From the NCBI GenBank assembly GCA_022627515.1, contig JAKEGK010000063.1:1-45157 (forward strand): a DNA stretch of 45,157 bases. Reading direction: 5' to 3'. Source of the DNA: Gammaproteobacteria bacterium (GTDB lineage Bacteria; Pseudomonadota; Gammaproteobacteria; SZUA-152). Below the pieces are notes generated by a model. It saw only the letters and a program-made list of their open reading frames with translations, was not told where the DNA came from and did not search any database. The position numbers and the translations under genes were made by a program. Below are positions 1-45,157 of this stretch, one piece after another (the first letter of the stretch is position 1; each line of letters opens with the position of its first letter).

Positions 1-74
1 AGATGACAACTGACATTGCTCAGCGCTTCATGACCGCCGGCATACCGCTTGGAAACATTGACCAGCTTGATCAT
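1..74 (-). CDS. ftsE: FtsE, N-terminal fragment (cell-division ABC ATPase)
   Basis: Read on the minus strand from the ATG at 74-72, the edge of the window encodes the first 24 residues of an FtsE-like protein: it begins MIKLVNVSKRYAGGHEALSN, the characteristic start of FtsE (x-VSKRYxGGxEAL). FtsE is the cytoplasmic ATPase partner of FtsX and controls septal peptidoglycan hydrolases. Its start overlaps the stop of ftsY (ATGA), as in the common ftsY-ftsE-ftsX operon, so translation is probably coupled. The gene runs out of the window, so the Walker motifs are not visible. Identification rests on these residues and the ftsY context. Confidence 0.85.
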   Translation of the reverse strand, partial: MIKLVNVSKRYAGGHEALSNVSCH

Positions 75-1114
75 GAGTTGGCGGACTCGTGCTCCAGTAA
101 TGCATTAACAAAATCCCAGGCGTTAAAATCCCGCAGATCATCAATGCCTTCACCAATACCAATATAGCGGATGGGTATGCCCAGTTGTTTCGCGATGGCG
201 AATATCACCCCGCCTTTGGCCGTGCCATCCAGCTTGGTCAGCGCCACGCCTGAAACCGCCACCGCTTCATGAAACTGTCTGGCCTGGATCACCGCGTTTT
301 GTCCGATACCGGCATCCAGCACAATCATGACTTCGTGCGGCGCCGCGGGGTCCAGCTTGGACATGACACGCCGCACTTTTTTTAACTCTTCCATTAAATT
401 GGACTGGGTATGCAGCCGGCCCGCGGTATCGGCAATCAACACATCAATGCTCCGGGCTTGCGCCGCCTGCAAGGCATCGAATATCACCGAAGCGGAATCG
501 GCGCCGGCATGCTGGGCGATAACAGGGATCCCGTTGCGCTTTCCCCACTCCTGCAATTGTTCAACAGCGGCCGCACGAAAAGTGTCACCGGCGGCGAGCA
601 TCACGCTGCGTCCTTCGCTTTGAAACCGTTTCGCCAGTTTGCCTATGGTGGTGGTCTTGCCCGCGCCGTTAATACCGACCATGAGAATCACAAATGGTTT
701 GCCGGATTGCGGGATCTGCAGGGGTTGACTTACCGGCTCCAGAATGGCGCACATGTCTTCGGCCAGGGCGCGGAACAGCGTATCGGCATCACTTAATTGA
801 TTGCGCTTTAAGCGTTGAGTAAGGTCATCGATGATTGCCTGGGTAGCTTCTATTCCTACGTCGGCGGTTAACAACAGTGCTTCGATTTCTTCCAATACTT
901 CAGCATCAATGGCTTTTTTGCCGAGCACAAGGTTAGCAACGCCATCGGTTAAGCCGCTGCGCGTACGTTTTAATCCCTGCGCCAGGCGTGCGAAAATTCC
1001 GGGTTTAACTACGGACACTTCGGCTTGTGACGGGATATTTTCCGAATTTACAGCCGGTGGCGTTGCGTTTTTATCGCCCGGCTTGCCGGATTTGTTCTTT
1101 CTGAAACCAAACAT
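71..1114 (-). CDS. ftsY: FtsY, signal recognition particle receptor GTPase
   Basis: FtsY is the membrane-associated GTPase that docks SRP-ribosome complexes at the Sec/YidC translocon. The protein has the NG domain: P-loop GINGAGKTTTIGKLA, DTAGRLHTQSNLMEEL (G3) and TKLDGTAKGG (G4), preceded by a helical N domain and a short charged leader. I place the start at the ATG at 1114 (MFGFRKNKSG, a usual FtsY beginning). An in-frame ATG at 1132 would add six residues, and neither has a clear ribosome-binding site. The acidic A domain is short, giving about 347 residues. It overlaps ftsE by four bases. The divergent gene upstream is an M16 peptidase, an arrangement also seen around ftsY in Pseudomonas. 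Confidence 0.96.
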   Translation of the reverse strand: MFGFRKNKSGKPGDKNATPPAVNSENIPSQAEVSVVKPGIFARLAQGLKRTRSGLTDGVANLVLGKKAIDAEVLEEIEALLLTADVGIEATQAIIDDLTQRLKRNQLSDADTLFRALAEDMCAILEPVSQPLQIPQSGKPFVILMVGINGAGKTTTIGKLAKRFQSEGRSVMLAAGDTFRAAAVEQLQEWGKRNGIPVIAQHAGADSASVIFDALQAAQARSIDVLIADTAGRLHTQSNLMEELKKVRRVMSKLDPAAPHEVMIVLDAGIGQNAVIQARQFHEAVAVSGVALTKLDGTAKGGVIFAIAKQLGIPIRYIGIGEGIDDLRDFNAWDFVNALLEHESANS

Positions 1115-1411
1115 TAGTTCTGACTGTCTCATCTAGCGGTGCGGGAAGTCACCGCAATATTTGAAGGATAATACGCGCTATACATCACTACCCGTATTTT
1201 GCAAGTTGGAATTGTAACGAAAAAAGCTCACAGTATCGCGCATATTTTTTGCAAATCCATTGAATAAATCCGGCATCGGCATTGAATTTTTTGCCCTGTG
1301 ACACGATTTCTGACACGATCGGCAATTCCCGGTATTTAACCTAAAAAGCTCATTAATAAACACGCTGTCACTGATTCCATAACCATTAACCTGGAAAAAG
1401 AGAGAAATTAC
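1115..1411. promoter_or_regulatory. Divergent intergenic region ftsY / M16 peptidase
   Basis: These ~297 bases separate divergently transcribed ftsY and the M16 lipoprotein gene and should carry both promoters. I see a short direct repeat, TGACACGAT twice with three bases between (about 1299-1319), and a purine-rich GAGAG about eight bases before the M16 ATG as its ribosome-binding site. No hexamer pair is convincing, so no exact promoter is called. A 189-residue minus-strand open frame overlapping the peptidase start has no protein-like features. Confidence 0.3.
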
Positions 1412-2902
1412 ATGACCAGAAGTCAATTTTGGAAAACAGCCACTTGGATTGCACTGTATTCCGCCATCCTGGCGGGATGCGCTACCGGCTCCGCGCAGCA
1501 ACCAGCCGGAAACAGTACCGGAACTTCCGCGACGCAAGATAAAAGCCCGGCGGCTGTGGCAACCGGCACGGAGGAAACTGGAAAAACGGCGAATCCGCGC
1601 GTTCACGAATTCAGACTGGACAACGGCTTGAAAATTCTCGTTAAGCAGGACAGCCGCGCGCCGGTCGTCGTATCGCAAGTCTGGTATAAAGCCGGTAGCA
1701 GTTATGAACAAAACGGCACCACCGGTGTCGCCCATGTACTGGAGCATATGATGTTCAAGGGAACCGATAAATATGGTCCCAACGAATTTTCCAGAATCAT
1801 TTCCGAAAACGGCGGCAGTGAAAATGCGTTCACGGGCCAGGATTACACTGCTTACTTCCAGCAGCTAGAAAAAAGCCGTTTGCCGATCGCCATGGAACTG
1901 GAGGCCGACCGCATGGCTAACCTGAATTTGAGCGCCGAAGAATTCGGTAAGGAAATTCAGGTGGTTATGGAAGAACGGCGCATGCGCACCGATGACAACC
2001 CTAAAGCCAAAACCTACGAATTATTTCTGGCAACTGCCTACACCAACAGTCCATATCATCATCCCATTATTGGCTGGATGAATGACCTGAAAAACATGAC
2101 GGTTGAAGACGCTCAAAAATGGTACAACGACTGGTATGCGCCCAACAATGCCACACTTGTGGTGGCGGGCGATGTGGATCCTGGCCAGGTGCTGGCTCTG
2201 GCTAAGGAACATTATGGAAGAATACCCCCGGCGAAAGTGCCGAAACTCAAGCCGCAACAGGAAGTGGTACAAAACGGCGTGCGGCGTATCGTGGTAAAAG
2301 AGCCGGCACAACTGCCCTATTTGCTTATGGGCTATAAGGTACCCGTTATTAAAACCGCCGAGCTTGAGTGGGAACCCTATGCCCTGGAGATGCTGGCTCA
2401 TGTCCTGGATGGCAGTGACAGCTCGCGCTTCACCCGGGATCTAATCCGGGGCAAAGCCATGGCCGCCAGCATTGGCGCGGGATATGACTTGTTCAGCCGC
2501 ATGGATGAGTTGTTCCTGTTCGATTCAACGCCGGCGCAAGGATTTACGGTAGCGGATCTGGAAAAGGAAATTCGCGCCCAGATTGAACGATTAAAAACCG
2601 AATTGGTGACCGAAAAGGAACTGGAACGCATCAAGAACCAGGTGGTTGCCAGCAAAATTTACGAACAGGATTCCATTTTCTATCAGGCGATGCAAATGGG
2701 AACCCTGGAGACAGTCGGTCTTGACTGGAGATTAACGGACGAGTTTGTCGACCGCTTCCGCACTGTCACCGCCGAGCAAGTGCAGCAGGTGGCGCAAAAA
2801 TACCTGATCGATGAACGGCTCACCGTTGCCGTACTGGATCCCCAACCTATCAATCCCAAATCAATTGCCAGCAATCACGGGGGAGCCCCACATGCGCAAT
2901 AA
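1412..2902 (+). CDS. M16 family zinc metallopeptidase, lipoprotein
   Basis: The 496-residue protein begins with a signal peptide ending in the lipobox ILAGC (Cys23), so it should be a lipoprotein, followed by a Ser/Thr/Ala-rich linker and an M16 (pitrilysin/processing-peptidase-like) fold. The inverted zinc motif HVLEH is at residues 108-112 and the third ligand candidate Glu188 lies 76 residues further on, the classical HxxEH-x76-E arrangement. The downstream gene is a second M16 protein without a zinc site, overlapping by 11 bases. Such pairs usually form heterodimers in which this subunit is catalytic. An equivalent pair lies next to ftsY in Pseudomonas. The substrate is unknown; periplasmic peptides are likely. 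An AGAGAGAAA stretch ahead of the ATG supports the start. Confidence 0.93.
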   Translation: MTRSQFWKTATWIALYSAILAGCATGSAQQPAGNSTGTSATQDKSPAAVATGTEETGKTANPRVHEFRLDNGLKILVKQDSRAPVVVSQVWYKAGSSYEQNGTTGVAHVLEHMMFKGTDKYGPNEFSRIISENGGSENAFTGQDYTAYFQQLEKSRLPIAMELEADRMANLNLSAEEFGKEIQVVMEERRMRTDDNPKAKTYELFLATAYTNSPYHHPIIGWMNDLKNMTVEDAQKWYNDWYAPNNATLVVAGDVDPGQVLALAKEHYGRIPPAKVPKLKPQQEVVQNGVRRIVVKEPAQLPYLLMGYKVPVIKTAELEWEPYALEMLAHVLDGSDSSRFTRDLIRGKAMAASIGAGYDLFSRMDELFLFDSTPAQGFTVADLEKEIRAQIERLKTELVTEKELERIKNQVVASKIYEQDSIFYQAMQMGTLETVGLDWRLTDEFVDRFRTVTAEQVQQVAQKYLIDERLTVAVLDPQPINPKSIASNHGGAPHAQ

Positions 2903-4190
2903 ATTATTTCTGATAATTGGCCTGCTGATTTTAAGCCCGCCACTGCTGGCGGCCGTCAACATTCAACACTGGACAACTCCCAATGGCGCCCGGGTATATT
3001 TTGTGGCCGCTCCGGAATTACCCATCGTTGATTTACAGATTATTTTCGATGCGGGAGCCGCTCGTGACAAAAACAAGGCCGGCACTGCCCTGCTCACCAA
3101 TGCATTGTTAGCCGAAGGCGCCGGCGATCTCAACGCCGACCAGATCTCCGAACGTTTTGACGAGCTGGGCGCCCAATTCAGCAATGAGGCTCAGCGGGAC
3201 ATGGCAAACCTGACATTACGCAGCCTGTCCGACGAAAAAGTTCTGACCCCGGCGCTGGAGACACTGGCGCTGGTGCTGACCAAACCCGCGTTTCCCAACG
3301 ATGCCTTTGAACGGGAACGCAAACGCATGCTTATCGGCATTGAACAGCGCAAGCAATCACCGGATGCATTGGCCGACGAAGCCTTCTACAAAGCCGTGTT
3401 TAAAACACATCCTTACGCGGTGATGCCATCCGGCTATGAAAACACTGTGAACACCCTGACGCTCAATGATCTGAAAGCGTTTTATCAACGTTACTACGTG
3501 GCGTCCAACGCGGTCATCGCGATTGTTGGTGATCTGGACCGCGGCAAGGCCGAACGGATTGCTTCAAACTTGGTTGCTCAACTGCCCAAAGGCGATCCAG
3601 CGGAAAAACTGCCGGATGTCGCCAATCTGACCCGGGAGGAAATCATCAAGCTCGAACACCCGTCGGCGCAAACCCATATCATTTTGGGTCAGCCGGGTAT
3701 ACAACGCGATGATCCGGACTATTTCACCTTGTATGTCGGCAACCACATCCTGGGGGGCAGCGGCCTGGTCGCCCGCCTGAGTAACGAAATCCGCGAGAAA
3801 CGCGGTCTGGCGTATAGCACATATAGTTATTTTTTACCCATGCGTAAAAGCGGTCCGTTCCAGATCGGCTTGCAAACCCGCACCGATCAGGCTGAAGAAG
3901 CGCTGACCGTCGTCCGGGAAACCCTGAAAATTTTTATCGAAAAAGGGCCTACTGATGAAGAACTCATCGCGTCGAAAAAGAACATTACCGGCGGTTTTCC
4001 GCTGCGCATCTCCAGCAATAAAAAGATATTGGGATACATCGGCATGATCGGCTTTTATGGCCTGCCCCTCGACTACCTGGATACCTTCAATGACAAAATT
4101 CAGACGGTTACAGCGGCCGGCATTCAGGACGCCTTCAAGCGCCGGGTTGATCCCGGCAAAATGATCACCGTGCTGGTCGGCAAGCAGTAA
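2892..4190 (+). CDS. M16 family protein without zinc motif (partner subunit)
   Basis: I start this gene at the ATG at 2892 rather than further upstream, because it opens directly into a signal peptide (MRNKLFLIIGLLILSPPLLA, cleavage before AVN) and gives 432 residues. The fold is M16: an N-terminal half with the conserved LLTNALLAEGAG stretch where the zinc motif should be, and a C-terminal half with RLSNEIREKRGLAYSTYSYF, the Arg/Tyr substrate-binding element of the family. No HxxEH exists, so it should be non-catalytic. It overlaps the catalytic M16 gene by 11 bases in another frame, so the two are co-translated and probably form a periplasmic heterodimer. A strong hairpin follows the stop. 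Confidence 0.92.
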   Translation: MRNKLFLIIGLLILSPPLLAAVNIQHWTTPNGARVYFVAAPELPIVDLQIIFDAGAARDKNKAGTALLTNALLAEGAGDLNADQISERFDELGAQFSNEAQRDMANLTLRSLSDEKVLTPALETLALVLTKPAFPNDAFERERKRMLIGIEQRKQSPDALADEAFYKAVFKTHPYAVMPSGYENTVNTLTLNDLKAFYQRYYVASNAVIAIVGDLDRGKAERIASNLVAQLPKGDPAEKLPDVANLTREEIIKLEHPSAQTHIILGQPGIQRDDPDYFTLYVGNHILGGSGLVARLSNEIREKRGLAYSTYSYFLPMRKSGPFQIGLQTRTDQAEEALTVVRETLKIFIEKGPTDEELIASKKNITGGFPLRISSNKKILGYIGMIGFYGLPLDYLDTFNDKIQTVTAAGIQDAFKRRVDPGKMITVLVGKQ

Positions 4191-4202
4191 CGCCATCTCC
4201 CG

Positions 4203-4237
4203 TTCGCAAGGCGCGGCCGCGCGCTGCGCCTTGCGAA
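4203..4237. terminator. Perfect 12-bp hairpin after the M16 pair
   Basis: TTCGCAAGGCGC (4203-4214) and GCGCCTTGCGAA (4226-4237) are exact inverted copies around an 11-base GC-rich loop. It lies 13 bases past the M16 stop and upstream of dut, where a terminator is expected. No T-run follows, so it is either a Rho-assisted or 3'-end-protecting hairpin rather than a textbook intrinsic terminator. Confidence 0.5.
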
Positions 4238-4244
4238 TATCCAA

Positions 4245-4273
4245 TTACCCCTCCCGCAACAAACCGGTATAAT
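4245..4273 (+). promoter_or_regulatory. Candidate sigma-70 promoter of dut
   Basis: A perfect -10 box TATAAT lies at 4268-4273, about 100 bases before dut. A weak -35 (TTACCC, 4245-4250) sits at the ideal 17-base spacing. It lies just after the hairpin ending the M16 operon. The call rests mainly on the -10 match and the position. Confidence 0.4.
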
Positions 4274-4370
4274 ACCCCCGGCCAATTGATTGTCCAAACG
4301 GCCTTAATTTTGTGAAGCGCCAGCAGATTTATTTAACAACCTTTACCATTCAAACAAACCACCGGACGTT

Positions 4371-4826
4371 ATGAAAAAAGTACAACTGAAAATTCTGGAT
4401 GACCGCATCGGCACACATATTCCATTGCCTGAGTACGCCACCGGCGGTTCGGCGGGCATGGACTTGCGCGCCTGCCTTGATGAACCCATTCACCTGCCGC
4501 CGGGCGCAACGGAACTGATTCCCACCGGAATCGCCATTCACATTAATGACCCGGGTCTTGCCGCGGTGTTGTTGCCCCGTTCCGGCCTGGGTCACAAACA
4601 TGGCATTGTACTTGGCAATCTCACCGGGCTGATTGATTCCGACTACCAGGGACAATTGTTTGTCTCGTGCTGGAACCGTGGCCAGACCGGATTTACGGTG
4701 AATCCCGGTGAGCGCATTGCGCAAATGGTGTTTGTGCCGGTGGTGCAGGCCGCATTCGAAATTGTCGCCGAATTTGAAGACAGCACCCGCGGCGCGGGCG
4801 GATTTGGCCATACCGGACGCCATTAA
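4371..4826 (+). CDS. dut: dUTP pyrophosphatase (dUTPase)
   Basis: dUTPase hydrolyses dUTP to dUMP and pyrophosphate, keeping uracil out of DNA and feeding dTMP synthesis. The 151-residue trimeric-type protein shows the family motifs in order: GSAGMDLRA, the [15 protein letters not shown] loop, GLIDSDYQG with the catalytic Asp, [12 protein letters not shown], and the C-terminal motif [12 protein letters not shown] that closes on the nucleotide. In Pseudomonas the order is coaBC-dut-algC-argB; here coaBC is absent upstream and the M16 pair takes its place. A 160-base spacer with competing hairpins separates it from algC. Confidence 0.97.
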
Positions 4827-4864
4827 GCACAGCCGCCAGTATTTTTTGTGGTGGATTATTGTTA

Positions 4865-4973
4865 ATGAGAAAGCGGCTATCTGTTTTATAAGTCAAGTTT
4901 CGGAGTTCATTTCCATGGCATAACGGCAGAGCGCGGTAAAACTACGCGCTCCGAAACTTGAGTTACAATTTTT
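4865..4973 (+). promoter_or_regulatory. dut-algC leader with two mutually exclusive hairpins
   Basis: TCAAGTTTCGGAG (4893-4905) is an exact inverted copy of CTCCGAAACTTGA (4949-4961), a 13-bp long-range stem. Inside it GAGCGCG (4929-4935) pairs with CGCGCTC (4945-4951) around a 9-base loop. Both stems need bases 4949-4951, so they cannot both form completely. A run of five T follows at about 4969-4973. An eight-codon open frame, ATG at 4865 to TAA at 4891, stops one base before the first arm. The geometry resembles an attenuator or translational switch for algC, but the peptide frame has no good ribosome-binding site and could be chance. Confidence 0.4.
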
Positions 4974-4987
4974 ATATCGGGAACTAC

Positions 4988-6385
4988 ATGTCTACACAAT
5001 TTAAAAATACACCCATCGATCCTTCCATATTCAAGGCTTACGACATCCGCGGCATCGTCAATCAAACACTGACCGAAGACGCCATTTACCAGATTGGCCT
5101 CGCGTTTGGCAGTGAAGCCGCGGCGCGCGGTGAACAGAAAATTTATGTGGGCCGCGACGGCCGCCTCTCCGGGCCGGTGTTGCTCAACGCGTTTACGCAA
5201 GGCCTGCTCGGCAGCGGCCGGGATGTGGTGGACGTCGGCATGGCGCCCACCCCGGTGCTTTATTTCGCGGCTTATCAAATGGGTACCGGTTCCGGTGTAA
5301 TGCTGACCGGCAGCCACAATCCACCTGATTACAACGGTTTGAAAATGGTGATTGGCGGGACCACCTTGTCGGGCGGTGATATTCAGGCGTTGCGCCTACG
5401 CATCGAAGCTAAAAACCTGATCAGTGGATCAGGAAAATACGAAACGCAGGATGTTGTGCAACAATATATCGAACGCGTGACGAGTGATGTCAAGCTGGCG
5501 CGCAAGATGAAAGTCATCGCCGATTGCGGCAATGGCGTACCCGGCGCGGTGGCGCCCAAACTGCTGCGCGCACTGGGGTGCGAGGTGACAGAAATGTATT
5601 GCGATGTGGACGGCAACTTTCCCAATCATCATCCTGATCCCAGCAAACCCGAGAACCTGGAAGATCTAAAAGACGCCCTGGCCGCCGGCGGCGCCGATAT
5701 CGGCCTGGCGTTTGACGGCGATGGTGACCGGCTGGGCGTCATCACACCGCAAGGGGAAATCATCTGGGCGGACCGGCAACTAATGCTCTACGCCCGCGAC
5801 ATTCTGGCGCGCAATCCGGGCGGTGACATTATTTTTGATATCAAATGCACGACCAAACTGCCCATGGTCATTAAGGAAGCGGGCGGCAATCCCATCATGT
5901 GGAAAACCGGCCACTCCTTTATCAAGGCCAAACTCAGGGAAACCGGCGCCCTGTTAGCGGGCGAAATGAGCGGCCATATTTTTTTCAAGGAACGCTGGTA
6001 CGGTTTTGACGACGCTCTTTACACCGCGGCGCGGTTGCTGGAAATTTTATCCAGGGACCCGCGCCCCGCCACGCAGATATTCGGCGAATTGCCTGACAGC
6101 GTGAACACGCCTGAACTCAACCTCAACATGGCCGAAGGCGAACATTTCAAGCTGATTAAAAAGCTGGTGGATAACGCCAAATTTGCCGGCGCCAGGCTGA
6201 CGACCATTGACGGCGTGCGCGCGGACTGGGACGATGGCTTCGGACTGGTGCGCGCGTCCAACACCACGCCCTGCCTGGTCTTCCGCTTTGAAGGTGACAA
6301 TCAGCAGGCATTGGAACGGATCAAGGATGCTTTCCGCCGGCTGGTAAAAGAACAAGCGGATAAAAATGTGCAAATACCGTTTTAA
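4988..6385 (+). CDS. algC: Phosphomannomutase / phosphoglucomutase (AlgC type)
   Basis: This enzyme interconverts mannose-6-P/mannose-1-P and glucose-6-P/glucose-1-P, supplying GDP-mannose and UDP-glucose for exopolysaccharide and LPS. The start is the ATG at 4988 (MSTQFKNTPIDPSIFKAYDI), giving 465 residues, close to the Pseudomonas AlgC length. The open frame extends to a TTG at 4958 inside the hairpin arm, which is unlikely to be used. Motifs: FKAYDIRG, the phosphoserine loop TGSHNPPDYNGLK, the metal loop AFDGDGDRLG, the sugar-binding GEMSGHIFFK and the C-terminal phosphate site RASNTTPCLVFRFE. It precedes argB as in Pseudomonas. Confidence 0.96.
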   Translation: MSTQFKNTPIDPSIFKAYDIRGIVNQTLTEDAIYQIGLAFGSEAAARGEQKIYVGRDGRLSGPVLLNAFTQGLLGSGRDVVDVGMAPTPVLYFAAYQMGTGSGVMLTGSHNPPDYNGLKMVIGGTTLSGGDIQALRLRIEAKNLISGSGKYETQDVVQQYIERVTSDVKLARKMKVIADCGNGVPGAVAPKLLRALGCEVTEMYCDVDGNFPNHHPDPSKPENLEDLKDALAAGGADIGLAFDGDGDRLGVITPQGEIIWADRQLMLYARDILARNPGGDIIFDIKCTTKLPMVIKEAGGNPIMWKTGHSFIKAKLRETGALLAGEMSGHIFFKERWYGFDDALYTAARLLEILSRDPRPATQIFGELPDSVNTPELNLNMAEGEHFKLIKKLVDNAKFAGARLTTIDGVRADWDDGFGLVRASNTTPCLVFRFEGDNQQALERIKDAFRRLVKEQADKNVQIPF

Positions 6386-6423
6386 ATTGTTTTGAACCTA
6401 ACGAATTGAAAATAACAAACTGA

Positions 6424-7347
<924 letters not shown>

Positions 7348-7374
7348 ACCCGTCATCCATATAGGCCGCCAAAC

Positions 7375-8130
7375 TTGCCGGGGCTGGAGCAACTCTTACT
7401 GTTCGTTATCTCGCTGGTGGCCAATATTTTCTCCGCGTTCGCGGGCGGCGGCGCGGGGCTCATCCAGTTTCCCGTCCTGATTTTTCTCGGTTTACCGTTT
7501 GGTATCGCGCTGGCAACGCACAAGATCGCGAGTGTCGCCCTGGGTGTGGGCGCCACCATCCGCAATCTCAGGGAAGGCTCGCTCGACAAACGCCTGGTGC
7601 TCGTCATGTTGCTGTTTGGACTGCCTGGCGTGTTGTTGGGCGCCAACGTGATTTTACTGGCGCCCGGCCGCAGCGCCGAAATTGCCCTGGGTATACTGAC
7701 CGCCGGCCTTGGCCTGTATTCCGTTTTTCAACCGCAATTGGGCCTGGCGAAAAAACCGGTGGAATTTTCCCCGCGCTCACTGCTGACCGGCGGCGTTGTG
7801 CTGTTTGTTATCGGCGTATTGAATGGTTCGTTGACTTCTGGCACCGGCTTGTTTGTTACGTTGTGGCTGGTCAGCTGGTTTGGCCTGGATTACAAACGGG
7901 CGGTGGCGCATACACTGATCCTGGTGGGCCTGTTCTGGAACGGCGCCGGCGCCGGCGCATTGGCCATGCTCTCGGATATCAAATGGTCGTGGCTGCCGGC
8001 GCTGATACTGGGTTCATTGCTGGGTGGTTATATCGGCGCCCATCTTGCCATCGTCAAAGGCAACCAATGGATCAAACGCGCTTACGAAGCCATCACCCTG
8101 ATTGTCGGCATCAAGCTGATTGTTGGTTGA
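7375..8130 (+). CDS. TauE/SafE family sulfite/organo-anion exporter-like permease
   Basis: The 251-residue hydrophobic protein has 7-8 predicted membrane segments and the TauE/SafE signature: an N-terminal hairpin with AFAGGGAGLIQFPVLIFLGLP, then ATHKIASVALGVGATIRN, repeated in the C-terminal half as VLNGSLTSGTGLFVTLWLV and AVAHTLILVG. Members export sulfite, sulfoacetate or other small anions, but the substrate cannot be read here. No ATG is available: the frame opens at the argB stop and the best start is TTG at 7375, with AGG about nine bases upstream. It sits between argB and the convergent pyrE, where Pseudomonas has no permease. Confidence 0.85.
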   Translation: MPGLEQLLLFVISLVANIFSAFAGGGAGLIQFPVLIFLGLPFGIALATHKIASVALGVGATIRNLREGSLDKRLVLVMLLFGLPGVLLGANVILLAPGRSAEIALGILTAGLGLYSVFQPQLGLAKKPVEFSPRSLLTGGVVLFVIGVLNGSLTSGTGLFVTLWLVSWFGLDYKRAVAHTLILVGLFWNGAGAGALAMLSDIKWSWLPALILGSLLGGYIGAHLAIVKGNQWIKRAYEAITLIVGIKLIVG

Positions 8131-8139
8131 ACCTGGATA

Positions 8140-8784
8140 CTAGCGGACACCGTATTTTTCCCGATACGCCTTGATGGCAGCAACACATTGCCGCATATCG
8201 GCCTGCTGTTCGAGATAGTTAATGAGATCTCCCAAACACACGATGCTCACTACCGTGATACCAAACTCTTTTTCCACTTCCTGAATGGCGGTCTTGTCGG
8301 TCTTACCGACTTCCTGGCGGTCGAGCGCGATAATCACACCTGCCGGTGTGGCGCCCTGGGCGTTGATAATATCGATCGACTCGCGCACGGACGTTCCAGC
8401 GGATATCACATCATCGATGATCAGCACCTTGCCCTTTAATGGCGAACCGACAATGATGCCGCCTTCGCCGTGATCTTTTACTTCCTTGCGGTTAAAGGCA
8501 TAGGGAACATCTATTTCATAATCGTTGGCAAGCGCAATCGCCATCGCTGACGCGAGGGGTATGCCCTTATAAGCCGGTCCATAAATCATGTCGAATTTCA
8601 TATTGGAGCGGGTGATGGCCTGCGCATAAAAACTGCCCAGACGCGCCAGGCAGCGCCCGGAATTAAACAAGCCGCTGTTGAAAAAATACGGGCTTTTACG
8701 GCCCGATTTCAGCGTGAAATCGCCGAACTTTAACACCCCGATCTCAATGGCAAAGTCTAAAAATTCTTTTTGATATTTCTCCAT
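8140..8784 (-). CDS. pyrE: Orotate phosphoribosyltransferase
   Basis: PyrE joins orotate to PRPP to make OMP. I start it at the ATG at 8784 ([18 protein letters not shown]), which has GAGGT about ten bases upstream; the frame extends nine codons further without need. The 214-residue protein has the N-terminal orotate hood ([21 protein letters not shown]), [31 protein letters not shown] with the catalytic flexible loop, and the PRPP motif [13 protein letters not shown]. It is divergent from the exonuclease III gene and converges on the TauE-like gene with nine bases between the stops. The pyrE-crc neighbourhood is conserved in Pseudomonas. Confidence 0.97.
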
Positions 8785-8936
8785 AACCGGTTTGGACCTC
8801 TCGAATGTCACTGGTTTACTGCTACCGAATTATAATGACGAGCGATTTTACCAGGCATGCCTGATCGCTCAGCTGCATTATAGTCAATTACGCCACCTGA
8901 TCTCCATGGTCCGGCGCAAATACAATCCGGCAATGA

Positions 8937-8965
8937 TAGATCGGACGCCATTAATTCAGTATGAT
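8937..8965 (+). promoter_or_regulatory. Possible promoter for exonuclease III gene
   Basis: In the 253-base spacer between divergent pyrE and the exonuclease gene, TATGAT (8960-8965) resembles a -10 box, about 70 bases before the start. The -35 position at 17-base spacing (TAGATC) is a poor match. On the opposite strand TATAAT occurs twice in this spacer and could serve pyrE. Confidence 0.25.
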
Positions 8966-9037
8966 ACGGCTTCTAGTACAAACGCCACCGTTCACTCGTA
9001 ATTTTTTTACTATTAAATAAAAGAACAGAATCCGCCA

Positions 9038-9811
9038 ATGAAAATAATTTCAGTGAATGTTAACGGCATCCGTTCCGCACAACAAAAAGGATTTTTCGAC
9101 TGGCTGAAAAATCAAAAAGCGGATGTGGTCTGCCTGCAGGAAATCAAGGCCCAATCCCATCAATTGGAGGAAGCAATTTATTATCCGAAAAATTATCATT
9201 GTTATTATTTCGAAGCGCAGCAAAAAGGCTACAGCGGTGTTGGCATTTACTGCCGTGAAAAACCGGATAATATCGTGGCTGGCCTGGGCGAAGGCTGGGA
9301 AGACATGGATGCGGAAGGCCGTTACATTCAGGCCGATTTCGGTTCACTCAGTGTTGCTTCCATCTACATACCGTCAGGATCCAGCAGCAATGAACGCCAA
9401 CAGGTAAAATTCAGTTTTATGGAACGCTTTACCGGCACCCTGAAAAGCATGAAACGTAAACGCCGCGATTATATTTTATGCGGCGACTGGAATATCGTGC
9501 ACAAGGAAATCGACATCAAGAACTGGAAAAGCAATCAGAAAAACTCCGGGTGTTTACCGGAAGAACGCGCCTGGCTGGATGAGGTATTTGGTCCCCTGGG
9601 TTTTGTTGATGCGTTCCGGGTCGTAAACCAGCAACCTGATCAATACACCTGGTGGTCCAACCGCGGCCAGGCATGGGCTAAAAATGTGGGATGGCGAATT
9701 GATTACCAGGTAATTACACCGAATTTAAAAGACACCGTTAAATCCGCGTCGATCTACAAGGAGCAACGCTTCTCCGATCATGCGCCACTGACGATAAGTT
9801 ACGATTTGTAA
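9038..9811 (+). CDS. xthA: Exodeoxyribonuclease III (at the crc locus)
   Basis: Exonuclease III cuts abasic sites and degrades 3' ends during base-excision repair. The 257-residue protein keeps the full catalytic set: Asn7, Glu35 (CLQEIKAQ), Tyr110 (SIYIPSG), Asp150 and Asn152 (CGDWNIVH), and Asp247-His248 (RFSDHAPL). By position (beside pyrE) and by overall similarity, such as the shared opening IISVNVNGI, this is the orthologue of Pseudomonas Crc. Crc has lost these residues and works as a catabolite-repression cofactor of Hfq. With the residues intact I call this an enzyme; a secondary Crc-like role cannot be excluded. It converges on the GGDEF/EAL gene with 20 bases between. Confidence 0.92.
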   Translation: MKIISVNVNGIRSAQQKGFFDWLKNQKADVVCLQEIKAQSHQLEEAIYYPKNYHCYYFEAQQKGYSGVGIYCREKPDNIVAGLGEGWEDMDAEGRYIQADFGSLSVASIYIPSGSSSNERQQVKFSFMERFTGTLKSMKRKRRDYILCGDWNIVHKEIDIKNWKSNQKNSGCLPEERAWLDEVFGPLGFVDAFRVVNQQPDQYTWWSNRGQAWAKNVGWRIDYQVITPNLKDTVKSASIYKEQRFSDHAPLTISYDL

Positions 9812-9831
9812 TGCAGTGACACGCACTGACG

Positions 9832-12339
9832 TTATGAAAAATGGGTATGGCCGCCGGGAATAGTGTCTTCCCGGGGACGGGCGATATGGTATCCCTGACC
9901 CAGGCCCACGCCAAGGTCCTTCAGAATGTTGACGATTTCCATGTTTTCCACAAATTCGGCAATGCAGGTGATTCCCAATCCTGATGCCAGGTCAACCATG
10001 GCTTTGACGAAGATGCGGTCTTCCGCATCGTAATGCAGATTTCTGACAAAACTGCCGTCTATTTTTACGAAATCAACCGGCAGGTTACGCAAATAGTGAA
10101 AAGATGAAAAACCAATACCAAAATCATCCAGCGCAAAACGGCAACCCAATGATCGCAGCGAATCAATAAATTCGCGCGCCTGGGAAAGGTTTTCAACCGC
10201 GGCGGTCTCCGTCACTTCAAAGATGATATTGCGCGGATCGGCTTTGTATCTTTCCATGGATTCTTTCACCAGCAGCATGATTTCCGAACTGCCGAAATGG
10301 CGTCCCGAAATATTCACGGCCAGTGTCACTTCTTCACCCAGATCACGGCGTCTTGCCTGCTCCTTGATGGCATTGCGCAGCACCCAGCGGTCTATTTCCC
10401 GGATCAAGCCAAAACGTTCCGCTGTTTCGATAAAAGCCGGCGGCGTGATCAATTCATCATCCCTGCCGCGCATCCGCAGCAGAACTTCATAATGCACGAT
10501 GGACCGGGTGCGCAGATCAGCCACGGGCTGAAAATGCAAAACCAGCCGGTTGTTTTCCAATGCCCACCGGATACGTTCTTCCCAGTGAATTTTCGCCTGC
10601 ATGTTCCACAATTCGTCATCGTCTTCACTGAAAATGTGATACTGACTGCGGCCCTTGTTTTTGGCGGTATACATCGCGGCATCCGCTTTGGCCAGCAGAT
10701 CGCTGGCGACATATCCCTGCGTGGGGAAAAATGCGATACCTATACTGGCGCTGATATGGATTAACTGGTTGTCGCACTCAATCATCTCCTGGGAAAGGAT
10801 CCCCAGCAAAGCGTTGGCCACGGTTTCCGCTTCTTTTTCGGTGGCGCTGGGTATTATCACGCCAAATTCGTCACCGCCAAGACGCCCCAATATGTCGGTT
10901 TTGCGCAGCACTTTTGCCAGGCGGCGCGACACATCCAGAAGGTATTCGTCGCCGTACTGGTGACCATAGGTATCGTTGATGTATTTAAACTGGTCCAGGT
11001 CAATAAACAACAACGCACCCTGCTGTTTGTAACGCTGGGTAAAGGCGATGCTGCGTTCCAGTTCTTCCTGGAATCTGCGGCGGTTGATCAGCCCGGTCAA
11101 TGAATCATGTTCAGCGAGATAGACTATCCGGTCCTCCGCGGTTTTCTGTTCCATAATATCCAGAATCAAACCCCGGATAACCGTTTCACCCCCTTCATTG
11201 ATTTCCACATTATTGATCGCCCGCACCCACAATAAATGCCCCAATTCATGCACCATGCGGAAATCAACCATAAACGATCCGGCATGCCGGGTATTATCTT
11301 CAAGGGATTTTTCCATCCAGGCCCGGTCGTCGGGATAAATGCGGTCACGCCAGAAATTCGGCTTTAACCATTCGGCAACCGGATAGCCCAGCAGATTCTC
11401 CGCTTCCTGGCTCACATAGCTGAAACGGAAATCGGGCAGCCTGGCCTCAACCACTACCGCATCGATGCCATTGAGCAGGGTCTGCAAATGGCGCGTTTCA
11501 CGCTGCAGTTCCGCGTGCTTTTGGTCCAGCATGTTCCGGGTTTCCGACAAGTGTTCGGCAAGGCCATTGAACGACTTTGCCACATCATTGATTTCATCAT
11601 GCGATTCAATATTGATGCGGTAATCCAATTCGCCGCGCTGCAAGGCATGCGCGCCTTCTTCCAGTTTGCGCAGATTGCGTGTCATGTAAAGACTGAGTGC
11701 AACAGTAACCAGGATGGATAAACATAGTCCAAGCGCGCCAATCGCGGTGTTCTGGTTTTTGGTGGTTGATACGATACTGTTAACAGAATCCAGCGAATAA
11801 CCAATCCTGACGATACCCAGAGATTGTCCCGCCAGATTAATATTACTCTCGACATCATATACGCCATCTTCCAGAGCTTTGTCATAACTGGGATCGAGCG
11901 CAGCATTCATGGATTTTCCCATGCCCGCCATCACTTCGCCCTTCATGTTATAAACGATGATGTAAACATAGTGCTGGTTGGAAACCAGCATTGAAAGCAC
12001 ATCCTCAAGAATCGCTCTGTCGTTGACAGCCAAACCCGGAGCCAGGGAATTTACCAGCAGCTTGGTTTCCGCATTGACGGATTGCTTCAGCAAATCCGCA
12101 TGACTTGTGCTGATCAGCCGCACGCTGTTCCAGGTGATGACAAATAACATCAGCACCTGGATGGCAATCAGGGATAGGATAATCCGCGTGGATAACCGCA
12201 GTTTGATTTTCAGAAACAACCTGCCGCCGGCTGAGCCTGCCTGATCAGTCTCAGCGCCTTTGGTGTCAAGTTGATCGTGAGTATTTTCAAATAACAATAG
12301 TAATTCCCGATAACCGCCGATGGTTAGGTTATGCAGCAT
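9832..12339 (-). CDS. Membrane HAMP-PAS-GGDEF-EAL cyclic di-GMP enzyme
   Basis: Counting from a TTG one codon upstream (12342), the order is: cytoplasmic leader 1-52, membrane segment 53-72, periplasmic sensor 75-197, second membrane segment 199-220, HAMP about 221-272, short coiled coil, PAS about 285-400, GGDEF about 405-570, EAL about 585-830. The cyclase motif GGDEF (489-493) is intact, with the product-inhibition site R480xxD483 exactly five residues before it. The EAL domain reads EVLLR (E619) and keeps VNIS (N677), FEVTE, DDFG (D739-D740) and K760, so both making and breaking cyclic di-GMP are possible. The ATG at 12339 is preferred; no good ribosome-binding site is visible. A periplasmic binding-protein gene ends 30 bases upstream and is probably its sensory partner. 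Confidence 0.93.
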   Translation of the reverse strand: MLHNLTIGGYRELLLLFENTHDQLDTKGAETDQAGSAGGRLFLKIKLRLSTRIILSLIAIQVLMLFVITWNSVRLISTSHADLLKQSVNAETKLLVNSLAPGLAVNDRAILEDVLSMLVSNQHYVYIIVYNMKGEVMAGMGKSMNAALDPSYDKALEDGVYDVESNINLAGQSLGIVRIGYSLDSVNSIVSTTKNQNTAIGALGLCLSILVTVALSLYMTRNLRKLEEGAHALQRGELDYRINIESHDEINDVAKSFNGLAEHLSETRNMLDQKHAELQRETRHLQTLLNGIDAVVVEARLPDFRFSYVSQEAENLLGYPVAEWLKPNFWRDRIYPDDRAWMEKSLEDNTRHAGSFMVDFRMVHELGHLLWVRAINNVEINEGGETVIRGLILDIMEQKTAEDRIVYLAEHDSLTGLINRRRFQEELERSIAFTQRYKQQGALLFIDLDQFKYINDTYGHQYGDEYLLDVSRRLAKVLRKTDILGRLGGDEFGVIIPSATEKEAETVANALLGILSQEMIECDNQLIHISASIGIAFFPTQGYVASDLLAKADAAMYTAKNKGRSQYHIFSEDDDELWNMQAKIHWEERIRWALENNRLVLHFQPVADLRTRSIVHYEVLLRMRGRDDELITPPAFIETAERFGLIREIDRWVLRNAIKEQARRRDLGEEVTLAVNISGRHFGSSEIMLLVKESMERYKADPRNIIFEVTETAAVENLSQAREFIDSLRSLGCRFALDDFGIGFSSFHYLRNLPVDFVKIDGSFVRNLHYDAEDRIFVKAMVDLASGLGITCIAEFVENMEIVNILKDLGVGLGQGYHIARPREDTIPGGHTHFS

Positions 12340-12372
12340 CAAACAGCGCGATGCCGTTTGCTGGTTTTGCGT

Positions 12373-13254
12373 TTACGGCAATGCCGTTTGTGCGAATGGG
12401 CGCAGCACCTCGAATTGCTTTTTGTCCGCTTCAATATAGCCTGGTTGAGCGATGGTTTTTAAAATGCTGCGTCCATGCGGCAATTCTTTCATCCCCCAGA
12501 TTGCCTTTTTGATATCCTGCTTCAATGTATCCGGCAAGTCTTTCGCAACCAGAATCCCAATACCGGGAAAGGGTTCACTCTGCGCGACTATTTTCAGCGC
12601 GGTGTTGGTTGACGAGGCTTTCATGGCAATAAAGTTGGCAATCATGGCGGCATCCGCTTCGCCTCCCATTACCGCGGAATACGCCGCATTGTGAGTTCCG
12701 TAGGTTTTATAACGCACTGATTTCAGACCTTGCGAAGCGAGATAATTTATACCCACCAGGGTGACGATAGCCCGGCTGGGAGGTGTCGCTATGGTTGCGC
12801 CTTCCAGGCCGGTTACATCCCGGATAGGGCTTTTTTCCATGACAACAATTACCGACCTCAAGGGTTCCGTGAATGTTGCGGCCAGTTCATATTCTTCACC
12901 ATCCAGCGCAAGCAGCGCCATATGGGGCGCAGTGAATACAATGTCATATTGCCGTTGTGAAGTCCGCTCGGAAAACTGGATGAAATCTTTCGCCGTTTCT
13001 ATGCGAACTTCCTGTTGAATCTGGGTGGATAGATATTCGCGTAATGGCGCAAAGCGTTTAAAAAGGGCAACGGGGCTTTCTACGGGTAAAAAACCAAAGG
13101 TCAGATAATTTTTGCCGGATTCCCTTGCTGCCGCTTTGTCGCGATCTCCCGCCAAAACATACGGATCGCATAGAGTAGCGAATATAACCAGCAATGAAAT
13201 CCAGTGCCGCTTGTAAATACCAGCCACGTGAACTGTTTCTCCCTGAACCTGCAT
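12373..13254 (-). CDS. PhnD-like periplasmic substrate-binding protein
   Basis: The 293-residue protein has an N-terminal signal sequence (RHWISLLVIFATLCDPYVLAG) and resembles the PhnD / phosphate-phosphonate periplasmic binding family: LTFGFLPVESPVALFKRFAP, the hinge YDIVFTAPHMALLAL, GATIATPPSRAIVTL, and GGEADAAMIANF in the second lobe. No ABC permease or ATPase gene is nearby. Instead it lies 30 bases upstream of, and co-directional with, a membrane GGDEF-EAL protein. Such orphan binding proteins often act as ligand sensors presented to a membrane signalling protein. The ligand is unknown. The start may be ATG 13254 or GTG 13227, the latter with GGGAG 11 bases upstream; both leave the signal peptide intact. 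Confidence 0.85.
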   Translation of the reverse strand: MQVQGETVHVAGIYKRHWISLLVIFATLCDPYVLAGDRDKAAARESGKNYLTFGFLPVESPVALFKRFAPLREYLSTQIQQEVRIETAKDFIQFSERTSQRQYDIVFTAPHMALLALDGEEYELAATFTEPLRSVIVVMEKSPIRDVTGLEGATIATPPSRAIVTLVGINYLASQGLKSVRYKTYGTHNAAYSAVMGGEADAAMIANFIAMKASSTNTALKIVAQSEPFPGIGILVAKDLPDTLKQDIKKAIWGMKELPHGRSILKTIAQPGYIEADKKQFEVLRPFAQTALP

Positions 13255-13329
13255 TTGTTAATACAAATATTAGCCAAAGAAACCGTGGTTTGCTTAATTA
13301 AAAGATGGATTTAGCAGTCAATGGAAGTG

Positions 13330-13393
13330 ATCCGGTTGATAATCGCGCAACCGGACAACCGGATTGTTGTGACAGCCTTGTAGCGGTCACAAC
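13330..13393. repeat. Cluster of inverted/direct repeats upstream of the binding-protein gene
   Basis: ATCCGGTTG (13330-13338) is inverted relative to two tandem CAACCGGA copies (13348-13355 and 13356-13363). Directly after lies a perfect 8-bp inverted repeat, GTTGTGAC (13366-13373) / GTCACAAC (13386-13393). The cluster lies 76-139 bases upstream of the binding-protein start and downstream of the DUF4426 stop. It could be an operator for the former, a transcript end for the latter, or both; no T-run is present. Confidence 0.45.
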
Positions 13394-13437
13394 TAATTAA
13401 TTAATTCATTTAATATTAAAGCCGGCCGGTTTTGAAT

Positions 13438-13908
13438 CTATTGTGTAAAAAACTGCTGACGCAGCGTCACAGTATAGGGGCCATTGTTGTCAGTCGGCTT
13501 AACGTTGATGGTGAAATCAAGTATTTCCTTGTCCGCGATATTGAACTCGCTGATGTAGTAAACAGCGCCGCCGTCGTTGATTTCGCGGATCTCAATATTT
13601 TTCAATTGCCCTGTGAGATTGGTTGCCTTGGCGTTAACCCGGGCCTTTATTGGCATTCCATTAGATGAATTTGATTTCTTGACGACTGATATCGTAAGCA
13701 GCCCGCGATTCTTGCTGCGTATGATGTTATAGGCTTTCGCCATATTGGGCTGCAACGTATCGCTGCTGAACGCGTTTATATGAATCGTGTAATCCCCGAA
13801 AGATTCTGCCGCGGGTGTTGCATTTGCGCCCGTGACAGCTGCACAGGTTAGAAATAAACACCCAATTATCTGTTTGACCCGCTGTTTAACTCGCTTCATT
13901 ACCAACAC
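13438..13908 (-). CDS. DUF4426 family exported protein
   Basis: The ~156-residue protein has a signal peptide (IIGCLFLTCAAVTGANA) and the DUF4426 pattern: GDYTIHINAFSSDTLQPNMA, YNIIRSKNRGLLTISVVKK, a mid-domain NLTGQLKNIEIREI, AVYYISEF, and TVTLRQQFF at the C-terminus. The family is of unknown function; in Pseudomonas a member lies near metXW and the proC/pilT region, consistent with the neighbours here. A GTG start at 13908 has a good GGAGG six bases upstream. An ATG three codons later (13899) has AGGTG six bases upstream and is nearly as good. It stands alone between the binding-protein gene and the dynamin-like gene. Confidence 0.8.
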   Translation of the reverse strand: MLVMKRVKQRVKQIIGCLFLTCAAVTGANATPAAESFGDYTIHINAFSSDTLQPNMAKAYNIIRSKNRGLLTISVVKKSNSSNGMPIKARVNAKATNLTGQLKNIEIREINDGGAVYYISEFNIADKEILDFTINVKPTDNNGPYTVTLRQQFFTQ

Positions 13909-14237
13909 CTGAAACCTCCAATTAAATCATCCCGGCTTGCGATCACTTGATTATTATTTTGTACAGTAAATCAGATCCGCGTGAATATGAACTGAATCCT
14001 TTCAGGTACTGCTTTGATCGTATTTGCATTTAACATTGGCGGATTCAGCAAAACGCTGAATCCACGTTAACTCTAAACCTGAGTTTATTGATTTAATAAT
14101 ACCACAAAATTTAAGGATGCATTGGAATAGGCCGGGCAGCCCAAGCCCCGGAATGCACTGAATAAATTCGGGAAATTAAAAGAAAGGGTATGAAGCAGCC
14201 GTTTCACAGGCTGTTCCGGATGACTATGCTGGCGGGA
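13909..14237. other. Intergenic region with a perfect 9-bp hairpin
   Basis: These 329 bases between DUF4426 and the dynamin-like gene (both minus) hold no convincing reading frame. GGATTCAGC (14041-14049) and GCTGAATCC (14055-14063) form a perfect stem with a 5-base loop. There is no T-run on either side, so it may be the 3' end of the GTPase transcript or a protein site. The part next to DUF4426 should carry its promoter, but no hexamer pair is clear. Confidence 0.4.
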
Positions 14238-16262
14238 CTATTTTACGCCGTGCAAGGCGGTGACCACCGCGCCGCCGCCCATGGCAACATCGTTGCTCAT
14301 CGTGGCGGACAAGGCGTCTTGACCCTGTTCGGTTTGCCAGGGTAAAGGCGAATGAATCACTTCCAGAATGCTATTGATGGAATCCAGCTGAGCTTCCAGA
14401 TCCGCGGATTCTTTTTCCAGGCGCTGGATATTTTCGCCGATCTTCTCCCGCGAGGATTTTACCTTTTGCAGATTTTCAATGCGTTTTTCAAGCTGGGCCT
14501 TGCGTTCCTTTATGCGTTTCGCCAGCGGCAAAAGCACCGTCTTCGCCCAGTTTTCCGCGTCTTCATTGGCGCGGAAGAAAATGTTGCGCGCATGGCTGAC
14601 CATGGAGACAAAGAATTTCTTCACCACAAAACTCTGCTCGGTCATGGTGGTTACCGGGCTTTTACGGAACATTTCGGCTTTTTCATAGAGCTGCGCCAGC
14701 TCCCGGGTATATTTTTGGGTGCTGAATAACAGTGGCTTGATGTCGGTAAAGCCGTGCTCTTCCCGGAAACGTTCATATATGGAAGTCACCAGCTTATTGG
14801 ATTTATCCACTTGCCAGTTCACCTGGGTCATGGTGTCCTTGGCGCCATCGAAAAACGTCTTCATGCCGTTTTTCATTCCACCGGTCGTCCAGCTGTCCAC
14901 CATTGACTCGCGGGTTTTGGAAATCAATTGGTCCAGTGACTCTATGGAAAGCGTTTCATTGAGCGCCACCAGCTGGCGTTTGAGCACATGCCGGCTGGTT
15001 TGAAAGTTTTCCACGTCTTTCTGGTACACAGATTGTTCGGCGCGCAGTTTTTTCATGGTATCCATCAATACATCGGCGCTTTTACCGGAAAGCGAGCGCA
15101 ATTCACTAAGCTGGTTTTTGCCGCTATCATAACGTTCATTCAGTACTGACTTGGTGGATTCCACCATACCGCCGATTTTCGAAACGATGTTTTCGCGGAT
15201 GATTTCCTGCTTTTTCGAGAGAATATCTTCCGAAAGCGCCCGTTCCAGCGCAGGTAATCCGCTTTTCGATAACAACTGATCGTCTTTCTTGATTTTTGCC
15301 AGCAGGCCTTTTTGCGCGGAAACCGGATAGACATCGCTAATAGGTATGCCAAGGGTTTCCGCGGTTTCTTCACGTTGCCGCTGGATATTTCTGTCCACCG
15401 TTTCCGAGTCGTGCAATTCATCCCACAGGGTATCGATTTTGTTCAGGACAATGAGCACCCCGGTTTGCTGTGTTTCCCGGTATGACTTGGCATACTGCTG
15501 CCAGATTTCCATATCGGATTTGGTCGCGCCGGTATCCGCCGCCAGTACAAACATCACGGATTGCGCTCGAGGCAACATGTCCATGGTCAACTCCGGCTCA
15601 CTGCCTAAAGCGTTGAGGCCCGGCGTATCCAGAATGGTCAATCCCTGCTTTAACAACGGATGCGGAAAACTGATCAGCACATGCCGCCACATGGGAATTT
15701 CAATCTGCAGCGGCGCTTCGTTCATGTGCTGGAAATAACTGTCGGCGTACAACCCCATTTGTATCGCTTTGTCACGGCTTACGGATTTGGTCTTGGCGAT
15801 TTCCTTGAATGCTTCAACGAGACTGTCCACGGATTCGATATCCAGCTCGATATTAATCCAGTGATCCGGATGCTGTTTGTATTCGGCAATGCTCATTTCT
15901 TCCAGCCGGGTTTCAATTGGAAGCATGCGAATGTAGGGTGTCTCGGCTTCTTTATCAAAATACAATTCCGTGGGGCACATGGTGGTGCGTCCGGCGGATG
16001 ATGGCAGCAGGCGGCGCTGGTAGTTGGCGAAGAAAATAGCGTTGATTAGCTCGGATTTTCCACGGGAAAATTCCGCAGCCACCGCAATGGTAATTTCATC
16101 CTTCTTCAGCGCATCAATGGTTTCGTACATGCGCAGATCTTCTTCCGGACTGCTCATTTCATTATCTTCGACCCACTTGCGGTAGGTTTCTATATTTTTA
16201 ATGATGTCCGTTTTCCAGCGATGATACTGTTGTAATTGTAAAGAAAATTCTTCCTTCGCCAT
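14238..16262 (-). CDS. Dynamin-like GTPase
   Basis: The 674-residue protein is a bacterial dynamin-family large GTPase. G1 is AEFSRGKSELINAI (residues 63-76, with S-R before GKS as in many bacterial dynamin-like proteins). A switch-I Thr pair lies at GRTTMCPTEL (91-100), G3 is DTPG (212-215) and G4 is NKID (274-277). The rest is largely helical, with a strong coiled coil near 590-650 (KRIKERKAQLEKRIENLQ). A hydrophobic paddle or transmembrane segment is not obvious; the C-terminal tail (MSNDVAMGGGAVVTALHG) is Gly/Ala-rich. Family members remodel membranes or protect them under stress, but no function can be assigned. It is a single gene, whereas many bacterial dynamins occur in pairs. ATG start at 16262. 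Confidence 0.88.
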   Translation of the reverse strand: MAKEEFSLQLQQYHRWKTDIIKNIETYRKWVEDNEMSSPEEDLRMYETIDALKKDEITIAVAAEFSRGKSELINAIFFANYQRRLLPSSAGRTTMCPTELYFDKEAETPYIRMLPIETRLEEMSIAEYKQHPDHWINIELDIESVDSLVEAFKEIAKTKSVSRDKAIQMGLYADSYFQHMNEAPLQIEIPMWRHVLISFPHPLLKQGLTILDTPGLNALGSEPELTMDMLPRAQSVMFVLAADTGATKSDMEIWQQYAKSYRETQQTGVLIVLNKIDTLWDELHDSETVDRNIQRQREETAETLGIPISDVYPVSAQKGLLAKIKKDDQLLSKSGLPALERALSEDILSKKQEIIRENIVSKIGGMVESTKSVLNERYDSGKNQLSELRSLSGKSADVLMDTMKKLRAEQSVYQKDVENFQTSRHVLKRQLVALNETLSIESLDQLISKTRESMVDSWTTGGMKNGMKTFFDGAKDTMTQVNWQVDKSNKLVTSIYERFREEHGFTDIKPLLFSTQKYTRELAQLYEKAEMFRKSPVTTMTEQSFVVKKFFVSMVSHARNIFFRANEDAENWAKTVLLPLAKRIKERKAQLEKRIENLQKVKSSREKIGENIQRLEKESADLEAQLDSINSILEVIHSPLPWQTEQGQDALSATMSNDVAMGGGAVVTALHGVK

Positions 16263-16369
16263 CCCAGAGTACCTAAGTGGTTAATTATGGTAGTAAAACC
16301 CAAAGCTACAATTTAAATAGCGGCCTGCGCCTATAGAAGTTTAGAAATAATCAGGCATTCACAGGTAAA

Positions 16370-16394
16370 AGGTGTTTTGGTTCACAAAACACCT
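16370..16394 (-). terminator. Candidate intrinsic terminator of the yggS-proC-yggT-yggU operon
   Basis: AGGTGTTTTG (16370-16379) and CAAAACACCT (16385-16394) form a perfect 10-bp stem with a 5-base loop. Read on the minus strand the stem runs into TTTT, so it can end transcription coming from yggU, whose stop lies about 75 bases upstream in that direction. Confidence 0.55.
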
Positions 16395-16468
16395 GTTTCA
16401 TTCCGCTTTGCGTATATTATTTCGGCAATCCGCGGCGTTGCTAGATAGGGATAGCTAATCGCTGTTTC

Positions 16469-16774
16469 TCAAGGGATTTCGATAAATTCGGGCAGTCTTT
16501 CGGGTTGCTGGATGCGCACGATTTTGCGTTTCGAAGTGTCTCCATGCTCGATGGAAACACGGGATGCCGGGACCCGGAACCATTGCGCCAATTGCTTGAT
16601 AAGCAATTCATTGGCTTTGCCATCAACCGGGGCGGCTGTGAGCCGCACCTTGATGTGCGCGCCTTGAATACCAACCAGCGCGTTATTGCTGGCGCGGGGC
16701 TGGACAACGACGGACAGAATGAGATCCTTACCGGACCATCGGTAAGGTGGATGAACGATATTAGAATCCGCCAA
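16469..16774 (-). CDS. yggU: YggU / DUF167 family protein
   Basis: A 101-residue protein of the DUF167 (UPF0235) family. It shows the typical pattern VVVQPRASNNALVGIQGAHI, then VRLTAAPVDGKANELLIKQLA and VSIEHGDTSKRKIVRI, a compact alpha/beta domain of unknown function widely found next to yggT and proC. Its start overlaps the 3' end of yggT by 14 bases, so it is likely translationally coupled. It is the last gene of the yggS-proC-yggT-yggU run, with a terminator-like hairpin downstream. Confidence 0.92.
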   Translation of the reverse strand: MADSNIVHPPYRWSGKDLILSVVVQPRASNNALVGIQGAHIKVRLTAAPVDGKANELLIKQLAQWFRVPASRVSIEHGDTSKRKIVRIQQPERLPEFIEIP

Positions 16775-17345
16775 CGGCTAAACCCTGTCCCAAATCGGCG
16801 AGGGGGTGAATTAACAAAATAGAAACAAGCTGCAGCAGAATAATCACCACGATGGGCGATAAATCAAAACCGGAGATCGGCGGGATAAGGCGTCTGGCGC
16901 GGCGCAACAGCGGCTCATTGATTGAATACAGCAATGACACAACCGGATTGTAAGTGCCGGGATTCACCCAGCTGATGACCACCTGAATGAGAATACTAAA
17001 AAAGTAAACATTGATAAGTAAGCGCAGCAGTTCGGCAATGGCAAGCACCACGATACCCAGTACATTAACCGATATTCCCTTGATTAATACGATCAGAAAT
17101 ATTTCCAGCGCCTTGATCAGGATCATCAGGACAATGGCGGCGAAATCAATACCCATGAAACCGGGAATCACCCGCCGCAACGGTATCAACGGCGGATTGG
17201 TTACTTTCACCAGAAATTGCGATACGGGATTATAGAAATCGGCGCGCACCAGTTGTAATAATACGCGCAGCATGACCGCTACCAGATACAAACCAAAGAT
17301 GGTTTGAATTAAAAATTCAATCGCATTGGTTCCGTAACCTCCCAT
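16761..17345 (-). CDS. yggT: YggT family integral membrane protein
   Basis: The 194-residue protein contains two YGGT repeats: LYLVAVMLRVLLQLVRADFYNPVSQFLV with NPPLIPLRRVIPGFMGIDFAAIVLM, and YFFSILIQVVISWVNPGTYNPVVSLL with NEPLLRRARRLIPPISGFDLSPIVVI (abridged). Each has paired membrane helices, giving about four to five segments. The family is linked genetically to cell division and osmotic or ion stress in various bacteria, but the biochemical role is not established. The start abuts the proC stop with no gap. Confidence 0.93.
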   Translation of the reverse strand: MGGYGTNAIEFLIQTIFGLYLVAVMLRVLLQLVRADFYNPVSQFLVKVTNPPLIPLRRVIPGFMGIDFAAIVLMILIKALEIFLIVLIKGISVNVLGIVVLAIAELLRLLINVYFFSILIQVVISWVNPGTYNPVVSLLYSINEPLLRRARRLIPPISGFDLSPIVVIILLQLVSILLIHPLADLGQGLAVGGF

Positions 17346-18164
17346 TTAACGTCCCCCCAGTTGATCCGCCAATTCCATGGCCCTCTGTTGGGCTGCTTTT
17401 AAAACATCTAGCAGCAATTGGTCAATATTATTATCATTCATGGTTTTTATGCCTTGTTCGGTGGTGCCGCCAGGCGATGTGACCTGGGCGCGCAAAGCCG
17501 CGATATCCTCATTGCTTTCCAACGCCAGCTTTGCAGCGCCCAGCGCGGTTTGAATTGTCAGCAGGTGCGCGGTGTTTTTCGGCAGGCCCAATTGCACCGC
17601 GGCTTTTTCCAGCCCTTCCATGATGCGGAAAAAATAAGCCGGCCCGCTGCCGGACAGCGCAGTCACCACATCCATCAACGCCTCATTGTCAATCCATTCC
17701 ACAATACCCACGGCGCGCAATAAAGACTCGGATTGATTGCGCTGTTCCTCGCTGACATTGGCGTTAGCAAAGAGAGCGCTGGCGCCGGTCTGAACCAACG
17801 CCGGCGTATTGGACATGGCGCGCACGATGGCAAACGATCCGCCCAGCCAGTGTTGAATATCTTTGGTGCGGATTCCCGCGGCAATGGAAATCAGGAGTGG
17901 TTTTCGCGCCTGAAGTTCGCTGGCGCTTGCCTGCGCCACTTCCTTGAATTGTTGCGGTTTGACACAGAACACGGCCACATCGGCGTTGCGCAGCGCGCCG
18001 CCGATTTTTTCCACCGCCTCAACTCCAAACTGTTGCTCTAACCGGCGGCGTTTATCCGGATTGATCTCCACCACAGCCATGTGACCGGCATCGAAGCCGT
18101 CCGCGATCAGGCCACCGATAAGACTGGAGGCCATGTTGCCGCCTCCTATAAATACAATATTCAT
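17346..18164 (-). CDS. proC: Pyrroline-5-carboxylate reductase
   Basis: ProC reduces pyrroline-5-carboxylate to proline with NAD(P)H, the last step of proline synthesis. The N-terminal Rossmann loop is VFIGGGNMASSLIGGL, followed by the NADP-contacting VFCVKPQQF and the family signature in the helical domain (DVVTALSGSGPAYFFRIMEG, then VTSPGGTTEQGI). I choose the ATG at 18164 (MNIVFIGGGN), with AAAGG 11 bases upstream; an ATG three codons earlier (18173) is too close to that site. It abuts yggT and follows yggS after a spacer of about 120 bases, the standard gamma-proteobacterial order. Confidence 0.96.
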   Translation of the reverse strand: MNIVFIGGGNMASSLIGGLIADGFDAGHMAVVEINPDKRRRLEQQFGVEAVEKIGGALRNADVAVFCVKPQQFKEVAQASASELQARKPLLISIAAGIRTKDIQHWLGGSFAIVRAMSNTPALVQTGASALFANANVSEEQRNQSESLLRAVGIVEWIDNEALMDVVTALSGSGPAYFFRIMEGLEKAAVQLGLPKNTAHLLTIQTALGAAKLALESNEDIAALRAQVTSPGGTTEQGIKTMNDNNIDQLLLDVLKAAQQRAMELADQLGGR

Positions 18165-18288
18165 GATTTGCATTACCTTTGTTTAAATGCCTCTGGTGCG
18201 TAATGTACACACGGTGCGGATCGTCTTCGGATTAAATAACGTTGTGCGTATTCTAGCTGATCCCCTTGCGCCGTACTGATTATTTGCT

Positions 18289-18978
18289 TCAATGATCGCT
18301 TCGCGCACCGAACAAACCACTGCCGATTCTCAGCAAGGTTGAACCTTCAATGACCGCCGCTTCCAGGTCATTGGTCATTCCCATAGATAGCGTATCCAGT
18401 TGATAACCTTCTTGATTTAAATCATCGAAAAGGCGGCGAAGCGCCGCGAAAAAAGCCCGCTGCTGGTGTTCGTCGGCGGTTTTTTGCGGAATTGCCATCA
18501 GGCCCCGCAATTTCAGGCGCCGCAATGGCTTTAACTGTGCGGCAAACTCATGCAGCGCCTGCTGCACAATGCCCGATTTGCTGTCTTCCATGCTGATGTT
18601 AATCTGAACACAAATATTAAGCGGCTTGAGCTCCTTGGGACGTTGCTCATTCAAACGGCTGGCAATCTTTAACCGGTCAACGCTTTGCACCCAATCAAAG
18701 TGTTCCGCTATATCCCGGGTTTTATTGGATTGGATGGGGCCAATAAAATGCCACTCGAGCGGCAGGCTGGCCAACGCCTTGATCTTTGGAATGGCTTCCT
18801 GGACATAACTTTCTCCAAACCGGGTAAGCCCTGCCGCATAGGCTTCACGAATTTTATCCATTGAGTGTGTTTTACTCACTGCCAAAATGTTCACTGTGCT
18901 GGAATCGCGCCCGGCTACCTTTGCAGCCTTCTCAATTCTTTGCGAAATCTTCATTAAATTTTGTGCGATTCTTGACAT
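18289..18978 (-). CDS. yggS: YggS family pyridoxal-phosphate-binding protein (PLP homeostasis)
   Basis: The 229-residue protein is a YggS/YBL036C/PLPBP family member, a fold-type III PLP carrier without known catalytic activity that keeps free PLP and amino-acid/keto-acid balance in check. The PLP lysine is Lys36 in ILAVSKTHSM. Other landmarks are RFGESYVQEAIPKI, LEWHFIGPIQSNKTRDI, CVQINISMEDSKSGI and the phosphate-binding SMGMTNDLEAAVIEGSTLLR with RIGSGLFGAR. It is the first gene of the minus-strand proC group and divergent from pilT. Confidence 0.96.
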   Translation of the reverse strand: MSRIAQNLMKISQRIEKAAKVAGRDSSTVNILAVSKTHSMDKIREAYAAGLTRFGESYVQEAIPKIKALASLPLEWHFIGPIQSNKTRDIAEHFDWVQSVDRLKIASRLNEQRPKELKPLNICVQINISMEDSKSGIVQQALHEFAAQLKPLRRLKLRGLMAIPQKTADEHQQRAFFAALRRLFDDLNQEGYQLDTLSMGMTNDLEAAVIEGSTLLRIGSGLFGARSDH

Positions 18979-19233
18979 CGTGGTCTTATTTTTTGTGTTA
19001 ATAATTAAAAATCAGACGAAAATTTAGGTGGGAAGCGGTCTTGTTATTAACGTAGTATTCGATTACCGTCAAATTTGGCTCACTTCTATTTATCTAATTA
19101 TTATCAATAGCATAAAGAATTGTACAGCACGAGACGCTAATATTCCTGTAATGCTGCTTTGACTTTTAAGCTTCCGGCGTAAGCAGCCGCCATAGACAAC
19201 GTATTAATCAGCTTGGTTATGTAGAGGATTGCA

Positions 19234-20271
19234 ATGGATATATCAGAACTGCTCGCCTTCAGCGTCAAGAACGCCGCTTCCGACTTGCACTTGTCCGCCG
19301 GCCAACCGCCCATGATTCGCGTGGACGGTGAAATCCGCCGCATCAATGTTCCCCCTATGGATCACAAGGGCGTGCACGCGTTGATCTATGACATTATGAA
19401 CGACAAGCAGCGCAAGGACTACGAAGAATTTCTGGAAACAGATTTTTCCTTTGAAATTCCCGACCTCGCGCGCTTTCGTGTAAACGCGTTCAACCACCAG
19501 CGCGGCGCCGGTGCGGTATTCCGGACAATTCCCAGCACCATTTTAAGTTTTGAACAACTGAACTGTCCGCCGATTTTCGCTGACATTTCGAAAAACCCGC
19601 GCGGCCTGGTGCTGGTCACCGGCCCGACCGGTTCCGGTAAATCAACCACGCTGGCCGCCATGATCGATTATAAAAATGATACCGAGCATGGACATATTCT
19701 GACGATTGAAGACCCTATCGAATTCGTGCATCCCAGTAAAAAATGCCTGGTGAACCAGCGCGAAGTGCACCGGCATACACTCGGTTTCAATGAAGCGTTG
19801 CGCTCGGCGCTGCGTGAAGACCCGGACGTCATACTGGTGGGCGAAATGCGCGACCCGGAAACCATTCGCCTGGCGCTTACCGCGGCGGAAACCGGCCACC
19901 TGGTATTCGGAACCTTACATACCAGTTCAGCGGCAAAGACAATCGACCGTATCATTGACGTATTCCCCGCGGCGGAAAAGGAAATGGTTCGCTCCATGCT
20001 GTCGGAATCCCTGCGCGCGGTTATTTCGCAGACCCTGATTAAAAAGGTCGGCGGTGGCCGTGTCGCCGCGCATGAAATCATGATTGCCACCCCCGCGATC
20101 CGCAACCTGATCCGGGAAGCCAAGGTCGCGCAAATGTATTCCGCGATACAAACAGGTCAGAGTGTTGGCATGCAGACCCTGGATCAGAAACTCCAGGAGC
20201 TGGTGCAAAAAGGCCTGATCTCCAAACAGGATGCGGCACAAAAAGCCGCCAACAAAGAGACTTTCAAATAA
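19234..20271 (+). CDS. pilT: PilT, type IV pilus retraction ATPase
   Basis: PilT is the hexameric cytoplasmic motor that depolymerises type IV pili and drives twitching. The 345-residue protein has the PAS-like N-terminal domain (ASDLHLSAGQPPMIRVDG), Walker A GPTGSGKSTTLAAMI, the Asp box (TIEDPIEFVH), Walker B with VILVGEMRDPET, the His box (ETGHLVFGTLHTSSA) and the C-terminal AIRNLIREAK motif required for retraction. AGAGGA lies six bases before the ATG. It is divergent from yggS and followed by its paralogue pilU. Confidence 0.98.
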   Translation: MDISELLAFSVKNAASDLHLSAGQPPMIRVDGEIRRINVPPMDHKGVHALIYDIMNDKQRKDYEEFLETDFSFEIPDLARFRVNAFNHQRGAGAVFRTIPSTILSFEQLNCPPIFADISKNPRGLVLVTGPTGSGKSTTLAAMIDYKNDTEHGHILTIEDPIEFVHPSKKCLVNQREVHRHTLGFNEALRSALREDPDVILVGEMRDPETIRLALTAAETGHLVFGTLHTSSAAKTIDRIIDVFPAAEKEMVRSMLSESLRAVISQTLIKKVGGGRVAAHEIMIATPAIRNLIREAKVAQMYSAIQTGQSVGMQTLDQKLQELVQKGLISKQDAAQKAANKETFK

Positions 20272-20321
20272 CAAATTAATGCGCGAATTTATTTAAACCC
20301 GTTGGTTTTCATGGAAATTTT

Positions 20322-20437
20322 GCGCGGGTAGCCGGCAAAAACCGCGCCCGCGCCAACACAATTTTGTACGGTGTGAATATTGTTTTAACACCTTATTCGT
20401 TATTACAATGAATACTCGATGTGCGTATTTACACCGT
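20322..20437 (+). promoter_or_regulatory. pilT-pilU spacer with nested inverted repeats
   Basis: The 219-base spacer has a GC-rich 7-bp stem, GCGCGGG (20322-20328) / CCCGCGC (20347-20353). It also has a longer-range 12-base pair, ACGGTGTGAATA (20368-20379) with TATTTACACCGT (20426-20437), perfect except for one G-U. The structures could separate pilU expression from pilT, as attenuator, processing site or operator. No clear promoter hexamers are seen. Confidence 0.35.
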
Positions 20438-20490
20438 CACTCCCTGTCCGGAATTGACTCTCGCTGCAGCAACATTGCCGGTTGGAAATC

Positions 20491-21651
20491 ATGAGTTTAT
20501 TCAAAGAATATTTTAATCTGATCAAGGACTTCAATTCATTGCTCAACGCAATGATTATGCGTGATGCGTCGGATTTGTTTATCACGGAAGGCCTCCCCCC
20601 CAGTATGAAAATCAATGGCAAAATCACGGCGATTGAGGAAGATCCCATTACGGCGGAACAAACCCATCAACTGGCTTATAACCTGATGAACGGTCAGCAG
20701 CGCCAGCAGTTTGAAGAAACCATGGAATGCAATTTTGCCATCTCACGCGCTGACACCGGCCGTTTCCGCATAAACATATTCAAGCAGAAACATCATATCG
20801 GCATCGTATTGCGCCGAATCAAGACGGATATTCCAACGCTGGATGCCTTGCACATGCCGGAACAACTGAAAAGCATTGCCCTGGCAAAACGCGGCCTGGT
20901 AGTCATCGTGGGCGCCACCGGCAGCGGCAAATCCAGCACGCTGGCGGCCATGATCGGTCACCGCAACCGCAACAGCACCGGCCATATTATTTCCGTGGAA
21001 GATCCCATCGAATTTATCCATGAACATGATGGCTGCGTGATTACCCAGCGCGAAGTGGGCGTGGATACCAAAAGCTTCGAGGCCGCCCTGCAGAACACCT
21101 TGCGTCAGGCGCCCGATGTAATTCTGATTGGCGAGGTGCGCACGCGCGAAACCATGGAACACGCGCTGGCATTCGCGGAAACCGGTCATTTATGCCTTAC
21201 CACCCTGCATGCCAATAACGCCAATCAGGCGCTGGACCGCATGATTAATTTTTTCCCCAAGGACCGCCGCGACCAGGTGCTGCTGGATCTGTCGCTCAAC
21301 CTGCGGGCCATCATTGGCCAGCAGCTCATACCGACCGTTACCCGTGACGCAGTCTATCCCGTGATAGAAATATTGCTGAACACGCCATTGGTCGCCCAAT
21401 TGATCAAGCAGGGGGATATCGCGGAGCTGAAAGAAGTGATGGGGCAGTCAAACAACCTGGGCATGATTACTTTTGACCAAGCGCTTTATCAGCTATACAA
21501 AGAAGGCATTATTACCGCCGACGATGCGCTGCATCATGCCGACTCCGCCAATGAGATCCGCCTGATGATCAAGCTCGCCGAGAAAAACAGCAAGGATGGC
21601 GACAAGGAACCATTTGATGGTATTCGTTTGTTGAATATCGATGAGATCTGA
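20491..21651 (+). CDS. pilU: PilU, accessory pilus retraction ATPase
   Basis: PilU is a PilT paralogue that assists forceful retraction. I start at the ATG at 20491 (MSLFKEYFNLIKDF), with GGAA five bases upstream, giving 386 residues. Motifs: MRDASDLFITEGLPPSMKIN, Walker A GATGSGKSSTLAAMIGHRN, SVEDPIEFIHEH, Walker B VILIGEVRTRETMEH, His box AETGHLCLTTLHANNANQ. PilU has a longer C-terminal tail than PilT, as here, and lacks the exact AIRNLIRE motif (TPLVAQLIKQGD instead), which separates the two. It converges on the PyrK-like gene across 145 bases with no clear terminator. Confidence 0.96.
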   Translation: MSLFKEYFNLIKDFNSLLNAMIMRDASDLFITEGLPPSMKINGKITAIEEDPITAEQTHQLAYNLMNGQQRQQFEETMECNFAISRADTGRFRINIFKQKHHIGIVLRRIKTDIPTLDALHMPEQLKSIALAKRGLVVIVGATGSGKSSTLAAMIGHRNRNSTGHIISVEDPIEFIHEHDGCVITQREVGVDTKSFEAALQNTLRQAPDVILIGEVRTRETMEHALAFAETGHLCLTTLHANNANQALDRMINFFPKDRRDQVLLDLSLNLRAIIGQQLIPTVTRDAVYPVIEILLNTPLVAQLIKQGDIAELKEVMGQSNNLGMITFDQALYQLYKEGIITADDALHHADSANEIRLMIKLAEKNSKDGDKEPFDGIRLLNIDEI

Positions 21652-21796
21652 CGGTAACCGCAACACGCGATAAGCAGCGCCCGTGGTTCGCAGCAGCAGT
21701 AAATGTTAACGCAACTTTCGATTGACCTGGTGACGAGAATAATACTGTCCATCGTGGTTATTTCCGCTCGGACAGCCGCTTTTCAGCCTTGATAGT

Positions 21797-22699
21797 TCAA
21801 GGCAGGAACACAGTCTTTGCGTCAAATACCGGACCGTCAACACAGACCCTTTTCATGGCGGGACCCGCCGCGGTTTGCACTTGCACCACACAGCCGGCAC
21901 AACCTCCAACAGCGCACGCCATGAATTCTTCCAGCGAAACCTGACAGGGCAGCTGATATTCATGGGCCAGTTTTGCCACGGCCTCCAGCATGGGATGCGG
22001 ACCGCAGGCAAACACTTCGACCTGGCCGCGCTGCGGCGCTTCTAAAGCATCGAGCCAGGCGCGCGCCAGATCCGTCACATAACCGTCAAAACAGCCAGGA
22101 TAACCCTGCAAACTGGCTAACCGGCCGGGTATGCCCCAATCCTCCAGCAAGGGCATTGCGCCGATCACACCGGGTGGCATTCCGGGAACAATAAACTGAG
22201 AAGGCCTGGCGCTAAAGGGAAATGGTATTTCAGAACCCATAATGACAAATGGTTTGAAAGATGTTTTGGTTTGCTTGATTACGTCAGCCAGAAAAATCAT
22301 CGGTGGAATTCCGACGCCGCCGCCAATTAACAAGGCGCGGGGATATTCAGCATGCAACACAAACGGCTGGCCGATCGGACCCATAATATTGATAACTTCG
22401 CTTTCGGCGCGCCGCGAAAGAATCTGGGTGCCATAGCCAAACACTTTATATAAAAATTCCACCCACCCGGCAAAACGATCAACGCGCATGATGGATAATG
22501 GCCGGCGCATGGGCAATTCCGGACCACAGTGAATATGGGCAAACTGCCCGGGTGACGCCTGTTGCGCGATTTCAGGCGCTTTCACACGTAATACATATTG
22601 ATCGCCGGGAAAACTTTCGTGCAGCAATATTTCCGCGTCTTCCACAATGATTGTGCCGCGATGTGGTTGTGATGTCTGGATTGAAGTTGATATTGTCAT
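21797..22699 (-). CDS. PyrK-like flavin / [2Fe-2S] electron-transfer protein
   Basis: The 300-residue protein has the ferredoxin-reductase fold of dihydroorotate dehydrogenase electron-transfer subunits. It has an N-terminal FAD domain (SPGQFAHIHC, then RRPLSIMRVD), an NAD-binding domain (RALLIGGGVGIPPMIFLAD, VFACGPHPMLEAVAKLA) and a C-terminal [2Fe-2S] site C262-x4-C267-x2-C270-x15-C286 (FMACAVGGCAGC...RVCVDGPVF). PyrK normally partners the NAD-dependent PyrD-IB of Gram-positives; no pyrD gene is in the window. It is the last gene of pyrR-pyrB-pyrC', 50 bases after the dihydroorotase-like gene, so a role in dihydroorotate oxidation or another flavin electron transfer is inferred from context. 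Confidence 0.85.
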   Translation of the reverse strand: MTISTSIQTSQPHRGTIIVEDAEILLHESFPGDQYVLRVKAPEIAQQASPGQFAHIHCGPELPMRRPLSIMRVDRFAGWVEFLYKVFGYGTQILSRRAESEVINIMGPIGQPFVLHAEYPRALLIGGGVGIPPMIFLADVIKQTKTSFKPFVIMGSEIPFPFSARPSQFIVPGMPPGVIGAMPLLEDWGIPGRLASLQGYPGCFDGYVTDLARAWLDALEAPQRGQVEVFACGPHPMLEAVAKLAHEYQLPCQVSLEEFMACAVGGCAGCVVQVQTAAGPAMKRVCVDGPVFDAKTVFLP

Positions 22700-22749
22700 A
22701 AGCAGTGGCTAACTCAAATTTACGCCGTCCGGCGAATGATTAGAGCCGG

Positions 22750-24027
22750 CTATTCTCCCAGCTGATAAACCAGCTTGCCATCAAGCAGGGTATACGTGAC
22801 ACAGCCGGTAAATTCCCAGCCAAGAAACGGAGAGTTCTTGCCATAACTCACCATTTGCGCACGGTTGAAATTCCACTGCCGTTCCGGATCAAATATGCAG
22901 ACATCGGCGGCACTGCCCACACTCAGACGTCCGGCATCAAGACCCAAAATAGCCGCTGGTTGCGCCGTGATACAGGCGATGGCATCGGGCAATGAAAGCG
23001 ATCCCGCCTCAACCAGGCGTAGTGTCAACGGCAACAGGGTCTCAATGGCTGAAATACCCGGTTCACTGCTGGGAAACGGCGCCAGTTTGGCATCAACATC
23101 ATGGGGCTGGTGATCAGAACAAATGGCGCTGATGGAACGCTGAGTCAAAGCAGCGCGCAATGCTTCCCTGTCGCGCTGGGTGCGCAATGGCGGTTTTACC
23201 CGGCAATTGGAATCAAAAAATCCAATATCCATTTCCGTCAGGAATAAATGCGAGATCGACACATCAGCGGTAACCGGTAAACCATCACGGCGCGCGTCAG
23301 CCACCAGTTGCGCGGCCCTGGCTGTCGACAAATGGCAAAAATGCGCGCGCACCCCGGCTAATTCTATCAATTGCAGTTCTCTGGCCACGGCGATGGTTTC
23401 GGCGCATTCGGGAATTCCGGGCAAACCCAGGCGCACGCTCACCTGGCCTTCATGCATGCAACCTCCGGCACGCAAACTTGCGTCTTCGGCATTGATAAAG
23501 ACTGTCAGTCCGGCGCTGGCAGCGTATTCCATGGCGCGCCGCATCACCTGCGGATTGACGCCGTGGTAGGCATTGCTGACACCCACGCAACCGGCTTTTT
23601 TCAGGCCGTACATTTCGCTCAGTTGCTTGCCCGCCAGCCCCTGAGTCAAGGCGCCAAGCACCACGACTTTGGTCAGACCAACTTCTTCAGCCCTTTCCAA
23701 AATATGTTCTATCGTGCCCGGCGTATCAATGACAGGATTAGTATCAGGTGGACAGCACACTGTCGTCACGCCGGATTTTGCGGCGGCGCGGGATTCGGTC
23801 GCAATATTACCCTTGTGTTCAAAACCGGGCTCGCGCAAGCGCACGCACAAGTCAACAAACCCCGGACACACGATCTGACCGGACGCATCAATCTGCGTTT
23901 GCGCGGTAAAACCGGCCGGTGCTTTGCCCAGCGCGGCGATCCTGCCTTGTTCGATAAATACATCCTGTACCGTGTCAATATTGTTGGCGGGATCGATAAC
24001 ACGGCCGTTTTTAATCTGCAACCCCAT
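22750..24027 (-). CDS. pyrC: Dihydroorotase-like protein, zinc site lost (PyrC')
   Basis: The 425-residue protein is a type-I dihydroorotase homologue. The first metal motif, normally PGFVDLHVHLREPG, reads PGFVDLCVRLREPG here: both zinc histidines are replaced (Cys61 and Arg63). The usual PHHL motif is also changed (VSISHLFLTE), while HFCHLSTARAA and SDHQPHD remain. In Pseudomonas an equivalent inactive protein, PyrC' (PyrX), is a structural subunit required to assemble aspartate transcarbamoylase. The gene overlaps pyrB by one base (TAATG), matching that role. A separate active dihydroorotase should then exist elsewhere in the genome. I infer loss of activity from the missing ligands. Confidence 0.93.
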   Translation of the reverse strand: MGLQIKNGRVIDPANNIDTVQDVFIEQGRIAALGKAPAGFTAQTQIDASGQIVCPGFVDLCVRLREPGFEHKGNIATESRAAAKSGVTTVCCPPDTNPVIDTPGTIEHILERAEEVGLTKVVVLGALTQGLAGKQLSEMYGLKKAGCVGVSNAYHGVNPQVMRRAMEYAASAGLTVFINAEDASLRAGGCMHEGQVSVRLGLPGIPECAETIAVARELQLIELAGVRAHFCHLSTARAAQLVADARRDGLPVTADVSISHLFLTEMDIGFFDSNCRVKPPLRTQRDREALRAALTQRSISAICSDHQPHDVDAKLAPFPSSEPGISAIETLLPLTLRLVEAGSLSLPDAIACITAQPAAILGLDAGRLSVGSAADVCIFDPERQWNFNRAQMVSYGKNSPFLGWEFTGCVTYTLLDGKLVYQLGE

Positions 24028-25001
24028 TACTGAGCCGCTCCTTCCGGCGCCCGTCCCAATACCATGGACATCACCGCCATGCGCACGGCAATCCCGTTGG
24101 TGACCTGTTCTAGAATCACTGATTGCGGGCCATCGGCAACCTCCGACGACACTTCCACGCCGCGGTTGATCGGGCCCGGGTGCATGACGATCGCATCCGG
24201 TTTTGCCGCTTTTAATTTTTCCGGCGTCAGGCCATATTGCTGGAAATATTCATGTTCGCTGGGCAGCAGGGCGGATTCCATGCGCTCTTTCTGCAAACGC
24301 AGGGTAATCACCACATCGGCATCGCGGATGCCCTCGGTCAGATCATGAAACACATGCACACCAAGCGTGGAAGCATGGCTTGGGATCAGGGTCTTGGGCG
24401 CAACCACCCGCAGTTCGGACACCCCTAACGTGGTTAACGCATGAATCTGGGAGCGCGCCACGCGGGAATGCATAATGTCGCCCACGATGGCAACCGTTAA
24501 CGGCGCAAACTCTTTCTTGTGCCGGCGAATAGTGAACATATCGAGCAGCGCCTGGGTTGGATGCGCGTGCCGGCCATCACCGGCGTTAATAACACTGATG
24601 TGCGGCGCTACCTGGGAAGCAATAAAATGCGCCGCGCCGCTTTCCGCATGACGCACCACAAACATGTCACAGTGCATGGCTTCCAGGTTACGCAGCATGT
24701 CCAGCAGGCTTTCACCTTTGTTAGTCGCGGAAGTGCCGACATTGATTTTCAAGACGTCGGCGGACAAGCGTTTGGCCGCCAGCTCAAAGGTGGTGAGGGT
24801 GCGTGTGCTGGGTTCAAAAAACAGATTGACGATCGCCTTGCCGCGCAACAGCGGCACTTTCTTTACCGCCTGTCCCCCTACCGTCGTAAACGACTCCGCG
24901 GCATCCAGTATGTCAACAATCATTTGCCGCTTGAGGCCTTCGATGGTAAGCAGGTGGCGCAGCCGGCCTTGCGAGTCCAGTTGGATATTTTGCGGAATCA
25001 C
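24027..25001 (-). CDS. pyrB: Aspartate carbamoyltransferase catalytic subunit
   Basis: PyrB condenses carbamoyl phosphate with aspartate, the first committed pyrimidine step. The 324-residue protein shows the carbamoyl-phosphate motif [35 protein letters not shown], the [12 protein letters not shown] loop, [15 protein letters not shown] and [11 protein letters not shown]. No pyrI regulatory subunit gene is present. The adjacent dihydroorotase-like subunit, together with an N-terminal extension ([16 protein letters not shown]), points to the class A (Pseudomonas-type) dodecamer. It overlaps pyrR by four bases (ATGA) and pyrC' by one. Confidence 0.97.
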
Positions 25002-25504
25002 GGTGTACGCACCACGGACAAACTTAATTTGTCAGGGCCCATCAGTTTGACATGTTCGTGGCTTTCGAGGGACAGATGAGCGCCTACCACATCCGCTTGA
25101 ATCGGCAGTTCGCGCCCGCTGCGTTCACCCAGAACCGCCAGCAGAATGGATGCGGGCCGGCCGTAATCAAAAATTTCGTTCATCGCGGCGCGGATGGTGC
25201 GGCCGGTATGCAGGATATCGTCAACCAGAATAATGTGCTTGTCATCAACGGCAACGGGCAGGGTCGATGGTTTGACTTGCGGATTCATACCAATGCGGCT
25301 GAAATCATCTCGATAAAAGGAAATGTCCAGAGTGCCCAGAGGCTGCGGCAGCTTCAGTAACTGATGCAGGCGTTCTGCAATCCACACACCGCCGGTGTGA
25401 ATTCCGATCATTAATACCTGCTTGGAAGGAAATGATTGTAGTCTGGCGTTTAACTCTTTAGCCATTTTAGCGATCAGCGTGTCAACATTAAGATTGGATT
25501 GCAT
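24998..25504 (-). CDS. pyrR: PyrR bifunctional pyr regulator / uracil phosphoribosyltransferase
   Basis: The 168-residue phosphoribosyltransferase has the PRPP motif [35 protein letters not shown] near the N-terminus, and [14 protein letters not shown]. In Gram-positives PyrR binds pyr mRNA to cause attenuation; in gammaproteobacteria it heads pyrBC operons and its regulatory mode is less clear. No PyrR-type anti-antiterminator is recognisable in the leader; instead a tandem-repeat array begins 29 bases upstream of the start. The stop overlaps the pyrB start (ATGA), so it leads the operon pyrR-pyrB-pyrC'-pyrK-like. Confidence 0.95.
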
Positions 25505-25532
25505 CGCAAGTTACCTTGGTGCTCACGGTTTT

Positions 25533-25600
25533 ACTGATCGTAGTTGCACTGATCACCCTTGTACTGGTCATTGGTGTACTGATCGTAAATGTACTGACCG
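25533..25600. repeat. Five-unit 15-bp tandem repeat upstream of pyrR
   Basis: Units begin at 25533, 25548, 25563, 25578 and 25593, exactly 15 bases apart. Each starts ACTG(A/G)(T/C)C on the plus strand, which is G(A/G)(T/C)CAGT in the direction of pyrR; three contain GATC. The last unit is cut at ACTGACCG. The array lies 29-96 bases upstream of the pyrR ATG, where promoter or leader elements should be. It may be an iteron-like regulator-binding array or a slippage-prone leader. Confidence 0.8.
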
Positions 25601-25636
25601 AAATTTCACATTTTTTACAAATTTCACATTTTTTAC
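25601..25636. repeat. Perfect 18-bp tandem duplication
   Basis: AAATTTCACATTTTTTAC occurs twice with no gap (25601-25618 and 25619-25636), abutting the 15-bp repeat array. It is AT-rich and lies in the ruvX-pyrR spacer, so it could hold duplicated promoter elements for the pyr genes. Read on the minus strand each copy contains GTAAAAAATGTGAAATTT. Confidence 0.85.
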
Positions 25637-25675
25637 ATTGTGGCAGCCGCTTAATCCTCATTGGCTCACCGCGCT

Positions 25676-26146
25676 TTATGATTGCGGCCGCTGGTTAAAC
25701 CAGCTTTCCAGAATCAAGCGGGCGGCCGCACTGTCAATTTGCGCTTTGGCGATTCGGCGGCTTCCTGCTTTTTTCCTGAGTTGGCGCCCCGACTTGACGT
25801 CTTTGCGGCTGGCGGCAATCATGCTTTCCGCTTCCACAGAAGTCAATCGCTCATCCACCCAGTAAACCGGCAAATTGTATCGTGCCTGCAGCTGATCCCC
25901 AAACTGTTTTGCGGCACGGCTGACAGCATGTTCACTGCCATCGGCGTTGAGTGGTAATCCCACCACAAAGGCATCCGGGCGCCATTCTTTCACGAGGTGA
26001 TCAATGTCGTACCAATCTGTGCCTTTCTCGGAATTATTCAGGGTAATGAGAGGAGTGGCTGATTTTGTCAGCTCTTGCCCGACGGCAACACCTATGCGTT
26101 TTGTGCCGTAATCAAAAGCCAGCAAGGTCCGCAGGGATGATGTCAC
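25676..26146 (-). CDS. ruvX: RuvX / YqgF Holliday-junction resolvase-like, pre-16S rRNA nuclease
   Basis: The 156-residue RNase H-fold protein of the YqgF family processes the 5' end of pre-16S rRNA. Motifs: LLAFDYGTKRIGVAVGQ (first catalytic Asp), DAFVVGLPLNADGSE, VYWVDERLTSVEAE (Glu) and IDSAAARLILESW (last Asp). It overlaps yqgE by four bases (ATGA), the near-universal yqgE-ruvX pair. About 170 bases of repeat-rich spacer separate it from pyrR. Confidence 0.95.
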   Translation of the reverse strand: MTSSLRTLLAFDYGTKRIGVAVGQELTKSATPLITLNNSEKGTDWYDIDHLVKEWRPDAFVVGLPLNADGSEHAVSRAAKQFGDQLQARYNLPVYWVDERLTSVEAESMIAASRKDVKSGRQLRKKAGSRRIAKAQIDSAAARLILESWFNQRPQS

Positions 26147-26706
26147 GCGTGACCTGCGTCTCCGGTGAGCTGGTGAATATCAACGCCCAGAAGCCTGGCG
26201 GCCTCTTCCCAGCGGTGTTCGGCTTGCGTTTCAAATATGATACGCGCATCCGCAGGCCCGCTTAGCCAGGCATTGGCGGCGATTTCCTGTTCGAGTTGTC
26301 CGGCCCCCCAGCCGGCATAGCCGAGTGCGACGAGGCAGTTATCAGGTCCCTTGCCTGCGGCGATGGCTTCTATAATATCGTTGGAGGTGGATATACCCAG
26401 GGTATCCGTCACGCTCAGGGTCGATTCCCAATTACCCACGGGCTGATGCAATACAAAACCACGTTCGGTTTCCACCGGACCACCGCGATAAACCGCTTGT
26501 TCAAGGAAACGGGAAGGCGAATGTTTCATGCCAATCTGGCTGATCAGTTCGCCCAGCGTTAAATCCACCGGCTGGTTGATTACAATGCCCATCGCGCCGT
26601 TTTTATTGTGCTCGCAGATATAAGTAACCGAATGAAAAAAATTCGGGTCCATCAGGTTGGGCATTGCAATGAGAAACTGATTGGCGAGATAGGCGGCATC
26701 GGACAT
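26143..26706 (-). CDS. yqgE: YqgE / AlgH family protein (UPF0301)
   Basis: I start at the ATG at 26706 (MSDAAYLANQFLIAMPNLMD), giving 187 residues; the open frame extends to a TTG with no family match. Family hallmarks: NQFLIAMPNLMDPNFFHSV, GAMGIVINQP, YRGGPVETERGFVLH, and LGYAGWGAGQLEQEIAANAW. Function is unknown. The Pseudomonas member AlgH was linked to alginate regulation. It overlaps ruvX by four bases and follows tonB after 64 bases. Confidence 0.94.
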   Translation of the reverse strand: MSDAAYLANQFLIAMPNLMDPNFFHSVTYICEHNKNGAMGIVINQPVDLTLGELISQIGMKHSPSRFLEQAVYRGGPVETERGFVLHQPVGNWESTLSVTDTLGISTSNDIIEAIAAGKGPDNCLVALGYAGWGAGQLEQEIAANAWLSGPADARIIFETQAEHRWEEAARLLGVDIHQLTGDAGHA

Positions 26707-26770
26707 AGCTATCAGTATGCGCAAGGATTTATGCGCTGACAAGCGCAATTAAGCGGACGCAATTAAGAGG

Positions 26771-27682
26771 TTAGCGCGTTGTTTTCAAACGGCTGCCGGC
26801 CAGAAATTGCCAGGTGCGCACAATGACGATCTCATCATAATCCTTGCTGATTTCTTCCGGGAAACGCGCAAAGGGCGCCGCCATCTTGACGATGCGCACC
26901 GCGGCATCGTCCAGCACTTTGTGGCCGGAATACTTGGTGATCTTGACGTCCTTGATGGAGCCGTCGGCGGTAATAGTGACCGCCATTCGTACATCGCCGG
27001 TCAGACGCGCCCGGATTGCTTCATCGGGAAAATTCAAGGTGCCGATACGTTCCACTTTTTTGCGCCAGGCTTCTTCATAACTGGCAAAGCGGTATTCCTT
27101 GGTTTGCGCGGTCACGAATTTCTTTTTCGGCTGATTCGACGTGACTTTGTGGGCAACATCCACCTCGGCGCTTAACCGCGCGATTTCTTTGCTTTGTTTC
27201 AGTAACTGCTTGGAGGTGAGGTTTTTCTGCTCGGTGGGCAAATCCGGTGACGCCTCCTCCAGTGCGATCTTATGTTCGGAACTGCGGGTCGCCGTGAGGA
27301 TTTCCTTGCGCTGCGGATTGGGTGACGTGGCTATTTCCGTCTCAGGCACCACTTCCGTGACTTCACCCAGTTCGCTGGTAGGTACCGAACTTTCAGAAGG
27401 GGAACTGGATTTTTCCACTTCCTGGCTGTCGCCTCCGCCTTCCTGATTCGCCTGCGCCAGAAAGTCAGCGTCCTCGATTTTCTTGTCGGTCTGCATTTGC
27501 ACCAGGGTGATTTCAAGTCCAGGCAATTTTTCCGGGCGTTTGGTGTGGTCATATTTGGAAAAACTCACACCCAGTATAATTAAACTGTGCACAACGATGG
27601 CGAAAAAAATCGTCAAGCCCAACCGGTCACCGGAGGTGATGTTGGGTGATAACCGGGGAGGTGTAGCAGCGACAGCGGTCAT
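26771..27682 (-). CDS. tonB: TonB family energy-transducing protein
   Basis: The 303-residue protein has a single N-terminal membrane anchor near residues 22-42 (LGLTIFFAIVVHSLIILGVSF), a long charged, Ser/Glu-rich periplasmic spacer instead of the usual proline-rich one, and a C-terminal TonB domain: YEEAWRKKVERIGTLNFPDE, GDVRMAVTITADGSIKDVKI, SGHKVLDDAAVRIVKMAAPF. TonB couples the ExbBD proton motor to outer-membrane transporters. No exbB or exbD is nearby, as for the tonB copy at this locus (between gshB and yqgE) in Pseudomonas. That copy has been connected to twitching motility. Its start overlaps the Gx protein gene by four bases. Confidence 0.9.
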   Translation of the reverse strand: MTAVAATPPRLSPNITSGDRLGLTIFFAIVVHSLIILGVSFSKYDHTKRPEKLPGLEITLVQMQTDKKIEDADFLAQANQEGGGDSQEVEKSSSPSESSVPTSELGEVTEVVPETEIATSPNPQRKEILTATRSSEHKIALEEASPDLPTEQKNLTSKQLLKQSKEIARLSAEVDVAHKVTSNQPKKKFVTAQTKEYRFASYEEAWRKKVERIGTLNFPDEAIRARLTGDVRMAVTITADGSIKDVKITKYSGHKVLDDAAVRIVKMAAPFARFPEEISKDYDEIVIVRTWQFLAGSRLKTTR

Positions 27683-28227
27683 TGCAGGATCTTCGAAAGC
27701 GATTCAGTATTTGAATTCAAATTAGTCACAACCCGAGCGGCGATAACACCACTCACCATGCCAAAAATCAGCGCCATTGTCATCAGTACCGGCAATAAAT
27801 GAAACAGCGCCTTATGCGGAATAAATAACCAGTACGCCGCCAAAAATTGTCCCAGCATGTGCATTAATGCACTCACCACGCCAAATCCTACCGGTCCCGC
27901 CGCAAGCGCTGGCAGTTTACGGGACAGGGTTTGCACCAATGCCAGCCCAAATAAACTACAGCAAGCGCCTGAAAAACTTAAAAAAAAAGTCGGTGTCAGG
28001 AAAGTACCAATCAACAGGCTGCCCACCAGCACACGTAACATGCTGATCCATACCGCAACGCGCCAACCCCAGCTTAGCAAGGCCACCAGTGTAACCACAT
28101 TCGCCAAACCCGGTTTCACGCCGGGAAGCGGCGTGGGCAGTGCGCTTTCGATGATATGTATCGTGATTGCCAGCGCGGCCAGCCATGCGATGATATGGTC
28201 TTTTTTCGAACTTTCTATCAGCGACAT
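27679..28227 (-). CDS. Gx transporter family / heptaprenyl-diphosphate-synthase component-I-like membrane protein
   Basis: The 182-residue protein is almost entirely hydrophobic, with about five to six membrane segments, and has the family pattern IESALPTPLPGVKPGLANVV near the N-terminus, then LRVLVGSLLIGTFLTPTFFL and GVVSALMHMLGQFLAAYWLF. Databases call this family both Gx transporter and heptaprenyl-diphosphate synthase component I; it resembles ECF S-components, and a synthase role is doubtful. It lies between a NusG-II protein with apbE upstream and tonB downstream (4-base overlap). The trio Gx/NusG-II/ApbE recurs with extracytosolic flavin electron-transfer systems, as far as I recall, so a flavin- or quinone-linked role is the best inference. 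Confidence 0.82.
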   Translation of the reverse strand: MSLIESSKKDHIIAWLAALAITIHIIESALPTPLPGVKPGLANVVTLVALLSWGWRVAVWISMLRVLVGSLLIGTFLTPTFFLSFSGACCSLFGLALVQTLSRKLPALAAGPVGFGVVSALMHMLGQFLAAYWLFIPHKALFHLLPVLMTMALIFGMVSGVIAARVVTNLNSNTESLSKILQ

Positions 28228-28296
28228 TACCGCATTTATTCCCTCAATGCCCTCATCCTTGCTGACATTATATTATTGGTCAGTAATTCCGGAAAT

Positions 28297-28695
28297 TTAG
28301 AAATTCATGGTATCAAATCGTGGATCAGGTCCCAGAATTCGTACACTGACCGTATTTGGCACACAGGCAACGATTTCACCACTATGCTGAATCCAGCCTG
28401 TATGGATACACTGCTTAGTATCACAAGGGGATGAAACAAAACGGATTTTGCCGTCATGGACTTCCAGCTGGCTGATTCCTAACGCCCCTTTTACCTCGTA
28501 AAATCCGTCTTCGTACAAATCAATCGTGCGCCAATGCTTGCCGGCTATGGCAATTACGGCCTGATTGCCGTAAATCGATTGTCCCCAGTAGACCACATAC
28601 AATGTGGCAACCAGGATCAGCGCCAGAACCAGGAGAAGCCGGTCACCTGCGGTGAGTTTTTGTCCAAGCATCGGAGATAAAGTATTCGCGGGCAC
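28297..28695 (-). CDS. NusG domain II-containing membrane-anchored protein
   Basis: The protein (~132 residues) has one N-terminal membrane helix (RLLLVLALILVATLYVVYWG) and an extracytoplasmic NusG-II-type beta domain with the family's cysteine pattern SSPCDTKQCIHTGWI and GEIVACVPNTVSVRI. It is not a transcription factor: the KOW-like fold alone is shared. The frame opens with GTG at 28695, two bases after apbE ends; ATG 28671 is an alternative without a clear ribosome-binding site. It follows apbE and precedes the Gx membrane protein, a recurrent association suggesting a small redox accessory complex. Confidence 0.82.
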   Translation of the reverse strand: MPANTLSPMLGQKLTAGDRLLLVLALILVATLYVVYWGQSIYGNQAVIAIAGKHWRTIDLYEDGFYEVKGALGISQLEVHDGKIRFVSSPCDTKQCIHTGWIQHSGEIVACVPNTVSVRILGPDPRFDTMNF

Positions 28696-28696
28696 G

Positions 28697-29776
28697 CTAG
28701 TTTAGCGGCTCACTGTAAATAACCTGAGGTATGGGTTTGATGTCGAAATATATGCGCTCTTTTAAATTGGGCGTCATATAAATTGTGCCGTCAGCGGCCA
28801 CTACCATCACGCCGCCCACACCCATCGCCTTCGCCACCTCATACCATTTATCAACACCTGCAATAAAGATGGCGGTTGAAGCAGCGTCAGCACGGCCGGC
28901 TTCTGAGTCAAACACGGTAACAGACGTGACCCCTTGTGCGGGATATCCGCTGTGCGGGTCAAGAATATGGTGATAACGCTTTCCCTGATACTCGTAATAA
29001 CGCTCATAGTCGCCGGAGGTAACAATACTTTCATCCGCGAAGGTGTCCACCGACCCCAACACGCCTTCACCCCGTGGATTGCGGATACCAACACGCCAGG
29101 CGCGTTCTCCATGTTTGCCGATCGTACGCAAATTACCTCCGGCGTTGACGATCGCATTGGCAATCCCCATTTCTTTTAAATGTTCTATCGCTAAATCCAC
29201 AGCATAGCCTTTGGCGAATGCACCAAAATCCAGGCGCACGGCGGGATTCGTGGATTTCAATTGTACCCCATCCAACACCAGATCCCGCATGACCGGCTTT
29301 TGATCCACCAGTCTTTGGATCGCTTCTTTGTCCGGCGGCGGTCCTTTGGGCAACTCATCGGCGGCAAATCCCCACAGCTTGATCAATTGACCGATGGCAG
29401 GATTGAAACGGTCGCCACTGAGTTCCGCTAATCTGGCGCCGTCCCTTATCAACGGAAGAATTGATGGGCTGAGGGTAAACGTCTCTCCAGTAGATAATAG
29501 TTCATTGATGCGCGACAATCCGCCGGGTTTCCACGCATGCCAGGTTTGATGCATATAATTGATATCGTCCGTAATGGCAGCTACCGCCTGCCGACCGGTT
29601 TTCTCGTCAACGCCCCAGATTTTAACTTCTATGAGTGTGCCGAATCCCAGGAATTGCTCGTAATAGACACCCGGCGCGCGGCTACAGGAAATCAATAACA
29701 AGCATAAAAAGGAAAACAAGCCGCGCCGGAAAAACTTTGTGACAGGCAGTTTTGCTGATGCGGCTTTGTTTAACAT
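28697..29776 (-). CDS. apbE: ApbE, FAD:protein FMN transferase (lipoprotein)
   Basis: ApbE covalently attaches FMN from FAD to Thr/Ser of periplasmic or membrane redox proteins such as RnfG and NqrC. I start at ATG 29776 because it leads into a lipoprotein signal (FFRRGLFSFLCLLLISC); the frame runs on upstream into gshB without a family match. The 359-residue protein has GFGTLIEVKIWG, LDFGAFAKGYAVD, VNAGGNLRTIG, YHHILDPHSGYPAQG with the catalytic His/Asp, and GRADAASTAIFIAG (metal-binding Asp). No obvious flavinylation target gene lies in the window. It begins 37 bases after the gshB stop. Confidence 0.93.
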   Translation of the reverse strand: MLNKAASAKLPVTKFFRRGLFSFLCLLLISCSRAPGVYYEQFLGFGTLIEVKIWGVDEKTGRQAVAAITDDINYMHQTWHAWKPGGLSRINELLSTGETFTLSPSILPLIRDGARLAELSGDRFNPAIGQLIKLWGFAADELPKGPPPDKEAIQRLVDQKPVMRDLVLDGVQLKSTNPAVRLDFGAFAKGYAVDLAIEHLKEMGIANAIVNAGGNLRTIGKHGERAWRVGIRNPRGEGVLGSVDTFADESIVTSGDYERYYEYQGKRYHHILDPHSGYPAQGVTSVTVFDSEAGRADAASTAIFIAGVDKWYEVAKAMGVGGVMVVAADGTIYMTPNLKERIYFDIKPIPQVIYSEPLN

Positions 29777-29813
29777 CCGGTTAACATCCGTAATATCCAG
29801 AACCCTTGCTGAT

Positions 29814-30764
29814 TCAACGCGCCTTGATTTTCGCTGCGATGGCATCCATAAGTTGGCCAGCGATATCCAGGCCGTAAATCCCGTCCAGTTCGCGAATACA
29901 GGTTGGGCTGGTGATATTGATTTCCGTAAGATAGTCGCCGATAACATCAAGCCCGACAAACATCAGGCCTTTCGCTCTCAAGGTTGGCGCCACTTGTTCG
30001 CAAATCCAGAAATCCCGTTCCGACAATGCAACACCGATACCGGTGCCGCCGGCGGCCAGGTTACCGCGAGTTTCGCCTTTTGCCGGGACACGCGCCAGGG
30101 CATAGGGCACGGGCTTGCCATCGACCAGCAATATGCGTTTGTCTCCGTATTGGATTTCCGGAATAAAACGCTGCGCCATGACGAAGCGAGTTTGATGTTC
30201 TGTGAGGGTTTCAATGATGACATTAGTATTCACATCATCTTCCGTTACACGAAAGATGGATGCCCCACCCATGCCATGTAATGGCTTTAAGATGATGTCT
30301 TTGTACCGTTGTAAAAATTCCAGAATCTGCTGTGGATTTCGTGTCACCAGTGTGGGCGCGGTGCATTGCGGAAACCAGGCAGTGGACAATTTTTCATTGG
30401 CATCACGCAGCGTCTGCGGTTTATTCACTACTAAAACCCCCTCGCGTTCAGCGAGTTCAAGGATATAAGTAGCGTAGATGTACTCCATATTAAACGGAGG
30501 ATCTTTGCGCATAAGGATGACATCAAGATCACCAAGCGGCATCGGAATCGAGTCACCCAATTCAAACCAGCCCGCCGGATCATCCTTTACTGATAGTTGC
30601 CGCACATTCGCCATTGCCGTGCCATCAAGAACCCACAGATCATTCAGTTCCATGTAGGAAACCGGCCAACCCCTGGCTTGCGCGGCAAGCAACATCGCGA
30701 AGGTACTGTCTTTCTTTATCTTGATCGTCGCGATGGGATCCATCACGACACCCAGTTTCAACAT
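29814..30764 (-). CDS. gshB: Glutathione synthetase
   Basis: GshB ligates gamma-glutamylcysteine and glycine. The 316-residue ATP-grasp protein shows the N-terminal LGVVMDPIATIKIKKDSTFAM, VLMRKDPPFNMEYIYATYIL, IILKPLHGMGGASIFRV (ATP-binding Lys and Gly loop), GETRGNLAAGGTG and the metal-binding YLTEINITSPTC. It begins the long minus-strand run that continues through apbE, tonB, yqgE, ruvX and the pyr genes. In Pseudomonas it lies between pilG and tonB, the same neighbours as here apart from the ApbE/NusG-II/Gx insertion and the 1-kb spacer. Confidence 0.97.
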   Translation of the reverse strand: MLKLGVVMDPIATIKIKKDSTFAMLLAAQARGWPVSYMELNDLWVLDGTAMANVRQLSVKDDPAGWFELGDSIPMPLGDLDVILMRKDPPFNMEYIYATYILELAEREGVLVVNKPQTLRDANEKLSTAWFPQCTAPTLVTRNPQQILEFLQRYKDIILKPLHGMGGASIFRVTEDDVNTNVIIETLTEHQTRFVMAQRFIPEIQYGDKRILLVDGKPVPYALARVPAKGETRGNLAAGGTGIGVALSERDFWICEQVAPTLRAKGLMFVGLDVIGDYLTEINITSPTCIRELDGIYGLDIAGQLMDAIAAKIKAR

Positions 30765-31804
30765 AGGATGAACATACCTGGTGTTTGAGGTTAGGTGCTG
30801 GTAATTATGTGAACAACATGCGTTTTATACGCTGTTAACCCTGGTTCTTTTTCAAAGCGATCAGTGACTGCACAATCGTTATAAGTGAAACAGGCAATAT
30901 TGGTCACTGTTGCATTCAAAGTCAAATTTGTAAAAATCAAAGAGTCGTGTTTACAATAGCCAGTCATAGGGATTATTTTAATTTTTTTATCCAGGGAGAA
31001 ATTCAATAGAACGCTGTGGTTGTGGATAAAACCCGCTGTCTGAATGGCTCTTATCCGAAGTACACCTTGCTCTGCTTAACTTCACTGCTTTTTTTACTCC
31101 AGGTTTCAGTGCAAAAGTCGTACATTGAACACTTTCATATACTGCACCAGCATAACCACAACCAATCATTTAGCACTTTGTCGGCAATACAGAAACAGGG
31201 ATATATTATTCGGAATTTGAAATATATATCTGATGCACCTTTCGTTAAGCGCCAAAGAACACAACTCTTTGCCAGTGGTAGATGAGAGTTGAGACAGCGC
31301 CAATTAAATAGGTTATGGTATATACAAACATTTGCCAAAAGAGGTCATACTCTCGTTAAACCTGTTACAGCAATGCAGATACCTGTTGCGCCGCATGGTA
31401 AATGTTGCTAGAAACTAGCAGATAATTGGATGCAACATAACTAATTTACATATTTACATAAGTTGGCATTAAATATTGTGTTTCTTGAGAGGGTCTGGAC
31501 TAAAGTTATAAAGTACAACCGCCGATAAATGGAATGATCAAAGCTTTGATTTTCCTGATGCATTGACGGTAGAGACCAGTTGCGGCCAATCGCCCGCGCC
31601 AACGGCATTCGGCATCGCCGCATCATAATGTACTTTAACACCATCAGAAATCATACCGCGTGCTCATCTGAGCGCTAGTAGCTAAGTGTTATTAGCTGAG
31701 AATAGGGAAAATACAAAGCAATTTACAATGGAATTCTGTACCCTGGGTTTCCAATTTAGGTATTGAAAAAACGTGGGCTTATTAATCAAGTGAGAGGTGG
31801 CGCA
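30765..31804. other. AT-rich 1-kb intergenic region between gshB and pilG
   Basis: These ~1040 bases separate divergent gshB and pilG and should carry both promoters. No frame is convincing. A plus-strand frame of 89 codons from a GTG at 31016 has Leu-rich and His/Gln/Asn-rich stretches but no good ribosome-binding site and no family resemblance. A small hairpin TGCTAG/CTAGCA (31406-31420) is visible. At 31538-31654 a short GC-richer minus-strand frame stands out and may be a gene remnant. I cannot place promoters with confidence. Confidence 0.5.
31538..31654 (-). pseudogene. Possible gene remnant, 38-codon frame
   Basis: On the minus strand an ATG at 31654 opens 38 codons ending in TGA at 31538. 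It contains DGVKVHYDAAMPNAVGAGDW and PQLVSTVNASGKSKL, with GC-rich third positions and a protein-like mix of residues, unlike the AT-rich surroundings. It has no ribosome-binding site and looks like the C-terminal end of a longer gene now lost. I do not recognise the family. It could also be chance. Confidence 0.25.
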
Positions 31805-32209
31805 GTGGCAGAAGAGGCGACTGAAATATCATTAGCAGGCATAAAAGTCATGGTTATTGACGACAGTAAAACCATACGCCGCACCGCGGAGACACTGCTT
31901 AAAAAAGCCGGCTGTGACGTTGTAACAGCCACTGACGGCTTTGAGGCATTAGCCAAGATTACTGACCAGAATCCCGATGTGATTTTTATCGACATTATGA
32001 TGCCACGGTTGGATGGTTATCAAACCTGTGCCTTGATTAAAAACAATCACATTTACAAGAACACACCCGTTATCTTGCTGACAAGTAAGGACGGGCTGTT
32101 TGACCGGGCCCGCGGCAGAATTGTAGGTTCTGATCAATACCTAACCAAACCCTTTACTAAGGATGAATTACTTGGCGCTATCACGACTCATGTGAACATC
32201 GCGCACTAG
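31805..32209 (+). CDS. pilG: PilG, CheY-like twitching response regulator
   Basis: PilG is a single-domain receiver that, phosphorylated by ChpA, promotes pilus extension and cyclic-AMP signalling. I start at the GTG at 31805 (MAEEATEISLAGIKVMVIDD), which has GAGAGG seven bases upstream and gives 134 residues, the normal PilG length; the frame extends to a TTG at 31763. The acidic pair is IDD (19-20), the phosphoacceptor Asp63 in FIDIMMPRLDG, Thr/Ser at LLTSKDG and Lys in YLTKPF. The core IKVMVIDDSKTIRRTAETLL is nearly identical to Pseudomonas PilG. A terminator-like hairpin follows. Confidence 0.96.
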   Translation: MAEEATEISLAGIKVMVIDDSKTIRRTAETLLKKAGCDVVTATDGFEALAKITDQNPDVIFIDIMMPRLDGYQTCALIKNNHIYKNTPVILLTSKDGLFDRARGRIVGSDQYLTKPFTKDELLGAITTHVNIAH

Positions 32210-32221
32210 CTAAACAGACAA

Positions 32222-32255
32222 CGTGTGCAAGCCTCCGGATACACACGGTTTTTTT
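32222..32255 (+). terminator. Candidate intrinsic terminator after pilG
   Basis: CGTGTG (32222-32227) pairs with CACACG (32242-32247) around a 14-base loop, and seven consecutive T follow at 32249-32255. It lies just past the pilG stop and about 65 bases before pilH. The stem is short, so partial read-through is likely, giving more pilG than downstream mRNA. Confidence 0.5.
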
Positions 32256-32320
32256 AACCATTAAAGAGAGAATGAATTTTTCTCAAGCAGCAAATTGTTT
32301 AATTAAGGGAGAGCCTGGTA

Positions 32321-32686
32321 ATGGCAAACATATTAATCGTTGACGATTCCCCCACTGAAATCCATGTATTGAAAACCATGTTGGAGAAAAACGGCTTTGC
32401 CGTCTCCTCAGCCAGCAGTGGCGAAGAAGGCATACAAAAGGCAAAATCTGAAAAACCGGACCTGATTTTAATGGACGTGGTTATGCCCGGCATGAATGGA
32501 TTCCAGGCCTCGCGTGAAATCACCACGAATCCCGACACCAGTAACATACCTGTTATTATTGTCAGCACCAAAAATCAGGAAACAGATAAACTGTGGGGAT
32601 TACGCCAAGGCGCAAAGGACTACATCACCAAACCCGCAAAAGAGAAAGATTTGATTGGCAAAATAAACAGCTTGTTGGGAAATTAA
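32321..32686 (+). CDS. pilH: PilH, CheY-like twitching response regulator
   Basis: The 121-residue receiver is PilH, the second CheY-like output or phosphate sink of the Pil-Chp system, linked to pilus retraction. It has the acidic pair VDDS (8-9), the phosphoacceptor Asp52 in LILMDVVMPGMNGFQASREI, the Ser/Thr at IIVSTKNQETDK and Lys in YITKPA. The text ILIVDDSPTE and KNQETDKLWGLRQGAKDYI match the PilH type rather than PilG. AAGGGAGAG lies ahead of the ATG. It is followed 28 bases later by pilI. Confidence 0.96.
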   Translation: MANILIVDDSPTEIHVLKTMLEKNGFAVSSASSGEEGIQKAKSEKPDLILMDVVMPGMNGFQASREITTNPDTSNIPVIIVSTKNQETDKLWGLRQGAKDYITKPAKEKDLIGKINSLLGN

Positions 32687-32714
32687 CACACAGGCATTAT
32701 AGGTTAATGGAATA

Positions 32715-33260
32715 ATGACCAAAAGCGCGCTAAAACATCCTATTCAGTTACTCTATGAAATAGAACAACAATGTAAGAAGACGGCAAAAGGTTTGCCGCA
32801 GCGCGTAGACGTAAAAGAATCCTGGACCGGAATCGGCTTCCGCATAGGCGGCCTCAATCTGGTTGCTCCCTTGAAGCAAGTAAATGAAATTTTGCATTAC
32901 CCAAGGTTAACCGCCGTGCCCGGCACTCAGCGTTGGGTAAAAGGCGTCGCTAATATGCGCGGAACCCTGCTTCCTATCGTGGATTTGCAGGGATTTCTCC
33001 ATAACAAACCTCTATCACAAACCCTAAAATCCCGTGTGTTGGTGGTAAAACGCGATGAATTGTCGGTTGGACTTGTAGTGAGTGAAGTTTTGGGCTTAAA
33101 ACATTTTCAGGACCATGAGAAGGTAACGTCGGTTAACCGGTTCGATGAAGCGCTGCGCAGCTACGTGCATGGCGCGTTTAAACAAAATGGGGAAGAAATT
33201 CTTGTATTCAGTATGTATGCGCTCGCGGATAATCCCCTCTTCTTCCAGGTGGCCGTGTAG
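32715..33260 (+). CDS. pilI: PilI, CheW-like adaptor
   Basis: The 181-residue CheW-domain protein links the receptor PilJ to the kinase ChpA. After an N-terminal helix (IQLLYEIEQQCKKTAKGLPQ), the CheW domain runs from about residue 38: GIGFRIGGLNLVAPLKQVNE, VKGVANMRGTLLPIVDLQGF and SVGLVVSEVLGLKHF. The Arg in VANMRG is the conserved kinase-contact position. The gene lies in the pilG-pilH-pilI-pilJ order of Pseudomonas. A 174-base spacer rich in hairpins separates it from pilJ. Confidence 0.95.
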   Translation: MTKSALKHPIQLLYEIEQQCKKTAKGLPQRVDVKESWTGIGFRIGGLNLVAPLKQVNEILHYPRLTAVPGTQRWVKGVANMRGTLLPIVDLQGFLHNKPLSQTLKSRVLVVKRDELSVGLVVSEVLGLKHFQDHEKVTSVNRFDEALRSYVHGAFKQNGEEILVFSMYALADNPLFFQVAV

Positions 33261-33300
33261 CCCGCTCGAAACCAGGGACCCGCCTGGAAACGGTTTTGCG

Positions 33301-33388
33301 AAGTTAGTTCAAAGCAATTTGGACTAACTTTGTTTGTTGGTTTAATACCAACGAAATTAGTCAGCAATAAATACTATTATTATGCTGA
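33301..33388 (+). promoter_or_regulatory. Three consecutive hairpins in the pilI-pilJ spacer
   Basis: The stems are: AAGTTAGTTC (33301-33310) with GGACTAACTT (33321-33330), ten pairs including one G-U; GTTGGT (33336-33341) with ACCAAC (33347-33352), perfect with a 5-base loop; and TCAGCA (33361-33366) with TGCTGA (33383-33388). The first is followed by TGTTTGTTGG. Together they may attenuate or process the message and allow pilJ a different level from pilGHI. Confidence 0.4.
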
Positions 33389-33434
33389 TTGTTAGTTCGT
33401 TTAATGTTTAATTGATTGGGCAGGAGCCAAGTTT

Positions 33435-35456
33435 ATGATTACCGCACCAACCAGCAAAATCGCAGCAGACAAGAGTCTCTTCGTACTCGGATCTCTGTTG
33501 ACCCTTTCCATTTTGGCCGCCTTCTTTATTTTTAATATTGTTGCGACCAACACCGTGCACGATAAGCAATATATCAATCTGTCCGGCGAGCAACGGGTAC
33601 TTTCACAAAGTATCGTTAAAGACGCGGTGGAGGCATCCTCGGCCAACGTAGAGGCATTCAAGCAGCTCAAATTGTCACGCAATTTGTTTGAGCAAAACCT
33701 CAACCATTTACGCGATGGCAACCCGGAAACCGGCTTGCCGCCTTCCCCGGACAACGTTACCGAACAACTGGATGCGGTAAGTAAATTGTGGAACGAGTTT
33801 GGCACCAACGCCGACACCATTCTGCAGGCCGAAGGCACCATTCGCATGCTGTCTGAATTCGTGGGCGCGGTGAACGAAACCATGCCCACCCTGCTCGCGG
33901 TATCCGACGAGGTGGTCAGTATCATGATTGAATCCGGCGCCAATGCAAGCCAGGTATACGTTGCCAGCCGTCAGCTCATGTTGATTCCCCGTATTTCTGT
34001 AAACGCCAACAAGGTTCTGCAGGGTGGTCAAGGTGCGGCCTCAGCAGCGGACCGGTTCGGACGTGACGCGGCGTTGTTCGGCCGGGTGCTGGACGCGATG
34101 ATCAAGGGCAACAAAAAGATGAACATTCAGCGTGTCCGCGACCCGGATGCGCGCGACAAACTGGCCGAAGTCGCGGAATTGTTTGAAACCGTTCATGACC
34201 TGGTTGGCCGGATTCTCGATCAGACACCAACCTTGTTCGAAGCGCAAAATGCATCAAGCAACATGGTGGAAAAAAGCAAGCAATTGCTTGACGTTACTAC
34301 CAACCTGATGGACGCCTATACACGGCTGGAAGACGAACGGCCTCTTAACGCATTTATGGGTTACATTTTCGGCGGTGTGGCGCTGGTGCTGCTGGTGCTG
34401 CTCGGTTTCAAATTGATGGGTGAAACGCGCCGCCGTCTGGCTGAAACCGCGGAAACCAACCGCCGTAATCAGGATGCGATCATGCGTTTGCTGGATGAAA
34501 TCGGCGACCTTGCGTCGGGCGACCTTACAGCGCAGGCAACCGTAACCGAGGACATCACCGGCGCGATCGCGGACGCTATCAACTACGCTATCGATGCGTT
34601 GCGCCGCCTGGTATCGACCATTAACGAAACCACCGTGCAGGTATCATCCGCGGCCCAGGAAACCCAGGCCACAGCCATGCATCTTGCCGAAGCGTCTGAC
34701 CATCAGGCCGAACAGATTACCGCGGCATCAGCGGCTATCAATGAAATGGCGATTTCTATCGAGCACGTATCCAATAACGCGACCGAGTCGTCCCAGGTTG
34801 CGAACAAATCGGTGGAGATCGCGAAGAAGGGCGCGAAGGCGGTGCAGGATACTATCTTTGGTATGGATTCCATTCGTGAACAGATCCAGGAAACCTCAAA
34901 ACGTATCAAGCGCCTGGGTGAAAGCTCGCAGCAGATCGGTGACATGGTTGAGCTGATTAACGACATTGCCGACCAAACCAACATTCTGGCATTGAACGCG
35001 GCGATTCAGGCGGCCATGGCCGGCGAATCGGGCCGTGGTTTCGCGGTGGTTGCGGACGAGGTGCAGCGGCTCGCTGAAAAATCCACCGACGCCACCAAAC
35101 AGATCGAAGCGCTGGTAAAGACCATTCAGTCCGACACCAATGAAGCGGTGGCATCCATGGAACAGTCCACTGCGGGTGTAGTTACGGGAGCGCAACTGGC
35201 ATTGCGCGCCGGTGAAGCTCTGGAAGAGATCGAAAACGTTTCGGCGCACCTTGCGGATCTGACCCAAAGTATCTCTGACAGCGCGCAGCAACAGGCCACC
35301 GCGGCGGTCAGTATTTCGGAAAGCATGAACGTGATTCAGGAGGTAACCACTCAGACATCTGCCGGTACTAACGAAACCTCGGCGTCTATCGGTAACCTGG
35401 CCGAATTATCAAATGAACTGAGAAAATCCGTATCCGGATTCAAGTTACCAGAGTAA
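33435..35456 (+). CDS. pilJ: PilJ, methyl-accepting chemoreceptor of the Pil-Chp system
   Basis: The 673-residue receptor senses surface contact or pili and controls ChpA. Membrane segment 1 is at about 14-37 ([20 protein letters not shown]). The periplasmic region to about 303 carries two PilJ-type helical sensor modules ([15 protein letters not shown] and a second repeat at about 180-270). Segment 2 is at about 309-328 ([20 protein letters not shown]), then a HAMP-like stretch and the signalling domain with the hairpin tip [31 protein letters not shown] at about 513-543. The AIQAAMAGE form, rather than AIEAARAGE, is typical of PilJ. Preceded by GGGCAGGAG. Confidence 0.97.
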
Positions 35457-35533
35457 ATGTATTTTCAGGCATCGTGAGCGGGGATTTTTTCAGCGCACGG
35501 CACTGAACCTGCAAACCTTACTGGGCGTAGAGC

Positions 35534-36460
35534 ATGAGTACCGCTGTATCCATGTTGGAATATGAGGTAATGAAATCCGACGCTAATGAACCGCGGAATA
35601 AACGGGCCGGTTCCGGGCTTGGCGCATTCCCTGAAATGGATGATAAACAGTTCCTGCAATGGGTGGACCTGCTGGAACAACGTACGGGTATGCGTTTGCC
35701 GGATAACCGGCGTTCTTTTCTGGTCACCAATCTCGGCATTCGCATGCGTGAACTGGGTTATAACAGTTTTCAGGAGTATTACGAGTTGCTGCATTCCGGG
35801 CTCGGCGGACATATTGAATGGGACAAGCTGGTCCATTACCTGACTGTTCACGAGACCCGGTTTTTGCGTCACGAAGATTCCATTGCGCTGATACGTGAAA
35901 AATATCTTCCACGCCACCCATGGGAAGTAAAAGAAGATCCCGTCACGATTCATATCTGGAGCGTGGGTTGTTCGACGGGTGAGGAACCCTACAGCATCGC
36001 GATGGCGGTGGATGACCACTTGAAAAAGCTGGGTTGCGAATTTTATCTGGGCATTATTGCCAGCGACATCAGCCGCAGCGCCATCGCGGCTGGCCGCGCC
36101 GGCATCTACAATAAAAACCAGGTTAAAAATATCGAACCGGAATGGTTGAAAAAATATTTTGAAATGCTGCCTGACGGGCGCTATCAGGTCATTCCGGAAT
36201 TGCGCCAACGCGTTTGTTTTAACCAGTTGAATGTTATCAACATGGAAAAGACGCCGATTGGCGCCATGGATATTATCGTCTGCCAGAATTTACTGATTTA
36301 TTTTGACCGCGCAAGAAGAGAGCAAATTGTCAGTAACTTCGTAGAGCACTTAACACCGGGGGGACTATTAGTGTTAGGTGTAGGGGAGTTGGTGAATTGG
36401 TCGCATCCAAAACTGGAACGTTTGAATTATGCAAACACCCTGGCATTCCGGCATAAGTAA
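35534..36460 (+). CDS. pilK: PilK, CheR-type chemoreceptor methyltransferase
   Basis: PilK methylates glutamates of PilJ using S-adenosylmethionine. The 308-residue protein has the CheR layout: an N-terminal helical domain (FLQWVDLLEQRTGMRLPDNR), VHETRFLRHEDSI, the SAM loop IHIWSVGCSTGEEPYSIAMA, GIIASDISRSAIAAGRAGIY, and MDIIVCQNLLIYFDRARREQ, ending with TPGGLLVLGVGELV. The start at ATG 35534 overlaps nothing; inner ATGs at codons 7 and 13 are possible. It sits between pilJ (77 bases) and chpA (14 bases). Confidence 0.95.
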   Translation: MSTAVSMLEYEVMKSDANEPRNKRAGSGLGAFPEMDDKQFLQWVDLLEQRTGMRLPDNRRSFLVTNLGIRMRELGYNSFQEYYELLHSGLGGHIEWDKLVHYLTVHETRFLRHEDSIALIREKYLPRHPWEVKEDPVTIHIWSVGCSTGEEPYSIAMAVDDHLKKLGCEFYLGIIASDISRSAIAAGRAGIYNKNQVKNIEPEWLKKYFEMLPDGRYQVIPELRQRVCFNQLNVINMEKTPIGAMDIIVCQNLLIYFDRARREQIVSNFVEHLTPGGLLVLGVGELVNWSHPKLERLNYANTLAFRHK

Positions 36461-36474
36461 TTGAAGGTGCATTC

Positions 36475-39400
36475 ATGAGCATTGCGCAACAAGAATTAGA
36501 TTACACCACATTGAAGTGGGTCAAGGATGAAATCCAGGAAAGCCTGAATCAGACCCGTCAGGCGCTGGAAGCCTATGTCGAAAATCCCAATGACACGACA
36601 CAAATCCGCTTTTGCGCGACTTATCTGCACCAGATTTACGGCACCCTGCAGATGGTGGAAATTTACGGCGGCGCCTTGCTCGCGGAAGAAATGGAGCTGC
36701 TCGCCAATGCAATCTCCCAAGGCAAGGTTTCCCGCAGAGAAGATGCTTATGAGGTGTTAATGCGGGCGATTCTGCAATTGCCGGCCTACCTGGAACACCT
36801 GGAAAACGGGCAGCAGGACATGCCAGTGATATTGCTGCCGCTGCTCAACGACCTGCGCACCGCCAGGGGTGAACATCTCTTGAGTGAAAACGCGTTTTTC
36901 TCACCCAACCTGAGTGTAGCACTGCCGGATGATGCGAAAAAACCCGGCAAATCCGTTGACGTTCAGCAATATTCAAAAAAATTGCGCCCGGTTTATCAGG
37001 CGGCGCTGGTGCGCTGGTATCGAAACATCAACACCGCCGAAGCCTTGAAAAAAATGGCAATAGTTATCCGTGAATTGCTCCATAACTCGACCACGGAAAA
37101 CGCCATGCGCCTCTGGTGGGTCGCCAGCGGCATCGTGGAGGGTCTACTGGATGGCGGCCTTGAGACCAGCAATTCCATTAAACAGCTGATGGGTCATCAG
37201 ATTGACCGCCAGATCAAGCGCATTACCGACCAAGGTGAAAAATCATTTAATGAAAATCCACCGGTGGAACTGTTAAAAAACCTGCTGTATTACGTCGCAA
37301 CATCCACGTCGCGGGGAGCCCGCACCGGCCAAATCAAAACGGCATTCAACCTGGAGCAGCTGCTGCCGGGAAGCGTGGATGTGAATGAAGCGTTCGCGCA
37401 ATTGCGCGGTTCCAAAACCGACCTCATGCAGAGTGTCTCCGCGGTTATCAAGGAAGACCTGCTGCAGGTCAAGGACCAGCTGGATATTTTCGTGCGCACC
37501 AAGGACAGGCCAGTCAGCGAACTGGAACCGTTGTGCGGTCACCTGCATCGAATTTCTGATACCCTGGCGATGCTGGGGCTGGGTGACCTGCATAAAATCA
37601 TTCAGGATCAACATCGCAGTATTAGAGAAATCGTTCAGTCCGGCGCACAACCTTCTGAATTCAGTTTAATGGAAGTGGCCAGCGCATTGCTGTACGTTGA
37701 ATCCTCACTGGAAGGATTGCAGTCAACAGTTACCAGCTCTGTATTGGGCAGTCACGAAAAAGCCGATACCCTGCTGCCACCCAGCGAACAACGCCAGCTT
37801 AACAACCTCGTCATCACTGAAGCCAACAAGCTCGTGGCAGAGGTGAAGGAAGCGTTTAATGCTTACGCTGTTGACACCGCCAACCGTTCAGCAATTGAAT
37901 CAACTCCCGGCAAACTGGATGAAATCCGCGGCGTACTGGCGATACTGGAACTGCCTCGCGCCGCCAACCTGTTGAACGCGGCTATAGACTATATCCGCCA
38001 CCAGTTGTTGCGCGACGATATCGAGCCCAATCAAAAGGCCCTTGATCTGCTCGCCGATGTCATAACCAGTATTGAATACTTTTTGGAAGCCGTCGCTGAG
38101 AATCGAGGCCATCCAGAAAATATTCTCAGAGTCGCGGAAGCCAGCGCCCAGGAACTCGGCTACACGCCGGAAACCATCAGTGAAATACAGATTAATCGCG
38201 CGGCAACCCGGGCGGAACCGGCAGACGAGGTTGAAATCGCGGCTGTTGCGTTCGACGCCAAACCCGCGCCGGCGCCCAAAGCACCTGAAACAACCATTGA
38301 AAAGCCCGCCGCCCCGAAGCCGGCGCAGGCGGCTGCTGCGCCTGCGGTTGCCCTCGCATCGAAATTGCCTGAAGACGACATAGACGAGGAAATACTGGAA
38401 ATTTTTCTCGAAGAAGCGGACGAAGTGATTGGCACCATGCAGGAAAACCTGCGCGCCTGGAAACAAAACCAGTCCGATTCGGAAGCATTAACGGTATTGC
38501 GCCGCTCCTACCATACCATCAAGGGCAGCGGCCGGCTTGCCGGCGCCAAGGTAGTGGGTGAATTCGCCTGGTCAATAGAAAACATGCTTAACCGTATTAT
38601 CGACGGCCGGCTGGAACTGCAACCGGAAATTTTCAACTTGCTGGAAAAAGCGGAATCCACGTTACGCGGTTGTATTCAACACCTGAAAGGTAAACTGGAC
38701 ACCCAGCCCAACGTGCAGCCTGTTGTTAGTCTGGCTGATGCCTTTGCCAACGGCAGTTATACCAGCGCCGCTCAACCCAAACCTGACCTTATCGACGAAC
38801 TGTTGAGTGATATCATGGCGCCTGCGCCATCCGCGGAAAAACACACTTTGGAACTGCAAGCGCAACTGGAAGCGGAAGACGAAACAGACGGTATCGTCAG
38901 CCCGACCCTGGAACTCACTTTGGAAGAAACGCCCGCAGCAGCCGTAGCGCCTGAGGACGCGGCGGCTTCGCAGAATCTGGCGTTGCTTGATATTTTCATG
39001 AAAGAAACGGCCTCGCATCTTGAGGCCGTATATAAATATCTGAATAAATATTCCGACAGCAACGTTCATCTTGTGACAGAGCCATTGATGCGCGCGCTGC
39101 ACACGCTGCATGGCAGCGCGAACATGGCGGCCGTGGAAAACATAGCCGAGTTAAGCGAGCCCCTCGACCGTTATTTTGCCACCCTGTATGACACCAGGCA
39201 GCCGGTAAGCTCGGACGCCATTGATGTATTGACACAAGGCGCTGCGTTCATCAAAACCATGCTGCATGGCATTGACGACACCAGCATCGCAACACCTGAT
39301 ACCACGGACCTGGTACAACGAATTCACGAGTTGCATGAAGAAGCCAAGGAAGCCGGCGCCCTAAGGGAAGAGGATATGTTATCGATCGTTCCCGCGCTGG

Positions 39401-42400
39401 ATCGGGATGAAAATGACGGACTGGAGCACGTCAGTAAAATGTTCTCTAACTGGTCCCCCGATGGCCTGGGTGACATGGTGGAGGTGCGCGAAGCAACTTC
39501 AGACGGACTGGATGATACCATTGAACTGGCAGCCGAATCGTTTGATGGCTTGTCAGACACTGTCGAACTGGTTTTGGACGAACCTGAGGCAATTACGGAA
39601 AGAATCGAACTTGCCTCAAACGAAGCATTCGGCGGCCTTTCCAGCAGTATTGAAGTGGAAGAAATCGAACTGAGTGCTGAACCGGAATCCGAAGCTATCA
39701 CCCTGGCTGACGAGGAAGAAGTCGACGAGGAATTAATAAGCATTTTCCTGGATGAAGCCGAAGAGCTATTGCGCAACACGGAAGCGCTGATTCAGGGCTG
39801 GAGTAGTGATCCGAGTGAACACTCGATCATGGACGAATTACAGCGCGCGCTACATACCTTGAAAGGCGGCGCGCGCATGGCCAATCTGATACCCATCGCC
39901 AATCTCAGCCATCGTATAGAAACACTGCTCGAAGCCATTACAGACGGCACGGTAACATCGTCGGCGGCCGTCCCCCGGGCGGTGCAACGCTGCCAGGACT
40001 GGTTATCACACGCGGTGGAATCGGTGCGTGCTGGCAAATCACTTGAAGATGCCACCGAACTGCTGGATCTCATACAGTCATACATCGATGCACAGCCTGT
40101 AGATGAGCGGATTGAAGCAGGCGAAACATCCACGCTTGAAGCTGAAGAACAGGCACTCGAGGATGCGTTGCCGCTGGAAGAAGAGCTGACGCTGTCCTTT
40201 GCGCCGGTACTGCCAGCTGCCGCACCAGTGATGGAAGCCGCTCGAGAAACGCAGGATGATGACCTTATAGCCATTTTCCTGGAAGAAGCCGCCGATATTC
40301 AGGAAAACATCGAACAGGTCATACAGCAATGGTTGACCGACCGCGGCAATCTGGAGCTTGTGGCTGAACTGCAACGCGCGTTGCATACCCTGAAAGGCGG
40401 TGCGCGCATGGCGCACGTTAATACAGTGGCGGATGTCGCCCACGCCATGGAAACCCTGCTGGAACAGCTCACAGAACAACAACTGGCCGTGACCAATGAA
40501 CTTCCCTTGCTGATTCAACGGTCTCATGACTGGATAAGCAGCGCAGTGGCAAAAATCCGTGACCGGGGACAACTTCCGGAAGCGTCAGAGTTATTATCAG
40601 CGATTCACCGTTACATCAGCGACTCGGCCGTGACAGAGTCCATTACACTGGCAGAATCGCCAGTGAGCGAGGCGGTTACCGAAAACACCATAGCATTCGA
40701 AATTGAGGAGCGCATGGAGCCCACGGAAGCCGCCGGCAAACCAGACGTTGTCCCGGCGCCTGAATCCGGGGCGATGGAATACGACGAAGATTTAGTCGAA
40801 ATCTTTCTGGAGGAAGCCGAGGAAATTCAGGAAAACATCGACCGGATTCTACACGACTGGTCAAAAGACGCCGCGAATCGTGAACTTATTGCCGAAGTGC
40901 AGCGTGCGTTACATACCTTAAAAGGCGGCGCTCGCATGGCCGGTATTAAACCGGTTGGTGACTTAAGTCATGCCATCGAATCACTTATGGAATCGGTCAC
41001 TGAAGGCCGATTGAATCCTACGAATGAATTTCCCAGGGTTGTTCATGCCTGTCATGATTGGCTGGCTGCGGCCATCGAGCAGGTTAAGCATCATCAGCCA
41101 TTGGGATCGCCGTCATCACTGATCAAGCAATTGGAAAACTTGCTGGCGGGAAGATCCGCCCTGGAAGGCATATCGGATATCGAACAACGCGCCATTAAAA
41201 CGGCCAGGAAACCTGCTCCGGCGGCGGAAATTAAAAAGCCCGCACCAAAACCAAAAGCAGAAAAGAAAAAACCCGAACCGGCGCCAGCGCGCATTGAACC
41301 AGCCGCGCCAGGCAGCCTGATTAGCTTGTCCGGCTTTCGCAGCAAGGACGACTATGACGCGACGCTGATTCAAAGACCGGAAGAGACAGCGCAATCCAAG
41401 GTACGCGCGACCGAAGAGCAATTTCGTGTCAAATCGGAACTGATTGACCACATGGTCAACCACGCGGGCGAAGTCAACATCTATAACGCGCGTATTGCCC
41501 AACAACTGGGACAGTGGCACTTCAATCTAAAGGAATTGCAGCAGACCGTCGGACGTTTACGTGAACAGTTGCGAAATTTTGAGATGGAAACCGAAGCGCA
41601 GATTATGTACCGGCACATCCCGGATGCATCTGCTGTAGGAGCAGGAGGTTCTGTCTCCATTACAACAACGGACCTCTCCTTTGATCCGCTGGAAATGGAC
41701 CGTTTTTCCTACATGCAGCAGTTGTCGCGAAGCATGGTGGAAAGTTTTGACGACTTGACCAGTATTCAAAACGCTCTGGAAGGCCTGTCCGGCGATACGG
41801 ATTTATTATTGCTGCAACAATCGCGCATTAATAACGATTTGCAGGAAGCGCTTATGAAGACGCGCTTAACGCCTTTCTCGAGCGTAGTCGCGCGGCTGCG
41901 GCGCGTGGTGCGCCAAACCTGCCAGGAAACCGGCAAGGAAGCGGATTTGCAGATCCACGGCGCGGAAGGTGAAATGGACCGCTCCCAGTTAAATCGTATT
42001 GTTCCGGCACTGGAACATATATTAAGGAATGCCATTGACCACGGCCTCGAAAAACCCGCCGATCGTAAAAAAGCGCAAAAGCCGGAGATCGGCGTGATCG
42101 CCATCAATTTCAGCCGCGAAGGATCTGAAGTGGTGTTGCGGATTTCCGACGATGGCGCCGGGATGAATGTAGACGCTATTCGCAGGAAAGCCATCGAGCG
42201 CGGCCTTATCGATAAAAATTCCAAGGTGGATGATGACGAAATACTCGACTTTATTCTTCAGTCCGGCTTCAGCACAGCGGAGCAGGTGACGCAGATCTCC
42301 GGACGCGGTGTCGGTATGGATGTGGTCAATACCGAAATCAAGCAGCTCAATGGTTCGCTGTATATCGCGACTGAAAAAGGCAAGGGTTCAACGTTTACCA

Positions 42401-43263
42401 TTCGCCTGCCTCTCACCGTACTGATCAACCAGGCCTTGATGGTGCAGGTGGATGAGGCGGTTTATGCCATTTCCCTGTCCAACATTGAACACGTTGTCCG
42501 GGTCACCAGTGAAGAATTGAACAAACTCGTTTTCGGCAAAGCGTCCGATTATGTTTACGCCGGCTATCAATACGAGCACTTGCACATTGGCTATGTGCTG
42601 CATGGCACGGCGCCGGCCAAAATGCCGGAGAAAGGCAAATTCCCGATACTCCTGGCCCGCAGTGGTGAACACCGTGTGGCGCTGCAGGTGGATCAATTAA
42701 TCGGCCGTCAGGAAATTGTTATCAAATCAGTCGGGCAACAATTGAGTTCGATCAACAGTATCTCAGGCGCCACCATACTTCCCGATGGTGAAGTGGCGTT
42801 GATTCTTGATCTCAGCACGCTGATCCGCACCAGTCACGCGTTGCAAAAGACCGATGAAGTGCGTGAAGTGGCCGCCGCCGTCCCGGCGGAAAAACCGCCT
42901 GTCGTATTGATCGTGGACGACTCCATTACAGTGCGCAAAGTCACGCAGCGCCTCTTGAACCGTCACAATTACGAACCGCTGACCGCCAAAGACGGTATGG
43001 ATGCATTAACCGTAATGTTGGAGAATATTCCTGATATCATTCTGCTCGACGTGGAAATGCCGCGAATGGACGGTTACGAATTAGCAACTGCCGTACGAAG
43101 TGATCCAAGGTTAAAACATATACCGATAATAATGATTACATCGCGGACCGGCGACAAGCATCGTGACCGGGCGCTAAATATTGGTGTTAATATGTATATG
43201 GGCAAGCCGTATCAGGAACATGAACTACTGGAAAATATCCAGTCCCTATTGAATGATCAATAA
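36475..43263 (+). CDS. chpA: ChpA, multi-Hpt hybrid CheA-type histidine kinase
   Basis: The 2262-residue kinase is the core of the Pil-Chp system. The N-terminal third is FimL/Hpt-like with degenerate Hpt signatures near His52 and His358. Five Hpt domains follow, with phosphorylatable His680 (YHTIKGSGRLAG), His876 (LHTLHGSANMAA), His1127, His1304 and His1480; the last three share RALHTLKGGARMA and are spaced 177 and 176 residues. Next come a dimerisation region (1645-1810), the ATPase domain (N box HILRNAIDHGLEKP, G1 DDGAGM, G2 GRGVGMDVV), a CheW domain (about 1980-2120) and a C-terminal receiver with acidic Asp2148/2149, phosphoacceptor Asp2192 and Lys2244. Pro/Ala-rich linkers join the parts. 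Somewhat shorter than Pseudomonas ChpA. Confidence 0.97.
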   Translation: MSIAQQELDYTTLKWVKDEIQESLNQTRQALEAYVENPNDTTQIRFCATYLHQIYGTLQMVEIYGGALLAEEMELLANAISQGKVSRREDAYEVLMRAILQLPAYLEHLENGQQDMPVILLPLLNDLRTARGEHLLSENAFFSPNLSVALPDDAKKPGKSVDVQQYSKKLRPVYQAALVRWYRNINTAEALKKMAIVIRELLHNSTTENAMRLWWVASGIVEGLLDGGLETSNSIKQLMGHQIDRQIKRITDQGEKSFNENPPVELLKNLLYYVATSTSRGARTGQIKTAFNLEQLLPGSVDVNEAFAQLRGSKTDLMQSVSAVIKEDLLQVKDQLDIFVRTKDRPVSELEPLCGHLHRISDTLAMLGLGDLHKIIQDQHRSIREIVQSGAQPSEFSLMEVASALLYVESSLEGLQSTVTSSVLGSHEKADTLLPPSEQRQLNNLVITEANKLVAEVKEAFNAYAVDTANRSAIESTPGKLDEIRGVLAILELPRAANLLNAAIDYIRHQLLRDDIEPNQKALDLLADVITSIEYFLEAVAENRGHPENILRVAEASAQELGYTPETISEIQINRAATRAEPADEVEIAAVAFDAKPAPAPKAPETTIEKPAAPKPAQAAAAPAVALASKLPEDDIDEEILEIFLEEADEVIGTMQENLRAWKQNQSDSEALTVLRRSYHTIKGSGRLAGAKVVGEFAWSIENMLNRIIDGRLELQPEIFNLLEKAESTLRGCIQHLKGKLDTQPNVQPVVSLADAFANGSYTSAAQPKPDLIDELLSDIMAPAPSAEKHTLELQAQLEAEDETDGIVSPTLELTLEETPAAAVAPEDAAASQNLALLDIFMKETASHLEAVYKYLNKYSDSNVHLVTEPLMRALHTLHGSANMAAVENIAELSEPLDRYFATLYDTRQPVSSDAIDVLTQGAAFIKTMLHGIDDTSIATPDTTDLVQRIHELHEEAKEAGALREEDMLSIVPALDRDENDGLEHVSKMFSNWSPDGLGDMVEVREATSDGLDDTIELAAESFDGLSDTVELVLDEPEAITERIELASNEAFGGLSSSIEVEEIELSAEPESEAITLADEEEVDEELISIFLDEAEELLRNTEALIQGWSSDPSEHSIMDELQRALHTLKGGARMANLIPIANLSHRIETLLEAITDGTVTSSAAVPRAVQRCQDWLSHAVESVRAGKSLEDATELLDLIQSYIDAQPVDERIEAGETSTLEAEEQALEDALPLEEELTLSFAPVLPAAAPVMEAARETQDDDLIAIFLEEAADIQENIEQVIQQWLTDRGNLELVAELQRALHTLKGGARMAHVNTVADVAHAMETLLEQLTEQQLAVTNELPLLIQRSHDWISSAVAKIRDRGQLPEASELLSAIHRYISDSAVTESITLAESPVSEAVTENTIAFEIEERMEPTEAAGKPDVVPAPESGAMEYDEDLVEIFLEEAEEIQENIDRILHDWSKDAANRELIAEVQRALHTLKGGARMAGIKPVGDLSHAIESLMESVTEGRLNPTNEFPRVVHACHDWLAAAIEQVKHHQPLGSPSSLIKQLENLLAGRSALEGISDIEQRAIKTARKPAPAAEIKKPAPKPKAEKKKPEPAPARIEPAAPGSLISLSGFRSKDDYDATLIQRPEETAQSKVRATEEQFRVKSELIDHMVNHAGEVNIYNARIAQQLGQWHFNLKELQQTVGRLREQLRNFEMETEAQIMYRHIPDASAVGAGGSVSITTTDLSFDPLEMDRFSYMQQLSRSMVESFDDLTSIQNALEGLSGDTDLLLLQQSRINNDLQEALMKTRLTPFSSVVARLRRVVRQTCQETGKEADLQIHGAEGEMDRSQLNRIVPALEHILRNAIDHGLEKPADRKKAQKPEIGVIAINFSREGSEVVLRISDDGAGMNVDAIRRKAIERGLIDKNSKVDDDEILDFILQSGFSTAEQVTQISGRGVGMDVVNTEIKQLNGSLYIATEKGKGSTFTIRLPLTVLINQALMVQVDEAVYAISLSNIEHVVRVTSEELNKLVFGKASDYVYAGYQYEHLHIGYVLHGTAPAKMPEKGKFPILLARSGEHRVALQVDQLIGRQEIVIKSVGQQLSSINSISGATILPDGEVALILDLSTLIRTSHALQKTDEVREVAAAVPAEKPPVVLIVDDSITVRKVTQRLLNRHNYEPLTAKDGMDALTVMLENIPDIILLDVEMPRMDGYELATAVRSDPRLKHIPIIMITSRTGDKHRDRALNIGVNMYMGKPYQEHELLENIQSLLNDQ

Positions 43264-44364
43264 ATGCTGGAACCCAAAATTGCCACAACGACCAAGGTAG
43301 CTGTATTTGCTTCATCCCAGAATCAGCGCCAACTCCTGCAAACCATGCTCGAACAGAACGGGCTTGAAGTGGTTGTAAGCGAAGCTATTGGCGAAAAATT
43401 CCTGACTGCGCTGAAAAAAAATCCCCCTGATGTGCTGCTCATCGATTTGCGTGATGATGAGGACGAGGATCTGGATTTCCTTGATATCCTCACCGGGCAA
43501 AGTAGTACCCCGATTCTGTTTAACGACAGCGGCCCGGAAGGTGTCAGCCTGGCGGCATCCGGCGATAATTGGGCAAAAAAACTGGCCGGCAAACTGACGG
43601 AAATGGCGAACGGGGCAAAAGCGGTTGAAAAATCCCCGGCGGACGAAACTCCTTTCCCCATGGTTAATCCGCAGATCCCTAAAACACCGGCGGCTACGCC
43701 GGATGTATTCGCGGGAGCAACCGTCAACCAGACGCCAGCCAAAACCAAAACCCCGGTTAAATCCGTTGGGCCCGAAAAAGCAGTGGACAACGCGGATATT
43801 AACGTTTGGGTTCTCGGGGCATCCCTGGGAGGTCCCCAGGCGGTACGCCAGTTTCTGGCGGCTATCCAGGAAGACCTGCCGGTAGTATTTATTCTGGCGC
43901 AGCACATTGGCGCTAACCACGTATCGTTGTTGGCGGAACAATTGAACCGCGTAACGGCGTTTGATGTGTTACCCGGCAAAACCGGTCATAAGCTCAAACA
44001 TGGTGAAGTCATCCTGACACCGGCGGATAAACAGCTTTCTATTACGAAAGACGGTTTCCTCGCGTTAACGCAGGCGCCCCCGGCAACGATCTATTCACCC
44101 AGTATTGATAACGTCATGATAGAAGTTGCGCGGTGTTACGGTCAGAGATCCGGCACCATCGTATTCAGCGGAATGGGAGATGATGGCGCAAGGGGATGTG
44201 AAGCGATTGCGGAAAACGGTGGCATTGTGTGGGCCCAGGATATTGCGAGCTGCGTGGTCAGCAGCATGCCGGACCAGGCGCGCAAGACCGGAAAGGTATC
44301 TTATAGCGCCAATCCGGAACAACTGGCCAGGCACCTGTATGAATTTTACCGCAAGGCAAAATAA
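43264..44364 (+). CDS. chpB: ChpB, CheB-type methylesterase with degenerate receiver
   Basis: ChpB removes receptor methyl groups from PilJ. The 366-residue protein has the catalytic triad Ser187 (LGASLGGPQ), His214 (AQHIGANH) and Asp307 (SGMGDDGARG) in the C-terminal CheB domain (about 178-362). The N-terminal ~115 residues look like a receiver fold with a central Asp61 (VLLIDLRDDEDED) but no acidic pair at the first strand (VAVFASSQN), so phosphorylation control is probably lost. A Pro/Lys/Thr-rich linker (120-175) joins them. The ATG follows the chpA stop with no gap. Confidence 0.94.
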   Translation: MLEPKIATTTKVAVFASSQNQRQLLQTMLEQNGLEVVVSEAIGEKFLTALKKNPPDVLLIDLRDDEDEDLDFLDILTGQSSTPILFNDSGPEGVSLAASGDNWAKKLAGKLTEMANGAKAVEKSPADETPFPMVNPQIPKTPAATPDVFAGATVNQTPAKTKTPVKSVGPEKAVDNADINVWVLGASLGGPQAVRQFLAAIQEDLPVVFILAQHIGANHVSLLAEQLNRVTAFDVLPGKTGHKLKHGEVILTPADKQLSITKDGFLALTQAPPATIYSPSIDNVMIEVARCYGQRSGTIVFSGMGDDGARGCEAIAENGGIVWAQDIASCVVSSMPDQARKTGKVSYSANPEQLARHLYEFYRKAK

Positions 44365-44468
44365 AGTTTTTCGCCGGCGCACCGTAAAGATTATTTAACG
44401 CTCTTGCAGATTTCAGATCAGATATTTCTATTCCAGGTACACACCACTAAATCCGGGTAAACACCAGC

Positions 44469-44948
44469 ATGGCCGAAAAAGCGATCGTCGTCCGAAGTCA
44501 GTTGATAAACCTTGAGGTACTGCGCCTGATATTGCCGAATACGGCTATTGCGGAAGTCGTCGCTTACACGCCGCCGGAACTTCCGGAAGACATGCCGGAA
44601 TGGTTTTTGGGTTACATATCATGGCGCGGATACCGCATCCCTGTCGTCAGCTTTGAGAAAATGATCGACCAGACAAGCTCCACACCTGACCGGCGCAGCC
44701 GCATCATCATCCTCAACTCCGTCACGGCGGATCCGGACCGGCCGTTTTATGCCTTGTTGGCGACCGGCATTCCGCGGCTAATGAGTGTTGATACCAAAAA
44801 TATCCAGAACGCCCCGGAGATTGGCGAGACAGACACACTGATCATGCGCCACGTCATTGTTGATAAACAAGCAGCTTTAATTCCTGATCAATACGAACTC
44901 GAGGCACGGCTGAAACAGCACAACATCAGCATCTCCGCCGCGGAATAA
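44469..44948 (+). CDS. chpC: ChpC, CheW-like adaptor
   Basis: The 159-residue protein is a second CheW-domain adaptor, matched by position to ChpC of Pseudomonas. Landmarks are LRLILPNTAIAEVVAYTPPE, PEWFLGYISWRGYRIPVVSF (the VxWRG strand-turn of CheW) and ATGIPRLMSV. It lies 104 bases after chpB. Pseudomonas has chpD and chpE next; here the gene meets bioA tail to tail, so those are absent or elsewhere. Confidence 0.87.
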   Translation: MAEKAIVVRSQLINLEVLRLILPNTAIAEVVAYTPPELPEDMPEWFLGYISWRGYRIPVVSFEKMIDQTSSTPDRRSRIIILNSVTADPDRPFYALLATGIPRLMSVDTKNIQNAPEIGETDTLIMRHVIVDKQAALIPDQYELEARLKQHNISISAAE

Positions 44949-44978
44949 ATTATTTCCAGTAATTATCGTTAATATTAA

Positions 44979-45157
44979 CTATTGCGCCGCCATGTCGATA
45001 CCGTGCCTGGCTACGTCAACCATGTAGTGAATTTGCTCTTTGGTAATTACATAAGGCGGCATGAAATAAACCACGTTGCCCAGGGGCCGCAACAATACGC
45101 CTTGCGACAGGGCGTATTGATAGACCCGCAAACTCCTGCGCTCCCGCCATGGATAGG
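44979..45157 (-). CDS. bioA: BioA, C-terminal fragment (DAPA aminotransferase)
   Basis: On the minus strand the window edge encodes the last ~59 residues of adenosylmethionine-8-amino-7-oxononanoate aminotransferase, which makes 7,8-diaminopelargonate in biotin synthesis. It reads RRSLRVYQYALSQGVLLRPL then GNVVYFMPPYVITKEQIHYM and ends HGIDMAAQ before TAG (44981-44979); the LLRPLGNVVYFMPPY stretch is diagnostic. The gene continues outside the window. It converges on chpC with 30 bases between, the neighbour it also has in Pseudomonas. Confidence 0.93.
   Translation of the reverse strand, partial: YPWRERRSLRVYQYALSQGVLLRPLGNVVYFMPPYVITKEQIHYMVDVARHGIDMAAQ

Follow-up and report, generated by a model that had tools for sequence, protein, structure and literature searches.

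EetB, a membrane protein encoded between gshB and tonB in the analysed stretch of gammaproteobacterial DNA (the window, 45,157 nucleotides), co-evolves with a divergent ECF-T protein whose gene lies far away beside fimV. The reading that we favour, with somewhat more confidence than doubt, is that the two proteins form a FAD exporter which feeds the lipoprotein ApbE encoded in the same block as EetB, probably without ATPases. The physical complex of EetB and the T protein, FAD as its cargo, the direction of transport and the absence of ATPases are what we infer from the evidence below, and the ATPase-free step is the least certain part of the model.

A preliminary description of this DNA had placed three genes, for an ApbE, a NusG-II protein and a Gx-type membrane protein, between gshB and tonB. 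Analysis with Pfam and NCBIfam profiles confirmed the three genes and assigned the families of the block as follows.

29814-30764, reverse strand: gshB, glutathione synthase (NF003573, 5.3e-140; TIGR01380, 1.8e-133), the upstream boundary of the block.
28697-29776, reverse strand: apbE, lipoprotein FAD:protein FMN transferase (PF02424, 3e-75, 253.6 bits).
28297-28695, reverse strand: eetA-like NusG_II gene with a GTG start (PF07009, 1.3e-23).
27679-28227, reverse strand: eetB, ECF-type S subunit family (PF07456, 1.7e-36, 125.9 bits against a cut-off of 30).
26771-27682, reverse strand: tonB, the downstream neighbour (PF03544, 3e-14).

The spacing between apbE and the NusG_II gene is one base, and the overlap of the Gx protein gene (eetB) with tonB, which had also been noticed before, comprises four bases (27679-27682). 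Of 24 genomes of the order, 22 carried PF07456, and a large majority of the 50 loci compared within the order and the class preserved the gene sequence apbE, NusG_II gene, eetB, tonB, indicating that the block is not a chance arrangement and that the three genes do not occur independently across genomes. The earlier statement that these families recur together in flavin loci agrees with a published survey, in which eetB was co-localised with eetA in 3,328 genomes and with apbE in 2,169 (PMC9973259). Only apbE, eetA and eetB were found between gshB and tonB; the genes for Ndh2, quinone synthesis and a flavinylated carrier that belong to the Gram-positive EET locus are absent there. Five loci (L102, L105, L106, L108 and L111) showed eetB with no recognisable apbE or NusG_II neighbour, and eetB still adjoined tonB in four of them.

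The N-terminus of the window ApbE ends in LLLISC, in which a lipobox (LISC) was read from the sequence, and the protein matched solved FAD:protein FMN transferases (for example 6nxi, 5e-37); its site of action is expected to be the periplasm. The NusG_II protein has one hydrophobic helix followed by a domain with three cysteines, and the residues Cys91, Cys96, Cys111, Trp101 and Pro113-Asn114 were 93-100% conserved among 45 relatives. We take EetA to be the NusG_II family, which fits the conserved pairing of the genes. Since deletion of eetA in Listeria was without phenotype (PMC9973259), a role of the NusG_II protein as an anchored accessory, maybe in hand-over, is a guess.

The structure model of EetB, built from a single sequence, reached a pLDDT of 58.7, which is too low for fold comparison. 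Its family, PF07456, bears the old Pfam name heptaprenyl diphosphate synthase component I. The Listeria member, EetB, is an FAD-binding ECF-S subunit resembling RibU that is needed for FAD export to ApbE, and flavinylation of PplA requires it together with the ECF-T subunit FmnA and EcfA/EcfA′ (PMC9973259). By analogy, the window EetB is a predicted FAD exporter subunit. Helix 1 of the protein contains Ala14-x3-Ala18, each alanine being 96% conserved among 51 relatives, and Ala-x3-Ala in helix 1 of S subunits is a proposed motif for S-T docking (PMC3246461); fusions of EetB with ECF-T exist in other bacteria (PMC9973259). Taken together, the identities of EetB, ApbE and NusG_II suggest that the three genes make up a kit for FAD supply and flavin attachment. 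The idea of a flavin-handling module is supported, and is largely explained by this published work on FAD export by EetB in Listeria (PMC9973259); the right context had been given and the transporter left unnamed.

The same description had proposed that the block is coupled to TonB expression. The adjacency is real and conserved, with eetB immediately preceding tonB in 47 of 50 loci, and a functional link between the two is putative. The eetB stop overlaps with an in-frame start of tonB in only 15 of 48 loci, and translational coupling is therefore no general feature. As to the designation as a redox module, the block encodes no electron carrier and is better described as a module for cofactor supply and attachment. 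An alternative reading, in which electrons pass over a flavin and the cysteines of the NusG_II protein in a small envelope redox module coupled to TonB function, would draw on the three strongly conserved cysteines and on the persistence of the tonB neighbour across loci, but we consider it highly improbable: the block lacks both a flavinylated carrier and a membrane electron conduit, PF07456 is a transporter family (PMC9973259), and the tonB-start overlap is confined to the minority of loci given above. TonB was also considered as a flavinylation target and rejected. The FMN_bind match inside TonB_C, the sole one in the neighbourhood, was below the cut-off, in agreement with the earlier remark that no flavinylation target is visible nearby.

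Candidate targets were found on other contigs. The search of the genome for FMN_bind gave three proteins above the cut-off, two RnfG and one NqrC/RnfG-like protein, and all of them carry the D-x-x-T-G-A-T motif (DQVTGAT in RnfG1, DQFTGAT in RnfG2 and DTLTGAT in the NqrC/RnfG-like protein); a search for FMN-binding domains with an ApbE motif had been suggested earlier. RnfG1 and RnfG2 belong to two separate rnfABCDGE operons and the NqrC/RnfG-like protein to a third, partly assembled Rnf/Nqr-like operon. This third operon (G000:C57:1-3228), which is cut by the contig end, encodes in order an FMN_bind protein scoring between RnfG and NqrC, two Rnf-Nqr membrane subunits and a FAD/NAD oxidoreductase; the operon has the appearance of a hybrid or of an uncommon Rnf/Nqr variant. 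The two RnfD copies (L011:5980-7017 and L012:4332-5417) differ at the likely flavinylation site, with SGAA in one and SGAT in the other, and the RnfD with SGAA may lack covalent flavin.

No apbE was found beside the two Rnf operons or the Nqr/Rnf-like fragment in the stretches read, so that a distant rnf/nqr operon with its own apbE, which had been named as a competing explanation of the ApbE targets, did not turn up there. The genome contains one more apbE, which immediately follows a DUF3570 gene (L003:9879-12140, contig C69 of the same genome). DUF3570 proteins are ApbE substrates in the cases tested (PMC8238504), and the one beside this second apbE has one TGAS motif. Because the second apbE adjoins a target of its own, the window ApbE most likely serves Rnf and Nqr by elimination, and covalent flavin is predicted on the RnfG and NqrC-like targets from their motifs.

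An ECF-S exporter is expected to need an ECF-T protein. The PF02361 (CbiQ) search of the own genome returned none at E values up to 1, a result that, taken alone, suggested a solitary EetB. Weak CbiQ matches in sister genomes, however, all represented one conserved protein, about 235 residues long, and a search with the alignment of this family detected the T protein in 23 of the 24 genomes of the order. The own genome was among them, so that the suggestion drawn from the CbiQ search no longer stood.

G000:C60:2888-3619 (contig C60 of the own genome): T gene, beside fimV (family alignment search, 2e-61).

The T gene follows fimV and in most cases precedes truA and trpF. In none of the loci read are the T and EetB genes neighbours; the partner is unlinked and hence was beyond the view of the preliminary description, which was confined to the window. 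Most members of the T family fall below the Pfam and NCBIfam cut-offs and are unannotated, and the family profile matched PDB chains of EcfT at about 4e-8. The structure model of one member (L149, used in place of the own-genome copy; 59 sequences) had a pLDDT of 88.9, and its twelve best matches in a structure comparison were all ECF T subunits (Z 12.8-15.4 over 209-232 residues), followed by a match at Z 5.8. Judged by this modelled fold, the fimV-linked protein is an EcfT. The T protein was also observed in Methylophilaceae (Methylotenera and Methylopumilus) at the same fimV-truA site (L196, L200, L202-L204, L206, L207, L210-L213, L216 and L217). Isolates that carry the T gene include Thioalkalivibrio denitrificans ALJD and Methylotenera oryzisoli.

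The distribution of the two proteins was compared in 370 gammaproteobacterial genomes. Both were present in 94 and neither in 265, and the 11 discordant genomes comprised 6 with EetB only and 5 with T only (totals, 100 with EetB and 99 with T). Some of these exceptions may be false, since two of the five T-only matches are short fragments at E values of about 1e-6 and one of the EetB-only cases concerns a 55-residue fragment below the cut-off. Kinship was controlled for by shuffling T within the varying families, which were tabulated by hand, and by means of an rpoB tree of 100 genomes. The observed concordance was reached in 6 of 200,000 within-family shuffles. On the rpoB tree, EetB changed 22 times, T 21 times and the joint state 24 times, compared with a shuffled mean of 47.7 for the joint state; in 14 supported independent pairs differing in EetB, T was concordant in about 11 and opposed in 0 (P value, about 0.001). 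Thus, EetB and T co-evolve, and their co-occurrence is not explained by linkage, since the two genes lie apart in all loci read.

These data bear on the alternative that EetB acts solo like solitary BioY and that the fimV-linked T protein serves another S subunit which shares the distribution of EetB by chance. Biotin and B12 are moved without an ECF module by BioY and BtuM, respectively (PMC11109136), and the separate location of the two genes in every locus read would suit such an arrangement. The co-change on the 14 independent pairs with none opposed, the retention of the Ala-x3-Ala docking motif in EetB and the EetB/ECF-T fusions found elsewhere (PMC9973259) nevertheless make it improbable. 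The retention of a T protein likewise speaks against an S subunit that acts wholly alone.

The T family differs from known T subunits in the contacts for the ATPases. T subunits contact the ATPases through two three-residue signatures with a central arginine (consensus Ala-Arg-Gly) in cytoplasmic helices; they are said to exceed every other feature of T components in conservation, and subgroup II transporters become inactive when these arginines are changed (PMC3246461). Both signatures were lost in 106 of the 107 gammaproteobacterial T proteins, the corresponding columns being gapped or unrelated, and the tripeptide occurred anywhere in the signature region in only one of the 107. Both signatures were present in the reference EcfT from Syntrophomonadaceae (L221). 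The six best candidates of each of the 370 genomes were scored with TIGR04520, which represents a single ECF ATPase subfamily and was the only one of the sister models TIGR04520 and TIGR04521 that was used; no ECF ATPase above its cut-off was found among them. The genes conserved around T and EetB in the loci read likewise included no recognisable ATPase gene. The loss of both signatures, together with the lack of a canonical ECF ATPase in this search, suggests that export is probably ATP-independent.

An ordinary ATP-driven ECF exporter as in Listeria, with an unlinked and diverged ABC ATPase that was missed and that is gripped by a different surface of T, is the strongest competitor of ATP-independent export by EetB and T, and we regard it as unlikely rather than remote. 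FAD export in Listeria needs EcfA/EcfA′ (PMC9973259), ATPases are part of every characterised ECF module, and some of the 370 genomes do contain ABC ATPases with TIGR04520 scores of up to about 230 bits. The best TIGR04520 matches, however, also occurred in many EetB-negative genomes, and none of the candidates reached the cut-off; the near-complete loss of the ATPase-contact signatures and the lack of a recognised ATPase gene near T or EetB speak against this reading as well.

In the model that we propose for export by EetB and T, EetB docked on the distantly encoded T protein would load cytosolic FAD, turn over against T and release FAD outside the inner membrane. The lipoprotein ApbE would then split FAD and attach FMN to a threonine of the RnfG proteins, of the NqrC/RnfG-like protein and perhaps of RnfD, with the NusG_II protein (EetA) as an anchored accessory that perhaps takes part in the hand-over. 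Consumption by ApbE would keep FAD low on the outside, so that export could run downhill without ATP.

The block itself represents, in a Gram-negative bacterium, the published association of eetA, eetB and apbE. It resembles the Listeria system of EetB, FmnA, EcfA/EcfA′ and FmnB in the EetB S subunit, in the joint occurrence of eetA with an ApbE gene, in the genomic presence of an ECF-T and in the predicted job, the supply of FAD for extracytosolic flavinylation (PMC9973259). In contrast to Listeria, the T gene here is unlinked and its product lacks the signatures for ATPase contact, the search described above revealed no canonical ECF ATPase, and the host is Gram-negative, with no EET genes and with Rnf/Nqr subunits on other contigs as the targets. 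Clostridial rnf clusters with apbE, eetA and eetB likewise point to Rnf as a client of an EetB-fed ApbE (PMC9973259), whereas the kit described here lies outside the rnf operons. Transport without ATPases has also been proposed for solitary BioY and BtuM (PMC11109136, PMC3246461), but those are importers that need no T, while the T protein here has been retained and evolves together with its presumed S subunit. EcfT/CbiQ of known structure (PDB 4huq, 5d3m and 5x3x) share the fold over the whole length, yet the T protein is only about 14% identical to them and has lost the signatures. What sets the proposed exporter apart is the unlinked, signature-less T partner. In the literature searched, which left subscription papers mostly uncovered, this partner appears to be undescribed, and no earlier description of a T subunit at fimV-truA or without an ATPase was found.

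Extended beyond this genome, the findings raise the possibility, which we advance tentatively and with less confidence than the exporter itself, that an ATPase-free ECF derivative exports FAD to the periplasm in roughly one in four of the gammaproteobacterial species sampled. EetB and an unlinked EcfT-fold protein devoid of motor contacts would constitute this derivative, an importer type turned into an exporter driven by consumption of its cargo. The Rnf and Nqr pumps depend on the delivery of FAD to periplasmic ApbE, the route of which is known for few bacteria. A candidate FAD exporter can now be named for many Gammaproteobacteria, including the unlinked partner that annotation has missed, and a likely function is provided for the conserved gene that lies unannotated between fimV and truA. 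The system may also offer a natural test case for an ECF T subunit that works without ATPases.
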